Assembly: GCF_001434055.1 (NCBI RefSeq)
Contig: NZ_AZCZ01000007.1
Location: 1 to 64,000 of the forward strand
Origin: Levilactobacillus parabrevis ATCC 53295
GTDB taxonomy: Bacteria > Bacillota > Bacilli > Lactobacillales > Lactobacillaceae
Length of the DNA stretch: 64,000 nt
Direction of reading: 5' to 3'
Shown here in pieces: positions 1 through 64,000 of this stretch. A program made the position numbers and the translations under genes. Numbering within the stretch: position 1 is the first letter of the stretch; each line of letters starts with the position of its first letter. The notes beneath the pieces were generated by a model, which saw only the letters and a list, made by a program, of their open reading frames with translations, did not search any database and had not been told where the DNA came from.

Positions 1-56
1 CAATGTTCAGTTTTCAAAGGTCTACTTAGTTAATTGACGTATCAATCAACTTAATA

Positions 57-85
57 ATCATATCATGTTGCTGATGTGATGTCAA
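57..85 (-). promoter_or_regulatory. rrn-type promoter, proximal copy
   Basis: On the minus strand there is TTGACA at 85-80, a 17-nt spacer, and TATGAT at 62-57. The -35 is perfect and the -10 matches 5 of 6. It is the copy nearest the presumed rRNA genes. Confidence 0.75.
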
Positions 86-147
86 CAAGAAGTTTGATTT
101 AACAACGTTTCTCGCTGATTGGCTATCGCAAACGCGACGACTTAGTT

Positions 148-177
148 ATCATACCATGATATCAATTCGTCTGTCAA
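148..177 (-). promoter_or_regulatory. rrn-type promoter, middle copy
   Basis: On the minus strand there is TTGACA at 177-172, an 18-nt spacer and TATGAT at 153-148. It is preceded by the same TTG triplet as the other copies, giving TTGTTGAC in all three. It lies 92 bp upstream of the proximal copy. Confidence 0.7.
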
Positions 178-237
178 CAAGCAATTTCAATGTTTTAAAT
201 TGGTCTAGCTTGTCGTCGTGAATTGGCAACGGATATA

Positions 238-266
238 ACTATACCAAGCAGAGGGACAATCGTCAA
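238..266 (-). promoter_or_regulatory. rrn-type promoter, distal copy
   Basis: On the minus strand there is TTGACG at 266-261, a 17-nt spacer and TATAGT at 243-238. It lies 89 bp upstream of the middle copy and again has the TTGTTGAC context. Confidence 0.65.
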
Positions 267-366
267 CAAAAATCGCAAAATAATTGCATCTTTTTCAAAA
301 GCCGAATGACTAACCTTACTGGCATTTTTTTGATAAGCGTAGACCGTGTGTTTCCTAATTTAAAGA

Positions 367-1551
367 TCATAATGGTTCGTCCGCTTTTTTCAGTCTTGGC
401 AGGACCCCCACGGCCACGACTAACATAATTAAGCCGTTGACCACAGCACAGATTAAAAATAACTGCGAAAAGCCTTGCGATGAACCGACAATCAGGCCAC
501 CCATTACGGGACCGATTGCTTTTCCTAATGAAGAAAATGCATTGACTAATCCTTGGTACTTACCTTCGTTACCAATCGTGTACGCGTTAATTAATGCCGG
601 CACCCCTGGCACGTAGATTGCTTCCCCCAAAGTTAGCAAGGTCATCGCTACAAATAGGACGACCGTACCCGTTGCACTACTTAATAGAAGAAACGAGCTT
701 CCAATTGCCCCCAAACCGATGATGATTTGGGCCGGTAAAGCCTTGACCCGACTGACTTTGGTCATCAAAGACTGCACGACAATCAAGAGGACGCCATTGT
801 ACACCCACAGATGGCTGTACAGACGAATCCCCAACCCCTGATTCTGAATATAAACGGAAACGTTACTCATCCACTGCGCATAGGTTAGCCACATCAACGT
901 CAAACTCACGAGAACCAGTCCGATTCGCATAATGCCTAACTGTGCCCGCTTAACCGGCGCTTGTGAGGCAATCGCTGTCTTTCGAATCCCCCGGACGGGT
1001 TGCGACAGTCGCCCGGCATATTTAGCCCACAAGCCGGTCGCTAACAAATAACACAGAATTAATAGAAAGAAGATCGGTTTCAGACTGTGGTGAAATAGAA
1101 TCCCAATGCTTGCTGTCCCCACGACTAAACCTAAGTTAATGAAGATATAGAGAACATTGAAGACGCGGCCACTCCCCCGACTAAGATGTGCTGCCACCGC
1201 CGTAATCAGCGTCAGCATGCCTCCCGTCAGCAGGCCAAAGATGATCAGCACAACGGGATACGCCAATCGGCCATTCCAAAAGAAGCCAATCACCGCATCA
1301 AGAACTAGCCCACCCAGTAGACCAAGCCCCACTCGTTTGGCATCAAAGCGATCCGTCAAGACCCCACCAAGGTAACCACCTAACACGTTGAATCCCGAAT
1401 AGGCCGCGAGAATCACCCCGCTGACAACCAGGCTCAGATTAAGATTATTATGTAGATAAATCGTCGTTAACGGCCACATCACACTATAAGCCGTATTGAC
1501 CAGTAATCCCAGCAGTAACAGTGGCCATAGTGAGCGAATCACCTTGTACAT
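367..1551 (-). CDS. MFS transporter
   Basis: A 394-residue membrane protein of the major facilitator superfamily with about 12 hydrophobic segments. The family motif between TM2 and TM3 is visible as GGVLTDRFDAKRVG, near residues 60-73. The first helix follows immediately on the start codon and a short basic linker lies in mid-protein near residues 178-205, as in 6+6 helix MFS proteins. The ATG is preceded by AAGGAGG at 9 nt on the minus strand. Family logic suggests proton-driven drug or metabolite efflux, but the substrate cannot be read from sequence. The gene stands alone between the rrn promoters and the divergently transcribed lysS. Confidence 0.85.
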   Translation of the reverse strand: MYKVIRSLWPLLLLGLLVNTAYSVMWPLTTIYLHNNLNLSLVVSGVILAAYSGFNVLGGYLGGVLTDRFDAKRVGLGLLGGLVLDAVIGFFWNGRLAYPVVLIIFGLLTGGMLTLITAVAAHLSRGSGRVFNVLYIFINLGLVVGTASIGILFHHSLKPIFFLLILCYLLATGLWAKYAGRLSQPVRGIRKTAIASQAPVKRAQLGIMRIGLVLVSLTLMWLTYAQWMSNVSVYIQNQGLGIRLYSHLWVYNGVLLIVVQSLMTKVSRVKALPAQIIIGLGAIGSSFLLLSSATGTVVLFVAMTLLTLGEAIYVPGVPALINAYTIGNEGKYQGLVNAFSSLGKAIGPVMGGLIVGSSQGFSQLFLICAVVNGLIMLVVAVGVLPRLKKADEPL

Positions 1552-1754
1552 GTCGAACGCCTCCTTACAATAACCATCAGTCTATCACGTTTCCCTGGGG
1601 TATCGAAACCACCTAGCCAGAGAAAATATATCGATTAATTTAGTAAAGCGTTTCCATTCCCGAAACTTCCCGAATGCCATTTTCAATTTTCACTTTTTTC
1701 CTTATTTAACGGGCGATTAGGCTTGCTTATTAACCTAAAATCAACTAAATTTAA

Positions 1755-3320
<1,566 letters not shown>

Positions 3321-3339
3321 TTCGAAAAGAGGCAATCGA

Positions 3340-4851
3340 ATGAGAGTAAACCAGCTGATAGCGCTCCTCCAGGAACACAATCTGTATCGGGGAACAACAC
3401 TATCCGACGACGTTGCCTTTGACGGGTTAGCTTATGACTCGCGCAAAGTTAGCGCCAATAGCCTCTTTGTTTGCAAAGGATTCAACTTCTCCGTGGACTA
3501 CCTTCACCAAGCCGTAGCTAACGGTGCCAGTTGCTATTTGGCTGAAAAGGACTACGACATTGCCACCCCTGGAATTTTTGTGACCGACGTGCGCAAGGCC
3601 TTATCCTTAGCCGCCCAGCTATACTTCGGTTTCCCACAGAATGACCTCTTCGTGATCGGCTATACCGGGACCAAGGGCAAGACGACTTCTACGTATTTCA
3701 CCAGAAATATCCTGGAACAGGCTTTCCCGAAACAAGTTGCGATGTTCTCTACGATCAATCACATTTTGGGTCCAAAACCAGAGGACCAATTCAAGGCCCA
3801 CCTGACCACAGCGGAATCATTCGATATCTTTCGGGAAATGCGCCAGGCCGTGACTAACGGGCAGAAGGTGCTGGTCATGGAAGTTGCCTCGCAGGCCTAC
3901 CTGTTAGACCGTGTATACGGATTGAAATTCAACGTGGGATTGTTCTTGAACATTTCCCCCGATCACATTGGGGTCAACGAGCACCCGAACTTTGCCAACT
4001 ATCTTTTCTGCAAAATGCAGCTAATGTTGAACTCGGATAACTGTATCATTGATGCGGATACCGATCACTTCGACGAGGTTTTGGCAGCAGCGACGGTCTC
4101 GACGGCGCCCGACCACATCTTCACTTATGGCGTCAACCAGCCCACCGCGACGGTTTCCCTCACCAGTGAGGAAGCCACGTTGACCGCTAGTAAATTCCGG
4201 TTGTCCGTCAATCAGGACACTGAACAACTTGCCGACTTGGCAACGACTTACAGTGTTTCGGTTCCCGGCGACTTCAATCAGAGTAACGCCACGGCGGCAA
4301 TTCTAGCCAGTGCCTTGGCTGGTGCTCACGTGACCGATATGCAAACGGGATTGGCAAACACCACCATTCCGGGACGGATGGAAGTGTTGACCACCAAGCA
4401 ACACGGAACGGTCTATATTGACTACGCCCACGACTGGGGAAGCATGAACGCCCTCCTGCACTTCTTACACGCCCAATTCCCAGATCACCGAATCACGGCG
4501 GTCTTGGGAAGTACTGGCGATAAGGGTGAGGACCGGCGCGAGGGTTTTGCCAAAGCGTTGAACGATTACGCTAACGTCGCCTTCTTAACAACGGATGACC
4601 CGGGTCACGAAGACCCCATTGCCATTGCCAAGGAAATCGATAGTCATATCGACCACACCAAGGTTCAGACAACGATTATTCCGCAGCGAGAAGACGCTAT
4701 CCACCACGCCATTGCGACAGCAACGAATGACGACCTCGTGATTCTTGCCGGCAAAGGCCAGGATGCTTATCAAAAAATCAACGGTGTCGATACCCCCTAC
4801 GCCACAGATCCAGTTGTGGCCCAGGAAGTCATCGATGAACTTGAAGCTTAA
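3340..4851 (+). CDS. murE: UDP-N-acetylmuramyl-tripeptide synthetase, probably L-lysine type
   Basis: Mur ligase that adds the third residue to UDP-MurNAc-Ala-Glu in peptidoglycan synthesis. The 503-residue protein has an N-terminal nucleotide-sugar domain, the P-loop GYTGTKGKT (about 108-116), a KMQLM segment holding the probable carbamylated lysine (Lys225), and a C-terminal ligase domain. The substrate-selecting motif reads DDPG (419-422). mDAP-adding enzymes have DNPR here and its arginine is missing, so lysine is the likely substrate. The open frame reaches back into lysS, but the ATG at 3340 with an AAGAGG site is the credible start. A strong bidirectional terminator follows. Confidence 0.9.
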   Translation: MRVNQLIALLQEHNLYRGTTLSDDVAFDGLAYDSRKVSANSLFVCKGFNFSVDYLHQAVANGASCYLAEKDYDIATPGIFVTDVRKALSLAAQLYFGFPQNDLFVIGYTGTKGKTTSTYFTRNILEQAFPKQVAMFSTINHILGPKPEDQFKAHLTTAESFDIFREMRQAVTNGQKVLVMEVASQAYLLDRVYGLKFNVGLFLNISPDHIGVNEHPNFANYLFCKMQLMLNSDNCIIDADTDHFDEVLAAATVSTAPDHIFTYGVNQPTATVSLTSEEATLTASKFRLSVNQDTEQLADLATTYSVSVPGDFNQSNATAAILASALAGAHVTDMQTGLANTTIPGRMEVLTTKQHGTVYIDYAHDWGSMNALLHFLHAQFPDHRITAVLGSTGDKGEDRREGFAKALNDYANVAFLTTDDPGHEDPIAIAKEIDSHIDHTKVQTTIIPQREDAIHHAIATATNDDLVILAGKGQDAYQKINGVDTPYATDPVVAQEVIDELEA

Positions 4852-4865
4852 CTGCTTATGCGACT

Positions 4866-4902
4866 AAAAAACGTCTAGGACGAGTTGTCCTGGACGTTTT
4901 TT
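4866..4902. terminator. Bidirectional terminator between murE and the 4921-5886 gene
   Basis: Arms AAAAAACGTC...GGAC and GTCC...GACGTTTTTT pair around a short GAGTT loop. The A-run and T-run flank the stem, so it can serve both convergent genes. Confidence 0.85.
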
Positions 4903-4920
4903 AATCTCATTACTTCGTTA

Positions 4921-5886
4921 CTACCGCTTTTTACGACGGTTACGCCGTTGCTTACGGCTGTATTTTAAATGTTTAGCCGGACGCTTCTTGGTTAGCTGAC
5001 GGTCCGTGGTGAATAGTTCTCGTCCAGTCACGGGATGCGCATTCAAATAGTCTCGTGTGAAGGCATCCACAGCATCATGATCATTGGCATCGATACCTGC
5101 TCGCCGCATAGCCGAAGCCAGTTCTTCATAGAAGCTTTCGAGTTTGGGATTGTACATGGTAACTAGGGCTGTATGATTCTTCGCAACCCACGCCAACAAT
5201 TCTTGGGACTGCTTCAACTGCTGTTGATCAGCTAAGTAGGTGAACAACGTCGTTAAAGCGAAAGGTACCAGGTTGAACAGTTCTGGTACACGATCCTTTT
5301 CATCCAACAAGTGGGTGAAGGGGCCAAACATAATGGATGAAACGGCCTCAGCATCCCAATCGACCGGCTGAAGCTTTTTGCCCGTAATCATCAATTCCGC
5401 CGTAGTATGCACGATGGTGACGAACCGTTGCCGATCCGCAGCACTTAAATTGTGAACTTCCGGTTGCGTCCCCATCGCCGCTAACCAGTCCTCAACCAGC
5501 GTCACAACCCCTTCGTAAGCTTGTTGTTCCTCGGCAACTTCCGCGTGCTTTTCCACTAAGGCTGGCCGTGCCTGCTTCAATGCTGCCAGTAATTCTGACA
5601 GGTTGGTAGCAGCCTGAGCCTTAAAGTAAGCCATCAGCACTGGAATAACTGCGACATAGTAGACGTGTGGTCGATCGACCAACGTTGGCAAAGCTGCCAG
5701 CGTGCCGCTGACCTGCTGTGCGGTCCAGGCGCCAGTTCCTAAGTTAACGGTTGCACGGGCTTGCGTGACATCCTGTAGAATATCGGTCGCATACTTTTGC
5801 TGATTTGCGGATAACCGCGTTAAGTGCTCCGGGGTCAAGAACTCCGTGGGCGTCATTAGTTCGGCTGTTGCATCTGTCTCTTCCAT
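4921..5886 (-). CDS. Uncharacterised helical protein with basic C-terminal tail
   Basis: A 321-residue soluble protein that I do not recognise. It is rich in Ala, Leu and Gln, lacks membrane segments and looks all-helical. Its last 17 residues are almost all Lys and Arg (HLKYSRKQRRNRRKKR), which suggests nucleic-acid or ribosome contact; that is inference. The open frame starts at a GTG (5919), but a promoter (-10 TATAAT at 5930-5925) sits only 6 bp upstream of that codon, so transcription would start at about it. The ATG at 5886 follows AGGGGAA at 8-9 nt and is preferred. Confidence 0.7.
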   Translation of the reverse strand: MEETDATAELMTPTEFLTPEHLTRLSANQQKYATDILQDVTQARATVNLGTGAWTAQQVSGTLAALPTLVDRPHVYYVAVIPVLMAYFKAQAATNLSELLAALKQARPALVEKHAEVAEEQQAYEGVVTLVEDWLAAMGTQPEVHNLSAADRQRFVTIVHTTAELMITGKKLQPVDWDAEAVSSIMFGPFTHLLDEKDRVPELFNLVPFALTTLFTYLADQQQLKQSQELLAWVAKNHTALVTMYNPKLESFYEELASAMRRAGIDANDHDAVDAFTRDYLNAHPVTGRELFTTDRQLTKKRPAKHLKYSRKQRRNRRKKR

Positions 5887-5924
5887 AACTACAATTCCCC
5901 TATCTGTCTTGAATTCCACCCTCT

Positions 5925-5953
5925 ATTATAAGCGATGACTGGCAGAATGGAAA
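5925..5953 (-). promoter_or_regulatory. Promoter of the 4921-5886 gene
   Basis: On the minus strand there is TTTCCA (5953-5948), a 17-nt spacer and a perfect TATAAT (5930-5925). It places the transcript start near 5918, which supports the ATG at 5886 over the GTG at 5919. Confidence 0.6.
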
Positions 5954-6200
5954 ATAACGGCTGTCTTCTATGAAAGAACGACCACCCTATTCCGTACAGA
6001 AACTAATTATTAATAATTGTCGAGGACTATTAATAACAGTTTAGCGAGCCTTATCGTCACACTGTCCATTACACCAAGACCCAAAATATTTAAGAAATGG
6101 CCAAATCTCACTGTTTCCCCGTCTAAATTCAAGACAAATTGGCCAAAGTCGGTTATATTTAAGGTTCGAAGACTTATCGGAAAAAGGAGCGCTCATTTAC
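5954..6200. other. Divergent intergenic region, no gene seen
   Basis: A/T-rich spacer between the divergent 4921-5886 gene and the thiolase. TATTAATAA occurs twice near 6008-6035. I see no clear consensus promoter for the thiolase, no RNA gene and no operator I can name. Confidence 0.4.
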
Positions 6201-7370
6201 ATGGCAGAAGAAGTTGTTATTGTTAGTGCGGCACGGACCCCCATCGGCAAATTTGGCCGTGGTCTGCGGTCAGTTTCAGCCGTCACGTTAGGTACCATTG
6301 CCGCCCAGGCCGCCGTCACCCGTAGCGGTCTCGACCCCGCCATGATTCAGCAAACCATCTTTGGCACCGTCCTGCAGGCTGGCCTAGGTCAAAATGTGGC
6401 CCGTCAGATTGAACTTAGCGTTGGCCTTCCCGTCACAAGCACGGCGATGACCATCAATCAGGTCTGCGGATCAAGTCTAAAGGCTATTCGCCTAGGCCAA
6501 ACGGCAATCCTCATGGGAGACGCCGATGCCGTTTTAGTCGGTGGTACGGAGAGTATGAGTCAGGCGCCCTATCTCAACCATCAATCCCGTTGGGGCCACA
6601 AGTTTGGTGACGTCTCACTCACGGACAGTCTTACCCGCGACGGCCTCACCGACGCTTTTACCAACGTGCCTATGGGCATCACGGCGGAGAACGTTGCGGA
6701 ACGATTCAACGTTAGTCGCGAGGCCCAAGACGCCTTCGCACTAAATTCGCAACAAAAGGCGGTCGCCGCACAACAACATTTCCAATTCAACGATGAAATC
6801 GTTCCGGTACCGGTCGGCGATGAGCTGATCACTCAGGACGAAGCTGTCCGCGCCGACACCTCGTTGGAAAAACTAGCTGCCTTGCGACCGGCATTTCGAG
6901 CCGATGGCACTGTGACCGCAGGGAATGCGGCTGGCCTTAACGATGGTGCCGCCGCAATGGTGCTGATGCGCAAATCCGCAGCTCAGGCTGCCAACATCCC
7001 TTACCTGGCAACACTGACGGGCTACCACGAAAATGGTATCGATCCCGACATCATGGGGTACGCACCAGTCTACGCCATCCAAGACGTTCTGGACCAACAT
7101 CACTTACGCGTTAACGATATCGACCGCTATGAAGTCAACGAAGCCTTTGCCTCGCAGTCCGTCGCAATTGCTCGGGACCTTAAACTCCCCAGCGAGAAGC
7201 TCAACGTGAATGGTGGCAGCATTGCCCTCGGCCATCCACTCGGCGCCTCCGGAACCCGGATTGTCGTGACCCTCTTGCACGAATTGCTTCACAGTGATCT
7301 GCACCGTGGCCTCGCCGCCATGTGTATCGGTGGCGGCATGGGTATCGCGCTCCTATTGGAACGCGATTGA
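6201..7370 (+). CDS. Acetyl-CoA C-acetyltransferase (thiolase)
   Basis: Condenses two acetyl-CoA into acetoacetyl-CoA; in lactobacilli this feeds the mevalonate pathway for isoprenoids. The 389-residue length is typical. The catalytic set is complete: Cys89 in NQVCGSS, His345 in GHPLGASG, and Cys375 in CIGGGMG. The ATG follows AAAGGAG at about 11 nt. No other mevalonate gene is nearby, so it seems to be a stand-alone gene. Biosynthetic and degradative thiolases cannot be separated by sequence alone, but the absence of beta-oxidation neighbours favours the biosynthetic role. Confidence 0.92.
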   Translation: MAEEVVIVSAARTPIGKFGRGLRSVSAVTLGTIAAQAAVTRSGLDPAMIQQTIFGTVLQAGLGQNVARQIELSVGLPVTSTAMTINQVCGSSLKAIRLGQTAILMGDADAVLVGGTESMSQAPYLNHQSRWGHKFGDVSLTDSLTRDGLTDAFTNVPMGITAENVAERFNVSREAQDAFALNSQQKAVAAQQHFQFNDEIVPVPVGDELITQDEAVRADTSLEKLAALRPAFRADGTVTAGNAAGLNDGAAAMVLMRKSAAQAANIPYLATLTGYHENGIDPDIMGYAPVYAIQDVLDQHHLRVNDIDRYEVNEAFASQSVAIARDLKLPSEKLNVNGGSIALGHPLGASGTRIVVTLLHELLHSDLHRGLAAMCIGGGMGIALLLERD

Positions 7371-7382
7371 CCCGTTCTCTGG

Positions 7383-7388
7383 TATAAT
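7383..7388 (+). promoter_or_regulatory. Extended -10 element of the small membrane protein gene
   Basis: TGGTATAAT forms an extended -10 directly after the thiolase stop codon and 34 nt before the start of the 63-residue ORF. There is no good -35, as is usual for extended -10 promoters. Confidence 0.55.
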
Positions 7389-7421
7389 GATGCCAACGAC
7401 TTAGAGAAAAGGAAGCGCGCC

Positions 7422-7613
7422 ATGTTAACTACGGATTTCGACGTTAAACTCAAATTGATCATTCTAACTGTAGTCGGTTTCTTGGCCTTGGCCGGGGTAC
7501 TCGGCTACGTCTATCACCTGGACCATCACTTTAATCGCCGCCTAATTGGGGTCATTGCCGTCATGGTCGCCTTGGTTTTCATTCTGATTTCACTGATCTT
7601 AATTCATCATTAA
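7422..7613 (+). CDS. Small two-helix membrane protein
   Basis: A 63-residue protein with two hydrophobic segments (about 10-28 and 40-61) separated by a short basic loop, DHHFNRR. The ATG follows AAAAGGAAG at a good distance and an extended -10 promoter precedes it, so I consider it real despite its size. The function is unknown. A bidirectional terminator isolates it from addA. Confidence 0.65.
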   Translation: MLTTDFDVKLKLIILTVVGFLALAGVLGYVYHLDHHFNRRLIGVIAVMVALVFILISLILIHH

Positions 7614-7618
7614 TTTTC

Positions 7619-7669
7619 TAAAAAATCTTCACCACAATGGCCTTGGGTCGTTGCGGTGGAGATTTTTTT
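7619..7669. terminator. Bidirectional terminator (small membrane protein / addA)
   Basis: AAAAAATCTTCACC pairs with GGTGGAGATTTTTT around an imperfect loop. The right flank overlaps the addA stop codon. Confidence 0.75.
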
Positions 7670-10600
7670 AGTCTTTCACTTGTTTGCTAGGCACGGAAAC
7701 CAGGGCTCCCGTAGTCAGCAAGTACAAATACTGAGCTGTAACGGATTGTCCCGTCATCTGTTGGAGCGCCGCCGCGTACAGATTGACCTGACCACTGTAA
7801 CGGTCGATAATCTTGGTAGTACTCTGTTCAACAGCGTTCGTGTTGACGTGATCCGTCTTGTAATCAAAGAGGATGATGCCGCTCTCCGTTTGTAAATAGC
7901 CGTCCACAATCCCGTGGACCAAGACCTGTGAGTCAGCTTCCTTGAAGTCCTGGAAGAGACTCTTAGCCGGCATCAATAGGGAAAATGGGACTTCCCGATG
8001 TAATTCCGCAGGGTGGGCAAGGATCTGTTGACCAACCGGCGTGGTGAAGAACTGCAGAATCAACTCTGCCCGTACCTGTGCGGCAACCTCTGACGTCAGG
8101 ACTTGATCGGCAACTAACTGATCAATCTTAGCCTGAATCGTCGCGACCGTCGGCGTGGTTGTCACATCCAATTGCTGCAAGACCAGGTGGGTCGCCGTCC
8201 CAATTTCGGTTGGTAACGGTGCTCGAACGGTCTGTAGGAATTCGGGTCGGGCAAAATCATGCGTCACGAACCGCCGGCCGCGTTGGCCATTACCTACGGG
8301 TTGATATTCGCCAATCGTAGCGTTATCGGGATCTTCAAACAATCGCTTCGCCTCTGAGACAGACTGGTAGGCCGTCGTTTGCGTGGCTGCTTCATGGGGA
8401 TAACTAAAATCCATGACTTGTCGAATCGACTCACTCCCGGATACGGTTTCTGCTGTCTTAGCAGCCACAGTACTAGTTTCTTTGAACCAATCAACCGTTG
8501 CCTCATTAACTGCTGGGGCTGGGCCCAAATCGTTGGCTGTTGCGAAGCTTACCTTGAAATTGGTCGGATCTCCAGCGAGAGCAGCTAGCGATTCACCAGC
8601 CGGTTGTGAATCATCTTCAAATTTGGTATCCCGAATCAAGCACATCCCAATCCAATCTAAGTAATTCGCTGCGGTGCTTTTCTCCCGTAACGTGGCGTTT
8701 AAAACTAGATTGGGACTCTGGAAGGCTTGTTCCCAAACACTCAGTGCCTCTTCCTTCGTCTTATGGGAGCCTACAATATAAATCTGTGATTCCGCACGGG
8801 TCAGTGCCACGTAAAGTTTACGCATTTCTTCTGCCAAACTTGCACGCGAAATGGCTTGAGCCGTGACTAGTTTCTGCAAGCTAGGTGCCTTGATTCGACT
8901 GACGGGATCTAAGTAGTCGATCCCAATTCCCTGCTTGCCACTCATCACGTAGCTTCCTTGTTGATCCTGCCGATTAAACTGCCGCGATGCATCCATGATG
9001 AAGACAACTGGAAATTCCAATCCCTTACTTCCATGAATGGTCATGACTGACACGGCGTTCTCGGCAGCCTGAACAGGCGCCCCCGCCAAGTCATCGTCCC
9101 GTTCCTGCAAACGTTCAACGAACCGAACAAACTGGAACAGGCCCTTAAAACTACTGTGTTCATAGCTCTGCGCTCGTTCATACAGGGCATGTAGGTTGGC
9201 CTGCCGCTGTTCACCAGCCGGCATCCCTCCGACATAATCCAAGAAGCCAGTATCCTGATAAATCTGCCAGATCAAGGTTACCAGTTGATTCTGCCGAGCC
9301 ACATCGCGGAAACGCTCTAACTGTTCTAAGAAGTGACTGATCTTTTCATAAAGTGTCTGCTGAAAATCACTCGCACTTGCCGCTGCGTAGGTTTGCTGGT
9401 AGTGCAAAACAGCCTGATAGTAATCCCCCGTCCGCTGATTGATCCGTAACGCTGCCAGTTCATTTTCATTGAGCCCAACAATGGGTGAACGTAGAACTGC
9501 CGCCAGCGGAATATCCTGATAGGGATTATCAATGATTCTAAGAAGAGCCATCATAATCTGAATTTCAGTGGTCTTAAAATAGTTCTGCGCATCATTAACA
9601 ACGACTGGAATCCCTAATCGTCGCAACTCATCTGTAATAATCAGATTATTGGTTCGTGTCGGCGTCAACAAGGTAATATCACCGTACTTAATGGGCCGAT
9701 TTTTGTGAGCATCACGGTCATAAATCGGTGTTTTCGCTGCAATCAGCTCTTGAATCTTCTTTCCGGTCAGGAGCACTTCACCCTGATGCTTATTATCTAC
9801 CTGAAAGGTGGCATCCATCGGCTCCTGATCTTCCGAGTCGGCAGGACCGGATGCTTTTTCATCCCCATCCGTCAAATACACCAATAGTTCGGCTGTACTT
9901 GTCACATCTTCAGGGTAATACGTTGCTCCGAATTTTAACTGTGCGGCTCCCGTATAGTCAATTTCACCCAACTCCCGATCCATCAACTGCTTGAAGATCA
10001 GATTCGTAAAATCATCGACGTTTTTCATGGAGCGGAAGTTCTCGGCCAAAACGATTAGTTTACCAGATTGCTGGTCAGCACTGTAACGATCGGTCTTGTC
10101 CATAAATAACGTTGGATCTGCCTGCCGGAACCGGTAGATAGACTGTTTGACATCCCCCACCATGAATAAATTACCGGTGGGTGCTGGTTTCGCGATTGCT
10201 GTCAGAATCGCTTCCTGTAGACCATTCGTATCCTGATACTCATCCACCATGATTTCGGCATATTGTTGCCGTAATTGTGCAGCGACTTGCCGTGATTGAT
10301 CCGTATCACGGGTCAAAATTTCAAGTGCGGCGTGCTCCACATCAGCAAAATCCAAAACGTGACGCCGCTGTTTCTCAGCCGCATATGCATTCCGAAAGGC
10401 TGTCACAGCACGAGCCAATTCACCTACCAATTCGCCAGATCGCCGAATCGTGGTCATCGCCTGCTCCTCGGGCTGGATCAAATATCCCTTCTTCAGCGTC
10501 TCAAGTTGCTTGCGTGCTGGATCATAGTAGGTTGTCTTGAGATGGTTATACACCGCATAGTCTTCGTTAGTCTTGCGGACACTCGGCATCCGGCCCCAAT

Positions 10601-11471
10601 TAAAGTCCCTGACAGCCGCTCTCAGTGCATTCCAACTCCCATGGTCCACTAGTTCCAAAGTAGCCTTAAGACTACTGAGAACGGTTGTCAGATGGTCAAA
10701 TTGCTTGGTTAGATTTGCTTGCTCAGCTAACTGCTGGGCACTGGTCAAGTCCACCTGAATCTGCTGTAACTGTGCCGTGAACAACGGTTGCAGCTGTTCG
10801 CGATAAAAGCTGGTTGCAGACAACTGATCACTATCTAAGTGGTACGGTTCTGGCAAAGCGGTCAGCCATGCCGCGGGATCTGCGGTCGCGTTGGCAAACG
10901 TATAGGTCCGCTGCACCAGTTCGGCTAAACCATCATCGTTACGGTCACCAGAAAAGTTCTCCGTCAGCCGGGCAAACAAATTCTGTTCCCCATCTTTTGC
11001 CAGTGTCTCGCCCTCAGCATAGAGTTGTTCGCGAACATCGACCCAGACCTCATCGCGTAGCAAGGCATTCTCCGTCTCATCAGCCAACAAACGAAACACG
11101 GGATCCATGTCGATCACGTAGTAGTAGTGTTGTAGAACCCGCAGGCAAAAGGCATCTAAGGTACTGATATCTGCGACCGGCAACTGATTCAGCTGACGTA
11201 AATAGAATGATTGGCGGTCACTATCACCCTGACTCGTCGCTAACTCTTGACGTAAGGCCGTTTGAATCCGTTCGCGCATCTCGGCTGCAGCTGCCTTCGT
11301 AAAGGTTACAATCAGCACCTCATCGATACCGGTCCCGGCCTTGAGTTTTTCAATGACACGCTGAACCAACACTCGTGTCTTACCGGAACCAGCTGAGGCT
11401 GATACCAGCAGATTATTCCCATTCTCATGAATTGCTTGGTCTTGACTGGGCGTAAACTCAAATTTTGCCAT
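7668..11471 (-). CDS. addA: ATP-dependent helicase/nuclease subunit A (RexA)
   Basis: Motor and nuclease subunit of the RexAB/AddAB double-strand-break repair complex, which resects DNA ends for RecA. The 1267 residues carry a UvrD-type helicase core with Walker A SASAGSGKT (24-32), the DEYQDTN motif (about 410) and QSIYRFR, then the helicase motif VMTIHGSKGLEFPVVF in mid-protein. The C-terminal RecB-type nuclease ends with the signature FDYKTDHV. The start overlaps the 3' end of addB by 14 nt, so the two are translationally coupled. Confidence 0.96.
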   Translation of the reverse strand: MAKFEFTPSQDQAIHENGNNLLVSASAGSGKTRVLVQRVIEKLKAGTGIDEVLIVTFTKAAAAEMRERIQTALRQELATSQGDSDRQSFYLRQLNQLPVADISTLDAFCLRVLQHYYYVIDMDPVFRLLADETENALLRDEVWVDVREQLYAEGETLAKDGEQNLFARLTENFSGDRNDDGLAELVQRTYTFANATADPAAWLTALPEPYHLDSDQLSATSFYREQLQPLFTAQLQQIQVDLTSAQQLAEQANLTKQFDHLTTVLSSLKATLELVDHGSWNALRAAVRDFNWGRMPSVRKTNEDYAVYNHLKTTYYDPARKQLETLKKGYLIQPEEQAMTTIRRSGELVGELARAVTAFRNAYAAEKQRRHVLDFADVEHAALEILTRDTDQSRQVAAQLRQQYAEIMVDEYQDTNGLQEAILTAIAKPAPTGNLFMVGDVKQSIYRFRQADPTLFMDKTDRYSADQQSGKLIVLAENFRSMKNVDDFTNLIFKQLMDRELGEIDYTGAAQLKFGATYYPEDVTSTAELLVYLTDGDEKASGPADSEDQEPMDATFQVDNKHQGEVLLTGKKIQELIAAKTPIYDRDAHKNRPIKYGDITLLTPTRTNNLIITDELRRLGIPVVVNDAQNYFKTTEIQIMMALLRIIDNPYQDIPLAAVLRSPIVGLNENELAALRINQRTGDYYQAVLHYQQTYAAASASDFQQTLYEKISHFLEQLERFRDVARQNQLVTLIWQIYQDTGFLDYVGGMPAGEQRQANLHALYERAQSYEHSSFKGLFQFVRFVERLQERDDDLAGAPVQAAENAVSVMTIHGSKGLEFPVVFIMDASRQFNRQDQQGSYVMSGKQGIGIDYLDPVSRIKAPSLQKLVTAQAISRASLAEEMRKLYVALTRAESQIYIVGSHKTKEEALSVWEQAFQSPNLVLNATLREKSTAANYLDWIGMCLIRDTKFEDDSQPAGESLAALAGDPTNFKVSFATANDLGPAPAVNEATVDWFKETSTVAAKTAETVSGSESIRQVMDFSYPHEAATQTTAYQSVSEAKRLFEDPDNATIGEYQPVGNGQRGRRFVTHDFARPEFLQTVRAPLPTEIGTATHLVLQQLDVTTTPTVATIQAKIDQLVADQVLTSEVAAQVRAELILQFFTTPVGQQILAHPAELHREVPFSLLMPAKSLFQDFKEADSQVLVHGIVDGYLQTESGIILFDYKTDHVNTNAVEQSTTKIIDRYSGQVNLYAAALQQMTGQSVTAQYLYLLTTGALVSVPSKQVKD

Positions 11472-14400
11472 CAGGGTCCTCCTGTTCTAGCTGTTCCTTG
11501 ATTCGCGTCATAACGTCATCCTTTTTGAGTGGCTGCAGATCACGATAGTTATTCTCCGTCAGCAAAGGATCGAACTGCATAATCGACTTGTACGGTGAAT
11601 ATTGTAACGCCGTCTTATTTTGCTCCCGCGTTGGTGCCAAATCAACGTGACCATCAAAAATCTCCGTGGCCGCCCGCTTGATTAAGCCCTCAGTGTGCTG
11701 TAAGAGTAAATCCAGCTCACTCGGATTGACCAGCATCTTGCTGTAAGATGTGTAATTTCCCTTGACACCCCGCCGTAAACCGCGGAAGAGTAACGAACTG
11801 CCATGGTAATCATCCGTTGCAAATAAGGAATCCAAATTCGTCAGTAAATCAGGATCATCTAACAGCAGTCCTTGGTATTGTTCGGCCTTCAATAGCGCCA
11901 TTAGCGGATCGTCATCCATCACATCCGCCGCCCGCAGAATCGGATTCTGCAAGTGTAAGTAGACCGCCCCAGCCAGCTCCGCGCGCTGCACGTCCCCAGA
12001 CTCTCCAGCCAACAGTTCTGGCATATTCTTCTTCACAGCATCTAGGTACGTTAACATCTGCATGGCTTGACCGTAGTAGGCGTCTTGGTAACTGAATTTA
12101 TGCTCGGAACTCTTGTAGTCTACGATACCCAAGAACGTTTTATCCTTGAGTTCTAGTGCATCCAATCGGTCGATTCGACCACGAACTGTCACCTGACGTT
12201 TTTTACCGAGATCAAACGACAGAGCCGCCAGCCCATTCTGATCTCCCAAACCAAATTGGACTTCCGTACGCTTCGGCCGCAACTTGGTACGTCCACTCTG
12301 CTCCTGTAACGTCTTGGCCATTTGCCGCATCGTTTTGATCAACTGCTGGCGAATATACAGCATCCGGTGTGAACTCTCCAAGATAGCAAATTGCGGATTG
12401 GTCGTCGTATCCAATACATCGTGAATAACCACCGTTGTCAGCTCCTGCAACTGCTGCTCATCAAGATCTGCCAGATTTAGCTTTTGTTGTTTGATCTGTT
12501 TCATCAAGCCATCCATGGTCGCGTGAAAGAACTCACCGGTGCTAGCTGGCGAAAGTTCAAAGACATCGCGCTCCTGTAGGCGCAGGCCATACTTTAAGAA
12601 GTAAGCATATGGATTAGCATAGTACTCTTCCAGTTTAGAAATCGATGTACTGATTTTCTGACCATACAGCTGAGTTACGATGTCCGGCGTCAGATGCTCT
12701 GGCACATTACGATAGCTCAAACTCCCGAGTAACTTTGTTGTTAAGTTACCATAATTCGTATCATGACTAAGCTCATTGAGCACATATAGCCATGGCTGCG
12801 ACAGTGGCTGCTCACGCAACTGACTATCGTGACTCGCCTGCACAAGATGGCGCAGTGTCGTACGTCGCGTTCCTACAAACGGTAAAATATCGGTCATTTC
12901 TGCCTTTGGAGCGGCTGGTGCCACAATAATCGGTAGTTTAAAGTGTTGCCGAATACGCTCAACATATGGCGAAATTTGCAAGCCATTGTGATCCTCATCA
13001 CTCGTAGCCGGATAACTGAAAATTAGCCGATCACTACCACTCAGAAAGGCTAAATAATTGAGATAGGGTTCTCCCGCCAACTGTGTCGCCGCGTCATCTC
13101 GTAAATAGCTGTCCTCATCCACCGCCTGTAATTGTTCACTCAGGTCATGACGATCATTATCCGCCAACAGGCTCGTCGGGATTTGATTGTCCGGCATGTC
13201 ATCGGCCGTCGCGCCCATGAGGAACGTCACCTTCCGATTATTAGCTTGAACGATCCCACTTTCGGTAATCGTCACTTGATCCAATGTTGATGGAATCTGG
13301 CTAAATTTAGCCCCCGCAAAGCCGGACTGGAGCAATGCCTGAAAGTCTGTTTGATTGAACGGCAACGGGCCCAAAATACTATGGCACTCGTCCAACATCT
13401 GACAGAACGTCGCCCACGTCTGCTCTGGCTGACCAGCACGCATCAAGTCTCCGGCCGCAATCGCTTGATCACGCCAGGTCATCAACTGAGCACTGACTCC
13501 CGCACGATCTAGAAATTGATACATCACCGCAGCCGCATCCGTATACGTTTTAGCAGCCTTTAACCGCGTGAAAAAAGGTGGCAGTGTCTGGGCAACAAAC
13601 TGCCGAATTAGGTTGATCTGTGCTGTAATTTGCTCGTCGTGTGTCGTCTGTACCTGGTCATCCCCCGCTGAGAGTCGCATGTAGACCCAATCCTTTGCCT
13701 GCGTCCACCGATGTTGCCCTTCAAGACCATTCTTTAAGACAAAGTTTTCCGTCAACGCGAGTGCGCGCCGATAGGCAGATAACGCCATGGGTTCGCCATC
13801 TTCATCTTGGGGTAAGAGCAACTCTGACTTCAAGACCCGAAAAACATCGGCATACCGATAATTACGGCGTTCAACATCGAATAAAGCATTGATCAATTCG
13901 ACAAAGGGATGATCCGCCATCTGAACATCGGCATCATCGAAGTACGGGATCTCTTGAGCCTTAAATATCGGATCAATCACCGTCTGATAGTGGTCTAAGT
14001 GACGCGCCATGACTAGGAAGTCCTGATAGCGATACTGACCGCTGGCGACCATCTGACGAATCTGTGTTGCCACCCGAGAAACCTCCACATAACGATTAGC
14101 CGCTTGTACAATCTGAATATGCGTTGGCACCTGGTCAACCGGCTGTGGCTGTGGTGTCATCGCACTCGATGCTTGCCAAAAGCCATCCAATGCTTGTAAA
14201 TCATTTGAAACCCGTGCCGTTCGGGCATATTGATCATTTCTTACGGGAACTTGGCCGGCGCGTGCCACATTGTAGAGTTGGTGATAGAGTTTTCCGGACT
14301 GAAAGAAAAGCGCCGTGGTATCCGGTAAGCCTTGTGGGTAACCCTTGTCCAAGTTCAATGCAACGGTAACACTGGCTGCGCGTTCAACTAGCGCCGCCGT

Positions 14401-15069
14401 CAACTTACGCTCTTGCGCACTTAACTGCGAGAAACCTTCCAAATAAAAATGCGCATGGCTCAAATCGATTTTAGTGGTCAAGAACTCTGCCAGTTGATTC
14501 AGCAGGTCTGTGTTTTCCACATACTTTCCCAACATTTGTTGCTCAAAGGCTTCATAGATGACCATTAAGTCATGGAGCTTCGCCTGTAAATCAGCATTGT
14601 TGGTACTTAGCTGATCAATTGCACGCATCAAGTCCGCAGCGGTAACTTGTCCCACCTTGAATTCGGCCAACTGCGCCGTCAGCTGACTGACAAAGCCTGG
14701 CCGATCGACTTCTCCACGAAAGATTGTCAGTTCATCCGCATGACTCTGAATGATTTGATAGATCAGCATGTTGAGCCCCGCAGTTGAGATTCGAGGAATC
14801 TGATAAACGGGTTCATTTTTCATAAAGAACCAGGCTAACCGCGTAAATGAAAAGACCTGGACCTGCGTCTGCGCAAACAATGCTTGATCTGGTGCCAATT
14901 TTTTCTTTAAATCAGTCAGAACATCAACTTCAGTTTCAAACTTAATGTGATTAGGCACAATGTAATAACACTGATCTGCGGGCTTCGTGGTAACCTGTTC
15001 GGCCATTGCCGCCACCATGGGTGTCCGATGGTCCTGTCCTGCACTACCTAAAATAAATTGCAAACTCAT
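11458..15069 (-). CDS. rexB: ATP-dependent helicase/deoxyribonuclease subunit B (RexB type)
   Basis: Partner of AddA, 1203 residues. Its N terminus should hold a Walker A, but it reads FILGSAGQDHRT, lacking the GKT, so it is unlikely to hydrolyse ATP. The C-terminal nuclease motif is intact (GIVDYKSSEHKF). Bacillus AddB has four cysteines around this nuclease that hold an Fe-S cluster. Here the equivalent positions are replaced (EYYANPYAYF and LQYSPYKSIMQFD contain no Cys), as in the Lactobacillales RexB group. The ATG is preceded by AGGAGG. It is the first gene of the addB-addA operon. Confidence 0.94.
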   Translation of the reverse strand: MSLQFILGSAGQDHRTPMVAAMAEQVTTKPADQCYYIVPNHIKFETEVDVLTDLKKKLAPDQALFAQTQVQVFSFTRLAWFFMKNEPVYQIPRISTAGLNMLIYQIIQSHADELTIFRGEVDRPGFVSQLTAQLAEFKVGQVTAADLMRAIDQLSTNNADLQAKLHDLMVIYEAFEQQMLGKYVENTDLLNQLAEFLTTKIDLSHAHFYLEGFSQLSAQERKLTAALVERAASVTVALNLDKGYPQGLPDTTALFFQSGKLYHQLYNVARAGQVPVRNDQYARTARVSNDLQALDGFWQASSAMTPQPQPVDQVPTHIQIVQAANRYVEVSRVATQIRQMVASGQYRYQDFLVMARHLDHYQTVIDPIFKAQEIPYFDDADVQMADHPFVELINALFDVERRNYRYADVFRVLKSELLLPQDEDGEPMALSAYRRALALTENFVLKNGLEGQHRWTQAKDWVYMRLSAGDDQVQTTHDEQITAQINLIRQFVAQTLPPFFTRLKAAKTYTDAAAVMYQFLDRAGVSAQLMTWRDQAIAAGDLMRAGQPEQTWATFCQMLDECHSILGPLPFNQTDFQALLQSGFAGAKFSQIPSTLDQVTITESGIVQANNRKVTFLMGATADDMPDNQIPTSLLADNDRHDLSEQLQAVDEDSYLRDDAATQLAGEPYLNYLAFLSGSDRLIFSYPATSDEDHNGLQISPYVERIRQHFKLPIIVAPAAPKAEMTDILPFVGTRRTTLRHLVQASHDSQLREQPLSQPWLYVLNELSHDTNYGNLTTKLLGSLSYRNVPEHLTPDIVTQLYGQKISTSISKLEEYYANPYAYFLKYGLRLQERDVFELSPASTGEFFHATMDGLMKQIKQQKLNLADLDEQQLQELTTVVIHDVLDTTTNPQFAILESSHRMLYIRQQLIKTMRQMAKTLQEQSGRTKLRPKRTEVQFGLGDQNGLAALSFDLGKKRQVTVRGRIDRLDALELKDKTFLGIVDYKSSEHKFSYQDAYYGQAMQMLTYLDAVKKNMPELLAGESGDVQRAELAGAVYLHLQNPILRAADVMDDDPLMALLKAEQYQGLLLDDPDLLTNLDSLFATDDYHGSSLLFRGLRRGVKGNYTSYSKMLVNPSELDLLLQHTEGLIKRAATEIFDGHVDLAPTREQNKTALQYSPYKSIMQFDPLLTENNYRDLQPLKKDDVMTRIKEQLEQEDPDGKI

Positions 15070-15358
15070 TTGCCGACCTCCTAATTAATGACGCCTATCA
15101 GTACAGCCCCGCCACAATAGCAGGCTTCGTACACCGCTGGTTCTCATGATACACGCGTCAAAAGACACATGCTGACCAACCGCTCTCATTGTCTAACTTG
15201 ATTATATTCTAGCACAAAGCAACACAAAAGCGAACATATGTTTGCCATAAATTTTGTTGTATTCTTAGCATTGCTTACAGATTAGTCGTCAACGCTAGCT
15301 GAGCGTGCTACACTAGGAATTAACATTAAAAATAGATGAGAAAGCAGGCTTTATCCCT
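15070..15358. other. Divergent intergenic region between rexB and the M20 peptidase
   Basis: No gene is seen. An extended -10-like TGCTACACT lies at about 15306-15314 for the rightward gene. TTGTTGTATTC near 15251 may belong to either strand. No operator is recognised. Confidence 0.35.
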
Positions 15359-16501
15359 ATGGAAGATAATGAACAAATAAAAATTTTACAACAGCTGATT
15401 CAAATTAATTCTGTCAACGGTAACGAAGCTGAAGTCGCCACTTACATTCAAAAGCTCTTCGCAGCACACGGTATCGCTGCCAAGCAGATTTCTTATACCG
15501 ACGGGCGCAGTAACCTCGTTGCCGAGATCGGCGATTCGACGAGTGACAAGGTCTTCTCCCTCTCTGGTCACCTGGACACCGTGGCAACCGGCGATCCTGA
15601 AGATTGGAAATTCGATCCCTTCAGTGCGCATATCGAAGGTCGGCGTCTCTACGGCCGTGGCGCTGCTGACATGAAGAGTGGTCTGGCCGCCATGGTCATC
15701 ACCTTCCTTACTCTTGCTGACCAGCAGACGCGGCTGAATGGTCGGCTCCGCTTTATTGGAACCGTTGGTGAAGAGAATGGTGCCATGGGGTCACGGATGC
15801 TTACGGAACAGGGCCTGGCGGACGACCTCAGCGCCATGGTTATTGGTGAACCCACCGGCGGTAATATTGTCTACGCTCACAATGGCTCCCTCAATTATCA
15901 CGTCTATTCGCAAGGGCTAGGCGCACACAGTTCCATGCCAGAGAAGGGCATCAACGCCGTCACGAATTTAGCTAAATTCATCACGGCCGAAGCTACTGCC
16001 TTTGACGATGCACCGGTAAGTCCTGAACTCGGGCCGCTGGTTCACAGCGTGACCGTCTTCAACGGTGGTGAGCAGGTCAACAGCATTCCAGCCAAAGCTG
16101 AACTCCAAGGTAATATCCGGCCTATTCCCGAATTCGACAACGCCGCTGTTATCCAGCGTTTAAACGAAGTCGTTGACCATCTCAATCAGGAAAAAGACGA
16201 ACATCTAACGCTTCACGTGGACTACAGTTTTAAGCCAATCATTAGCCGTCAAGATTCACCCCTGGTCCAATTAACGAAGAAGATTGCTGACCAGGAATTT
16301 GGCCGCGACACACAGCTACAAGTTATTCACGGTGCAACGGACGCTTCCGAATTTACCAAGTCGACCAACGACTTCCCCGTCATCGTTTATGGTGCTGGTG
16401 AATGGAATGAAGCTCACGCAACCAATGAATACGTCGACCTAGACCAGTTCTTACACGTCCAACACGTTTACCAACAACTCGCTCAAGAATTTTTAGCGTA
16501 A
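15359..16501 (+). CDS. M20 family metallo-deacylase (ArgE/DapE/ACY1 type)
   Basis: Zinc-dependent amidohydrolase of 380 residues. The metal and catalytic residues are in place: His71 and Asp73 in SGHLDTV, Asp104 in GRGAADMKSG, and Glu138-Glu139 in GTVGEENGAMG, with a central dimerisation domain. Members remove acyl groups from amino acids or act as succinyl-diaminopimelate desuccinylase. Because the MurE here looks lysine-specific and no other dap genes are in view, I do not assign DapE. The ribosome binding site is weak (GAGAAAG). It ends at a bidirectional terminator shared with the deacetylase. Confidence 0.85.
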   Translation: MEDNEQIKILQQLIQINSVNGNEAEVATYIQKLFAAHGIAAKQISYTDGRSNLVAEIGDSTSDKVFSLSGHLDTVATGDPEDWKFDPFSAHIEGRRLYGRGAADMKSGLAAMVITFLTLADQQTRLNGRLRFIGTVGEENGAMGSRMLTEQGLADDLSAMVIGEPTGGNIVYAHNGSLNYHVYSQGLGAHSSMPEKGINAVTNLAKFITAEATAFDDAPVSPELGPLVHSVTVFNGGEQVNSIPAKAELQGNIRPIPEFDNAAVIQRLNEVVDHLNQEKDEHLTLHVDYSFKPIISRQDSPLVQLTKKIADQEFGRDTQLQVIHGATDASEFTKSTNDFPVIVYGAGEWNEAHATNEYVDLDQFLHVQHVYQQLAQEFLA

Positions 16502-16503
16502 AA

Positions 16504-16549
16504 TAAAACGATTGGTTCTGCGAAATTCGTGGAATCAATCGTTTTTTTG
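16504..16549. terminator. Bidirectional terminator (M20 peptidase / polysaccharide deacetylase)
   Basis: AAAACGATTGGTTC pairs with GGAATCAATCGTTTT around a TGCGAAATTCGT loop. T-runs are available on both strands. Confidence 0.85.
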
Positions 16550-17572
16550 TTATTTGCCGACCGTGCGGTAATCGTGAGCACCAAAGTACTGTAGCCCTGG
16601 TAAAGCTTGATTATTTAACAATTGGCTAACTGTAACCAGCTTATAGCCCTTAGCCTTTAGTCGTTTAATAATCGTCGGTGCCGCTGCGACCGACTGTGAA
16701 TGAATGTCGTGCATTAAAATAATGTCACCACCACGGGTATCCTTCATCACTTCATTAATATCTTTATTTTTATTCAAGTAAGCCCAGTCACGGGAATCCA
16801 CTGACCAGCGAATGATGGGCTGTTCAACAGCTCGTCCCTCAGCAGCTGTGATGTTCCCATATGGTGGACGAACATACTGTGGCAGCGTCCCCGTTGCCTG
16901 ATAGATTGCGCGGTTGGTGCGTGTAATCTGACTAACGGTCTTCGCCGTACCGATACGATTAAAGTCTGGATGGTTCCAGGAATGGTTACCTAATTCATTG
17001 CCACCCGCCAACACTGCCCGTGAAATCTGTGGGTATCGGCTGACGTTCTGTCCCGTCTCAAAGAAGGTGGCGTGGACCTTGTACTTCTTCAAGGTCTTCA
17101 GCAGGCGTGGCGTGAGCGTCTTGTCGGGGCCATCATCAAAGGTCAACGCGACCATCTTGGTCGTCTTAACTGCCTTCGTACGATTGGCCTTTGGCAGATA
17201 ACGATTCAGAACTTTTCCTTTTAATTGGGTGTAAGGAATCGTAATCTGCTTAACCTTAAATGAATTGGCCAATAAATTCATTCGCAATCCCTTAGCGGTT
17301 AACGTGGCCTTCTTATTCATATGTCTTGGCAACTTGACCTTGTAGACCGCTGCAACCTTGCTGCCTTTGGCGTGCTTCTGCTTCAAGATCTGTTGTCGTG
17401 CCGCCTGTCTAATTGCCGCCAGCCGCTTAGGATTCTTATTCGTTAATTGACCGAACGTGACGGTCTTAGTCTTAGCTGCACTCTTTGCCTGAGCGGGAAA
17501 AGCGCCCATCCCCGTGACTAACGCAACTATTGCGACCAGTAACCCTAACTGATGCCACTTTTCTTTTTTCAT
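16550..17572 (-). CDS. Secreted polysaccharide deacetylase (NodB domain)
   Basis: Extracellular carbohydrate esterase family 4 protein of 340 residues, probably removing N-acetyl groups from peptidoglycan or another wall polymer. A signal peptide occupies about residues 1-29 and ends in AQA. A basic stretch of roughly 110 residues follows, then the NodB domain: motif 1 TFDDGP, motif 2 HSWNHPDF, motif 3 RPPYGN, motif 4 DSRDW and motif 5 LMHDIHSQSV, all intact. Deacetylation of peptidoglycan typically protects against lysozyme. The start is the ATG before MKKEKW, behind GGAGGGATCG. Confidence 0.9.
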   Translation of the reverse strand: MKKEKWHQLGLLVAIVALVTGMGAFPAQAKSAAKTKTVTFGQLTNKNPKRLAAIRQAARQQILKQKHAKGSKVAAVYKVKLPRHMNKKATLTAKGLRMNLLANSFKVKQITIPYTQLKGKVLNRYLPKANRTKAVKTTKMVALTFDDGPDKTLTPRLLKTLKKYKVHATFFETGQNVSRYPQISRAVLAGGNELGNHSWNHPDFNRIGTAKTVSQITRTNRAIYQATGTLPQYVRPPYGNITAAEGRAVEQPIIRWSVDSRDWAYLNKNKDINEVMKDTRGGDIILMHDIHSQSVAAAPTIIKRLKAKGYKLVTVSQLLNNQALPGLQYFGAHDYRTVGK

Positions 17573-17666
17573 AACGATCCCTCCTCAAAAATTGCTCCCC
17601 TGTAGCTACCTTTATCTTACCAGTTTCGATAAAGATTTCGCCGTAAAACGTCTTACAATTTTCGCT

Positions 17667-17702
17667 ATAAAAAAGCAGCCTAACGGAATCGTTAAGCTAC
17701 TT
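17667..17702 (-). terminator. Terminator of the 17701-18075 gene
   Basis: On the minus strand AGTAGCTTAACG pairs with CGTTAGGCTGCT (two G-U pairs), followed by TTTTTT. The first arm begins within the stop codon region. Confidence 0.8.
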
Positions 17703-18075
17703 AATTCTGGTCGTCATCCGGGGGATTAACGGCCTGATGATTTTCCTTTAAAACTTCGTTGGTATAATATTCCAAATCGGTCAGGACACTAGCATCGTTG
17801 CTTTGCTGTGCTGCCATATTTTCCGCAATTGCCCACCGCGCCAGTGCATCCGTGATCGGCACGATATCTTGGATAATCGTCATTTCAGAGTCTTCAGCGT
17901 GTTGTTCCTGAATTGCCCGAAAACTTTCAATATCCGTGATGAGCCGCAACGGCTTACCCGTCTTTTTCTCAACGGACTGAAAAATAACGAAGTGAGCCCG
18001 TTGATTGGCCTCACCCATCCGCTCTCGAATCGCCTGTAATTGCTGACTATCTATATTTAATGCCAATGACTTCAC
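17701..18075 (-). CDS. Uncharacterised 124-residue cytoplasmic protein
   Basis: A small acidic protein without signal or membrane segments; I do not recognise the family. The N-terminal half (MKSLALNIDSQQLQAIRERM...) looks like an alpha/beta fold, and the tail is charged and ends in PPDDDQN. The ATG follows GGGGTGAAG. It stands alone with its own terminator, and its codon use matches neighbouring genes, so I take it as a real gene of unknown function. Confidence 0.65.
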   Translation of the reverse strand: MKSLALNIDSQQLQAIRERMGEANQRAHFVIFQSVEKKTGKPLRLITDIESFRAIQEQHAEDSEMTIIQDIVPITDALARWAIAENMAAQQSNDASVLTDLEYYTNEVLKENHQAVNPPDDDQN

Positions 18076-18153
18076 CCCACTGACCCTATTTTAACAAACA
18101 ATTGCCCGCAACAAACAATAATTTCAGGGGAAACCCAAAACTTTGCGAAAGGT

Positions 18154-18756
18154 TTAACAAATTGCCAGTGACTGATAGTCATAGCCACCGTTAATCATAA
18201 TCTGTGTCGCAACTGCTGCCACTGTTTCACGTGAAACATGGCCGGCCGGTACTGCTGCACCTTCCTTAATAATCTTAGGTGTCGTCACTGGGTCGGCTGT
18301 CAGCGTAACTGGCCGCAAGATGGTATACGGGAATTCCGCTTCATCAACCAGTTTGGCTGCGTACCGCTGCTGGTTAAGGTACTCCTTGACGTCCGTAATT
18401 CCTGGGTAATCCAGCTCACCCGTAACCTCTTGATCAACGCCCGCCGAACTTAACATGACAAAACGCGTCAGTTGTAGACGCTGATGGTATTGGGCATCGA
18501 AGAGCGCTTCGAACGCCAAGTCCACGTCCATCCCCGTCAACGCTGAAAAAACAATCGGTTGATCCTTTAAGGCCTCTTGATAGCTCGCTTCCTTCGTCAG
18601 ATCGCCCGTAAACTCTGTGACTTGGGCGGCTAAATCTGCTGCCAATTGGGACTTGGCAGTGTGAACCATCCGAACAGCACTATCCGCTCGCGCGATTAAT
18701 TGCCGTGCCACGCTCTGTCCCAGTGCCGTTGCACCTACGATTACATAAGTTGTCAT
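18154..18756 (-). CDS. NAD(P)-binding Rossmann-fold protein (atypical SDR / NmrA-like)
   Basis: A 200-residue oxidoreductase-type protein beginning with a nucleotide-binding strand and turn, TTYVIVGATALGQSVAR. The GATALG loop replaces the usual GATGxxG. It has a conserved VMLSSAGV segment and ends with a helix-rich half typical of atypical short-chain dehydrogenases that act as reductases or redox sensors. The substrate is unknown. The C-terminal coding part contains a perfect ParB-binding parS site, encoding HVSRETV. The start ATG has AAAGGAGCG upstream. Confidence 0.8.
   Translation of the reverse strand: MTTYVIVGATALGQSVARQLIARADSAVRMVHTAKSQLAADLAAQVTEFTGDLTKEASYQEALKDQPIVFSALTGMDVDLAFEALFDAQYHQRLQLTRFVMLSSAGVDQEVTGELDYPGITDVKEYLNQQRYAAKLVDEAEFPYTILRPVTLTADPVTTPKIIKEGAAVPAGHVSRETVAAVATQIMINGGYDYQSLAIC
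18223..18238. promoter_or_regulatory. parS site (perfect)
   Basis: TGTTTCACGTGAAACA matches the Bacillus-type ParB/Spo0J site consensus TGTTNCACGTGAAACA exactly. It lies inside the SDR gene, as is common for parS. Confidence 0.88.
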
Positions 18757-18860
18757 CTGTTATTCGCTCCTTTTTCCTTGCCTCCCAGTGTACCAGAAAG
18801 TCCCCAATCACTGATAGTCTCCTGACAAACTTCTTACAGTCGTTGGCCTGAATAATCCGG

Positions 18861-18866
18861 TATAAT
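18861..18866 (+). promoter_or_regulatory. -10 element of the aldo/keto reductase gene
   Basis: A perfect TATAAT lies 49 nt before the start codon; no convincing -35 accompanies it at 16-18 nt. Confidence 0.45.
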
Positions 18867-18915
18867 GAGCGTGTAATACTGTGTGCAATATCCATTAATC
18901 AATAGGAGGTATACA

Positions 18916-19899
18916 ATGACACACGAAATAGTAACGATTGGTAAAAGTGACGTTCAGACAACCCCACTGGGACTGGGAACCAACGCGGTCGGTGGTTACA
19001 ATCTGTTTCCCAATTTAAAGGATGCTGACGGTCTGAACCTGGTCAAGACTGGTCTCGACAACGGCATTCAACTTCTAGATACAGCGTTTGTCTACGGTCT
19101 AGGTCATTCTGAAGAGCTCGTCGGCCAAGCCATGCACGACTTCGATCGCCACAGCTTTGCCCTGGCAACGAAAGGCGCCCAAGATTTCTCCACCGGCGAA
19201 CAGGTCATTAATAACGATCCTGATTTTCTGACGCAACAGGTCGATGCCAGTCTCAAACGTTTAAAAACGGATTACCTCGATATCTACTACATCCACTTTC
19301 CCGACAAGCAAACACCCAAAGCTGAAGCGGTCGGCGCACTGCAACGGCTACGTGAACAGGGGAAGATTCGAGCCATTGGTATTTCAAACTTCAGCCTCGA
19401 TCAAATCAAAGATGCAAACGCAGACGGTTATGTCGATGTCGTGGAAGACGAATTTAGCCTCCTCCACCGAGACTACGAAGCCGATTTAATGCCCTATCTC
19501 AAGGACCATCAGATTAGCTTCGTCCCTTACCTTCCCTTGGCATCTGGCTTGCTAACTGGTAAATACGCTGATGCTGTTTCATTCCCAGCTGACGACATTC
19601 GCAGCCAGATCAGTGATTTCCAGCAGCCTCGGTATAGCCAAGCGCTACGGGCTTTAGCTGCGGTCAAACCAATTGCAACTGCCCATCAAGCAACGCTTGC
19701 CCAAACAATCCTGGCTTGGTATCTGCAAAATCCATTGGTTAGTGTCGTTATCCCCGGTGCCAAGCATGCTGATCAGGTTGCGGCCAATGCTCAAGCTCTG
19801 GCTATAACGCTGACTTCCGCAGAGTATCAGACGATTGACACAGCTTTTGCGGCCTTCAAGACTACCACAAGTGGAAAATCCCTTGCAGACCCCGACTAA
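18916..19899 (+). CDS. Aldo/keto reductase
   Basis: NADPH-dependent carbonyl reductase with a TIM-barrel fold, 327 residues. Visible family signatures are the Asp and Tyr of LLDTAFVYGLGHSEE, the Lys of LATKGAQ, and YYIHFPD carrying the catalytic His. Near the C terminus VVIPGAK is the cofactor-binding region. The frame is open from 18883, but the ATG at 18916 behind AGGAGG is clearly the start. The substrate cannot be predicted. It is divergent from the SDR gene. Confidence 0.9.
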   Translation: MTHEIVTIGKSDVQTTPLGLGTNAVGGYNLFPNLKDADGLNLVKTGLDNGIQLLDTAFVYGLGHSEELVGQAMHDFDRHSFALATKGAQDFSTGEQVINNDPDFLTQQVDASLKRLKTDYLDIYYIHFPDKQTPKAEAVGALQRLREQGKIRAIGISNFSLDQIKDANADGYVDVVEDEFSLLHRDYEADLMPYLKDHQISFVPYLPLASGLLTGKYADAVSFPADDIRSQISDFQQPRYSQALRALAAVKPIATAHQATLAQTILAWYLQNPLVSVVIPGAKHADQVAANAQALAITLTSAEYQTIDTAFAAFKTTTSGKSLADPD

Positions 19900-19920
19900 A
19901 TTCAAATCTAGCTATGCTAT

Positions 19921-19953
19921 TCGGCAGCGTCTTCGGTGTTGCCTTTTTATTTA
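19921..19953 (+). terminator. Probable terminator of the aldo/keto reductase gene
   Basis: GGCAGC and GTTGCC pair (one G-U) around a loop containing UUCG, followed by TTTTTATTT. Confidence 0.6.
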
Positions 19954-20043
19954 CGAACTTTATTCTTATAATTTATTTTCTAATTCGTAATTGCATTCAT
20001 TTAAAATAAATGTTAAGCTCTTTTAGTAGTGATTAGAGAGAAA

Positions 20044-20074
20044 AACACGAACGATAGCAATTAACGTTCGTGTT
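20044..20074. promoter_or_regulatory. Inverted repeat upstream of the purine permease, candidate PurR operator
   Basis: AACACGAACG (20044-20053) and CGTTCGTGTT (20065-20074) form perfect 10-bp arms separated by 11 nt. Each arm contains CGAAC, the core of the PurBox bound by Gram-positive PurR as paired inverted sites. It sits 28 nt before the permease start. It could instead act as an RNA hairpin. No classical purine riboswitch core is visible. Confidence 0.5.
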
Positions 20075-20101
20075 CTACTAAGTTTTAAGGGAGCGCATAA
20101 G

Positions 20102-21412
20102 ATGCAGAGAATTGCCAAGTTTTTTCAGTTTGAGGAATTAGGAACCAATTACAAAACAGAAATTTTAGCCGGAATCACGACATTCGTGTCGATGGCTTAC
20201 ATCCTGTTTGTTAACCCCCAAGTTTTAGGGGCTTCTGGAATCAGCCAGGGGGCGGTCTTCACCGCCACGGCCTTCGCTTCCGCATTTGGATGTGCCCTGA
20301 TGGGTATCCTCGCCAATTATCCCATTGCCATCTCCGCTAGTTTGGGAATCAACGCCTTCTTCGCTTATTCCGTAGTCATTGGGATGAAAGTTCCTTGGGA
20401 AACGGCGCTGGCCGGTGTGTTTGTGGCTTCCATTCTATTCATGATTTTAACAGCCTTCAAGCTACGAGAAAAAGTCGTTGACGCTATTCCACGGGACCTC
20501 AAGATGGCAATCAGTGCCGGAATTGGGCTATTCATTGCTTTTATTGGCTTGAGCCAGGGGGGACTGGTCGCCCCTGATAAGTCCACGGTCGTTGCGCTGG
20601 GTTCCTTACAGGTCGGTAGTACTTGGCTGACCATCTTTGGTCTACTGGTTACGTTAGTCTTAATGAGTGCTAAGGTGCCAGGAGCCATCTTCATTGGAAT
20701 GGTCGCTAACTCAATTTTAGGTTTAATTACGGGGCTGATTCCCATGCCCGCTCATATCGTTGCCGGTATTCCTAGCATTAGTTCAACTTTTATGGTGGGG
20801 CTGACCCACGTTGGTAGTATCAACTCCTTACAGTTAGTTGTCGTCGTTCTGACCTTCCTACTCGTGACCTTCTTTGACACGACGGGAACATTGGTCGGTT
20901 TGGCAGAACAAGCTGGCTTGGTTAAAAACAACAAGATTCCTCGTATTGGTAAGGCTCTGATGGCTGACTCCACAACAATGGTTGCCGGCTCCTTACTTGG
21001 AACTTCCCCAATGGGGGCCTTCGTTGAGTCCTCCGCCGGAATCGCCGTCGGTGGTCGCTCCGGCTTCACGGCTATCGTAACGGCCATCCTCTTCGTCCTC
21101 GGCGCCTTCTTCTCCCCACTACTGGCTGTGGTTACAAACCAAGTTACCGCACCAGCTTTGATTATTGTGGGGGTCTTGATGGCCCAATCCCTGAAGAACA
21201 TTCACTGGGAGAAGTTCGAGGTCGCTGCACCAGCCTTCCTGATTGTCTTGGGAATGCCCTTGACCTACAGCATCTCAGATGGGATTGCCCTAGGATTCAT
21301 CACCTACCCACTGACGATGATTGCTGCTAAACGGGGCAAAGAAGTTGGTCCTATGATGTACGGTTTAGCCGTTGTCTTCGTCCTCTTCCTTTGGATCTTA
21401 AACGCTGATTAA
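20102..21412 (+). CDS. NCS2 purine permease, AzgA/PbuG type
   Basis: Proton-coupled nucleobase importer of 436 residues with about 12-14 membrane helices. The N-terminal motif NYKTEILAGITTFVSMAYI followed by VNP is characteristic of the AzgA-like guanine/hypoxanthine/adenine group rather than the UraA/xanthine group. Later signatures include FFDTTGTL and SPMGAFVESSAG, which line the substrate site in this family. The ATG follows AAGGGAGCG. The inverted repeat just upstream suggests purine-dependent control. Guanine/hypoxanthine is the best substrate guess, by family. Confidence 0.88.
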   Translation: MQRIAKFFQFEELGTNYKTEILAGITTFVSMAYILFVNPQVLGASGISQGAVFTATAFASAFGCALMGILANYPIAISASLGINAFFAYSVVIGMKVPWETALAGVFVASILFMILTAFKLREKVVDAIPRDLKMAISAGIGLFIAFIGLSQGGLVAPDKSTVVALGSLQVGSTWLTIFGLLVTLVLMSAKVPGAIFIGMVANSILGLITGLIPMPAHIVAGIPSISSTFMVGLTHVGSINSLQLVVVVLTFLLVTFFDTTGTLVGLAEQAGLVKNNKIPRIGKALMADSTTMVAGSLLGTSPMGAFVESSAGIAVGGRSGFTAIVTAILFVLGAFFSPLLAVVTNQVTAPALIIVGVLMAQSLKNIHWEKFEVAAPAFLIVLGMPLTYSISDGIALGFITYPLTMIAAKRGKEVGPMMYGLAVVFVLFLWILNAD

Positions 21413-21415
21413 TGC

Positions 21416-21456
21416 TAAGCACGTGTCCTCATTAAATATGGGGCACGTGCTTTTTC
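21416..21456 (+). terminator. Terminator of the purine permease gene
   Basis: AAGCACGTG and CACGTGCTT pair around a loop of about 17 nt (partly TCC/GGG paired), followed by TTTTT. Confidence 0.85.
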
Positions 21457-21474
21457 AATAGTTACTCCCATAAA

Positions 21475-21518
21475 CAAAACGCGTTCAGTCCCCCAATGGA
21501 ATTGAACGCGTTTTGTCT
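21475..21518. terminator. Second hairpin between convergent genes
   Basis: AAAACGCGTTCA and TGAACGCGTTTT are perfect arms around about 14 nt. It is usable as a terminator on either strand. Confidence 0.7.
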
Positions 21519-21529
21519 ATCTGTAAAAA

Positions 21530-21577
21530 TTATAACCCGGGTTAACTCGCAAATATCTTCAAATTTCCCGGGTTATT
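21530..21577. terminator. Third hairpin, probable yfhO terminator
   Basis: ATAACCCGGG and CCCGGGTTAT are perfect arms around a long A/T-rich loop, adjacent to the end of the leftward yfhO-like gene. Confidence 0.6.
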
Positions 21578-21578
21578 T

Positions 21579-24500
21579 TTAGTGACGATGTTGCGGATAA
21601 TGCCACCACCGCCAGCCGCTCGCACCAATCAGAACGATGCCACCGACTAAGGTCAACCAACACCCTAGAATAAATCCCGGCGTATGGTAAGTTAGCTGAA
21701 TGTGGTGTTCCCCTGCCGGCAAACGTGCGCCGACAAAACCATCGTTTACAACTTGCGTTTCCGCTGGCCGCCCATCAATCTTCAATTGCCAACCCTTAGA
21801 ATATGGAATTGACGTGGTCAGAACGCTAGTCTGTGTCGCTGTCAGATTTCCCGTTACGCGATTAGCACTAACGGTTGCATTCTTCAGTCCCCGTCGCTGA
21901 GCGGCATGGACCTGTTGATCGTAAGCATGATCGTAGGGCATCGCAATAAGCTTGACTGATTTAAAATCAATCTGGCGAGTCGCATTAAACGTCACATCAA
22001 TCGTCTGTCGCCGTTGCTTCGAGTAGCCTAGGTTCAGTAGAACCCGCTGCTTAGGCTCGTAATCCGAAAGATTATCAATTCCAAACTGGGAAAAACTATT
22101 CGTCTCATTACGCGTCTTTACCTTGACCCAGTAATCTCCCATATCCGGATTTTTAACGGCATCGCGCCAATCATTTAGTTTCGTCAGATTTGAGCGTGGT
22201 GTGTTGCCTAAGACGCTGGTATTATCCTGATCCCGCAACTGCCGAGACGTGGTCAGGCGTTTCGCACTGATCCCATCCAAGGCCAAATACAGCTCCGTTC
22301 CCTGCGCCCGTTTAGGCTGCTTCAAGGTCAACGTATACTTGATTTGATTTCCCTGAGCATCACTCGCCAGTTGACGTAACCCATGTTGATTGGCGGTGAT
22401 TGTATCCTGAAGAATCTGTTGATTAGCCGTCAACACTTGATCTAACTGCGTTCGGTGCTGATTCAATCGAACTTGTTCCGCATATTTCTGTTCATTCCTC
22501 TGACTAATCAGCCCGTTCTGGTCAACGGGTAACTTGGGCACGGTCACAGAACTACCAAAGTAATCCAACTGCTTATCATTCAGCCCCTTCTTTTGCCCAG
22601 CCAGTGCCTGACTCAACCGATACTGAACGACTTTATTAGGACTATCAATCACCGGTATCGTCTCTGGAGTGACCGTGTAGCCTAAGTTCCGTGCTGAAGA
22701 GTGGTACTTGGCTGACCGGACCCCTGCTACTTTCGTCTGCGTCATGGCAGCCTGGGTCAAACTTCGTTCCCGATTGACCGCAGATAATTGACGCCATTGC
22801 CTTGCCGTCATTGCCTGTGGCTGACTGTAAACCAACGGAAAGTTCAGTGATGTTGTGAGGCGCTGAGTCCCCACACCATTAGACAAACCATAAACGGCCT
22901 GTTCGGGATAAATCCGTTTCTCTGCATGGTAGCCATACGGTAAGGCGGCGTGGTTGGCGACTTGGTCTTCTCGAGCAAAAATCGTTTTGACACCCAACAG
23001 GTGATTCAGACTTGAACGATTGTCGCCTCGACCAATGGGAGAATTCATCATATATGCCGAATTTTGAATATCCCGACTGAATTGTCCCACGGCACCATTT
23101 TGAACTGAGAAATAGGACATCACGCCGGAGAGATTATGGGCCATCGCCATGTTATTACCCACGGTTCGCAGTAAATTAAAGTTCGGCGTCGTATTACTGC
23201 GGGAAAATACTTTCTTTTGCCGAACGGCGCGATCAGCACCATCATAATAATCACGAATATAAGCCGTAGCATCACCCTTACGGAGTTGCTGAGTCGCCTG
23301 GGGACTAGCATTGGGATCATAGTAACCCCAAGCATTATTAATCAAATTCATACTCAATACAACGCCGACTAGTGTGAGGGTCAGCCGTGCCGGTTGCTGG
23401 GAACTTCCCAGGAGGATTGCCACCGTTGCCAAGAACAGACCATAAGTAATGAGGTTACGCGCCGGATTACTGAAAATCAGGCCGTTACTAAGGTATACGA
23501 GAGCGATTAAAACCGCTGCACTCCCGCCAAGCCACCAGCGATCCGCCATCGTTAATTGGGTCACATGATCTAGCAGCACCATCGCTGCCAGTCCCAAAGG
23601 AACTGTCACCAGCAACAACCAACGATTAGATGGTGTTGAAAGCACGTTAAAGAAGGCGGCGACCGCCGGAAAAATCAGACCAATCATCACTAGGACTAGG
23701 GCCCCCGCTAACGGACGATACCGCCGCCAATGGACGAGCGTGTACACACATCCTAGAAAGGCAATCCCCGTCATGCCAAAGACGGCCCAATAGCTCAGCG
23801 GGTTCCCCGTTGTAAGGATCGCATTGCCTAACTTAAGATAATAACTCGCGGGATACAGCCACAGGCCATTAGCAAAGATTGTTCCCGTTCTGGTAGATCC
23901 CAGCATCATGATAATTGACGGCACTAACAAAATCCCAGCCAACAACAATCCTGCCACCGCAGCGGCAACTAGTCGACTGACAGCGCGTCGTAACGTCACC
24001 CGAAGTTGGCTCTGCTTTTTCAAACTCAAGTACCGAATAACGGCATAAATCAAACTGCCCAGGCCTAATATGTAAGCAAAGTAAAAGTTACTCAAGACAG
24101 TCAACCCGGTCATGGCCCCAAGGAACGCCCACCCTTTACCACGCAACACGCGGTCGATTCCTAGAAATAACAGGGGTAACCAAATCATCGGCAGGATAAA
24201 GAAGGGATGATGCACGCCAATCATGAGGGAATACCCGGCAAATGCATACATCAGCGATCCCAATAACTGGCTGAACGGTTTAAATGTATAGCAATGGGTA
24301 AACGCCAAGAAAGCGAGACCCGATGCATACAATCGTAGAATAACAAACCAGCCATATCCCGCTTCAATCAAGTGAGCCGGTAATAATGCCAACAGATAGG
24401 CGAACGGGTCCCCCAACACGTAATAGGCTAAGGTCGTGAGTTTGTCTGCGCCCAAACCAAAGGTCCACGACCAGCCCGTCACACCTGCCAGCCCAGATTT

Positions 24501-24674
24501 TGTTAGTAAGCGGTGAAGCTCCAGCATTAAGGGATAATGCTGTGTCACGCCATCCATATTCCAAATCAACGTACGATTAGCTACGATAAAGATACCGAAA
24601 CTAAACGCCGCAATCACCATAAAGGCCGCGGAATATAAAATCCACAACGGCCACCGGTGGTGTGCGATTTCCAT
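21579..24674 (-). CDS. YfhO family membrane protein
   Basis: A large polytopic protein of 1031 residues. The N-terminal half has about a dozen hydrophobic segments, including a GT-C-like early region with WNMDGVTQHYP after TM1. A long extracellular portion (about residues 480-990) follows, then a last membrane helix before the basic tail WRWWHYPQHRH. YfhO proteins are implicated in glycosylation of lipoteichoic acid or related envelope polymers using lipid-linked sugars. The frame opens at 24722, but the ATG at 24674 has GGAGGTCTC just upstream and begins right at the first helix. Confidence 0.88.
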   Translation of the reverse strand: MEIAHHRWPLWILYSAAFMVIAAFSFGIFIVANRTLIWNMDGVTQHYPLMLELHRLLTKSGLAGVTGWSWTFGLGADKLTTLAYYVLGDPFAYLLALLPAHLIEAGYGWFVILRLYASGLAFLAFTHCYTFKPFSQLLGSLMYAFAGYSLMIGVHHPFFILPMIWLPLLFLGIDRVLRGKGWAFLGAMTGLTVLSNFYFAYILGLGSLIYAVIRYLSLKKQSQLRVTLRRAVSRLVAAAVAGLLLAGILLVPSIIMMLGSTRTGTIFANGLWLYPASYYLKLGNAILTTGNPLSYWAVFGMTGIAFLGCVYTLVHWRRYRPLAGALVLVMIGLIFPAVAAFFNVLSTPSNRWLLLVTVPLGLAAMVLLDHVTQLTMADRWWLGGSAAVLIALVYLSNGLIFSNPARNLITYGLFLATVAILLGSSQQPARLTLTLVGVVLSMNLINNAWGYYDPNASPQATQQLRKGDATAYIRDYYDGADRAVRQKKVFSRSNTTPNFNLLRTVGNNMAMAHNLSGVMSYFSVQNGAVGQFSRDIQNSAYMMNSPIGRGDNRSSLNHLLGVKTIFAREDQVANHAALPYGYHAEKRIYPEQAVYGLSNGVGTQRLTTSLNFPLVYSQPQAMTARQWRQLSAVNRERSLTQAAMTQTKVAGVRSAKYHSSARNLGYTVTPETIPVIDSPNKVVQYRLSQALAGQKKGLNDKQLDYFGSSVTVPKLPVDQNGLISQRNEQKYAEQVRLNQHRTQLDQVLTANQQILQDTITANQHGLRQLASDAQGNQIKYTLTLKQPKRAQGTELYLALDGISAKRLTTSRQLRDQDNTSVLGNTPRSNLTKLNDWRDAVKNPDMGDYWVKVKTRNETNSFSQFGIDNLSDYEPKQRVLLNLGYSKQRRQTIDVTFNATRQIDFKSVKLIAMPYDHAYDQQVHAAQRRGLKNATVSANRVTGNLTATQTSVLTTSIPYSKGWQLKIDGRPAETQVVNDGFVGARLPAGEHHIQLTYHTPGFILGCWLTLVGGIVLIGASGWRWWHYPQHRH

Positions 24675-24790
24675 GATGAGACCTCCAGTGAATTTCCAAA
24701 ATACGGGTTCCGATTGAACCACTATGTCTCCAATTTACAAAGCAAGGCGCACAGTGTCAATCTTTCTCGCTAAACGATACGGCATTGTAA

Positions 24791-24806
24791 TGTTTCACAT
24801 GAAACA
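24791..24806. promoter_or_regulatory. parS site (one mismatch)
   Basis: TGTTTCACATGAAACA differs from the parS consensus at one central base (CACATG for CACGTG). It lies in the region upstream of the yfhO-like gene. Confidence 0.65.
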
Positions 24807-24852
24807 GGCTCAGTAACATGCAAAAATTTGCCACTATTCTATCAGATTAGAA

Positions 24853-24903
24853 TGAAAATCCTCTGGGGATTCGCCGCTACTGGTGAATCTTCAGAGGATT
24901 CTC
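24853..24903 (-). terminator. Terminator of the DUF2207 gene
   Basis: AATCCTCTG and CAGAGGATT are perfect outer arms, with further pairing of GATTC/GAATC inside. It is followed by TTTTC on the minus strand. Confidence 0.75.
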
Positions 24904-24910
24904 GCTGAAT

Positions 24911-26743
24911 TTAAAATGCGCCACCACCAGAACCGCCACCAAATCCGCCGGAACTACCGCCAGAAAAGCCACCAGAGCCACCGGAAATGGAACTGTCACT
25001 ACTAGTATCGGCTGACTGCAATGCGGAAGATAAGCTGTCACTCAGGGCATCCCCCAATGGTAACCCAACCCCACCGTAGAATAAGGGATAGAAGACCACT
25101 AGATCAGTGTCCAACGCCTCTGGGCCAAAGTCTACGGCTAACTTGTCAGCGACTTGTTGCGCTAGTCCGAAGGCTGCCGCATACGGTAAGATTTGCTCCC
25201 AAAGAATCAAATCGCCAATCTCGGCCGTATTGAAATGACCAATATCTTTTAACATCCGCCGAAACCCAGTTAACTCATTAACCTGATCTAAACCTTTTGC
25301 ATTGTTTCGATCAATTCGCCGATAGAAGCGACCCACAAATATCCAGAATACTATCAGGACTATCAGTCCGACTACGGTACCAACTTTACCAACAGTTACT
25401 CCCAACAGCCAACTCGCTGCTGCGGTAACGATAATCAAAGCACTCAATCCAAGCCGTGTGCCGATGAGCCGCTCACGTAATTTCAGATTTTTATCATCGT
25501 AATAGGTATCTGCTGCATCATCAATCGGCTCTTGCCACTCACTAAACCACTTATTTAGCTCGTCATTTTCATCATGCTTACCAAAGGTTTTCAATTCCTG
25601 CAACGTAAAGCTATCGTCACTGCCAACTTGCGCAAAGCATTTCTCCAGAAAGCTATTGGTCTGCTCCCCATTTTTGGTCAGCTTCACTGTTTCCTTACGC
25701 CCATCTTTCACTGGTTCTAGCGTAATCTCTTTGCGGGCTGCTGCGGCCAAGATTTCACCAGCTAGAGCATCGGTATTAGGAGACATTCCGTCGGCTAACG
25801 ATTGCGCTAAGGCCGGGGTAACACCTGGAACATCAAAGGCGTGATTAATCGGCGTTGGATGCGCGTATTTATTCGCCGGATGACGATGGTACCACCACCA
25901 TGAACGCACGCCACAGCCGACTAATAAAGCGATCAACACCAGGAAAAATCCCCAGCGTAACCACTGCGCCTGCTGACGTTTCTGATTCGCTTGCCGCGCT
26001 AACTTAGCTTCCTGTTGCTGGGCCGCCACTAAGCGATTCTTAGCCACTTTGTTGGGATTGGTTGCCGTTACCGTCGTCGGAAACAACAAGTGACTCTCAA
26101 CAAACGATTCTGCTGGATTCTGGGCGACCGTCATAACTACCCTACCATGCTGACGATCGACCTGTGTGTGACCAGATAATGGCCCATGCGTCCAGGCTTG
26201 AAGCTTAGAAACCTTTGTCTGTGGCAATTGAATTGTGACTTTAACGTGGTTTAACTGCACATCCCAGCCGGTTCCAATGACCTTCCAATTCAATTCTGCA
26301 GTGTCACGATAATTCTTAACGACCCCTCGTAAATGGAAACGGTACGTTACGGCCATCTGATCGCCGTCACTTACCGTTTGATACAGCTTGACCCTTAAGC
26401 GCTGCTTGCTTTGTGTTAATTCATAACTTCCATTTTGGCCATCCGTTGCTGGCACCCCGGTCACCGTACCACCATCGTTGACGCGATACTGCACACCAGT
26501 CAACTTACCACCCTGAATGCCGCGTATGTCCTGGACATTAAATACCCCATGATAGCCGTCATCAAACCGATACGTCATCGTCTGAGTGACGTTGGCATCC
26601 CCATATTTAAGGACCTGAACATTCACCCGATATGGCGAAATCGTATAATCTGCACTTGCTCGCACGGATTGTCCCTGCACACAGAATAGTAAACCTACCA
26701 GTAAGCCTAAAATCAAGCCCCAAAGTCCCCGTCGTTTCAGCAT
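24911..26743 (-). CDS. DUF2207 membrane protein with Gly-rich C terminus
   Basis: A 610-residue envelope protein. It has an N-terminal signal or anchor helix (about 8-27), an extracellular DUF2207 domain (about 30-260), a membrane helix near 280, a cytoplasmic region, two more helices near 440-490, and a final tail made almost only of Ser and Gly ending in GGGAF. This order is that of the widespread DUF2207 family, whose role is unknown. The ATG at 26743 follows GAAGGGGTGG; the longer frame from 26797 has no comparable site. Confidence 0.82.
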   Translation of the reverse strand: MLKRRGLWGLILGLLVGLLFCVQGQSVRASADYTISPYRVNVQVLKYGDANVTQTMTYRFDDGYHGVFNVQDIRGIQGGKLTGVQYRVNDGGTVTGVPATDGQNGSYELTQSKQRLRVKLYQTVSDGDQMAVTYRFHLRGVVKNYRDTAELNWKVIGTGWDVQLNHVKVTIQLPQTKVSKLQAWTHGPLSGHTQVDRQHGRVVMTVAQNPAESFVESHLLFPTTVTATNPNKVAKNRLVAAQQQEAKLARQANQKRQQAQWLRWGFFLVLIALLVGCGVRSWWWYHRHPANKYAHPTPINHAFDVPGVTPALAQSLADGMSPNTDALAGEILAAAARKEITLEPVKDGRKETVKLTKNGEQTNSFLEKCFAQVGSDDSFTLQELKTFGKHDENDELNKWFSEWQEPIDDAADTYYDDKNLKLRERLIGTRLGLSALIIVTAAASWLLGVTVGKVGTVVGLIVLIVFWIFVGRFYRRIDRNNAKGLDQVNELTGFRRMLKDIGHFNTAEIGDLILWEQILPYAAAFGLAQQVADKLAVDFGPEALDTDLVVFYPLFYGGVGLPLGDALSDSLSSALQSADTSSDSSISGGSGGFSGGSSGGFGGGSGGGAF

Positions 26744-26982
26744 CCAACCACCCCTTCTTACTACCCATATTTTAGCATAGCTAGCAATAAGGCCCAACTC
26801 ACAATGCTGCCTGGTTATTTTAGCTTACCAGACTTGCTCAACCGACACCTAAACACTCGACTCGCAATCGTTTCACCCACTCATTCATCATTTTTGGTGA
26901 CTGCTTAACGGGTGAAACGAAAGCGAGGCAACATCCTCGCTATCCCCCTTGAACTCCTGTAGAGTCACAGTTAACCCCGAAC

Positions 26983-27020
26983 AGAAAAAGCCCCTCCGAT
27001 TACTCGGGGGGGACTTTCTC
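26983..27020 (-). terminator. Terminator of the xyloside operon
   Basis: On the minus strand AAAG, a bulge, and CCCCCCCGA pair with TCGGAGGGG and CTTT, followed by a T-run (TTTTTC). Confidence 0.75.
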
Positions 27021-27049
27021 TACATATTCACATACTTCATCTGTTGCTA

Positions 27050-27106
27050 GCACCGGTTACGTCCCGGTGAATTGACCAGCAGAGTGGTCTCAATCCAGTT
27101 CACCGA
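27050..27106 (-). other. Structured element 3' of the xylosidase gene
   Basis: On the minus strand CGGTGAA pairs with TTCACCG. Inside it, ATTGAGACCA pairs with TGGTCAAT around CTCTGC. The distal arm can pair alternatively with a following CCGGTG. There is no T-run, so it is not a plain terminator. It could be an mRNA-stabilising 3' structure, a processed RNA or a dispersed palindrome. Confidence 0.4.
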
Positions 27107-27156
27107 TTCATTACCTTGGCGCTATCATACACCCAGCTGAGAACTGTGCCAATCAA

Positions 27157-28812
27157 TTAGTCCTCAGAAACCAGGTTTTCGGACGTAACGTTGTCAGGCA
27201 ATTCCTTGTAATCGAAGTGATCGAACGTAGCAGCTTGGCCGTAACCGGCGTAGTCGACAGCGTATAATCCAACGAAGGCACCGGTGAAGAATCCACCAGA
27301 AGTCTGTAAGACGTAGTCGTCAGAGAGAATGGCTGCATCCAGTTCAACTGGAACAGTTTCCCACTTCTTACCGTCAAATGAGTATTCGTAAGTGTAAGAC
27401 TGCTTGCGAACCTTCGTCCGGAACCAAACGTATTCGGTACCATCAGGAATGGCAATTGCATCGTCTTTCAAGTAAGACGTGTAGTTGTTGTTGTCGTTTT
27501 GGGCAACTTCGATAACGTGACCCTTCTTTTCATCCCAAGTGATGAAGATTGAAGAGTAGTGCTTGTCGTTGTAGAAGTTAGCCAAGCCGGCCATCTGTTG
27601 ATACGTGAATGGATCAAACTTAACTTTGGTTTCAGCATCAAAGTTGAATGCTTGCCAACGCCGTGCAACATAGGAAACATCAAAGTTGCTGGATAAGGAT
27701 TGGTTACCAACTAACTTCAATTCACCGTTACCAACCGTCCCCAATTTCTTGGTGAATGGTTGACGTAAGGTGTTCCAGTTCAAGTCGAGTTCCGACTTGT
27801 CGAATTCATCGTGTTGTGAATGGTCTTTAGGCGCCTTCGTCAAGATAGCATCCTTAGGTGCTTCAACCTCAACTTGACCACCATGACCGCCGACAACACG
27901 TGGCCAGCCAGCATCGTCCCATTCAACCTTTTGAATGGAAGTTTCACGACCGAGTGTGCTCCAACCACGTGGGTCATAAGCAGATTCGTTCTTATGGTTC
28001 CAAGGACGAGATACCAATGATGCGTAGTACCATTCGCCACCTGGTGTGTTAACTAAGGCACCATGACCTTGCTTTTGTAAGTAGAAGTCTGGCGTATCCA
28101 TGTTGGTGATGAATGGACCATCTGGTTCGCTTTCGAAGGATAACTTGTCGAGCGTCTTAGAACGGGCAACAACTTCTTGGTGGGTAAAGACAGTCCCACC
28201 TTGCGCAGCAAACAGGTAGTAGTAACCGTTGATCTTGTACAGATGTGGACCTTCAACCAATTTAACATCGGTCCCATTGTAAAGGTTCCGTGCCGTTTCT
28301 GGCTTCAGTTGCATCGTATCAGTGTCAAATTCAGTCAAGGTAATCCCGTCGAATGGGTGGTGATATTCACGGTGGTCCCAGGTTTGTTGAACCAGGTACT
28401 TGCGACCATCATCATCGTGGAACAAGGAAGCATCGAAACCAACACCGTTGACCTTGATAGGGTCAGTCCATGGTCCGCGGATATCCGTAGCCGTGGTTAA
28501 GTAGTTGGTCATGTCCTTAAATGGACCGTCGGTGATCTTAACGTCGGTGTAGATCAACCAGAATTTGCCATCAGCATAGCTCAAATCTGGTGCCCAAATC
28601 CCACCAGAGGCAGGGTTACCAACCATGTCCAACAGTTTAGTTGTTGACAGTGGTGACGGTAATAAGTTCCAGTGAACCATGTCCTTGGATTCATGCAAAC
28701 GAACACCAGGGAACCATTCAAACGTCGAGTTAGCAATGTAGTACGTGTCGTCAACCCGAATCATGCTAGGATCCGCGTTAAAACCAGGTAAAACGGGGTT
28801 TTGAATCTTCAT
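27157..28812 (-). CDS. Beta-xylosidase, glycoside hydrolase family 43
   Basis: Intracellular enzyme of 551 residues that releases xylose from xylo-oligosaccharides. The five-bladed propeller domain holds the GH43 residues: general base Asp14 (GFNADPS), pKa-modulating Asp127 (GFDASLF) and general acid Glu187 (LVEGPHLY). A C-terminal beta-sandwich (about 330-540) matches the GH43 subfamily 11 layout. No signal peptide is present, so it works on sugar imported by the adjacent symporter, whose gene ends 49 nt upstream. The ATG follows AAGGAAAGGAAG. Confidence 0.93.
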   Translation of the reverse strand: MKIQNPVLPGFNADPSMIRVDDTYYIANSTFEWFPGVRLHESKDMVHWNLLPSPLSTTKLLDMVGNPASGGIWAPDLSYADGKFWLIYTDVKITDGPFKDMTNYLTTATDIRGPWTDPIKVNGVGFDASLFHDDDGRKYLVQQTWDHREYHHPFDGITLTEFDTDTMQLKPETARNLYNGTDVKLVEGPHLYKINGYYYLFAAQGGTVFTHQEVVARSKTLDKLSFESEPDGPFITNMDTPDFYLQKQGHGALVNTPGGEWYYASLVSRPWNHKNESAYDPRGWSTLGRETSIQKVEWDDAGWPRVVGGHGGQVEVEAPKDAILTKAPKDHSQHDEFDKSELDLNWNTLRQPFTKKLGTVGNGELKLVGNQSLSSNFDVSYVARRWQAFNFDAETKVKFDPFTYQQMAGLANFYNDKHYSSIFITWDEKKGHVIEVAQNDNNNYTSYLKDDAIAIPDGTEYVWFRTKVRKQSYTYEYSFDGKKWETVPVELDAAILSDDYVLQTSGGFFTGAFVGLYAVDYAGYGQAATFDHFDYKELPDNVTSENLVSED

Positions 28813-28839
28813 AAAAGAATCTTCCTTTCCTTAACAAAA

Positions 28840-28851
28840 TTAGTTAACTAA
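28840..28851. promoter_or_regulatory. 12-bp palindrome between symporter and xylosidase genes
   Basis: TTAGTTAACTAA is a perfect palindrome in the 49-nt gap. A related GTTAGCTAAC palindrome occurs upstream of the symporter at about 30625-30634. They may be operator half-elements or chance A/T symmetry. Confidence 0.3.
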
Positions 28852-28861
28852 AGTTAGTGAC

Positions 28862-30346
28862 CTAAACCTTGTTAGCCTTACGTTCAGCGTTAAGTTCTTC
28901 GTTCATCCGCTTAACGTCAGCGTCAGACAAGGTGTACTTGCTCATGATCCACATAGCGATCAGGGCAAAGATGATTGGTAACCAGATCATTGACCATTGG
29001 ATACCCATCAAAGCACCAGAACTTTGACTCGTCTTGGTCCCATCAAACTTGAAGAAGGCGTTGATGTAACCAGGGATGATACCACCAAGAGCCAACCCAA
29101 TCTTGAAGAACAGACCCATGATGGCGTTGATGATACCGGCAACCCGCTTCTTAGACTTGTATTCACCGTAAGAAACAACTTCTGGAACCAATGACCACAT
29201 GTAACCAGTAGCAGCAGTGATCCCCCATTGTTGTAAGAAACGACCAATGTAACCAAGAGCAGTAGCATCTTTAAAGGCTGGCATAGCCCAAGCCCACAGA
29301 ACTAATGTCCCGATAATGAACAGAGCTAAGAATGCGTAGAAGAATTGACGCTTCCCAATCTTCTTACGGATGATTGGCCATAAGAATACCAAGAAGATAC
29401 CAGGAATGGAACCAACCAAGTTAATGGAAGCCATCCATTCGGAGTGACCGATGTTGTATTGCATGTAGAATGGCCATACAGTGTTCCCGAAGAACATGAA
29501 AGTAAAGCCAATCAGGAAGAAGGAACCCAATACTTGCAGTGGCTTGTTTTGCTTAAATTCAACCCACAAGTCGGAGTACTTAACGGCAGCAGATTCCTTA
29601 GCCGTAGGTAAGACCCGTTCCTTGATACCGAAGTAAGTGCACATCAACATGATAAACCCGATAATCATGTAGATACCCATAACTAAGAAGTAAGCCTTCC
29701 CAGCTTTTGGTGAGGTGTAATCCCCTAAGTTCATGTGAATTCCGAAGAACCCAATATCCTTAGATTGTGGATTAGGAGAAGCCATCTGAACAAATAATGG
29801 CAAGAATGTGTAAACCAATAAGTTACCAATGTTGGCTTCAGTCATACGGACAGTAGTCAAAGTGGAAACTTCATCGTTATCACGCGTTAATGAAGCGTTC
29901 AAAGCCCCATAAGGAATGTTAACGAAGGAGTAGATCAAGGCCGTTGCCAAGTAAGCGATGAAGGCATACATAACACTGCCCCGTACGGCATCGATTGGCA
30001 AGAAGAGCATTGCGGCGAAGATCGTCATTGGAATCCCACAGTAGATCAAGTAAGGACGATATTTCCCAGACTTGAAGTTGTGTTTATCAACGAAGGCACC
30101 AACCCACGGATCCCAGAAAACGTTGACCCAACGAACAACTAAGAAAATCGTAGCACCAACTGCGGCGGAAATTCCGTAAACAGTGGTTAAGTAGAAAAGT
30201 AACATTGACCCAATCGTACCAAAGATTAAGTTTTGAGCTAAATCCCCAGCACCATAACTAATACGCTCACGCCAAGAAAGCTTGGCGAACTCATCGTGCG
30301 CATTGTCTTGAGTCTTTGCGGCATCAGCCTGACTATTTGAGGCCAT
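28862..30346 (-). CDS. GPH-family glycoside symporter, probably xyloside importer
   Basis: Cation-coupled sugar transporter of 494 residues with about 12 helices. It belongs to the glycoside-pentoside-hexuronide family. The N-terminal block LSWRERISYGAGDLAQNLI and the cation-site region WDPWVGAFVDK are typical. No PTS EIIA-like C-terminal domain is fused, unlike the lactose permeases of the family. Being directly upstream of the GH43 xylosidase, it most likely imports xylobiose or longer xylosides. The ATG follows AAAGGAG. Upstream lie an inverted repeat shared with the regulator gene and a perfect cre site. Confidence 0.9.
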   Translation of the reverse strand: MASNSQADAAKTQDNAHDEFAKLSWRERISYGAGDLAQNLIFGTIGSMLLFYLTTVYGISAAVGATIFLVVRWVNVFWDPWVGAFVDKHNFKSGKYRPYLIYCGIPMTIFAAMLFLPIDAVRGSVMYAFIAYLATALIYSFVNIPYGALNASLTRDNDEVSTLTTVRMTEANIGNLLVYTFLPLFVQMASPNPQSKDIGFFGIHMNLGDYTSPKAGKAYFLVMGIYMIIGFIMLMCTYFGIKERVLPTAKESAAVKYSDLWVEFKQNKPLQVLGSFFLIGFTFMFFGNTVWPFYMQYNIGHSEWMASINLVGSIPGIFLVFLWPIIRKKIGKRQFFYAFLALFIIGTLVLWAWAMPAFKDATALGYIGRFLQQWGITAATGYMWSLVPEVVSYGEYKSKKRVAGIINAIMGLFFKIGLALGGIIPGYINAFFKFDGTKTSQSSGALMGIQWSMIWLPIIFALIAMWIMSKYTLSDADVKRMNEELNAERKANKV

Positions 30347-30424
30347 ATGCGAAAACTCCTTTCAAAGGAAAATGTTTGTAACGCCATTCGTAAGTCAATT
30401 TGATTTACGAAGACGTCCACTAGA

Positions 30425-30453
30425 ATTATGTCATCTGGTTGGTAGATGCAACC
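30425..30453 (-). promoter_or_regulatory. Promoter of the symporter-xylosidase operon
   Basis: On the minus strand there is CATAAT (30430-30425), a 17-nt spacer and a poor -35, TGGTTG (30453-30448). The -35 lies inside the inverted repeat, as expected for a promoter that needs an activator. Confidence 0.5.
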
Positions 30454-30457
30454 AACC
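30439..30457. promoter_or_regulatory. Inverted repeat, candidate AraC-family operator (symporter copy)
   Basis: GTTGGT, 5 nt, then CAACCAACC. The same two elements with a 9-nt gap occur upstream of the regulator gene (31787-31810). Both lie about 100-115 bp before their start codons. Confidence 0.55.
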
Positions 30458-30645
30458 AAGGTAGGTAAAAAAATTGCTGAAACTCGCATCATTGATTGAA
30501 CATCCCGATAAATTTCACGACCAGTGCTAACCGGCTTTCCATTTATCACTCCCTCAAGCCTCATCGCTGAAACTTGAGAACAACGAACTTAGCATGGCCA
30601 AACGCTAACCCGCTGTTTTATTTTGTTAGCTAACTACAACTGCAT

Positions 30646-30659
30646 TGTAATCGCTTCCA
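30646..30659. promoter_or_regulatory. cre site (CcpA)
   Basis: TGTAATCGCTTCCA fits the catabolite-responsive element consensus TGNAANCGNTTNCA at every fixed base. It lies about 300 bp upstream of the symporter start, implying glucose repression of xyloside use. Confidence 0.65.
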
Positions 30660-30721
30660 GAAGAAATGGCTATCTTATTTCATGACTGTTTTTAGTTAAA
30701 TTGTGACCTAGTTTACAAAAT

Positions 30722-30758
30722 AAAAGCCCGGTAAATTAACCTTTTACCGGGCAAAGCT
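30722..30758 (-). terminator. Terminator of the AraC-type regulator gene
   Basis: GCCCGGTAAA and TTTACCGGGC pair around a short loop, followed on the minus strand by TTTTATTTT. Confidence 0.9.
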
Positions 30759-30778
30759 GTTACTTTGTGCACGTGAAA

Positions 30779-31684
30779 CTACTCGAAGTAGCCACTTTCT
30801 TTGACGGTCCGCACCCGCCGTTTTTGCTTCATTTGTCGTTGATATTTGCTTGGCGTCGTGCCCGCCCATTTCTTAAACTGCTTACTAAAGTTGGACACGC
30901 TACTTGCTCCCATCAAATCCGCAACGTCTTCAATCGAATACTCTGGTGACCCCAGTAGCATCTTAGCTTTGTTGTATTTCTGACTTTCAATATAGTGCAG
31001 TGGCGTGACGCCATAAACCTTTTTAAACGTCCGATGCCCATAACCACTACTAATTCCAATCTTTTGACAGATGTCGCCGAAGGTAAAGTTGACCGCCTCA
31101 TCCCGCTCGATACGTTCCTTGATCATCGTTGCAATCTGACGGCTGGTCTTGGCTTCACTCTCCGTGTACTTCTTGCCATTTCGAGACTCATAATTCTGCA
31201 GATTTTCCGTCAGATCATAGAAGAAATTCAAAACAGCGATTTGAATTTTCAAGTTAGCTTGTTCCTTGCTCAGCTTCTTATTGGCACTGTAGGCCACCAT
31301 CTTCTTGGCCGTTCGGACCGCTGACTGCGCAATCGGCTGATCGGCCGGGATAACTGTATTCGCAATCTTACCAATAATTTCCGACTTCAACGCCAAATTT
31401 TCGATGTTGAAATGGAAACAAATATAAGTCATATCCTGATCTGCACTACTATTTTGATTCGTATGCAACGTCCCAGGAGAAATGATAATGGCATCCCCCG
31501 CACCGTAATCGTACGTGACCAAATTTTTAATTTCCGTTGTTTGGCGCCCATCAATCACGCACATCAACTCAAAGGCTTGATGTTTCTGCTCAAAAAACTG
31601 CCAGCCCCCGGGAACCGTTCGCATATGACCGCCAAATAAGTAGAGGCTAGAATCTACGACTGGTAATGAAACAAAGCGCTTCAT
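30779..31684 (-). CDS. AraC-family transcriptional regulator
   Basis: A 301-residue regulator. The N-terminal part (about 1-150) is a cupin-like sugar-sensing domain. The last 100 residues hold two helix-turn-helix units: FGDICQKIGISSGYGHRTFK, and IEDVADLMGASSVSNFSKQF followed by GTTPSKYQRQ, the AraC signature. Its place next to the symporter-xylosidase genes and the inverted repeat shared by the two promoters make it the likely xyloside-responsive activator, probably acting on its own gene too. The ATG follows GAGGTTTTATC. Confidence 0.88.
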   Translation of the reverse strand: MKRFVSLPVVDSSLYLFGGHMRTVPGGWQFFEQKHQAFELMCVIDGRQTTEIKNLVTYDYGAGDAIIISPGTLHTNQNSSADQDMTYICFHFNIENLALKSEIIGKIANTVIPADQPIAQSAVRTAKKMVAYSANKKLSKEQANLKIQIAVLNFFYDLTENLQNYESRNGKKYTESEAKTSRQIATMIKERIERDEAVNFTFGDICQKIGISSGYGHRTFKKVYGVTPLHYIESQKYNKAKMLLGSPEYSIEDVADLMGASSVSNFSKQFKKWAGTTPSKYQRQMKQKRRVRTVKESGYFE

Positions 31685-31772
31685 GATAAAACCTCCTCAA
31701 TCCTCACGCCGTCTCCTCCCAAATTGATCAAGCGACTCATCCGTTTTGTAACCGTTTTATTGTTATAAGCTT

Positions 31773-31778
31773 ATTATA
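31773..31778 (-). promoter_or_regulatory. -10 element of the AraC-type regulator gene
   Basis: A perfect TATAAT on the minus strand. The expected -35 position falls between the arms of the shared inverted repeat. Confidence 0.5.
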
Positions 31779-31786
31779 ACCGCTAA

Positions 31787-31810
31787 GTTGGTAAAAATAA
31801 ACAACCAACC
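31787..31810. promoter_or_regulatory. Inverted repeat, candidate AraC-family operator (regulator copy)
   Basis: GTTGGT, 9 nt, then CAACCAACC: the same arms as at 30439-30457. It suggests autoregulation. Confidence 0.5.
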
Positions 31811-31865
31811 TTGCTTGGCCGCTTCATCTCGGCCTATTTTCCTTATCAGTACGCCATTGACAAGA

Positions 31866-31898
31866 CAAAAAAACTCCCAGTCCAACGACCGGGAGTTC
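31866..31898 (-). terminator. Terminator of the cardiolipin synthase gene
   Basis: GAACTCCCGG and CTGGGAGTT pair on the minus strand, followed by a TTTTTTT run. Confidence 0.85.
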
Positions 31899-31911
31899 AC
31901 AATTTAACCTT

Positions 31912-33369
31912 TTATAAAATTGGTGATAGTAAACGTGACGCTGTTTGCTTAAATTTCAAATAAAGAGACTGCTGATCGAACTTCTCTGGTGTGATCAATT
32001 CGCTATGCGCCATATCCTTTTCAAAGATGCCCTCTAGTTCACGCGCAATTCCCTCATCGTAGATAAAGGCATTGATTTCGAAATTCAACTTGAAGCTCCG
32101 GTAGTCCATGTTCGCTGACCCCACCGAGGCGATCCGGCCATCCACCACAATCGTCTTAGCGTGAATAAAACCGTTATGGTAATAGTAGATTTTTACCCCA
32201 TCATCCGCAAGTTGGCGAGCATAGTACTGTGTTGCCCGGTACACGAAGGCGTGATCCGGCTTATCGGGAATCATAATCCGGACATCAATTCCGGCCATCG
32301 CCGCGATCCGCAGGGAGTCTAAGACACTGTCATCGGGAATCAAGTAAGGCGTCTGAATCCACAGAGACTTCTCCGCCGTCTGAATTAGGCGCATGTAGCC
32401 CATCTTGATCTGCTGGAGGTCAGAATCGGGCCCACTTGAGACAATCTGCAGACTCGTGTTCCCCTTGACCTTACTTAATGGGAAGTAACGCGTATCAATC
32501 TTCCGATCATTGAAGGGATGGTCCTTATCCGTGGCGTTCCAGTCCAACATAAAGCGGGCTTGCAGTGAAAACACCCCTGAGCCGACAATCCGCAGGTGCG
32601 TATCGCGCCAGTAACCGAACTTTTCCTTACGCCCTAGGTATTGATCGCCAATATTAAAACCACCAACGTACCCGACCTGACCATCAATCGTCACAATTTT
32701 ACGGTGATCACGGAAGTTCAGTCGGAAGTCAATGACGGCTGAACGAGTTCCCAGGAAGGGTTCCACGTGGCCGCCAACATCCATTAATGGCTTGAAGAAC
32801 CGTTTCCACGTCCCCATCGACCCCCATGGATCATAGATGACGCGGACCTCAACACCGGCAGCGGCCTTTTTGACCAGTAAATTTAGAATCTCATTTCCAA
32901 TCTTATCGTTATAAAAGGTGTAAAATTCAATGTGAATACTGGAGTGGGCGCGCTCGATGTCTTCCATCATGGTGTGAAAGAGATCGTGTCCGTCCGTAAA
33001 GATCTTTACCCGATTCTGCCGGGCTAAAAACGCTTGATCGGTCTCCATAAACATGTTGACCATGTTGATGACCGAGTGGCTAATTTTATCGGCCGGCATA
33101 ATCTCCGTGCCCAACTGCTCACGTTGCTGACTCAACCGTTCATTCAGTTGAACCGCCACTTGGTGTTGTAGTCGAAACATCCGGCCCTTTGGTAACTTCC
33201 GTCCAATGAAGGCGTAAGCAACGAATCCCACCACCGGCAGTAAGACGAGCACCAACATCCAGGCCCAAGTTGCGGCGATATCCCGCTTTTCTCGAAACAC
33301 CGTCACAAGGGCTAACGCCGCGTTAATCACGACGACAATTTCAAAGATAAGCATATAATTCACGCTCAC
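31912..33369 (-). CDS. cls: Cardiolipin synthase
   Basis: Membrane phospholipase-D-type transferase that joins two phosphatidylglycerols into cardiolipin. The 485-residue protein has two N-terminal membrane helices and two PLD domains, each with an HKD motif: HRKIVTID with following GGFN, and HAKTIVVD with following GSANMD. The length is normal. The frame is open to 33420, but the GTG at 33369 has AGAGGAGGG about 8 nt upstream, so I take GTG as start. It has its own strong terminator. Confidence 0.93.
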   Translation of the reverse strand: MSVNYMLIFEIVVVINAALALVTVFREKRDIAATWAWMLVLVLLPVVGFVAYAFIGRKLPKGRMFRLQHQVAVQLNERLSQQREQLGTEIMPADKISHSVINMVNMFMETDQAFLARQNRVKIFTDGHDLFHTMMEDIERAHSSIHIEFYTFYNDKIGNEILNLLVKKAAAGVEVRVIYDPWGSMGTWKRFFKPLMDVGGHVEPFLGTRSAVIDFRLNFRDHRKIVTIDGQVGYVGGFNIGDQYLGRKEKFGYWRDTHLRIVGSGVFSLQARFMLDWNATDKDHPFNDRKIDTRYFPLSKVKGNTSLQIVSSGPDSDLQQIKMGYMRLIQTAEKSLWIQTPYLIPDDSVLDSLRIAAMAGIDVRIMIPDKPDHAFVYRATQYYARQLADDGVKIYYYHNGFIHAKTIVVDGRIASVGSANMDYRSFKLNFEINAFIYDEGIARELEGIFEKDMAHSELITPEKFDQQSLYLKFKQTASRLLSPIL

Positions 33370-33482
33370 GGGTAAACCCTCCTCTGTTCTCTGTCTTTTT
33401 ATCATACGCCAAAACGTCAAAAAGTCTTTAGTTTTTTTAAAATTTCCACTTATAATTGCTATAAATCATTAGGAGGTCTCCC

Positions 33483-33638
33483 ATGTTTACACAGTTTTAT
33501 ACTTTAATCGGCGGCCTGCATGGGCTCCACTCCGTGCGCGTCTTCCACTGGATATTCCGCGAAAACCCCATGATTGGAACAATTCTGATCGTCGGTTTGG
33601 TCCTGTACCTCATCTATCGCTACATGAATCGCCGATAA
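33483..33638 (+). CDS. Small membrane protein, 51 residues
   Basis: A short ORF beginning MFTQFYTLIGG with one strong hydrophobic segment, IGTILIVGLVLYLIYRY, and a basic end, MNRR. The ATG is preceded by TTAGGAGG at 6 nt, an excellent site, and A/T-rich -10-like elements (TATAAT near 33453) lie upstream. A strong terminator follows. I consider it a real gene; it is a single-span membrane protein of unknown role, divergent from cls. Confidence 0.68.
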   Translation: MFTQFYTLIGGLHGLHSVRVFHWIFRENPMIGTILIVGLVLYLIYRYMNRR

Positions 33639-33647
33639 GTAAGTTTA

Positions 33648-33691
33648 CAAAAAGCGCGTAACTTCCCAGCTGAGAAGTTACGCGTTTTGCT
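33648..33691. terminator. Bidirectional terminator (small membrane protein / nuclease)
   Basis: CGCGTAACTTC and GAAGTTACGCG are perfect 11-bp arms with an A-run before and TTTT after. Confidence 0.85.
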
Positions 33692-33705
33692 GACAGTCGC
33701 TAAAT

Positions 33706-34533
33706 TTAGAAAGCAGCCGCCGGATTACCATATTGACTCGTCCCGGTACTGTAGTTAATCTTGACGCCTGCTTGAATGTTAAAGATGTAGACGTTATACG
33801 AAACGCCCTTGCTACCAACCGATTGGGCCTGCATATGCACCCCTCGCGCAACTAATTCATTGCCTCGAAAGACCGGTTCAACCTGATAGCGGACGTAATT
33901 ACTAGGATGACTCTTCAAATAACTTGCCACTGGATTCTCGTAAGCTGTCATACCCGGATCGTTGAGTGACCGGGTCCCGGTCATCAAATTTTTCAGGTTA
34001 TTATTCTGACCCGTCAGTTGATAGCCGATCAAGTGACTCCGATTATACAAGTAACCGCGCTTGCCGTTGACCGTATACGGCTTATTCTTCCAGCCGGTTG
34101 GGCTAACGTACAGCGGTTCTCGCTTGGCCGTTGGCATTAGTTTTTTACTCAATAAGGCGTTGGCCGTCGTGACCCGGTTCAGATTATCTAACGTTCCGTA
34201 AGTGGCCCAACCACCCTTCTTGGTAGACAACTGGGACTGACTAAACGTGGGCTTATTGTGGTTCACCGCAACAATCTGGGTTCCCTGATACTTTTGCTCC
34301 GCTAACGCCTGACTTGCGACCGATTGCTTCGGCGCGCTGGTGGCCGCACTGCTAGTTGAATGGCTGCTAGATGATGTCCCGACGACCTTGTTGACAGCAG
34401 ACGTGAGATTCCGAGCTGTCGAATTGCCCTGACTACCCATGCTCCCGATAGCCCCAATCGCGATCAGCAGAATTGCCGCATAAATAGAAATGCGACTCCC
34501 CCGGCGACCCCGGCGATAGTGCCGTTTACTCAT
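33706..34533 (-). CDS. Secreted or membrane-anchored DNA/RNA non-specific endonuclease (EndA-like)
   Basis: A 275-residue protein with a basic N terminus, one membrane helix (about 15-35) and a Ser/Thr/Ala-rich linker, then a beta-beta-alpha metal nuclease domain. The catalytic motif, DRGH in classical members, reads NRSH here (YNRSHLIGYQLTG) and keeps the histidine. The downstream metal asparagine lies in QNNNLKNLMTGTR. Such enzymes cut extracellular DNA for nutrition or DNA uptake. The frame begins at a TTG, but the ATG at 34533 after GAGGGGAA is the better start. Confidence 0.85.
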   Translation of the reverse strand: MSKRHYRRGRRGSRISIYAAILLIAIGAIGSMGSQGNSTARNLTSAVNKVVGTSSSSHSTSSAATSAPKQSVASQALAEQKYQGTQIVAVNHNKPTFSQSQLSTKKGGWATYGTLDNLNRVTTANALLSKKLMPTAKREPLYVSPTGWKNKPYTVNGKRGYLYNRSHLIGYQLTGQNNNLKNLMTGTRSLNDPGMTAYENPVASYLKSHPSNYVRYQVEPVFRGNELVARGVHMQAQSVGSKGVSYNVYIFNIQAGVKINYSTGTSQYGNPAAAF

Positions 34534-34689
34534 GATCAAATTCCCCTCTCAAATACCATAACCCGTTTAATTTATATTCTATCAGAAAAACATGTGTTCG
34601 TCTTTAGTTTTCCAAATTCCACCGATTTTGTTACGGGAACTTAACGCTTTTTTAACGGGGCGTTCCGGTTTTTCTGGAAGCCACCATGC

Positions 34690-34695
34690 TATACT
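34690..34695 (+). promoter_or_regulatory. -10 element of the lipoprotein gene
   Basis: TGCTATACT is an extended -10 upstream of the lipoprotein gene, followed by a leader of about 70 nt. No good -35 is present. Confidence 0.45.
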
Positions 34696-34769
34696 ATTGA
34701 GGAACGGGGAGCACGCGATTTGTACGCGGACGCTAAAACTGTTATCATTTTTGATGAGGTGATTGGATT

Positions 34770-35312
34770 ATGAAGAAGACCCGGACACTGGCCGCCGTCT
34801 TTAGCTTATTGGCCATCTTGACCATTGGCTTAGCCGGCTGCAGCAGCAAGAGTAGTAAATCGGGGAGTACCCAACAAGCAAGTTTCAAAAACAAAACGAC
34901 GAAGAAGGCCGACGTGAAGTCCACGTTGACTAAATCAACCAAACTTTGGTATGTGACCGGTGCGGTCAACGCCAAGAGTAATTCTGGGATGGAAGCCTAC
35001 CGTTTTAACAAGAACGGTAAGGTAACGGTCTACAACGTCAACAAGTTCTACAAGACGTATGCCGCCGCTAAGAAGGCCAACGCCTTGAACAAGTCTGGTG
35101 TGCTGAAAGCAACCTTTAAGACTAAGGGTGACGATACTGTCATCAACTTTAAGGGTAAGCTGTCCGACATTCCGATGACACAAAAGTTCACCGTTAAGAA
35201 GACGCTGACTGGCACCAACAAGGCCACCAAGCTGAAAGTCGCCGGTTACCACATCTCGCGCGACATTGACAACGATGTCACCCAAGCCGTTATGGTCAAG
35301 GTTGGCAACTAA
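34770..35312 (+). CDS. Predicted lipoprotein of unknown function
   Basis: A 180-residue lipoprotein: basic start MKKTRT, hydrophobic core, lipobox LAGC with the lipidated Cys at 24, then a Ser/Lys-rich spacer. The mature part is beta-rich and highly basic, with a lysine pattern such as FKTKGDDTVINFKGKL. I do not recognise a domain. The ATG follows GAGGTGATT. It is followed by a clear terminator and then a small membrane protein gene. The signal and lipobox are certain; the function is open. Confidence 0.8.
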   Translation: MKKTRTLAAVFSLLAILTIGLAGCSSKSSKSGSTQQASFKNKTTKKADVKSTLTKSTKLWYVTGAVNAKSNSGMEAYRFNKNGKVTVYNVNKFYKTYAAAKKANALNKSGVLKATFKTKGDDTVINFKGKLSDIPMTQKFTVKKTLTGTNKATKLKVAGYHISRDIDNDVTQAVMVKVGN

Positions 35313-35335
35313 TTAATTGGGTAGTCATGTAATTC

Positions 35336-35368
35336 GAAACGGTGCCACATCTGTGGTGCCGTTTTTAA
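35336..35368 (+). terminator. Terminator of the lipoprotein gene
   Basis: AAACGGTGCCAC and GTGGTGCCGTTT are perfect arms around ATCT, followed by TT. Confidence 0.9.
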
Positions 35369-35384
35369 TTTGGAGGAAGTCGTT

Positions 35385-35552
35385 ATGAACAAACTATTAT
35401 CTGGATTGGGCGGCCTACTTCTAGTCGGTGCCGTCCTACTCTACCAACAATTTCGTCACGTCAGCGGGATTGCCATGCTAGAAACGGGCGTCTTAGGCAT
35501 TGCCGCAATTTTAGGGGTGCTGCACCTCATCAGTCACTGGCGTAACCGATAG
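35385..35552 (+). CDS. Small membrane protein, 55 residues
   Basis: MNKLLSGLGG start, two hydrophobic segments (about 4-20 and 29-48) and a basic end HWRNR. The ATG at 35385 follows TGGAGGAAG; the TTG at 35370 would lie upstream of the ribosome binding site and is rejected. Its function is unknown. It directly follows the lipoprotein terminator, so it is expressed by read-through or an unseen promoter. A parS site begins 3 nt after its stop. Confidence 0.6.
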   Translation: MNKLLSGLGGLLLVGAVLLYQQFRHVSGIAMLETGVLGIAAILGVLHLISHWRNR

Positions 35553-35554
35553 TT

Positions 35555-35570
35555 TGTTTCACGTGGAACA
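35555..35570. promoter_or_regulatory. parS site (perfect)
   Basis: TGTTTCACGTGGAACA; its complement TGTTCCACGTGAAACA fits the consensus TGTTNCACGTGAAACA exactly. It is intergenic, just upstream of a promoter. Confidence 0.85.
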
Positions 35571-35576
35571 CAACGG

Positions 35577-35605
35577 CTGACAGCGCTCACACTTTGGGTT
35601 ATGAT
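35577..35605 (+). promoter_or_regulatory. Promoter of the 35631-35927 ORF
   Basis: CTGACA (35577-35582), a 17-nt spacer and TATGAT (35600-35605) lie 25 bp before the start codon. Confidence 0.65.
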
Positions 35606-35630
35606 AGGGCCTAACGGAGTGTGATGACAG

Positions 35631-35927
35631 ATGTTAAAACACAAATGTTTACCGCTTGTTGCCCCACTGGACCAAGAGGATCTTCATCGGTTCACCGACC
35701 TAATCAGTGACAAGAACTGGATTATTCCAGTCACGGTTCTCTTGCAAGTCATCCCGGTAACGGTAGCGGCTCATGGCTTTTGGAAGACGCGTCAGTTGAA
35801 GACACAGTTACGAATTGAACGCGAACACACGAAACAAATGCAGATCGACCGCTTCCGTCCGGGCTACCACGCCGGTCAACCACAATCACTTGCTGACCAC
35901 CCCCACCACGGACTCTTACATCATTAG
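35631..35927 (+). CDS. Hypothetical 98-residue protein
   Basis: An unrecognised protein with one moderately hydrophobic stretch (WIIPVTVLLQVIPVTVAAHG, about 30-49), a basic amphipathic region and a His-rich end (HPHHGLLHH). It is backed by a near-consensus promoter 25 bp upstream, an ACGGAG ribosome binding site and a downstream terminator. This is better support than codon pattern alone would give. Possible single-pass membrane protein. Confidence 0.5.
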   Translation: MLKHKCLPLVAPLDQEDLHRFTDLISDKNWIIPVTVLLQVIPVTVAAHGFWKTRQLKTQLRIEREHTKQMQIDRFRPGYHAGQPQSLADHPHHGLLHH

Positions 35928-35961
35928 TCCGCAAACTGACAAACACGACACTTACAGAGAA

Positions 35962-36002
35962 AAAATCACCAACTTAAATTTAAGTGGTGATTTTTTAATT
36001 TA
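35962..36002 (+). terminator. Terminator after the 35631-35927 ORF
   Basis: AAAAAATCACCA and TGGTGATTTTTT pair, and the intervening CTTAAATTTAAG is itself self-complementary. Confidence 0.85.
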
Positions 36003-36304
36003 ATCAATTAGCTATTTAATATACGATTAATAAGATTTTTCAATTATTCTCAAATATTATCCTCTAGCACCGCCATAATTCACCCAAAACTATGCGTAAG
36101 CAATTAGAAAAATGTAATCCAACGCCTGAATTGGTCGCATTCGACCTCAATTCATCCTAAATCTAATTGTTTGTATCACTAATTCATAAATTGTCTTCAC
36201 AATTTCTTCACATTTTCGTTTTAAGATGAATCTAATTCAGAAACCGATTTAACCAACTCAATTTTTGTCATTAACGATGACACGTCATTGCCCCAACCAA
36301 GCAA

Positions 36305-36342
36305 TGATTGCCGCCTCCTAACCAGGGGCGGCTTTTTCTATC
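36305..36342 (+). terminator. Orphan rightward terminator
   Basis: GCCGCCT and GGGCGGC pair around TCCTAACCA, followed by TTTTTCTAT. No ORF ends upstream of it on the plus strand after the previous terminator. Confidence 0.7.
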
Positions 36343-36355
36343 CCGTAGCAACCAA

Positions 36356-36389
36356 AAAGCATCTCAACACAACTGTCAAGATGCTCTCA
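36356..36389 (-). terminator. Terminator of pepC
   Basis: On the minus strand AGCATCTTGAC and GTTGAGATGCT pair imperfectly, followed by TTTTT. Confidence 0.8.
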
Positions 36390-36395
36390 ATTACT

Positions 36396-37727
36396 TTACT
36401 GTAAAGAATCCCAAGCTGGTAAAGCCTTAGGTGTTGTAGCCAACACAGCCCGTTGCTCCGGTGTTAAGAATCGTTTGTGAACAACCACCTCATAGACAAA
36501 ATCATCCATCCAGTCATCCGTCATCACAAAGTAACCTTTATCACCATTCTTCTCGCCCCAGCTGTTTTCAACCTTCCAGCGGGTTGGATCACTGTCAACC
36601 AAGTCGACCCCGGTCAACGTCATCGCGTGGGTCACTTCAGCCTCACCCGTGGCCAACCGTTGTGCCTTGGTCAGGCTCAGGTCGACGCCAAATAAGTCGG
36701 CCGTCTTAAACAATTGACTATCGAGGAAGCCCCGTTCGCGGCTCATCTGCTGCAAGACATCGTTCCCAAACCAAACGGCTTCGCCACTCTGTAGCTGCGC
36801 AATTGCAGTCCGCTTTAACTCTGCCATTGGTAAATTCAAGAAGGTAATGTGCTTACCACCTACGATATTATCCTGACTGGGTAAGCTGTACAACTGATCA
36901 AATGGCTTGTCTGGTGAATTAGAAATCACCACGTAGTCATCCAAATCAATATCGAAATACTTTTCAAAGAAACCTTGGGGAGTTAGACCCGCATCACGAT
37001 GGTACTGGTGCTTATCGTCCTTGTATTCGAGGTCAAACGTGGTTGGTGGCTCGCCAAATGAGTAAGCTGCCATCCGATAAACTTCCTTCAAGGCCTGCGC
37101 CCGGGTCGTCGCAATCTGATCCTCGCTGGCACCATCTGCCACCAACTGGCGTAAGGCCAAAGCATCCTTGCGAAGTTTTAAGTTCAGCGTGGTAGCGAAG
37201 CCGGTCGTATCATTGGTATTAAAGGATTCCGGCATCGCACTGGCTGGAACCACCCCATACTTTTGGACAAGTGCCGCCCCCATGGCCCATTGGCCACCGT
37301 CATCGCCGGGGCGGCTCAGATAGAACGCTACTTCTCGGTCATCGAGAGGCTTGTCCGCCGTCCGTAAAATGTTGTCGTAGAAGATATTGGCCCGCTCTAC
37401 CTTATCCCAGAAGAACAGGTAACTCTGTGATAGCTCAAAATCTTTCACGTTATACTTCGCCGCGAATTGGTGGCGAATCGTGTTCAACGTGGAAAATAGC
37501 CAGCAACGACCAGAGTGCTTTTGATTAGAGACTTTCCCCGTATCAAGTTCTACGGAAAAGGTTCGGTTCAACCGTACGGCGGCTTGTGGATCCTCGGCAG
37601 CAGCGAGCACCCCATTCTTAATGACCGCGCGACTCACGACATCGTGCGCCGGCTGTTGCTGGAGATCAGCGTGTAGGTCTGCGGTCTCAGCAGCGGTTAA
37701 TTCATGATCAGTCTTAGTTCCTGACAT
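36396..37727 (-). CDS. pepC: Aminopeptidase C (C1B cysteine peptidase)
   Basis: Cytoplasmic bleomycin-hydrolase-type aminopeptidase, 443 residues, part of the proteolytic system of lactic acid bacteria. The active-site residues are all visible: Cys75 in HSGRCWLFS, His367 in VTHAMTL and Asn388 in VENSWGE. The last residues end in AWDSLQ; in this family the C-terminal arm lies in the active site and trims the enzyme to aminopeptidase action. PepC, PepE and PepG are close paralogues, so the exact name is inferred. The start ATG has AGAGAGGAG upstream. Confidence 0.92.
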   Translation of the reverse strand: MSGTKTDHELTAAETADLHADLQQQPAHDVVSRAVIKNGVLAAAEDPQAAVRLNRTFSVELDTGKVSNQKHSGRCWLFSTLNTIRHQFAAKYNVKDFELSQSYLFFWDKVERANIFYDNILRTADKPLDDREVAFYLSRPGDDGGQWAMGAALVQKYGVVPASAMPESFNTNDTTGFATTLNLKLRKDALALRQLVADGASEDQIATTRAQALKEVYRMAAYSFGEPPTTFDLEYKDDKHQYHRDAGLTPQGFFEKYFDIDLDDYVVISNSPDKPFDQLYSLPSQDNIVGGKHITFLNLPMAELKRTAIAQLQSGEAVWFGNDVLQQMSRERGFLDSQLFKTADLFGVDLSLTKAQRLATGEAEVTHAMTLTGVDLVDSDPTRWKVENSWGEKNGDKGYFVMTDDWMDDFVYEVVVHKRFLTPEQRAVLATTPKALPAWDSLQ

Positions 37728-37854
37728 AAAATGACTCCTCTCTCAAATGGCTTACAATAAATCTCATTGAAATCTCATAATTTAATCTGAGTTTATTCTA
37801 ACCCTTTCCCGGGATGGACGCAATTAATCTCGGCCGGCCATGTAAAACGGCATG

Positions 37855-37890
37855 ACAAAGGGGCCTGAGTTTTTATCCCAGGCCCTTACA
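37855..37890 (-). terminator. Probable terminator of the OYE gene
   Basis: GGGCCTGGG and CTCAGGCCC pair on the minus strand, but the following T-run is short (CCTTT). Confidence 0.55.
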
Positions 37891-37902
37891 TCAAGTCAGT
37901 CT

Positions 37903-39084
37903 CTAAGCACCTTCGTGTGGTGCTAATTTATGATCAAATTGATCCTTATCATAATCGGGTTGATTTGAGATATGCATCGCTGACTTCAAGCGGACAATCA
38001 AGAAATTCCACATGGCCGGAGTAATTCCCAGTTCGTCCAGGTCTTGTTCGGAAATGGTGTAGCGAATCCCAGCCTCGTCGTCGGCCGCAACCTTCTGGAC
38101 CCAATTAGGCTCCCGCAACATTTCGCGACCCAACGCAACAAAGTCAATGCCGGCAGCCATGACCTTCTCCGCATCGGCCGGTTTCTCTACAGAGCCGACC
38201 GCAATCAATGGCAGTCGACCAGCGACTTGCCGCTTGATCTTTAGAATTAACGGCTCCGTATCAGCCTGGTCATTAAGCGACGTCCGCCAAGCGTATCCCA
38301 TTGAGATATGCAGGTAATCCAACGGTTGACCACACAACACATCCACCAGATGTAGCGTATCGGCCAGTCGAATCCCTGGGGTTTCAATTTCTTCCGGTGA
38401 TAGCCGGTAGCCGAGGATAAATGGGTGATCAGCATACTGTTGGATCACCTCGTGACAGCGCTTGATTACGGCTAACGCAAAACTCATCCGACCGTCAACG
38501 TCGCCACCCCACTTATCGGTCCGCCGATTGGAGTGGGGGGAGAAGAACTGTTGGAGCAGGTAAGTATTCGCTCCGTGGAGTTCAACGCCATCAAATCCGG
38601 CCTGGATGGCCCGCCGCGTGCCTTCACCAAAGTCCGTGATAATTTGATCGATTTCATCACCAGTCAATTCACGGGGTACTTCGGCGTTTGGCCGTTCAGC
38701 AGCAACAGAACTTGCGCTAACGGGCCGCTCGCCACGTAAAATCTTAGAGTTCGACATGCGTCCCGCATGGAAAATTTGCAGAATGGCCTTCGTCCCATTC
38801 TGTTTCATAGCACTGGCCATCTTCGTTAAGCCGGGAAGGTAGCGATCATCGGTAATGGCCAGTTCACCTTCGAATCCCTTACCACTCACGGAAACATTGG
38901 CGACGGGAGAAATGAACAGTCCAACCCCACCACTATGCATCCGAAAGTACCGGAGTTCGTCGGACGTAATCGACCCTTCCTCAAAGCCCGAGGCTTCAGT
39001 CATTGGGGGAATGACCACTCGATTTTTTACTTTGACACCATTCGCAAATGTATAGGGTTCAAGAAACTTGTATTTTTTACTCAT
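37903..39084 (-). CDS. NADH-dependent flavin oxidoreductase (Old Yellow Enzyme family)
   Basis: FMN-dependent ene-reductase of 393 residues with a TIM barrel. Family segments seen are NRVVIPPMTEASG near the N terminus, FHAGRMSN, FDGVELHGANTYLLQQFFSPHSNRRTD (in pieces), and AVGSVEKP and ALGREMLREP near the C terminus. No C-terminal iron-sulfur/FAD extension is present, so it is a single-domain member. The physiological substrate is unknown. It is divergent from a LysR regulator across a 136-bp gap, which suggests control by that protein. The ATG follows AAAGGTGAG. Confidence 0.88.
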   Translation of the reverse strand: MSKKYKFLEPYTFANGVKVKNRVVIPPMTEASGFEEGSITSDELRYFRMHSGGVGLFISPVANVSVSGKGFEGELAITDDRYLPGLTKMASAMKQNGTKAILQIFHAGRMSNSKILRGERPVSASSVAAERPNAEVPRELTGDEIDQIITDFGEGTRRAIQAGFDGVELHGANTYLLQQFFSPHSNRRTDKWGGDVDGRMSFALAVIKRCHEVIQQYADHPFILGYRLSPEEIETPGIRLADTLHLVDVLCGQPLDYLHISMGYAWRTSLNDQADTEPLILKIKRQVAGRLPLIAVGSVEKPADAEKVMAAGIDFVALGREMLREPNWVQKVAADDEAGIRYTISEQDLDELGITPAMWNFLIVRLKSAMHISNQPDYDKDQFDHKLAPHEGA

Positions 39085-39220
39085 CTGAACTCACCTTTCT
39101 CAACTATCTGGAGAAACTCGACTGAATAGTTTTAGTATAGTTCGATAAATCACAAAGTCTAATGCTTTTATGATACCGTTTTCAGAACCAAATGGTTATA
39201 CTAATAGTGAGGTGATTACC

Positions 39221-40147
39221 ATGGCATTCAGTACCACGCGGCTCGCCGAAATCCTAACGGCGGTTAAAAATCTAGGGAGTATCACGGCCGCCTCCCAGCA
39301 TTTATTTGTCTCTCAACCCTATATCAGTCGGACGATTAAGGAAGCCGAACAACAGTTAGGCATTCTCCTAATCGACCGTACAACTAAACCGACCCGACTC
39401 ACCTATGCCGGTACGGAATATCTCACTGGCTTACAAAAAATCCAGCAACAACTCAGTGATCTCGACCAGACTATGCACGAACTTGCACAATCCAAATCTG
39501 GTCACCTTTCGATTGCTCTATCCGAAAGCATGGCCGCCCAGATTCTTCCTGACCTAGGCAGTCAGTTTCTCCAAGAATATCCTCAATACCACCTCGACAT
39601 TCACGAGATGCCCTCACTCGCTGCGGAAAAGGCCGTGACTGACAATCAAAGTGACATTTACATCGGCCCTAAATCGGCGCATCACAGTGCGTTTTTCTAC
39701 CGCATCATGCGCAATCAAGTCTTTAGTGTTCTAGTGCCAACGACGTACCCCTTTTCATTATCGCAAGTTACCAATCCTCAGCAGTTAACCGCACTCCTCC
39801 ACCAGCCCTTCATTGGCTGCAACCTCCAGATGGTGTTGGGTGAAATCACGCGGCGCTTCATGGCGGACCATCACCTCTTCTTACAGCCCATTCTGACACT
39901 GAATAGTCTCTCAACGATTCAACAATTGGTCGAACGTGGCTGTGGCTGGACCATCCTGCCAACGCCGGTAGCGACGGCCCCGACCGTCAGAGCCATTCCC
40001 CTTGACCCCCACCTACTGACCTACCAGCTCATTATGGCCCACCGGACCAGTAAGGAAAATACACCGGAAATGACCGCCTTTCTACGCGTTGCCCAACACG
40101 TTTTCGACATCGACCCCGCGACTCAAATTAAACACCGTGACGACTAA
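39221..40147 (+). CDS. LysR-family transcriptional regulator
   Basis: A 308-residue regulator. The N-terminal winged helix-turn-helix (about 3-62) reads GSITAASQHLFVSQPYISRT then LGILLIDR. The remainder is a periplasmic-binding-protein-like effector domain. Divergence from the OYE gene is the classical LysR arrangement, so that gene is the likely target. The frame opens at 39170, but the ATG at 39221 behind GAGGTGATTACC is preferred. A -10-like TATACT lies near 39198. Confidence 0.87.
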   Translation: MAFSTTRLAEILTAVKNLGSITAASQHLFVSQPYISRTIKEAEQQLGILLIDRTTKPTRLTYAGTEYLTGLQKIQQQLSDLDQTMHELAQSKSGHLSIALSESMAAQILPDLGSQFLQEYPQYHLDIHEMPSLAAEKAVTDNQSDIYIGPKSAHHSAFFYRIMRNQVFSVLVPTTYPFSLSQVTNPQQLTALLHQPFIGCNLQMVLGEITRRFMADHHLFLQPILTLNSLSTIQQLVERGCGWTILPTPVATAPTVRAIPLDPHLLTYQLIMAHRTSKENTPEMTAFLRVAQHVFDIDPATQIKHRDD

Positions 40148-40174
40148 AAAGGCGGCAATCACGCCACCTTTTTA
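40145..40174. terminator. Bidirectional terminator (lysR-type / tetR-type genes)
   Basis: AAAAAGGCGG and CGCCACCTTTTT pair with one unpaired base around CAATCA. Confidence 0.85.
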
Positions 40175-40180
40175 ACGTCA

Positions 40181-40825
40181 CTATTTGGGCGCCAAACCCT
40201 TTTCTATAAATTCAATAATAAACGGTGCCGCGTGCGTCACGTCTTCTGGAAGTAAAACGACCCGTACCAATTCCGTGAGCATCGTCCCAATCATAAACTG
40301 GGCAATCCGTGAATCAGGCCAGTCAACCAGTTCACCACTGGCCTTCAGTCGATCCAACACTGGAAATAAATTATCCTGTAGTAGCGGTGCCGCGTGCGTA
40401 ATAAATTGACTTCTCAAGTCATTTCTTACCGAAATCTCGCGAATCAGGACTCGCAAGATTGCCCCATTTTCCTTAATAAAAGCGAGCCGGTCTTCCACGA
40501 TCGCACTGATCATTTCGTGGAGCGTTAGGTATGGCCGCGCAACAACCTTCTGAGCAAACTCCTTGATCAGGCTAGGTAAGACCTGCGTCATAAAGGGCGC
40601 CAGCACCCCAGCTAGCAGCTCATCCTTGTTCTTATATCGCCGATACACGGTCCCTTCGGCAACCCCTGCCTTTTCGGCAATCTGCTTAGTCGTTGTGCTG
40701 TCAAATCCCTGCTGGGCAAAGAGCTCTAGGCTTGCCGCCAAGACCTGTTGTTGCTTAGGTGGAATATCACCATTCGCCGCCATGACGGCCTGAAAGGCTT
40801 CACTAATACTCGTGTCTTTTTCCAT
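40181..40825 (-). CDS. TetR-family regulator of the ABC exporter
   Basis: A 214-residue regulator with an N-terminal TetR helix-turn-helix (about 29-75; KQIAEKAGVAEGTVYRRYKNKDE in two parts) and an all-helical ligand domain. It is the last gene of a three-gene operon. Its start codon lies right behind the permease stop, so it is translationally coupled. A perfect 7-bp-arm inverted repeat between the operon promoter and the first ribosome binding site is the likely operator, giving autorepression relieved by the exported compound. Confidence 0.87.
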   Translation of the reverse strand: MEKDTSISEAFQAVMAANGDIPPKQQQVLAASLELFAQQGFDSTTTKQIAEKAGVAEGTVYRRYKNKDELLAGVLAPFMTQVLPSLIKEFAQKVVARPYLTLHEMISAIVEDRLAFIKENGAILRVLIREISVRNDLRSQFITHAAPLLQDNLFPVLDRLKASGELVDWPDSRIAQFMIGTMLTELVRVVLLPEDVTHAAPFIIEFIEKGLAPK

Positions 40826-40826
40826 T

Positions 40827-42014
40827 TTAAACCCTCCGATAGCGTTTCATTCCTACAACATTCAAAACGGTAAAGAGTACCGCAAACAGTACCAGAATGC
40901 CTAACTCAACGGCAATGCCAGCGAAGCCCACACCCCGCGTAGCTACGTTCATCAGGGCATTCCCGCCGTAATATAGTGGGAAGATGTGCGCGATCCACTG
41001 TAACCAATTGGCCATCTGGTCGACCGGAATCAAGCCCGAGAAGAAGACTTGCGGAATCACGAGAATTGGAATGAACTGCATCATCTGGAATTCTGAATTG
41101 GCAAAGGTTGACACGAAGATTCCCATGGACAATGCCACCAGCGCCAAGAGGAAGTTAATCAAGAGAATCAGCCAGACACTCCCGATCATGTGAATCTGGA
41201 AGACCGTCAGCGCAAAGGTCACGGTGATCACAGTCTGAACCAGCGCGAACAATCCGTACCCCATCAAATAACCGGTAATGATTTCTCCACGACGTATCGG
41301 GGTCGCCAGTAAACGCGTCAATGTTCCCGTTGTCCGTTCGTTTAACAACGAAATTCCTGAGATTAAGAAGACGAAGAAGAACACGAAGAACCCCAACAAG
41401 ATTGGCAGGAACGTATCAAAGAAGGTTGAATCCGAACTACCATAGAGATAGTGACTCGTGATGCTGTAAGTTGTTGGCGCCTTGAGTTTTGTCTGTTGCG
41501 ACTGAATCGGCATCGTGCCAGCCTTTGCTCCCTGGGCGACCGCCATCTTCTGTTGTTGTGCGACCAACGTCTTCAGTACCTTGGCCTGTTGTTGCAAAGC
41601 TTTTTTCTGCGCTTGTGTAGCGGCGGCTAGGGCCTGGACCTTAATCTTAGTCAGACCACCCTGTAACGCCTGTCGTACCAAGGCTGAGTCGCTAGGCTGA
41701 CTATTCTGATACGTCACCGTTAGTTTGCCATCCCGTTGCTTGATGAAGGCGGCCAGGTTGTCCTCTCGCACTTTATCCTTTGCCGTTGCATTGGCGTTAT
41801 AGTGCGTTATTTTAACATGCTTGTTTTTAATGGCCTTGACCACTGTCGTATCTACCCGACTGACCCCAATCTTCGCCACGGTATCCGAACTCGTATTGAA
41901 GAGAAAATACATCAACGTCAAGATAAACAGGGGCGCGAGGAACATCAGTGCCAGCGTCCGCTTGTCCCGGATCATTTCACGTAAAACACGTTTAAAGATT
42001 GCGATGACTCTCAT
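40827..42014 (-). CDS. ABC-2 type transporter permease
   Basis: Membrane subunit of a drug or lipid exporter, 395 residues. It has an N-terminal helix (about 22-42), a large extracellular domain with a helical Gln/Lys/Ala-rich stretch (about 120-180), and five C-terminal helices, the ABC2_membrane_3 layout. The start overlaps the ATPase gene by 23 nt. With the preceding ATPase it should form a dimeric exporter. Confidence 0.88.
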   Translation of the reverse strand: MRVIAIFKRVLREMIRDKRTLALMFLAPLFILTLMYFLFNTSSDTVAKIGVSRVDTTVVKAIKNKHVKITHYNANATAKDKVREDNLAAFIKQRDGKLTVTYQNSQPSDSALVRQALQGGLTKIKVQALAAATQAQKKALQQQAKVLKTLVAQQQKMAVAQGAKAGTMPIQSQQTKLKAPTTYSITSHYLYGSSDSTFFDTFLPILLGFFVFFFVFLISGISLLNERTTGTLTRLLATPIRRGEIITGYLMGYGLFALVQTVITVTFALTVFQIHMIGSVWLILLINFLLALVALSMGIFVSTFANSEFQMMQFIPILVIPQVFFSGLIPVDQMANWLQWIAHIFPLYYGGNALMNVATRGVGFAGIAVELGILVLFAVLFTVLNVVGMKRYRRV

Positions 42015-42735
42015 CTTGTAGCCGCCCCGCTTTCAAAAAGACTTGTTCGATTGTTGCCACATCATAATCCTTTTCCAACTGCGCCGGTGTCCCTTGCGCT
42101 AATGCGATTCCCTCACGAATCAACATGAGGTAATCACAGTGCTCGGCCTCATCCATCACGTGCGTCGTAACCAGGATCGACTTCCCTTGAGACTTGAGTT
42201 GGTAGAGTTCCGCCCAAATTTGCTGCCGTAGTTCGGGATCAATACCGACAGTCGGTTCATCTAAAATCAACAACTCTGGGTCTTGGACCAACGCAATGGC
42301 CAAAGACAACCGGCGTTTCATCCCACCAGAATACGCTGATACACGGCGGTCCAGAGCATCATTTAAATTCACGACCTGGGCTGCATGCGCGATTGCTTCC
42401 GTCAGCTCTGACTTGGGAACACTCATCAGTTCGGCAAAAAAGCGAATATTTTCGCGCGCCGTTAAGTCCTCATAAAGGGCGTCACTCTGAGCCATGTAGC
42501 CAATCCGCTGCATGACTTTGCGGTTGGGCATCGCCGTTCCCAATACTGTCGTCGTTCCGGCGTCCACTTTTTCCATGCCAAGAATGGCTTTGACCAGCGT
42601 GGTCTTACCGGCACCCGAGGGACCAATCAGCCCCATGATCTGGCCCACTGGCAATTGCAAACTAATTTTTTTGAGTACGGGATTACTGCCGAACTTCTTC
42701 GCCACATCCCGCACGTCAATCGTGTTGGTTACCAT
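41992..42735 (-). CDS. ABC transporter ATP-binding protein
   Basis: Nucleotide-binding subunit, 247 residues, with Walker A GPSGAGKTT, signature YSGGMKRRLS, Walker B LLILDEPT and the switch His in VTTHVMDEAEH. The composition fits drug-resistance type exporters paired with ABC-2 permeases. The ATG at 42735 follows CAGGAGGAG; the longer frame from 42783 would run through the predicted operator and is rejected. First gene of the operon. Confidence 0.92.
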   Translation of the reverse strand: MVTNTIDVRDVAKKFGSNPVLKKISLQLPVGQIMGLIGPSGAGKTTLVKAILGMEKVDAGTTTVLGTAMPNRKVMQRIGYMAQSDALYEDLTARENIRFFAELMSVPKSELTEAIAHAAQVVNLNDALDRRVSAYSGGMKRRLSLAIALVQDPELLILDEPTVGIDPELRQQIWAELYQLKSQGKSILVTTHVMDEAEHCDYLMLIREGIALAQGTPAQLEKDYDVATIEQVFLKAGRLQDESHRNL

Positions 42736-42762
42736 GTAAACTCCTCCTGACCTGTTTCCTTT

Positions 42763-42780
42763 AGTGAGTGTGTACTCACT
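42763..42780. promoter_or_regulatory. Inverted repeat, candidate TetR-family operator
   Basis: AGTGAGT, GTGT, ACTCACT: perfect 7-bp arms with a 4-nt gap. It lies between the -10 element and the ribosome binding site of the ABC operon. Confidence 0.72.
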
Positions 42781-42793
42781 CATTTACAATCTA

Positions 42794-42822
42794 AGCATAA
42801 GACCGTTAACGATCTCTGTCAA
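42794..42822 (-). promoter_or_regulatory. Promoter of the ABC exporter operon
   Basis: On the minus strand there is TTGACA (42822-42817), a 17-nt spacer and TATGCT (42799-42794). Confidence 0.72.
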
Positions 42823-42847
42823 CCCTTTCTTGTAACCGATTTCAGAT

Positions 42848-42888
42848 GGGCGCAGTAAAAATGGCGCCCCGCCTAGCAGTGCGCCACC
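42848..42888 (-). terminator. Terminator of the MarR gene
   Basis: GGCGC and GCGCC arms, with partial inner pairing, are followed by ATTTTT on the minus strand. Confidence 0.6.
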
Positions 42889-42905
42889 CTCTTATCTAAA
42901 TTAAC

Positions 42906-43364
42906 TTAATCTTGCGCTGGTCCCGGTGTCTCGTTGGCCACCGCTGTCAGTGCTAACTGACGAATCTGATCGACTAAAGCATCGTGGTCCGCCGCCGGAA
43001 TTTCCGTAAGCAGACTGTTCGCGACCTCTTGGCGGATCTTAACAATCTCCGGATAAAGTCGTTCACCACGTTTAGTCAGCGACAGCTCATAGACTCGGCG
43101 ATCCAGCTTGGACTGGCGCTTACGCACGTAACCCAAGTTGACCAGCTGATTGACTGCTCGCGTCACGTTACTGGGATTGAGATAGGTCAAACTGATCAAC
43201 TTATCCTGCGTGAGCCGGGGTTGTTCGTGAAGCCGAAGAATATAGTAATACATACTGGCATTCAGGCGATACGGCTGTAGCCGCCGATCCAGGGCAATCC
43301 GTGTATAACGATTGGCAATCGAGAGCCACTTTACAATGTCCGAGTCATTTCCTGTGGTAGGCAT
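42906..43364 (-). CDS. MarR-family transcriptional regulator
   Basis: A 152-residue winged-helix protein. The DNA-binding segment is seen as LTQDKLISLTYLNPSNVTRAV, followed by the wing VRKRQSKLDRRVYELSLTKRGE, with dimerisation helices at both ends. The start ATG has GGAAGGAGG. The two YczE-like membrane protein genes lie upstream in the same orientation with 65 nt between, so they could form one transcript and the regulator may control them. The ligand is unknown. Confidence 0.85.
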   Translation of the reverse strand: MPTTGNDSDIVKWLSIANRYTRIALDRRLQPYRLNASMYYYILRLHEQPRLTQDKLISLTYLNPSNVTRAVNQLVNLGYVRKRQSKLDRRVYELSLTKRGERLYPEIVKIRQEVANSLLTEIPAADHDALVDQIRQLALTAVANETPGPAQD

Positions 43365-43429
43365 GAGCCGCCTCCTTCCCTAAACTACGTGCGCAAGCAT
43401 ATTCTAAATTCAGCTAAAAGTCAAGCTGA

Positions 43430-44080
43430 TCAGTGAGCCGCATTCGCCCGGAAATTATGGTGCAACTGCGGCCAAATGAAACGATCCGCTAGACCAATCA
43501 ACGTCCCGTTAAAGAGGAGCGTAAACAGTGTCCCCCAGTTGACCGCATACAGCTGATGCGTATTGAACCAGCACACCAGAATAATGATAACCGGCGGCGT
43601 AAACGTCAAGAGCTGGGCAACCACCACGTTATTGTGGCAATAGAGAAAGCGGAGGATGTTCGTCGTGTCATCGTTGGGGTGCATGACCAGATTAGCCCGC
43701 TGATACAGCGAAATCGCCGCACAGAAAATCATGATCCCGGTAATTGCCAGCAGAAGGCGCCCCCACGCCGGTACTCGCATAATTCCCATTTTGGTAAAGG
43801 TCCCCGAGAAAATATCAACGAAGTAGCTGAAGAAAAAGACGAAACTGATTTCACCTAACAGTCGTGGCAAGTCCCAGTGACGCAGGAGCAGCTGGTTAAC
43901 GATTGCAGCTAGACAACTGACCACAAAGATGGCCAGGCCCACACTTGTGCCCAGCCAATGACTCAGGTTGACCTCTGAGGCCGTCCAGGGACTGGTGCCC
44001 ATGTTGGAGGCCACCGACAGCCCATTACCAAACGCATTGACGACTAACCCCAACACCAACGCCAGCCAGCGCTGTGGCAT
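43430..44080 (-). CDS. YczE-like membrane protein, second copy
   Basis: A polytopic protein of 216 residues from the ATG at 44080, with about five to six helices. It is a clear paralogue of the preceding gene: both share NAFGxGL, GxSPWxASEVNLS and LYQRANLVMHPNDDTTNILRF, and end with (T/A)DRFIWP. The family is that of B. subtilis YczE, whose role is poorly known. The ATG is about 20 nt from GAGGAGG. An ATT codon at 44092 has the ideal distance and may be the true start. Confidence 0.8.
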   Translation of the reverse strand: MPQRWLALVLGLVVNAFGNGLSVASNMGTSPWTASEVNLSHWLGTSVGLAIFVVSCLAAIVNQLLLRHWDLPRLLGEISFVFFFSYFVDIFSGTFTKMGIMRVPAWGRLLLAITGIMIFCAAISLYQRANLVMHPNDDTTNILRFLYCHNNVVVAQLLTFTPPVIIILVCWFNTHQLYAVNWGTLFTLLFNGTLIGLADRFIWPQLHHNFRANAAH

Positions 44081-44087
44081 TGAATTC

Positions 44088-44792
44088 TTAATCGTTCGTC
44101 GCCTCCTCAACCGGGCGCACCGCAAAGTTATGCTTGAGGCCCGGCCAAATAAACCGATCCGTCAGGTTAATGATGGTTCCGGTGAAGATCAACGCGAAGA
44201 CCGTCCCTAAATTAATCGCAAAGAGGTTGTGGGTCACGATCCAACTCACTACGATAATGGTGACCGGTGGAATGAAATTCAACAGTTGCGCATGAAGTAC
44301 GTTACCGTGACAATACATGAACCGCAAAATATTCGTGGTATCGTCGTTAGGATGCATCACCAGGTTGGCCCGCTGATACAGTGATATCGCGATACAAAAG
44401 ATAGTGACGCCAGCCACCGCGAGGAAGCCGCGCGTAAACATCGACAATTTGAGGATGCCCATGCGATAGAACATCGCCGTAAAAAAGTTGACGAAGAAAC
44501 TCACGAAAAACATGAATCCAATCTCGCCGAAGAAGCGCCGCGGTTCCCACCGCCGCAATAAGAATTGATTGGCAACTGCGGCCAAACAACTGACCACAAA
44601 AACCGGCCAGCCAATACCAATCTTAAACCACTCGCTCAGATTGACTTCGGACGCCATCCACGGACTGGCTCCCATGTTGGCCGCCACTGTAAGTCCACTG
44701 CCAAATGCGTTGATGACCAAACCCAGAATCAAGGCCGTCCACCGCTGTTTTAATGTATTCTTGATGAGATTCATCTCCTCAATTCTTTTCAT
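44088..44792 (-). CDS. YczE-like membrane protein, first copy
   Basis: A 234-residue polytopic protein and paralogue of the next gene, with a C-terminal extension, AVRPVEEATND, that the other lacks. The ATG at 44792 has an AGAGG site only 4 nt away. A second ATG at 44774 directly abuts GAGGAG and is too close for it. An in-frame ATC at 44765 lies 9 nt from GAGGAG, like the ATT in the second copy. The start is therefore uncertain, although the family and tandem duplication are clear. Confidence 0.82.
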   Translation of the reverse strand: MKRIEEMNLIKNTLKQRWTALILGLVINAFGSGLTVAANMGASPWMASEVNLSEWFKIGIGWPVFVVSCLAAVANQFLLRRWEPRRFFGEIGFMFFVSFFVNFFTAMFYRMGILKLSMFTRGFLAVAGVTIFCIAISLYQRANLVMHPNDDTTNILRFMYCHGNVLHAQLLNFIPPVTIIVVSWIVTHNLFAINLGTVFALIFTGTIINLTDRFIWPGLKHNFAVRPVEEATND

Positions 44793-44862
44793 ATAACCTC
44801 TACGATACTACGATTCTTACGAAATGTAAGCGTATCCTTCAAATTAATCTGACGACCACTAC

Positions 44863-44914
44863 TAAAAAGCGTCGGCAGTCCCAACCCCAATGGCTGTGAC
44901 TGCCGACGCTCTAC
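44863..44914 (-). terminator. Terminator of lepB
   Basis: AGCGTCGGCAGTC and GACTGCCGACGCT are perfect 13-bp arms, followed by TTTTTAG on the minus strand. Confidence 0.88.
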
Positions 44915-44933
44915 TTATCCTGTTTAATTTCAT

Positions 44934-45533
44934 TTAGTAAGCTAATGAGTTGATGTTGACCCGCTTGGTCTTGCTAGAAGCCCAGAATGGCACCTTGACG
45001 ACACCTAAGACCTTATCCTTATCGACGAAGCCCCAGTAACGACTATCGTTGGATACGCTCCGATGGTCCCCTAAGACAAAGTACTTGCCCTTAGGTACGA
45101 CCGTGGCAATCTTCCCATTGTTTCCACCTTGCCAGTCATTTTGGCGTTGGAGACCGGCTAACGTCCAATTCCCAGTTCCGGAAGTCCGTTCGCTGGTGCT
45201 GATGAAGCTCTGGTCGATTCGCTTATTATTTACGTAGACGTAACCATTCTTGCTCTTCACCGAATCTCCGGGCAACCCAATAACTCGCTTGACGTAGTTA
45301 GTATTGGGCTTGGCGGCGGGGTCTTCACCGTGTGCATCGAAAACGATGACACTCAGGTGCTTGACCTTCGACATCTTCCAAGCAAAGACCTTTTCATTAT
45401 TATTCAGGTTAGGCTCCATGGATGGCCCATCGACCCGCACACGCGTGAACACGAACTGTTTGAGGGCTAAGGCAATCGCTAGCCCAATGACGACTGGCAC
45501 AATCCAACTCAAAATTTCCTTTAAGTTTTTCAT
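44934..45533 (-). CDS. lepB: Signal peptidase I
   Basis: Membrane serine peptidase that removes signal peptides from secreted proteins. It has 199 residues and a single N-terminal helix (about 8-28). The catalytic Ser38 is in DGPSMEPN and Lys82 in NYVKRVIGLPGD; the later motif GDHRSVSNDSR is also intact. The length matches Gram-positive type I enzymes. The ATG follows AAGGAGTGCC. It is a single gene with its own terminator. Confidence 0.95.
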   Translation of the reverse strand: MKNLKEILSWIVPVVIGLAIALALKQFVFTRVRVDGPSMEPNLNNNEKVFAWKMSKVKHLSVIVFDAHGEDPAAKPNTNYVKRVIGLPGDSVKSKNGYVYVNNKRIDQSFISTSERTSGTGNWTLAGLQRQNDWQGGNNGKIATVVPKGKYFVLGDHRSVSNDSRYWGFVDKDKVLGVVKVPFWASSKTKRVNINSLAY

Positions 45534-45783
45534 GATGGCACTCCTTATTCTCGGGAATCACTAATTATGTTATTATCATACACCACCCGCCGCACTACGA
45601 ACATTTATTTTGGTCGACAGGGACGCTTTTAATCATATCATTAACCTTCTCAAAGTCCCAAGCTTTACGCAAAATTTACAAGATTGAGACGCAATTGCAA
45701 GGTTCCTGTCACTTTTCGGCTTGCAAATTCAATCGTTTCCAGCAATAATAATACAATACGCTTTGCCTTACATAATGACCGTA

Positions 45784-45819
45784 CTGGACCGCCATTCTGC
45801 TAGTAGAGTGGCGGTCCAG
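45784..45819. repeat. Perfect long inverted repeat upstream of the Bcr/CflA gene
   Basis: CTGGACCGCCA and TGGCGGTCCAG are perfect 11-bp arms; pairing continues through TTCT/AGAG (with one G-U) to a GCTAGT loop. No T-run follows, so it is not an ordinary terminator. Confidence 0.7.
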
Positions 45820-45848
45820 CGTCGTCATCCCTGGTTATTGCGAAATTT

Positions 45849-45854
45849 ATAATA
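45849..45854 (+). promoter_or_regulatory. -10 element of the Bcr/CflA gene
   Basis: A perfect TATAAT lies 22 bp before the TTG start; the -35 is unclear. Confidence 0.5.
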
Positions 45855-45875
45855 CGTTGAAAGGGCTGACTGCTT

Positions 45876-47069
45876 TTGAATCCTATCCTTACACGGCGCC
45901 GGCAAATCTGGTTGACACTTTTGCTGGGGACCGTCAGTGCCACTGGACCACTGGCCATTGATCTGTATCTGCCAGCCTTACCGCAAATGCGAACCCAGTT
46001 TGCCACGAGCGCTTCGCTGATGCAACTAAGTATCACGGCTTGCCTGATTGGACTGGCCCTCGGTCAGCTGATTGCTGGGCCACTATCGGACCAGTATGGC
46101 CGCCGCAAGCCACTCATCGCGGGATTTGTCATCTTTGGCCTGGTCTCACTCGCGATGGCCTTTATTCATTCGATTACTTTATTAATCATTCTCCGATTCA
46201 TTCAAGGGTTAGCCGGGGCAACCGGCCAAGTCATGGCCCGAGCCGTTGCTCGCGACCTCTTCTCCGGGAAGAAACTGACGCGCTTCTATGCGTTGCTCAA
46301 CACCGTCAACGGCGTCTTTCCAATTATTGCGCCAATCATTGGGGGCTTCATGATCCACTATGTCGACTGGGAAGCCATCTTCATTCTGCTGGCCGTCATC
46401 GGCTGGGCAATCGCTCTTGCGGTAGCGCTGGGCTTGCCGGAATCACTTCCCGTTGGCGAACGCCAAACTGGGGGCTTCCAAAGCTCGCTGGGGGCCATGG
46501 GTCGACTGGTCGTTCAACCCGCCTTCTGGCCTCTGATTATGGCCACGGGACTGGTTTACGGTGGCTTATTCAGCTACATCTCGGCCTCGACTTTCGTCTT
46601 CCAGACGGGATTCGGGATGGCGCCTCAGACATTTAGTCTGCTCTACGCCTTTAACGGCCTGGGGATTGTGGTCGGCAGTAACCTACCGGGACAACTCTCG
46701 CGATGGTACTCCAACAGACAACAGGTCACGAGCTTGCTGGCGATAGCGGCGGGTGTGAGTCTGGTCTTATTGGCCACGCTCCTCTTCCCAGCCAACGTCT
46801 GGGTCGTCAGTGGCTTGGTCCTCGCAATGGTTATCCTAATCGGCGCGCTATTCACGCTGACAGTGACGATCATCATGGACCAAGCGACGAAAAATGCTGG
46901 GGGCGCTTCCGCCGTCATTGGTCTGGCCCAGAACGCCTGTGGGGGCCTAGCCTCCCCATTAGTCGGTCTGACCGGCCAATCCTACGCCGCCATGGCAGTC
47001 ATGTTGTTTGTCTGCAATGCGGGTGCACTGGGACTGGTGAAGCATCAAGGTAATACGGCTAAGGCTTAA
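45876..47069 (+). CDS. Bcr/CflA family multidrug efflux MFS transporter
   Basis: Proton-driven drug exporter of 397 residues with 12 helices. The Bcr/CflA hallmark DLYLPALPQM follows TM1, and the motif GPLSDQYGRRKPL lies between TM2 and TM3. The RFIQGLAGATGQVMARAVARD region after TM4 is also characteristic (cited in pieces: RFIQGLAGA, ARAVARD). The start is TTG at 45876, with AAAGGG 10 nt upstream; no ATG precedes the first helix. Substrate unknown (bicyclomycin- or chloramphenicol-like by family). Confidence 0.88.
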   Translation: MNPILTRRRQIWLTLLLGTVSATGPLAIDLYLPALPQMRTQFATSASLMQLSITACLIGLALGQLIAGPLSDQYGRRKPLIAGFVIFGLVSLAMAFIHSITLLIILRFIQGLAGATGQVMARAVARDLFSGKKLTRFYALLNTVNGVFPIIAPIIGGFMIHYVDWEAIFILLAVIGWAIALAVALGLPESLPVGERQTGGFQSSLGAMGRLVVQPAFWPLIMATGLVYGGLFSYISASTFVFQTGFGMAPQTFSLLYAFNGLGIVVGSNLPGQLSRWYSNRQQVTSLLAIAAGVSLVLLATLLFPANVWVVSGLVLAMVILIGALFTLTVTIIMDQATKNAGGASAVIGLAQNACGGLASPLVGLTGQSYAAMAVMLFVCNAGALGLVKHQGNTAKA

Positions 47070-47083
47070 TTTAATTTGTAGCG

Positions 47084-47121
47084 TAGGACATCTAGACGCA
47101 TTTTCTGGATGTCCTTTTTTG
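47084..47121 (+). terminator. Terminator of the Bcr/CflA gene
   Basis: AGGACATC and GATGTCCT pair around a 15-nt loop, followed by TTTTTT. Confidence 0.85.
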
Positions 47122-47200
47122 ATAGATAAATTTGCTCAATTCAACACGATATGTGTCATTTCTTACATTTTCCCTGTCATGAAGGGTTGCTTCAGTCGGC

Positions 47201-47222
47201 AGCTTATATCCCCGATTATAAG
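47201..47222. promoter_or_regulatory. Inverted repeat upstream of the surface protein gene
   Basis: GCTTATA, 8 nt, TATAAGC: perfect 7-bp arms about 60 bp upstream of the promoter. Possible regulator site; no family assigned. Confidence 0.35.
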
Positions 47223-47277
47223 CATAAAGATGTAATTTCAGTTCGATATTAGCAAGTCAAAATTTCAACTTTTATTC

Positions 47278-47305
47278 TTGTGAAATGTTAATCTAATCAT
47301 ATAGT
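47278..47305 (+). promoter_or_regulatory. Promoter of the surface protein gene
   Basis: TTGTGA (47278-47283), a 16-nt spacer and TATAGT (47300-47305). Confidence 0.5.
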
Positions 47306-47360
47306 CCATCAATTGTTTTAAATCGTTAATCATTCGTTTTCAAGGGAGGGGCCGTTCAGT

Positions 47361-49157
47361 ATGAAATGGAAGTTTGGTTTAATTGCTTTGGGTGTTGCGG
47401 TTGGATTGAGTCCTCTATTTGGATATGGAAATAGTTGCAACAATTCTGAGGCTGGTCACAATTTCACCGTGGCACTGGCGGACGAAACCACGTCTGATGA
47501 AACTTATTCAGGAATTATCGGATCTGGAGAAAACAGCGTTCCTTGGACTTTAGAGGACGGCACCCTGACGCTTAAAGGTGGAACTTTGCCACCATTTTCT
47601 GGTAGACCCATAGATAAATATGGTGGGCAACTATTACATGATTTACAATTAGGAAACACCGCCGGCCTTACTGTAACCGACTTTAAGAATAAAGTCTCCA
47701 CCATAAATATTTCAAATACACTTACACTTAGTCCTGATTCATCCTATCTGTTTGCTGGTTTTCCAAATGTAACGAACTACTTAAACTTAAAGAATATCGA
47801 CGCTAGTCAAGTTACCGACATGTCCTCTATGTTCTACGCTAATTCTGCCCTACGAACATTCACAGCTCCTAAGTTTCTCGACGCAAACAATCATAGCCTT
47901 GCTACTATGTTCGGAATGGACCAGAAGCTCGTTTATCTAGATCTATCAGAAATTGATTCGAGCCACATTACTAGTATTAACAATTTAACCCAAAAATGTG
48001 CAATTTTACTGGTGATCAACCTAGCAAACTTTTCATCACAAAATATGAATAGCACCGATGGCTTTTCCAACATATTTGATGCCGACGATGTTGTTACGGA
48101 CATCACGCTGAGTCCCTCAATTATTCTTAATCAGACAACCGTTAAGGAACCCAATCTATCAATTGGCAGTTTTACCGGTAATTGGGTGGATGTTGGCAAT
48201 GGCAATGTTACTTTACTCAGCAAAACACCATCCCTCTTATATCACAACTTATCTGACAATTATCTCTATTACGATCCCAAAGGAAGTACCAGCTTCGATT
48301 CAACAGCTGCTCTATTTGCCGCGTACGATGGATCAGATTCTACACCGAGTGGAAATGTTCACTACGTGCTAGAACCTTCAGATACATCGCGAATTCCGGG
48401 GTCCCCTCCAGTTACACCGATACCAACACCTAACAACCCAGCTCCAACCGAACCCGACACTGCGACCTTTCAGCCCTTTGCCGTCACAGCCACCAAGAAA
48501 ATTGGGCTTTACAGTAGCAAGGACTTTTCGGCTGCTAGTCGCCTTGCCTGGTTCGTCCAAAAACCACAGCTGAAACAGCCGACCTTTACCGTCATCGGCA
48601 CGACTAAATCCACGGCCGGCAACGCCCGCTATCAAGTCCGCGACACCACTCGTGGTTCCGCGACTTATGGTCAGACTGGCTACATCACGACCCAATCAGC
48701 TTACGTCACCCGCACTTACTATGAGAGTGCCCCTGAAGTCGTGACGGTCATCAATCCGGGTGGCATCAACGGCTACAACTCCGCCGCGCTCAAGCAACCG
48801 CAGAAAGCCTATAAGCAAGGTACCCGACTCACCGTCAAAAAAGTCGTTACGCATAACGCCACGACGCGCTTCCTACTCACCAATGGCAAGTACGTCTCCG
48901 CTAACAAGCACTTTGTCACCGCTGGCCAGTATAAAGTGCCAACCAAGGTTCAGGCCAAGACTGCCGTTAATCGCTACGCCACAGTCAATCTGACAAAGAA
49001 GAATAAGCACTATCCGAAAAAGGCCCACGCTGTCTTTAAAGTCCTCGGCTGGGACTACTCCCGGGGAACCAGCACCACGACTGCCGGCACTCTGCGTTAC
49101 CGGGTCGCTGGCGGCTACATTACCGCTAATCCCAAGTACGTTAAGGCCCTCAATTAA
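47361..49157 (+). CDS. Secreted surface protein: BspA-like repeat region plus DUF5776-type C terminus
   Basis: A 598-residue exported protein. The signal peptide covers about 1-40, ending near ALADE. An N-terminal beta domain follows, with GTWTL-like GTLTLKGGTLPPF. Next come BspA/DUF285-type repeats built on IDASQVTDMSSMFYANSAL (about 145-260) and a Pro/Thr linker (about 345-370). The C terminus is made of SH3-like basic repeats such as VRDTTRGSATYGQTGYITT (about 375-598), resembling DUF5776. There is no LPXTG, so attachment is probably non-covalent through the basic repeats. Base composition shifts from A/T-rich to G/C-rich at the linker. The ribosome binding site is AGGGAGGGG. Confidence 0.8.
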   Translation: MKWKFGLIALGVAVGLSPLFGYGNSCNNSEAGHNFTVALADETTSDETYSGIIGSGENSVPWTLEDGTLTLKGGTLPPFSGRPIDKYGGQLLHDLQLGNTAGLTVTDFKNKVSTINISNTLTLSPDSSYLFAGFPNVTNYLNLKNIDASQVTDMSSMFYANSALRTFTAPKFLDANNHSLATMFGMDQKLVYLDLSEIDSSHITSINNLTQKCAILLVINLANFSSQNMNSTDGFSNIFDADDVVTDITLSPSIILNQTTVKEPNLSIGSFTGNWVDVGNGNVTLLSKTPSLLYHNLSDNYLYYDPKGSTSFDSTAALFAAYDGSDSTPSGNVHYVLEPSDTSRIPGSPPVTPIPTPNNPAPTEPDTATFQPFAVTATKKIGLYSSKDFSAASRLAWFVQKPQLKQPTFTVIGTTKSTAGNARYQVRDTTRGSATYGQTGYITTQSAYVTRTYYESAPEVVTVINPGGINGYNSAALKQPQKAYKQGTRLTVKKVVTHNATTRFLLTNGKYVSANKHFVTAGQYKVPTKVQAKTAVNRYATVNLTKKNKHYPKKAHAVFKVLGWDYSRGTSTTTAGTLRYRVAGGYITANPKYVKALN

Positions 49158-49165
49158 CACGATTC

Positions 49166-49211
49166 ACCAAAAATGCGCGTCTCACCCAAAGCGGTAAGGC
49201 TCGCATTTTTA
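49166..49211. terminator. Bidirectional terminator after the surface protein gene
   Basis: AAAAATGCG and CGCATTTTT are perfect arms around a long loop. Confidence 0.7.
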
Positions 49212-50420
49212 CTTGCCGTGATCCCATTGATTCAGCTGAGCCACGACATTCTTCAAAATTTTAATCCCTAATTGATAATCTGGTTCTGACCCCAGCATCC
49301 GAAATGCCAGCGTCCACGCCTCATGATAGGCGCTCACCGTCAGTTGGAAGCTCGGCATGGCCCGGTAGGTTCCCGCAAAGTAGATCTGCGTGACCCGGGT
49401 ATCCCCAAACTTCAGCCGCGTGTGGTCGACGTGACCGAAGTTGGCAAAGGAAACCAGTGCCTGTTCCCGGTGTTTACCGGCCAAACGCCGGACAATTTCT
49501 GGTGGCAAAGCCCGACTCATCCGGTTGATTTCGACCAATGGTGCCAGATAAGCCAGACTATCACGCAACTGACTGATCGTTTCCTGCGTTCGTACCACCA
49601 CGTCCTGAAGCGTATCTCCCTCCTGGACCATGATTGGGACTGGCATTTCGCTGGTCAAATTGGCCACTTGCACAACATTGGTCGCCGCCACTGGCCCTTG
49701 CAATCGCAGATCAACCTGATACGGAATCACCAACTGCCGTTCACCGGTCAAGGAGAACAGGGACAGCGCATAGGCTGATAGGAGGACGGCATTCATGGTG
49801 ACGCCCTGTTGCCGTGCCCGCTGTTGCAGGCGCCGACTCTCTACACGGGGAATCAAGGCCTCGCCCTTATGTGAGTGGACATCCCCTCGTAATTGCGGAA
49901 AGCCCTCCACTACTGGGGTATCGGCCATTTGTGGAATAGGTCGGTGAGGGTGCCGCAAGTAGTTCAAGATGCGTCGAACGCTTCGCTCATTCACAAAGTC
50001 TGCCAAGTCTTGCCCATCATAGGCGGCTGCTAGTAGGTACAAGTAGTGCTTGAAGCCCTCGCCATCGGTCAACAGGCGGCTCATGATCAATCGTAATTGA
50101 TCGTAATCAGCGTAATGAATTACTTGAATCTTTAGCTGCGGTCCTTGTAAAACGTCTAGCCGTCCACGACCCGGATCGTGACTGGCACTGTACTCCGTGA
50201 TTACGTGGTCAATGCTTGCCGGCTGTTCTTCAAATCGATTGCGTCGCAGGTTATAGCGACTAAGGACTTGCGGAACCACGGTCTGCGTTGTCTTTACCGC
50301 CGCTGTCAGTCGTTTGACATCAATGGGGTGCATCAGGCTCAACGTGCATTCCAACAACGGATACGTCTGTGCCAAGTCTAGTGTTGGAATCAGATCCAAC
50401 GGTTCGCCACGATAATTCAC
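49209..50420 (-). CDS. Condensation-domain-like acyltransferase superfamily protein, degenerate active site
   Basis: A 403-residue protein whose layout fits the chloramphenicol-acetyltransferase/NRPS condensation fold: an N-terminal strand set, SRLLTDGEGF near 130, a mid-protein VTMNAVLLSAYAL, and VSFANFGHVD near 330. The catalytic motif HHxxxDG appears as SRLLTDG, keeping Asp-Gly but missing both histidines. It may therefore bind acyl substrates without catalysis, or use other residues. It starts with GTG, with AGGAGG 9 nt upstream. It lies alone, with no NRPS or carrier protein nearby. Confidence 0.55.
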   Translation of the reverse strand: MNYRGEPLDLIPTLDLAQTYPLLECTLSLMHPIDVKRLTAAVKTTQTVVPQVLSRYNLRRNRFEEQPASIDHVITEYSASHDPGRGRLDVLQGPQLKIQVIHYADYDQLRLIMSRLLTDGEGFKHYLYLLAAAYDGQDLADFVNERSVRRILNYLRHPHRPIPQMADTPVVEGFPQLRGDVHSHKGEALIPRVESRRLQQRARQQGVTMNAVLLSAYALSLFSLTGERQLVIPYQVDLRLQGPVAATNVVQVANLTSEMPVPIMVQEGDTLQDVVVRTQETISQLRDSLAYLAPLVEINRMSRALPPEIVRRLAGKHREQALVSFANFGHVDHTRLKFGDTRVTQIYFAGTYRAMPSFQLTVSAYHEAWTLAFRMLGSEPDYQLGIKILKNVVAQLNQWDHGK

Positions 50421-50576
50421 ACGATCACCCCTCCTGCTTAATTTAGGTTCAGTATAGCAAAGCCAGCGACTGAACCTCTATGATTCCGCCAAGAAATAGC
50501 GAAAAGTTAATAATACTGTAACCTAATTTGCAGTCTGTTAGAATGAAGGTAACTGTTAACGAATGGAGTGACACCT

Positions 50577-51104
50577 GTGACAACTCAACCTAAGCCCGTA
50601 TCCTGCAACGCCACCCTTATTGTGACCACCCACCGGGTCTTTCAACCAGATTTAAATGAACACCAGACCGTCTTTGGCGGTAAGATTCTCTCGCTGGTAG
50701 ACGACAGTGCCTCCGTGGCAGCCGTTCGCCTCACACACAAGACGGTCGTCACCGCTTCGTTCGACCACGTAAGCTTTCTGCGGCCCTTTCACCTCGACGA
50801 CTCGATGATTCTGGAAGCCTACGTCAGTGGCACCGGGACGCGCTCCCTGGAGGTCTTCGTCAAAATCATTGGCGAAAACCTCACGACTGGCGACCGCTTC
50901 GTCGGGTTTACTTGCTTTATTACCTACGTCATCGACGATAAATCCGTCACGAGCCCGCTACCTAGTGTCACACCAATCACTGACGAGCAACGTTACTTAT
51001 GCGCCGGCTATCCTCAACGAACCGCACAGCGCAAGGAGCGTCGTCAGGAACAGGCTGGCTTAAATGCGCACGTCACGACCGATTCACCCTGGCCCATCGA
51101 CTAA
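50577..51104 (+). CDS. Acyl-CoA thioesterase (hotdog fold, YciA/YkhA type)
   Basis: A 175-residue hotdog hydrolase that cleaves acyl-CoA. The core helix signature HQTVFGGKILSLVDDSASVAA carries the Asn (in LNEHQ) and Asp typical of the acyl-CoA hydrolase group; the strand FDHVSFLRPFHLDD follows. A second GTG at 50568 is possible, but the GTG at 50577 is 8 nt behind GGAG and is preferred. The C-terminal tail is basic, RKERRQEQ. Physiological role in lactobacilli unclear, perhaps CoA homeostasis. Confidence 0.85.
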   Translation: MTTQPKPVSCNATLIVTTHRVFQPDLNEHQTVFGGKILSLVDDSASVAAVRLTHKTVVTASFDHVSFLRPFHLDDSMILEAYVSGTGTRSLEVFVKIIGENLTTGDRFVGFTCFITYVIDDKSVTSPLPSVTPITDEQRYLCAGYPQRTAQRKERRQEQAGLNAHVTTDSPWPID

Positions 51105-51105
51105 A

Positions 51106-51121
51106 TGTTTCATGTGAAACA
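51106..51121. promoter_or_regulatory. parS site (one mismatch)
   Basis: TGTTTCATGTGAAACA differs from consensus by one base (CATGTG for CACGTG). It begins just after the thioesterase stop and lies 60 bp from a perfect parS. Confidence 0.65.
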
Positions 51122-51157
51122 CCACCGTGTCTCTAATTATCGCCGGTGGTGTTTTCG
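51119..51157 (+). terminator. Terminator of the thioesterase gene
   Basis: ACACCACCG and CGGTGGTGT are perfect arms followed by TTTTC. It overlaps the end of the convergent GNAT gene and touches the parS site. Confidence 0.75.
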
Positions 51158-51714
51158 TCTGGGATTGTTCCACGTGAAACAGTCCACCACTCTTTGGCTA
51201 AAATCCCAAATTGATACAGGTCGAGCCATTGGCCGTCCTGATAAACGGCCTCACGATTGATCCCCTCACGAACAAATCCGACGGCCGCATACGCCCGCAG
51301 TGCCGCTTGATTATTGGCATTAACGTCCAGCGTCACCTTATGCAGTCCCAATTCGTTGAAGGCAAACGACAGAATCGTATTGAGGGTATCCACCCCATAG
51401 CCCTGGCCGCGATCACTCGCGACTGGCAACGCAATTCCTAACTCCGCGCGCCGATTCTTCAACTGAATTTCATCAAGAATCACCCAGCCCAATAAGCCAT
51501 CATCAGCATTGGCCCGCACCATAAAGAAGAACTTGTCGTCGCTGTCCGGATCTGCCGCCAGCTCGGTGTACTCGGCTGCCGTCCACGGATGCAAGGCATC
51601 GGCCGACAAATTCCGCAGGAGTCCGGGCTCCCACTGCGTGTCTTGAAGCCATTCTGCATCCCCGTCACGCATTTCTGTTAGATGAACCAACTGTCCCTGA
51701 ACCACACTTTTCAT
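51133..51714 (-). CDS. GNAT acetyltransferase (RimJ/RimL-like)
   Basis: A 193-residue acetyl-CoA-dependent N-acetyltransferase. It has the acetyl-CoA loop SDRGQGYGVDTLNTIL (about 105-120) and the RimJ-type strand-helix HKVTLDVNANNQAALRAYAAVGF (about 136-158). Targets may be ribosomal protein N termini, small amines or drugs. The C-terminal coding part contains a perfect parS site, read as TVSRGTI. The start ATG has GAGGCACT upstream, a modest ribosome binding site. Confidence 0.85.
   Translation of the reverse strand: MKSVVQGQLVHLTEMRDGDAEWLQDTQWEPGLLRNLSADALHPWTAAEYTELAADPDSDDKFFFMVRANADDGLLGWVILDEIQLKNRRAELGIALPVASDRGQGYGVDTLNTILSFAFNELGLHKVTLDVNANNQAALRAYAAVGFVREGINREAVYQDGQWLDLYQFGILAKEWWTVSRGTIPDENTTGDN
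51166..51181. promoter_or_regulatory. parS site (perfect)
   Basis: TGTTCCACGTGAAACA fits TGTTNCACGTGAAACA exactly. It lies inside the GNAT gene. Confidence 0.88.
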
Positions 51715-51778
51715 GATAGTGCCTCCTCGGCGTTTTCTCTTACTCTACCACACCCGCAACCACGTTGAGCCATAATTG

Positions 51779-51807
51779 TTGGCGGGCTTCGCTAAAACCG
51801 GTATACT
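51779..51807 (+). promoter_or_regulatory. Promoter of the NAD(P)-binding protein gene
   Basis: TTGGCG (51779-51784), a 17-nt spacer and TATACT (51802-51807) lie 29 bp before the start codon. Confidence 0.65.
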
Positions 51808-51835
51808 AATCGCAGCAAATATAGGAGGTCCTTTC

Positions 51836-52483
51836 ATGAAAATCACAATTATTGGTGCTACCGGGATGGCCGGTTCAGCACTTGTCGCGGAAGCATTAAA
51901 GCGCGGTCACAGCGTCACGGCACTGGCGCGTTCTGCGGAAAAACTCGCTCAGCTGCCCGCCAGTCCTAACCTGACGACTAAGGTCCAGGATGCCTTTGCT
52001 TTAACTTCGGCCGATTTCGCAACGGCTGACGTCATTATCGATGCGTTTGCAACCGCACCGAGCTTGGCCTTCCAACACATTGATCTCGCAACGAGCCTGA
52101 TCGCCAAGTTCCGGGAAACGACCCACCCACGTCTCGTCTTCATTCTAGGCGCTGGTAGCCTCCAAACCGGAGATGATCATCACTTGTTCGTTAACGACAT
52201 TGCCAAAGATCCTAACGCCGCAAGCTTCCTGCGCATCCCCCAGAGCCAGCTGAAGGAACTCAACTTCCTGCGCGACGTGGACAACGTCAACTGGGTTGGT
52301 ATATCACCGTCAGCGAACTTCCATCCCGGCGCCGCTACGCCATTCTTGCTGGGTGACGATGAACTCTTAGTCAACGCCAACCAGGAATCAGGGACCTCCA
52401 CGGGTACCATGGCCGTTGCCATCTTAGATGAGATTGAACAGCCACAACACCATCAAACGCGCTTTACCGTCGCTGATAAATAA
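51836..52483 (+). CDS. NAD(P)H-binding oxidoreductase (NmrA/SDR-like)
   Basis: A 215-residue Rossmann protein. The dinucleotide motif MKITIIGATGMAGSALVAEA is perfect (GATGxxG), and FILGAGSL follows strand 5. It resembles YwnB/SDR5-type flavin or NAD(P)H-binding reductases. The frame runs back to 51776, but the ATG at 51836 behind AGGAGGTCC is clear, and the promoter just upstream leaves no room for a longer protein. It is a single gene with its own terminator. Confidence 0.87.
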   Translation: MKITIIGATGMAGSALVAEALKRGHSVTALARSAEKLAQLPASPNLTTKVQDAFALTSADFATADVIIDAFATAPSLAFQHIDLATSLIAKFRETTHPRLVFILGAGSLQTGDDHHLFVNDIAKDPNAASFLRIPQSQLKELNFLRDVDNVNWVGISPSANFHPGAATPFLLGDDELLVNANQESGTSTGTMAVAILDEIEQPQHHQTRFTVADK

Positions 52484-52489
52484 ATTTAT

Positions 52490-52523
52490 AGAGGGTTCCC
52501 GTTCCCACGGGGGCCCTTTTTTG
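52490..52523 (+). terminator. Terminator of the NAD(P)-binding protein gene
   Basis: GGGTTCCCGT and ACGGGGGCCC pair around TCCC, followed by TTTTTT. Confidence 0.8.
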
Positions 52524-52582
52524 ATATGCTTACCTATGGTCTGCACGACCGTACTTTATGCTTATAGAAAGTTGCGATTACT

Positions 52583-53926
52583 TTGAAAACTCGATTATCT
52601 TGGCGGGAACTCCTATTTATCGGCATGATGCTCTTTGGGCTCTTCTTCGGTGCCGGTAACCTGATTTTCCCCGTTTTTCTGGGCCAACAAGCCGGCCATA
52701 ACGTTGGTTTGGCGGTCATTGGTCTTCTCCTGACTGGGATTGGCCTACCCTTATTAGGGGTCACCGGGATCGGTCTAACCCGCAGTGAGGGCGTCTTCGA
52801 CCTGGCGACCAACGTCAACCGGCCCTTCGCTTACATCTTTACGGTGTTGCTCTACCTGACTGTGGGCCCGTTCTTTGCGCTCCCCCGGCTAGCCACAACG
52901 TCCTATCAGATCGGGCTCGCCCCTTTTGTGAGTCGCGGCCATCAGGGCTTGGTCCTAGCCAGTTTCTCCATTTTATTTTTCGTTGTCGCGTGGCTACTAG
53001 CTCGCAACCCCGGAAAATTGATGACTTACATTGGTAAATGGCTAACACCGATTTTTCTAATTCTGCTTGGGCTCCTGATTCTAGCCACCTTCGTCAAACC
53101 GATGGGTGGCTTCTCAGCGACTGCACGTGGCGCCTACGCAACCAGTCCACTAGCAACCGGTTTTACCGAAGGGTATAACACGTTAGATGCCTTGGCCTCA
53201 CTGGCATTTGGAATCGTCGTCATCGACAGTATCCGGGCACTAGGCGTCACCGAACCCGGTCAAATCGCTAAAGACGTGATCAAGTCCGGAACCATCAGTG
53301 TCGTTCTGATGGGCCTGATCTACACATTACTGGCCCTGATGGGCACCATGAGTCTGGGCAAGTTCGCGCCCGCTGCTAATGGCGGTATCACGTTGGCACA
53401 GATTGCCAACCAGTACTTTGGCACGTTTGGAAATATTCTATTGGCGTTAATTGTCATTATTGCCTGCCTGAAGACGGCGATCGGTCTGATCTCAGCGTTT
53501 GGGGATACCTTCCACGAGATGTTCCCCCGGTTGTCTTACACCTGGTTAATTGTCTTTGCCAGCGTGTTGCCATGCCTCTTCGCAAACGTGGGCCTGACGA
53601 AACTGATCAGCTACTCCTCACCCGTGCTCATGTTCCTGTATCCGCTAGCCATCGTCTTAATCGTGTTAGCGGTACTGTCACCCCTGCTGGGCACAAGTCG
53701 CTGGTTGTTCGGCCTAGCAATGCTGTTCACGCTGATCCCAGCCATCTTCTCGGCCGTCGCAGCACTCCCCAGCAGCCTACAACAAGCTGGCTGGAGCCGT
53801 GCAATTCTCACCCTCAATAACCAACTGCCACTGGCTGCACAAGGCTTTAGCTGGGTCGTTCCAGCATTGATTGGTGTGGTTCTGGGGTGGATTATGGGAC
53901 AGGTATTCCGATCAAAAACTGCTTGA
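52583..53926 (+). CDS. brnQ: Branched-chain amino acid transport system II carrier protein
   Basis: Cation-coupled importer of leucine, isoleucine and valine (LIVCS family), 447 residues, about 12 helices. Family hallmarks are LFGLFFGAGNLIFP in TM1 and GIGLPLLGVTGIGL in TM2, with FFALPRLATTSYQIG after TM3. The start is TTG at 52583; the ribosome binding site AGAAAG is weak, so translation may be low or coupled. A T-box could be expected for this class, but none is visible in the short leader. A terminator follows directly. Confidence 0.93.
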   Translation: MKTRLSWRELLFIGMMLFGLFFGAGNLIFPVFLGQQAGHNVGLAVIGLLLTGIGLPLLGVTGIGLTRSEGVFDLATNVNRPFAYIFTVLLYLTVGPFFALPRLATTSYQIGLAPFVSRGHQGLVLASFSILFFVVAWLLARNPGKLMTYIGKWLTPIFLILLGLLILATFVKPMGGFSATARGAYATSPLATGFTEGYNTLDALASLAFGIVVIDSIRALGVTEPGQIAKDVIKSGTISVVLMGLIYTLLALMGTMSLGKFAPAANGGITLAQIANQYFGTFGNILLALIVIIACLKTAIGLISAFGDTFHEMFPRLSYTWLIVFASVLPCLFANVGLTKLISYSSPVLMFLYPLAIVLIVLAVLSPLLGTSRWLFGLAMLFTLIPAIFSAVAALPSSLQQAGWSRAILTLNNQLPLAAQGFSWVVPALIGVVLGWIMGQVFRSKTA

Positions 53927-53933
53927 TTTTACA

Positions 53934-53969
53934 GAACCGCGTTGCCTCTAGACAACGCGGCTTTTATAT
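53934..53969 (+). terminator. Terminator of brnQ
   Basis: CCGCGTTG and CAACGCGG are perfect arms around CCTCTAGA, followed by CTTTTATATT. Confidence 0.88.
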
Positions 53970-53980
53970 TGCCAAACTTC

Positions 53981-54196
53981 CACCTTTAAAAAAGTACGTT
54001 ATTTTGATTATTCAGGCAAAGTCCAGCAAGCAACATTCAAAAAAGTGCCATTTTTTGAATGTTCACGAGATTTTTGACCCGCAACATTAAAGAAATCGCG
54101 TTTTTTTGAATGTTGCGGGTAATTTTATGTGCCAACATTCAAAAATTCGTTGTTTTTTGAATGTTGAGCTTGTATTATTAAGCCAACATTCAAAAA
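53981..54196. repeat. 51-bp-phased palindrome array upstream of the Fic gene
   Basis: Three clear palindromes with arms AACATTCAAAAA and TTTTTTGAATGTT occupy 54032-54063, 54083-54114 and 54134-54165. A single left arm lies at 54185-54196. A diverged copy lies at 53981-54012, with 24 of 33 bases matching the next copy. All left arms start exactly 51 bp apart (53981, 54032, 54083, 54134, 54185). The 19-nt linkers and the 6-8-nt loops differ between copies. The last palindrome and the half-site flank a -10-like TATTAT (54173-54178). It is therefore most likely an operator array for the fic promoter. Confidence 0.85.
54173..54178 (+). promoter_or_regulatory. -10 element of the fic gene inside the palindrome array
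   Basis: TATTAT lies between the right arm ending at 54165 and the half-site starting at 54185. Transcription would start at about the half-site. Confidence 0.5.
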
Positions 54197-54220
54197 TATA
54201 TCAAGATTAGGAGGTTGCTT

Positions 54221-55459
54221 ATGACTACCCAAGAATATCCCAGTCTAAAATCCATGTATTACCAAAACCAAGCTGGCTATCAAGACGCCGTAAATCAGCG
54301 TCGGGATAACCTCCTAACGATAAAGACCGGCTTGTTAATTTCACCATTTAAACGTGGATTTAGAACAAGTGATCATTTTGAGATTTTTTATCTGCCCGTT
54401 TTAAAAATTAGCCAACTTGAGGAACAGATTACTAAATTTTCTAGTGAAATTGAAAAGAAGATGTCTGCACTCCCCCCAGTCGCACGCGACCAAGTATTTA
54501 TTAGCAACCTTATTGATGAACTACAGAGCACCAATGAAATTGAAAACGTCCGCAGCTCTCGGGAAGAATTGGGTACCGTTATCGATCGTATTAAACAAAA
54601 TAAAGGTGACAAAGGTCGTTTCTCTGGACTGGTCAACCAATATATCAAGTTTCAAGATAACAAATATAACAAGATTCACGATGTCCAAGACTTCCGAACA
54701 ATCTGGGACGAACTCGTTAGTCAAGAAATTAAGTCCGATGATCTCCCTGACGGCGAACAGTTTCGAAAGGATGGCGAAGTCATTCGTTCCGGTGACCGCG
54801 TTGTCCATCGCGGCGATGAATCCGAAGAACAAATTATAGCGGACCTAGGGAAACTGGTTATTGAAATGAATGATGATGACATTCCCTCGCTCCCCAAATG
54901 TTTTATTGCTCACTATTTCTACGAATATGTTCATCCCTTCTACGATGGAAATGGACGAACGGGACGTTTCATTGTCTGCTCCTATCTCTCACGTAAACTA
55001 GACATGATGTCCGCCATCACCTTCTCTTCTGCAATCGTTAAGAATAAGGATACTTACTACAAAGCATTTACAGAAATGGCGAATCCCTATAATGCCGGCG
55101 AGGCTACATTCTTTATTATTACCATGATGCAACTCTTACTATCTGGTCAACAGCAGGTTATTGAAAAGCTAGACGATGACATTGACCTTCTTCAAAAAGC
55201 GAACAGCTTGACTGATGATGCTCAGCTTGAGCAACCGGCCAAAAACATTCTGTTTATTCTGTGTCAAGCCACTATCTTCGGGAAATACGTTAAACCCCTG
55301 ACAGACAAGGCTCTATCTGAATATGCCGGTCTTAGTCGCTTCCGCTTAAATAAAGCCTTAGCCAGTTTGATTCAATCTGGCTATATTGAAACAACACAGG
55401 CCAACCCAAAGACTCACAGATTAACGCTCAAGACACAGCAAGCCTTGTTTTCTAACTAA
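54221..55459 (+). CDS. Class II Fic-domain AMP-transferase with C-terminal winged helix
   Basis: A 412-residue Fic protein, predicted to transfer AMP from ATP to protein hydroxyls. The catalytic loop HPFYDGNGRTGR (238-249) is complete. An N-terminal TNEIEN (104-109) fits the (S/T)xxxE(G/N) inhibitory helix, making it a self-inhibited class II enzyme that needs no separate antitoxin. Its last 70 residues form a winged helix-turn-helix (ALSEYAGLSRFRLNKALASL), so it could bind DNA, perhaps its own upstream array. The ATG at 54221 follows AGGAGG at 6 nt; the TTG at 54215 is rejected. Its A/T content is higher than that of neighbouring genes, hinting at transfer. Confidence 0.93.
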   Translation: MTTQEYPSLKSMYYQNQAGYQDAVNQRRDNLLTIKTGLLISPFKRGFRTSDHFEIFYLPVLKISQLEEQITKFSSEIEKKMSALPPVARDQVFISNLIDELQSTNEIENVRSSREELGTVIDRIKQNKGDKGRFSGLVNQYIKFQDNKYNKIHDVQDFRTIWDELVSQEIKSDDLPDGEQFRKDGEVIRSGDRVVHRGDESEEQIIADLGKLVIEMNDDDIPSLPKCFIAHYFYEYVHPFYDGNGRTGRFIVCSYLSRKLDMMSAITFSSAIVKNKDTYYKAFTEMANPYNAGEATFFIITMMQLLLSGQQQVIEKLDDDIDLLQKANSLTDDAQLEQPAKNILFILCQATIFGKYVKPLTDKALSEYAGLSRFRLNKALASLIQSGYIETTQANPKTHRLTLKTQQALFSN

Positions 55460-55550
55460 TGGTTCTTCCAAACCTGGAGAGCCATTTTTTCTTTATCATC
55501 CCCAGAATCTATGCTAAAATCGACAAAACCAATTCGAAAGGCGCGCTCTC

Positions 55551-56234
55551 ATGAAAAAATATGCAATTATTGACCTAGATGACACCCTCCTTGACTTTAC
55601 CCGTGGCGAAAACGAAGGCGTTACCCGCTTGCTACAAAAATATGGCGTGACCGACGTGCAACGCGGGCTAGCCACCTATGTCAAGATCAATCAGGACGTC
55701 TGGCATCAAATCGAGCTGGGTGCAGACCGCGCGCCCCTGTTAGATACTCGCTTTGCCAAAGCGTTTGATGCGATGGGAATCACCGTGGATGGCCCCGCCG
55801 TTGAAAAACAATACAAAAGTATGCTCGATCACAATTACTACACCCTGCCGGGGGCCACAACCTTTCTGACAGAGCTCATTCACGCTGGTGTGACGGTGAT
55901 TGCGGGAACCAATGGTACCAAGTCCATCCAGCTCAATCGGCTCGCGGGCTCCCAGCTGACCCGCTACTTCGACAGCGTCTTCATTTCCGAGGACGTGGGC
56001 TACGACAAGCCGGACGAACGGTTCTTCGCGCCTATTTTCACGCAATATCCAATGATGACTTCCGAAAACACCGTCATGGTTGGCGACAGTCTTCATTCCG
56101 ATATCCTTGGTGCAACCAACGCCCACCTCGACAGCGTCTGGTTCAACCCGCAACATACTGCGAAATCTACTGATTACCATCCCACCTACGAAGCGGATTC
56201 CTATGTCGCCCTCAAACAGCTTCTTCTCGCTTAG
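55551..56234 (+). CDS. HAD-superfamily hydrolase (YjjG-type nucleotidase-like)
   Basis: A 227-residue phosphatase. HAD motif I is IDLDDTLLDF (Asp9/Asp11 by position), motif II is AGTNGTKSI with Thr, motif III is the Lys in YDKPDERFF, and motif IV is VMVGDSLHSDI. An alpha-helical cap lies between motifs I and II. The YjjG/YfnB subgroup removes phosphate from pyrimidine 5'-monophosphates, including non-standard ones; the substrate here is inferred. The ATG follows GAAAGGCGCG. A strong terminator follows. Confidence 0.88.
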   Translation: MKKYAIIDLDDTLLDFTRGENEGVTRLLQKYGVTDVQRGLATYVKINQDVWHQIELGADRAPLLDTRFAKAFDAMGITVDGPAVEKQYKSMLDHNYYTLPGATTFLTELIHAGVTVIAGTNGTKSIQLNRLAGSQLTRYFDSVFISEDVGYDKPDERFFAPIFTQYPMMTSENTVMVGDSLHSDILGATNAHLDSVWFNPQHTAKSTDYHPTYEADSYVALKQLLLA

Positions 56235-56239
56235 ATAGT

Positions 56240-56282
56240 CGAATCGCCCGTTAGCAATCAATGATGCTAGCGGGCGATTTGT
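56240..56282 (+). terminator. Terminator of the HAD hydrolase gene
   Basis: AATCGCCCG and CGGGCGATT, extended inward by TTAGCA/TGCTAG, followed by TGTTTG. Strong stem, modest T-run. Confidence 0.75.
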
Positions 56283-56342
56283 TTGAAGATTGGAAACTAT
56301 TTTAACTTTTAGGTATTAATTTACCCCTTTAACCAGATTTTC

Positions 56343-56348
56343 TGGTAT
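56343..56348 (+). promoter_or_regulatory. Extended -10 element of the 87-residue membrane protein gene
   Basis: TGGTATGAT forms an extended -10 about 60 bp before the start codon. Confidence 0.5.
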
Positions 56349-56410
56349 GATGGTAACAAGTTATAACCGAAATCTCATATTCTCATTTAAGCGAAACGAG
56401 GTGAAGACCC

Positions 56411-56674
56411 ATGACCGAAGCCCACTTCTCAGCAACCCCCGCTAAAATCGGTGTCATCCTTTTAACGCTGGTTCTACTGTTTGCCATGCTGTTCCTTCAG
56501 GATCCCAAAATCGTTGCTTTTCTCTGCTTTAGTTCGTTAATCACTGCAATGCTGCATTTTAACGTTTTCGAGAGTACGACCGATGCCAACCCGTTGAATC
56601 GGATTGACCTGACGCTTCAAATTATTTTCTTAGTTACCTCCATTGGTAGAGCATTTATCCTTGGTGGAAATTAA
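56411..56674 (+). CDS. Small membrane protein, 87 residues
   Basis: Three hydrophobic segments (about 11-28, 33-50 and 67-84) with short loops. The ATG follows GAGGTGAAG and an extended -10 promoter lies upstream, so it is likely expressed. I do not recognise the family. It is convergent with an antitoxin-like gene across a shared terminator. Confidence 0.65.
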   Translation: MTEAHFSATPAKIGVILLTLVLLFAMLFLQDPKIVAFLCFSSLITAMLHFNVFESTTDANPLNRIDLTLQIIFLVTSIGRAFILGGN

Positions 56675-56677
56675 CAA

Positions 56678-56716
56678 CCGGCCACGCTATCCCCCACGGA
56701 AGCGCGGCTTTTTTTA
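56678..56716. terminator. Terminator between the 87-residue protein and the antitoxin-like gene
   Basis: GCCACGCT and AGCGCGGC pair with one mismatch around about 12 nt, followed by TTTTTTT. The T-run overlaps the end of the convergent gene. Confidence 0.65.
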
Positions 56717-56944
56717 GCCCCATTCAATCTTATCAAGATCCAAGTACCCCGTATCTTGCATGGGCTGTTGGGCCGCTTCTAAAGCAGCCTTCAGCGCTTC
56801 CCACTCATGCTTTGCGACAATGACGACCGAACTGGCATCGTTGCCGTCCGTGGGTGTCACGACAACCATCTCCTGTTGCTGATTCACCTCATCTAGTATC
56901 TGCAGTAATGCTTGCTGCGCGGCAGCCGGTGAATAACGTTTCAT
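56714..56944 (-). CDS. Orphan YefM/Phd-type antitoxin-like protein
   Basis: A 76-residue protein beginning MKRYSPAAAQQALLQILDEV, with a strand VVVTPTDGN then SVVIVAKHEWEALKAAL. This is the pattern of YefM/Phd antitoxins: an N-terminal dimeric DNA-binding fold with the SVVIV(S/A)xxEW(E/D)A signature. The acidic tail would normally wrap a YoeB/Txe toxin. No such toxin gene lies downstream or upstream, so it is an orphan: a remnant, or a stand-alone repressor. The ATG lies behind GGGGGACACAAT, a weak site. Confidence 0.7.
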   Translation of the reverse strand: MKRYSPAAAQQALLQILDEVNQQQEMVVVTPTDGNDASSVVIVAKHEWEALKAALEAAQQPMQDTGYLDLDKIEWG

Positions 56945-57027
56945 ATTGTGTCCCCCAATGACTTAAAAATCCCGTCAGCGTTGATTTTCAGCGTTAACGG
57001 GTTCTCCGAATGACCATCTATGCTTCT

Positions 57028-57408
57028 CTACGCTGGTAAAGTCACCAACGTCCCCAGTAAGACAACTGCCAGCAAGATCTGACTGCTGACTAAATACCAC
57101 GCCTGTCGTCGCCACAACGCCCGCGTACCAGCCGGATATTGCCGGTGACGGTGCTGACAATAGCTCATGACAAGCGCCACGCTATCCACCAATAATAGCA
57201 GACCAATGACTCGTGGATTCAGCCACGTCGGTCGCCACAGCCCCACCGCAACGTACGCCAAGCCAAGATACAAGAAACCATGATACACCGCGACGCTCCG
57301 CCGCGATTGGCGCACAGCACCTTGCTGAAGCCGATGCAACGTATGGTGGTGTAAGCCATGACTGATCAACACCAAGATAATCCCCAGGCCCAACAGACTC
57401 ATCCGCAT
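57028..57408 (-). CDS. Hypothetical membrane protein, 126 residues
   Basis: Four hydrophobic segments, with basic His/Arg-rich loops (HHHTLHRLQQG, RQSRRS, HRHRQYPAG). The ATG is preceded by GGGGAG at 9 nt. A short hairpin with CCCGT/ACGGG and ATTTTT lies between it and the antitoxin-like gene. I do not recognise the family; it may be a small integral membrane protein such as DUF-type transport accessory proteins. Confidence 0.6.
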   Translation of the reverse strand: MRMSLLGLGIILVLISHGLHHHTLHRLQQGAVRQSRRSVAVYHGFLYLGLAYVAVGLWRPTWLNPRVIGLLLLVDSVALVMSYCQHRHRQYPAGTRALWRRQAWYLVSSQILLAVVLLGTLVTLPA

Positions 57409-57801
57409 ATGTAAAAACTCCCCAGTGGCTTTAATTTGATTACCCAGAGTTCAATCCTACCGAAATTTGTCCGCGATTCCCAGCCAACCATCGTCCGTCC
57501 ACCAATATCACATCCCCGTGACAGACGACCTTTTCGCTCCCACGTGACAGTAACCACCCTAAGCGGTGAAGTTAGCCTGCCATCAAACCGATTAAGCGGT
57601 GCCCAGTTATCTCACTACATCATTTAGCTTAGCAAGCCTGTGTGTGGTTTATGCAAAGAACATGTAAAGGTTCTGTATCTCTGTTATTAATCAAATGATA
57701 ATTATTAATAACTAATAAAATGATAACAAAAAAGGGGACCGCAATATAACTGTCGCAGTCCCCTTTACTATCTTCAAAACTAAATATTGTCGAAACGTCT
57801 G
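57409..57801. other. Intergenic region downstream of mnmG
   Basis: The left part (about 57430-57620) is G+C-rich, with short open stretches on both strands but no start, ribosome binding site or recognisable domain. It may be decayed coding DNA. The right part is very A/T-rich and ends in the mnmG terminator. In many Firmicutes rsmG or noc and parAB follow mnmG; they are absent here. Confidence 0.4.
57727..57770 (-). terminator. Terminator of mnmG
   Basis: AAAGGGGAC and GTCCCCTTT are perfect outer arms with partial inner GC pairing; on the minus strand TTTTTTGTT follows. Confidence 0.85.
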
Positions 57802-59712
57802 CTACTTCACTTTTGCAATCTTCCCCTGTTCGATATACACACTCAGGATCGCGATATCAGCTGGGTTGACCCCACTGATCCGACTAGCTTGTGCCACCGT
57901 TTCCGGTTGGATCTTCTTTAACTTTTGGTGCGCTTCCGTTGCCAGCCCGTCAATTGCATCGTAATCGATGTTGGCAGGAATTGCCTTGGCTTCCATCCGC
58001 TTTAACTTCGCCACGTTGGCTTCCGCCTTCTTGATGTAGCCGGCGTACTTCAGCGAGATCTCAATTTCTTCCACGATGTGCCGGTCCACCGGTTGTTCTG
58101 GCGCTGGAATGAACTGTAGCAACGTCTGGTAGTCCACGTATGGCCGACGCAGGAAGACTGCGGCTAATACACCGTCTTGCAACGGCTTGTCACCGTGGCT
58201 CTCGATGAAGGCGTTGATGGCGTCGTTCGGCTTGATCCGGATGCTGTTCAACCGGTCAATTTCAGCCTGTAAGGCGGCCTTCTTGGCTAAGAAATCATCG
58301 TAGCGTTCGTCGCTGATCAGGCCCAATTCATGCCCCTTGGCCGTCAAACGCAAATCGGCGTTGTCGTGGCGCAAGATCAAGCGGTATTCGGCCCGACTCG
58401 TCAACAGACGGTAAGGTTCCTTGGTTCCCTTGGTCACCAAATCATCGACCATGACGCCGATGTAAGCATCGGAACGCTTCAACGTGAACCCAGGCTTGCC
58501 CAGTGCCCGCAAACCGGCGTTGATTCCGGCTAACAAGCCTTGACCAGCGGCTTCTTCATAACCGGAAGTCCCATTGGTTTGGCCTGCTGTAAACAGGTTC
58601 TTCAATGGCTTAGTTTCCAGGGTTGGCCGCAATTGGTAAGGCGCAACGACATCGTATTCGATGGCGTAGCCTGGCCGCATCATTTGTGCGTCTTCGAGAC
58701 CCTGAATCGAATGCAAGATCTTCTGTTGCACTTCTTCTGGCATGGAGGTTGAAAGCCCCTGAACGTACCATTCATCGGTGTTCCGGCCTTCTGGTTCCAG
58801 GAAGAGCTGGTGACGTGGCTTGTCGGCAAACCGGACGATCTTGTCTTCGATCGATGGACAGTAACGCGGACCGACACCCTCAATAACACCCGTAAACATT
58901 GGGGCGCGGTTGAGGTTAGCCTTGATGATCTCATGCGTCTTTTGGTTCGTGTAAGTCAGCCAGCAAGACAGTTGGTTCTTGAGATCAAGGTAGGCGCTAT
59001 CTGGCGTCGTGAAGCTAAAGTGGTTCGGCTCCTTGTCCCCAGGTTGTTCCTCAGTCTCGTCGTAGTGAATCGTGTTCCCATCGACCCGTGGTGGCGTCCC
59101 AGTCTTAAAGCGTTCCAGATCAAAACCATACTTAGGCAGGTTGGCCGTCAGCTTGTTGGCTGGTTGAGAGTTGTTAGGACCAGAAGAGTACATCAACTCA
59201 CCGATGATGATCTTGCCTCGCGCTGCAGTTCCAGCCGCAATGACAACGGCCTTGGCCCGGTAACGCGCACCGGTGTTGGTGATGACCCCTTTGCAGGCGC
59301 CGTCTTCCACGATCAAATCATCCACGATTCCCTGACGCAAAGTCAAATTAGGTTCTCGTTCGATGGTGTGCTTCATTTCAGCATGGTAGGCGTGCTTGTC
59401 GGCTTGGGCGCGTAAGGCACGGACGGCCGGGCCCTTCCCGGTGTTGAGCATCCGCATCTGAACGTAGGTCTTGTCGATGTTACGTCCCATTTCGCCACCC
59501 AGGGCGTCAATTTCACGGACGACGATCCCCTTAGCTGGGCCCCCAACGGATGGGTTACATGGCATAAATGCCACCATATCCAGGTTGATCGTCATCAGTA
59601 AGGTCTTGTTGCCCATCCGGGCTGCGGCCAGCGCCGCTTCACTACCGGCATGACCGGCTCCGACAACGATAACGTCGAAGTCCTGTCCCGGATATTCAAT
59701 TACTTCAGTCAT
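57802..59712 (-). CDS. mnmG: tRNA uridine-5-carboxymethylaminomethyl modification enzyme MnmG
   Basis: FAD-dependent partner of MnmE that builds the cmnm5 group on U34 of several tRNAs. The 636 residues start with the FAD fold [20 protein letters not shown], followed by the GidA signatures [10 protein letters not shown] and [16 protein letters not shown] (first and second blocks). [18 protein letters not shown] lies near residue 370, and the helical MnmE-binding C terminus ends in [10 protein letters not shown]. The ATG lies behind AGGGAAAG. It is transcribed after mnmE with about 70 nt between. Confidence 0.97.
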
Positions 59713-59781
59713 GGTTCTTTCCCTCCATGCCCAATCGTCGTAGCGGCGGTCAAGCGGTCTCTTTGTGGTTTGAATTTAACG

Positions 59782-61176
59782 TTATTTTCCTAAACAGAAT
59801 TGACTAAACAGCTGATCGAGCAGCTCGTCTTGGTAGCTATCCCCGGTAATCTCACCGAGTAAGTCCCAGGCCCGCGTCATGTCGATCTGCACCAGATCCA
59901 CGGGCATCCCCGCAGCAATCCCGTGCATGACATCGTCTAAGGCGTCACTGGCTTGGTGCAACAGCCCGATATGCCGGGCGTTGGTAACCATCACAGTGTT
60001 CTGACTGGATTCGATTCCCTCATCAAAGAAGAGATGGGCGATGGTTTCTTCCAACTTATCCAATCCCGCACTCTGTAGGATGGACGTCTCGATGATTGGA
60101 CTGTCCCCAGCCGCCTGCTTCAACGCTGGCAGATCTAGCTTCTGTGGCAGATCCGTCTTGTTTAAAATCAGGATCCGTTGCGTGTCGGCCGTAGCGTCCA
60201 ACAACTGTTTATCCTCGGTCGTCAAGGCCTCACTGGCGTTCAAGACCAGCATGACCAAATCAGCCGTGTTGATTGCTTTCCGTGACCGTTCGACCCCAAT
60301 CTTTTCGACCTTATCCGTCGTATCGCGAATACCAGCCGTGTCAATCAGTTTCAAGGGAACCCCTTTGACGTTGACGTATTCTTCAATCACGTCACGCGTG
60401 GTTCCCGCAACGTCGGTCACGATTGCCTTGTCTTCGTGGAGCAAGTGATTCAACAAGCTACTCTTCCCCACGTTTGGCCGCCCGACAATCGCCGTGGCAA
60501 GACCTTCACGCAGAACTTTCCCCTGTTTAGCAGTCGCCAACAACGTCTTAATCTGCTGCTTGACCTCTTGGGCCTTTTCCAGCAGCATCTTAGTCGTCAT
60601 CGTTTCCACGTCATCGTACTCGGGATAATCGATATTGACTTCGACCTGGGCCAGCGCATCCAGGATGTCTTGGCGAAGATTTCTGATCAATTTCGACAAA
60701 TCACCGTCTAATTGATTCAACGCAACCTTCATCGACTTATCGGTCTTGGCCCGAATCAGATCCATGACGGATTCCGCCTGGGTCAAATCAATTCGGCCAT
60801 TCAAGAAGGCCCGCTTGGTATACTCGCCGGGTTCGGCCAACCGAGCGCCATAGCTCAGGCACAACTGGAGAATCCGGTTCGTCGCCACGATCCCCCCGTG
60901 ACAGTTAATTTCAATAATATCTTCTTTGGTGTAGGTCTTAGGAGCCCGCATCACAGTAACCATAACCTCGTCCACTTCTTCCCCATTTTCGGGGTCAATG
61001 ATGTGACCGTAATGAATCGTGTGGGTGCCAACCTTCGTCAAATCTGCGCCCTTAAAGAGCTTGCTGGCAACGGCAAAGACTTCCTCACCGCTTAACCGAA
61101 TAATTGAAATTCCACCTTCACCAGGCGGCGTCGAGATTGCCGCAATCGTATCAAATTCTGTTGTGGTGACTGTCAT
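59782..61176 (-). CDS. mnmE: tRNA modification GTPase MnmE
   Basis: GTPase partner of MnmG for wobble uridine modification, 464 residues. It has an N-terminal folate-binding domain ([20 protein letters not shown]), a helical middle, and an inserted G domain: G1 [10 protein letters not shown]2 TTRD, G3 DTAG, G4 NKTD. The C-terminal CLGK end carries the essential Cys. All motifs are intact. The ATG follows AAGGAGGATGG. The upstream neighbour jag lies 257 nt away behind its own terminator. Confidence 0.97.
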
Positions 61177-61304
61177 GAGCCATCCTCCTTCTTATGTTTA
61201 CTGCTGTCTGAATTGTCTTAATCAAGCTTCACTTTTCGTAACGAGGAACTGTGCCAAATCGTCTACTGATGCAAGCGCTCACCCCGGGCGTATCATTTAA
61301 CGCC

Positions 61305-61366
61305 ATAAAAAAAAGCACCTACTCCACGCCACCTAACTGTGCGTGGATAAAGTACTTTCACTACTT
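61305..61366 (-). terminator. Terminator of jag
   Basis: On the minus strand TCCACGC and GCGTGGA are perfect arms around ACAGTTAGGTG, with outer AGTAC/GTGCT pairing, followed by TTTTTTTT. Confidence 0.82.
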
Positions 61367-61433
61367 TATCGTAAACTTGATAAGAATGATTGTCTTCACT
61401 ATAAGGGGTAACGGCGCGTTTGTCAAACGAAAC

Positions 61434-62228
61434 TTATGCTGGTTCGATGACGACCGCCCGATGGGGTTCCTTCCCCGCAGAGTACGTCGTGACGTAGCGG
61501 TTCTTCGACAAGACCGCGTGAATCTGCTTCCGCTCAAACGACGGCATTGGGTCCAAATAGATTGGCTTCCCAGTCGCGACAACTTCGCGCGCCGTACTCT
61601 CCGCCAAGCGGCTCAACGTAGCTGCCCGGCGTTCACGGTAATTCGCCACGTCCAGCTCCAGCTCAACGTGCGCAGCGCCGTGGTGGTTCAAAAATAATTG
61701 CGCCAAACTCTGCAACGCATTGATTGTCCGGCCATGCTTACCAATCAATAATCCTTCCTTATCCGTGGTAAAGACCAGGCGAACTTGACGGTGAGCACCC
61801 GCTTCAGCGTCTATCGTAGCGTCTATGCCGAGTTGTTCTACGATGGTTGCCAAATAGTCCTGAACCGCTTCGATGGCTGCCTCACGACGCTTACGACGCT
61901 CCTGCGGGGTCACTGTGGGCTCGGACGACGCTGACGGTGCATCAGTAGCTGTTTCGGCAGCCACTGGTGCTACTGAAGCGGCTGCCGAACTAGTTGGTTC
62001 CGTTGAACGCACCACTGCCGCTGACGATTCCGGCACCGGCGCAGCGGATGAAGCTTCCGCAACCGTCTTTAGGACAATGTCCACCATGGCCTCGCGTCGG
62101 CCGATTCCCAGCCAACCCTTTCGCGGAGTGGCGACCACCTTAATTACCACTTGGTCGCGGCGACTGTTGAGCGCGGTTAACCCCGCCGCAATCGCTGCCT
62201 CTTCCGTTTTGCCCGTGTAGATTGTCAT
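61434..62228 (-). CDS. jag: RNA-binding protein Jag/KhpB
   Basis: Cytoplasmic RNA-binding protein linked to cell elongation and division. It has 264 residues: Jag_N (about 1-50; MTIYTGKTEEAAIAAGL), an Ala/Ser/Pro low-complexity linker (about 55-105), a KH domain with LLIGKHGRTINALQ, and an R3H domain with ERRAATLSRLAESTA and SFERKQIHAVL. The open frame runs from 62288, but the ATG at 62228, seven bases after GGAGGA, fits the Jag_N start. It is unusual that about 600 bp separates it from yidC. Confidence 0.94.
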   Translation of the reverse strand: MTIYTGKTEEAAIAAGLTALNSRRDQVVIKVVATPRKGWLGIGRREAMVDIVLKTVAEASSAAPVPESSAAVVRSTEPTSSAAASVAPVAAETATDAPSASSEPTVTPQERRKRREAAIEAVQDYLATIVEQLGIDATIDAEAGAHRQVRLVFTTDKEGLLIGKHGRTINALQSLAQLFLNHHGAAHVELELDVANYRERRAATLSRLAESTAREVVATGKPIYLDPMPSFERKQIHAVLSKNRYVTTYSAGKEPHRAVVIEPA

Positions 62229-62472
62229 CGTCCATTCCTCCATGTCTTTTTCGCTAAAATTCAGTATACCATAATGCTCGCACCGCACCCCGTAATTCAG
62301 CCTGAAAATGATTAGCAGGGCGGAGACCCTAAGAATCTATTAAGATGCCAGAATCAGTGCGACTTTTTTGGCGGAAATTACATTAGTAGTTAGTGTAGCG
62401 GTAATTTTTAGTGGCTGAGAATTGGACTGGTCGGAATGCTTGTCGGGGGGGCTACTGTGGCTTAGGATGTCA

Positions 62473-62570
62473 GGCTTTCTCACACCCAAAAATTAGAAAA
62501 TATGTGGTCTTGGAAACGAGTTATGCAGGGCAGACTCTTCCGCTTAGAAATCTAAGGCCTCCTGCTCGGT
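62473..62570. repeat. Diverged direct repeat, copy 1
   Basis: Matches copy 2 at an offset of about 134 bp. It shares GAAACGAGTT, CAGACTC and CGCTTAGAAA, and contains the small hairpin CTTAG-AAAT-CTAAG. Confidence 0.65.
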
Positions 62571-62604
62571 ACTAGCGTTGATGATTACTCTAGTCTAAAT
62601 CATC

Positions 62605-62704
62605 GGACTTTCTCTCGCCCGTTATGTTCGGAAATATGCGGCCTCTGAAACGAGTTCCGCAAACCAGACTCCTGCGCTTAGAAAGCTAAGTGACTCCTGT
62701 CCGG
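62605..62704. repeat. Diverged direct repeat, copy 2
   Basis: Same blocks as copy 1, with the hairpin CTTAG-AAAG-CTAAG. About three quarters of the bases in the 47-bp core agree. The loop base differs while both stems are kept. Confidence 0.65.
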
Positions 62705-62767
62705 CGAGGCCGAACAGAAGCCCCTTAGCTCCCTAATGCTCAGAGTCTAAACGGTTTGCTCCACTCT

Positions 62768-62806
62768 CTGCACAAAAAAAGCACAGAACCGAAGTCCTGC
62801 GCCGAT
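62768..62806 (-). terminator. Terminator of the rnpA-yidC operon
   Basis: On the minus strand GCGCAGGAC and GTTCTGTGC pair (with G-U) around a UUCG tetraloop, followed by TTTTTTT. Confidence 0.9.
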
Positions 62807-62829
62807 AAAATGCATTTATGCTAACTTGT

Positions 62830-63663
62830 TTACTTGCGTTTGCTTTGCTTTGCACGGCGGATTGCTTTCTTGACCGCGCGTTCGTGTTCGTTCTTTTCCT
62901 TTTCCTTGGCATCGCGTTCCGCTTGAATCTTCCACGGATTTTGAATTAGCAAGGTTTGGCCAACTTGGAACACGTACGAAATCGTCCAGTACAAGGACAG
63001 TGATGATGGCACGTTCAGGGCAGTGAAGAAGACCACTACCGGCATCCCGACGATCATCATGGTGCTCATTGAATTGGACTCTGGCATTGACTTGGTGCTT
63101 AACCACGAACTAATCAGCGTGGCAACAGCGGCCAAGACAGGCAGGATGAAATACGGGTCTTTGTGGCCCAATTGCAACCACAGGAAGCTCCCAGACCGCA
63201 GAACGGCCGTCCGCCAGATAGCTTGATACAAGGCCCAGATGATTGGCAACTGAACCACAGCAGGAAGGCAACCCAACATGGGGTGAACGCCCGCTTCCGA
63301 ATACAGCTTTTGCTGTTCGGCCTGCATCTTTTGCATCGTTTCGCGATCTTTTGAGGAGTATTTCTTCTGTAAGGCTTTTAATTGTGGCTGTAAGTCTTGC
63401 GTCTTCCGCATGCTGCGGGTTTGGAAGATCATCAGTGGGAGTAAGATAATCCGCACGATAATGGTAAAGATGATAATCCCGACACCGTAGCTCCCGCCGA
63501 ACATGTTGGCCAACCCAATAATTGCCCGGGAGAAGTTCAGAACGATCCAGCCGTCCCAAATCCCGGTACTTTGATTGGTGATTGGTGCGTTGCTACAAGC
63601 GGAAAGGATAAAGACTAAGCTCACAATACCTAGCATAAGTAGGGTACGTTTGTACTTTTTCAC
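62830..63663 (-). CDS. yidC: Membrane protein insertase YidC (Oxa1 family), lipoprotein form
   Basis: Inserts membrane proteins with or without SecYEG. The 277-residue protein has a lipoprotein signal (lipobox LSAC, Cys23), five helices and the 60KD_IMP core with the MQAEQQKLYSEAGVHPMLG cytoplasmic loop. The hydrophilic-groove Arg lies in IIVRIILLPLM. The C-terminal tail is highly basic (AIRRAKQSKRK), as in YidC paralogues that bind ribosomes. The ATG begins 2 nt after the rnpA stop, so the two are translationally coupled. Confidence 0.95.
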   Translation of the reverse strand: MKKYKRTLLMLGIVSLVFILSACSNAPITNQSTGIWDGWIVLNFSRAIIGLANMFGGSYGVGIIIFTIIVRIILLPLMIFQTRSMRKTQDLQPQLKALQKKYSSKDRETMQKMQAEQQKLYSEAGVHPMLGCLPAVVQLPIIWALYQAIWRTAVLRSGSFLWLQLGHKDPYFILPVLAAVATLISSWLSTKSMPESNSMSTMMIVGMPVVVFFTALNVPSSLSLYWTISYVFQVGQTLLIQNPWKIQAERDAKEKEKNEHERAVKKAIRRAKQSKRK

Positions 63664-63665
63664 TT

Positions 63666-64000
63666 TTATTCCTCGCTATAGTTGGAATCCAGTAGTTTCG
63701 CCAGTTTCAAAACATGAATCAGGCTGCTCTTCGCATCAGTCATGGAAATGCCGTCCGCCCGGGGCCGAGCAATTACGAGAAAGTCCACATCCTGCTGGAG
63801 GTAGGGCTTCAACTCGAGTAGACTCTGCCGAATCCGGCGCTTCACCCAATTACGGTGGACCGCGTTCCCAATTTTCTTACCGACCGAAATGCCAACTCGA
63901 AAATGTAATTGATCAGGTTTTTCCATTGAATACACCACAAATTGCCGGTTTGCGACCGAATTTCTGGTTTCAAAGACCTGCTGGAATTCCGCTTCTTTCT
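63666..64000 (-). CDS. rnpA: Ribonuclease P protein component, 5' end cut by window edge
   Basis: Protein subunit of RNase P, which matures tRNA 5' ends. The frame stays open to the window edge and reads [20 protein letters not shown] before the internal GTG, so the true start lies outside. The RNR signature appears as [15 protein letters not shown]. In Firmicutes rpmH and dnaA follow upstream, which places the replication origin just right of this window. Confidence 0.96.

Follow-up and report, generated by a model that had tools for sequence, protein, structure and literature searches.

A palindrome array in 51-bp phase lies upstream of a fic gene

The window, a stretch of 64,000 nucleotides of DNA from Levilactobacillus parabrevis ATCC 53295, carries a fic gene that is preceded by three clean 32-bp palindromes, one degenerate palindrome and one half-site, all spaced 51 bp from start to start. 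The architecture of the clean palindromes is AACATTCAAAAA-N8-TTTTTGAATGTT. The array, the candidate promoter elements and the gene are arranged as follows:

53981..54012, no strand: degenerate first palindrome, in 51-bp phase (phase score 40 from this unit)
54032..54063, no strand: operator-like palindrome 1, AACATTCAAAAA-N8-TTTTTGAATGTT (repeat and pattern searches)
54083..54114, no strand: operator-like palindrome 2, two arm mismatches (repeat and pattern searches)
54134..54165, no strand: operator-like palindrome 3, overlapping the -35-like hexamer (repeat and pattern searches)
54150..54155, + strand: -35-like TTGTTT, weak, consensus match only (loose script)
54173..54178, + strand: -10-like TATTAT, between palindrome 3 and the half-site (loose script)
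54185..54196, no strand: half-site, left arm alone, near the presumed transcription start
54209..54214, + strand: ribosome-binding site AGGAGG, 6 nt before the ATG (sequence)
54221..55459, + strand: fic, class II Fic protein (412 aa) with a C-terminal winged helix (Pfam, PADLOC, AlphaFold2, PDB match)

The initial annotation had described 51-bp-phased palindromes upstream of a gene for a class II Fic protein with a winged helix, and this description is borne out by the positions, the 51-bp spacing, the shuffles and the assembly search. Visual comparison shows that the diverged unit beginning at 53981 shares 9 of the 12 arm letters. When up to three mismatches are allowed, the window palindrome finds no match in 100 shuffles of the window, and the full palindrome has no copy in the whole assembly outside the window array. 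The exact arm occurs seven times in the 2.6-Mb assembly, and six of these copies are located at the window array. Likewise, scanning all 64 kb for palindromes in phase reveals none with a score of at least 34 beyond the fic array, and viral contigs yield no match to the window's exact pattern.

The candidate promoter, TTGTTT-17-TATTAT, would set its -35 element inside palindrome 3 and the half-site at the transcription start. A -10 element had been placed between the last arms of the array. A TATTAT hexamer does sit there, but the promoter is weak, coming from a loose scan and being absent from the list produced by a stricter one.

The unpaired palindrome centers are often rich in G and C (GCC, GGC or GCG), with an A-tract on one side and a T-tract on the other in either orientation, as exemplified by positions 54044-54051 of the window. 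Perhaps such centers serve as a shape signal for DNA bending. Elsewhere in the window, positions 47361-49157 encode a secreted-looking protein of 598 aa.

The gene product is a class II Fic protein with a winged helix

The protein elements assigned from alignment and from structural modeling are listed below:

54530..54547, + strand: inhibitory motif TNEIEN, residues 104-109 (alignment)
54932..54967, + strand: catalytic loop HPFYDGNGRTGR, residues 238-249 (alignment)
55232..55423, + strand: winged helix, with helices at 338-353, 362-369 and 373-386 and the wing at 389-401 (AlphaFold2 model)

The inhibitory consensus in class II Fic proteins is (S/T)xxxE(G/N), and the window Fic carries this pattern as TNEIEN on the N-terminal side of its Fic motif. 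An inhibitory helix N-terminal to the Fic motif is what defines the class in the classification passages of PMC3667792. The Fic motif itself, HxFx(D/E)GNGRxxR as given in the motif description of PMC9755527, is present as HPFYDGNGRTGR, and residues H238, F240, D242-R246, G248 and R249 are invariant in all 16 aligned homologues. All three protein elements proposed from the letters alone, namely TNEIEN, a complete HPFYDGNGRTGR loop and a C-terminal winged helix, are present in the alignment and the AlphaFold2 model.

The window Fic matches Pfam PF02661 (3e-11) and the PADLOC SoFic model (E 4.2e-29, residues 75-395), but with 55.8 bits it does not reach the cut-off of 550 bits for the NCBIfam SoFic equivalog NF046030. 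Its AlphaFold2 model, built from an alignment of 34 sequences, has a pLDDT of 93. The nearest solved structures are those of Coxiella CbFic2 (8cil; Z 26.4, rmsd 7.9, 337 aligned) and SoFic (3eqx; Z 26.2, rmsd 4.0, 340 aligned). The segment between about residue 319 and residue 412 matches structurally the winged helices of MarR (3s2w, Z 9.9), Zur (4mtd, Z 9.7) and TFIIE (5gpy, Z 10.1). SoFic (SO_4266; PDB 3eqx/3zcn/3zec) and the window Fic model have the same fold, including the winged helix, at about 19% identity in the 3eqx alignment.

Phased palindromes recur upstream of fic homologues

Regions upstream of fic homologues were drawn from the family, the order, plasmids, public genomes and viral contigs. 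Among 122 such regions, 42 contain phased palindromes that score above the maximum of 244 dinucleotide shuffles and 80 fall below this threshold, whereas none of 120 control stretches, taken 450-750 bases upstream of the same fic genes, exceeds the shuffle maximum. The 42 arrays have periods of 51 bp (24 arrays), 52 bp (nine), 50 bp (four) and 41, 40, 46, 62 and 32 bp (one each), such that 37 of them have a 50-52 bp period. By a stricter count, a palindrome pair at 50-52 or 40.5-41.5 bp is found in 17 of 83 regions, compared to 1 of 83 and 0 of 80 in the controls and a single match in total in 20 shuffled sets. Dropped before these counts were L013, L092 and L094, which represent the same genes as L071, L044 and L055, respectively, as well as L222, L241, L242, L233, L253, L141 and all regions with fewer than 300 bases upstream (fewer than 350 in the 83-region count). 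The near-copies L089/L240, L028/L029, L031/L032, L050/L052 and L044/L145 were retained among the 42.

An evident check of the original observation was whether orthologues share the array. Two Fic proteins from other genera, L071 (58% identity to the window Fic) and L015 (49%), are each encoded behind an array in 51-bp phase with much the same arms. The copy on an L. salivarius plasmid (L040, 47% identity) has a 41-bp period and different arms, and its palindromes are still 32 bp wide. Inspection by eye further reveals degenerate palindrome pairs 52 bp apart at L012 and L014 and traces of an array about 50 bp apart at L016, all three of which are missed by the scoring. Among Actinomycetota, Enteroscipio (L143) provides an example with a 51-bp period. 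Arm sequences vary widely among lineages, from AACATTCAAAAA to TGTATAGAAAATC and ATTATTGACAAAA, and the period is mostly kept while the arms change. Because the array lies 100-190 bp from the chosen start codon in some loci, overlap with the promoter is not general.

Arrays accompany 39 of the 116 Fic proteins placed in a tree, where these 39 are scattered yet clustered, requiring 21 changes versus a mean of 32.9 when shuffled. One array-less clade of five members includes the Fic homologues L061, L067 and L070, in none of which the catalytic or the inhibitory pattern could be recognized. Other arrangements were also noted. On viral contig L224, about 40-200 bases upstream of fic, there is a near-perfect 40-bp tandem repeat of the palindrome TATTTGATAAAATATCAAATA in at least four copies. 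At L182 (near 3169) and L217 (near 3231), palindromes in 41-bp phase are located just downstream of fic and not upstream.

Array periods cluster near four and five helical turns

A distant set of SoFic-like homologues from many phyla comprises 69 loci (L152-L220), 62 of which have enough upstream sequence. Among these 62 regions, 25 are at or above the shuffle 99% point, eight of them at 41 bp, while five of 115 controls passed this point and three of the five lie above the shuffle maximum. The best period is 40-42 bp in 17 of the 62 regions, versus 15 of 115 controls and 24 of 310 shuffles. By itself, the distant set is only suggestive of a preference for 41-bp arrays.

The 41-bp signal nevertheless made a prediction, which was tested on the family of Flavobacterium solisilvae, whose genome contains L165. 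Among 27 new regions from this family, the best period is 39-42 bp in 20 and 40-42 bp in 18, whereas shuffles choose 40-42 bp in 26 of 310 cases. The 99% point is reached by 15 of the 27 regions, with 14 at 39-41 bp and one at 70 bp, and nine regions exceed the shuffle maximum; none of 30 control stretches reaches even the 99% point. In all, 31 regions of the family were scored, and those left out of the 27 are the discovery-set members L165, L273 (identical to L195) and L274 (identical to L209), together with L275, which is a second Fic of a discovery-set genome and has a best period of 35. L282 was too short for this test. Periods of 70 bp turn up in both the distant set and the Flavobacterium-family set. 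Overall, array spacing is clustered near 40-41 and 50-52 bp, corresponding to about four and five helical turns.

Arrays at sites without fic

The arm pattern of the window occurs in five of 397 family genomes, at fic in three of them and, in the other two, at fic-less sites where a relative has fic. An array at unrelated loci without fic would have spoken against the association, and there is none among these 397 genomes. The first fic-less array (L099; G010:C5:30974) has window-type arms and resides at a brnQ-HAD site, where the arms of two palindromes are unchanged from the window and those of a third show three changes. The second (L098; G237:C3:82491) lies behind nth, as does the array of the relative G220, which has fic. 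Both fic-less arrays reflect either recent loss of fic or a remaining function. We also observed that both keep the arms of most units intact.

The two arrays of genome G010 differ in their arms; one, with a 50-bp period, precedes the genome's own divergent fic (L010), and the other is at the fic-less brnQ-HAD site. Among 30 brnQ loci of the genus, arm words behind brnQ are found only in the window and in G010. Genomes G005, G022 and G028, in which a HAD-like gene starts after brnQ, have no arm words behind brnQ and no fic at E<=1e-20. An initial scan of genome contigs with the single window Fic protein as query found nothing.

Operator likeness follows Fic relatedness within genera

At 37 loci, pairs of Fic proteins that are 45-90% identical have operators that resemble each other more than those of random pairs (74 pairs, mean distance 0.380, permutation p 0.0006), with identity bins that were chosen after the Mantel-type tests. 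This likeness is carried mostly by the pairs within a genus (19 pairs, 0.306, p 0.0004), and the pairs across or of unknown genera show only a trend (55 pairs, 0.405, p 0.063); the genus label is missing for nine of the 37 loci, which were counted as different, and L145 was placed in the genus of its near-copy L044. Same-genus pairs whose Fic proteins are less than 45% identical do not have similar operators (16 pairs, 0.439, p 0.61), and thus shared genus alone does not make operators alike.

Hand-curated operators correlate with the winged helix at rho 0.094 (p 0.084) and with the Fic core at 0.144 (p 0.0125). With the Fic core held fixed in a partial Mantel test, the correlation between operator and winged helix is -0.027 (p 0.69; 37/38 hand-curated loci). 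Automatic operator extraction, run without L021, L035, L060 and L240, gave a flat relation with the winged helix for 33 loci, some of whose operators are in the wrong register. Since array and fic are neighbors, the likeness of operators could be plain co-inheritance.

These results bear on the possibility that a separate host regulator, rather than Fic, binds the array and controls fic. Operator similarity does not track the winged helix specifically, across genera it relates to Fic identity only as a trend, and binding by Fic is something that we infer. A host regulator is nonetheless unlikely, given that much the same arms are found in three genera beside close fic orthologues, that unrelated Fic proteins within one genus have unlike operators, that a single genome (G010) holds two different arrays, and that phased arrays before fic span several phyla; an informal look also brought no shared neighbor gene to our notice. 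Because the likeness across genera is only a trend, we have slightly lowered our confidence in autoregulation and slightly raised that in a host regulator. Taken together, the relation between operators and Fic proteins, the two unlike arrays of G010 and the survey of brnQ loci favor Fic over a host regulator as the putative binder, insofar as sequence comparisons can indicate.

We also considered that the array might act as RNA, with transcribed hairpins forming a leader or, in the manner of type III toxin-antitoxin systems, a repeat RNA antitoxin. In ToxIN, a type III system with a repeat RNA antitoxin, repeats precede the toxin gene, and the repeats ahead of a toxin-like gene in the window resemble this arrangement. 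The array transcript would fold very stably (z -6.47), but stable folding is expected of any palindrome. Arm mismatches exhibit no G-U bias, with eight G-U versus six A-C in 516 arm pairs, which are small numbers from hand-chosen palindromes with ten centers dropped. Moreover, GCC and GGC loops are found in both orientations, the array ends in a half-site, and an RNA would not be expected to show a spacing of nearly whole helical turns. All 18 Rfam matches stay below their gathering scores. With folding, Rfam and the (small) mismatch counts giving nothing in its favor, an RNA role was rejected as very improbable.

Finally, the repeats might belong to a mobile element that brought fic, as its iterons, its centromere or its integration site. 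In keeping with this, fic is patchy in the genus (four of 35 genomes at E<=1e-20), its homologues are also located on plasmids and viral contigs, and arrays outlive fic at two loci. We give this idea hardly any credence because the arrays lie 5' of fic genes that occupy different places in the chromosome and the stretches 450-750 bases upstream are empty (0/120).

A model for autorepression by Fic

We consider it likely that the array is the operator of fic, to which Fic dimers bind side by side on the palindromes and thereby repress the gene. The C-terminal winged helices of one Fic dimer would touch both arms of a single 32-bp palindrome. Adjacent dimers would be separated by about five helical turns (about four in the sister group), and this spacing would place neighboring dimers on the same face of the DNA, where their binding would be cooperative. 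In the window, the promoter-proximal palindrome and the half-site would then cover the -35 element and the start region. Once occupied, the array would shut off fic and keep a potentially toxic AMP-transferase scarce. That phased arrays recur before many fic homologues points to a widespread self-control switch. The initial annotation had proposed that Fic, or a partner controlled by AMP, binds the array and represses fic, which would couple AMPylation to transcription; the arrays shared by orthologues and the published autorepression by CccR agree with this proposal in part, and the coupling to AMPylation is its most speculative step.

A precedent for autorepression is CccR of Yersinia pseudotuberculosis, a protein composed of a Fic domain and a C-terminal HTH that represses its own gene by binding an inverted repeat near the -35 and -10 elements, as described in the EMSA, footprint, ITC and reporter passages of PMC9755527. 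The window Fic likewise has a C-terminal HTH-type domain, according to its AlphaFold2 model and structural matches, and its gene has inverted repeats at its own, weakly predicted, promoter. The geometries are different: the CccR operator is one inverted repeat, AGATAATCAT-N26-ATGATAATCT, with 10-bp arms and a 26-bp spacer, and the operator passages of PMC9755527 describe no phased array, whereas the window has 32-bp palindromes in a 51-bp array. Also unlike the window Fic, CccR is presented there as a secreted effector. Negatively autoregulated toxin-antitoxin operators of the AbiEi type are reported to have a repressor binding cooperatively to inverted repeats, as we propose for the window; the repressor in those systems is the antitoxin, whereas in the window it would be the AMP-transferase itself.

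Among other relatives, the winged helix of CbFic2 from Coxiella burnetii binds DNA, and DNA drives dimerization and alters enzyme activity; DNA was proposed to restrain CbFic2 or to favor its AMP-removing state (DNA-binding passages of PMC10628234). Its structure, 8cil, is among the top matches to the window Fic model. CbFic2 was studied with random DNA, and those passages name no specific operator for it, whereas the window has an operator-like array. According to the same passages, SoFic had yet to be shown to bind DNA at that time.

Autorepression by CccR and the effect of DNA on the CbFic2 enzyme together make it possible that the array is also a DNA cofactor, in which side-by-side dimers would hold Fic in a restrained or AMP-removing state and the role of antitoxin would fall to a stretch of DNA. 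By analogy with these two proteins the idea can be entertained, although we regard it as improbable. If it were true, loss or degradation of cellular DNA during phage attack would free active enzyme and open the fic promoter.

Concerning novelty, the initial annotation considered an array of this kind to be undescribed. This holds for our searches of an open-access library, which covers few preprints and no subscription articles: they brought up no Fic gene with a phased operator array. The array proves to be more general than first noted. CccR is the only Fic-HTH protein for which these searches turned up a published operator. Accordingly, autorepression by a Fic-HTH protein is already known from CccR, and the helically phased operator array, as predicted here from its sequence, would be new. 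The arrays constitute concrete predicted binding sites for dozens of Fic proteins in several phyla, and the phase rule (about 40-41 or 50-52 bp) is open to a simple insertion experiment.

Winged-helix Fic proteins occur widely, one group of them being known as a phage-defense toxin. EcSofic, a toxic AMP-transferase of the Sofic type that acts in phage defense, is restrained by AS1, an antitoxin whose small gene of 47 codons lies downstream (antitoxin passages of PMC12249575). The gap of 91 bases that separates fic from the following gene in the window is too short for such an antitoxin gene, although an overlapping gene may exist. The arrays thus show where to seek control of a toxin-like enzyme that has no evident antitoxin gene beside it. 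SoFic-like genes are also present on IMG/VR viral contigs (L221-L254), several within a few kilobases of a contig end, where defense genes that are carried along would be expected.
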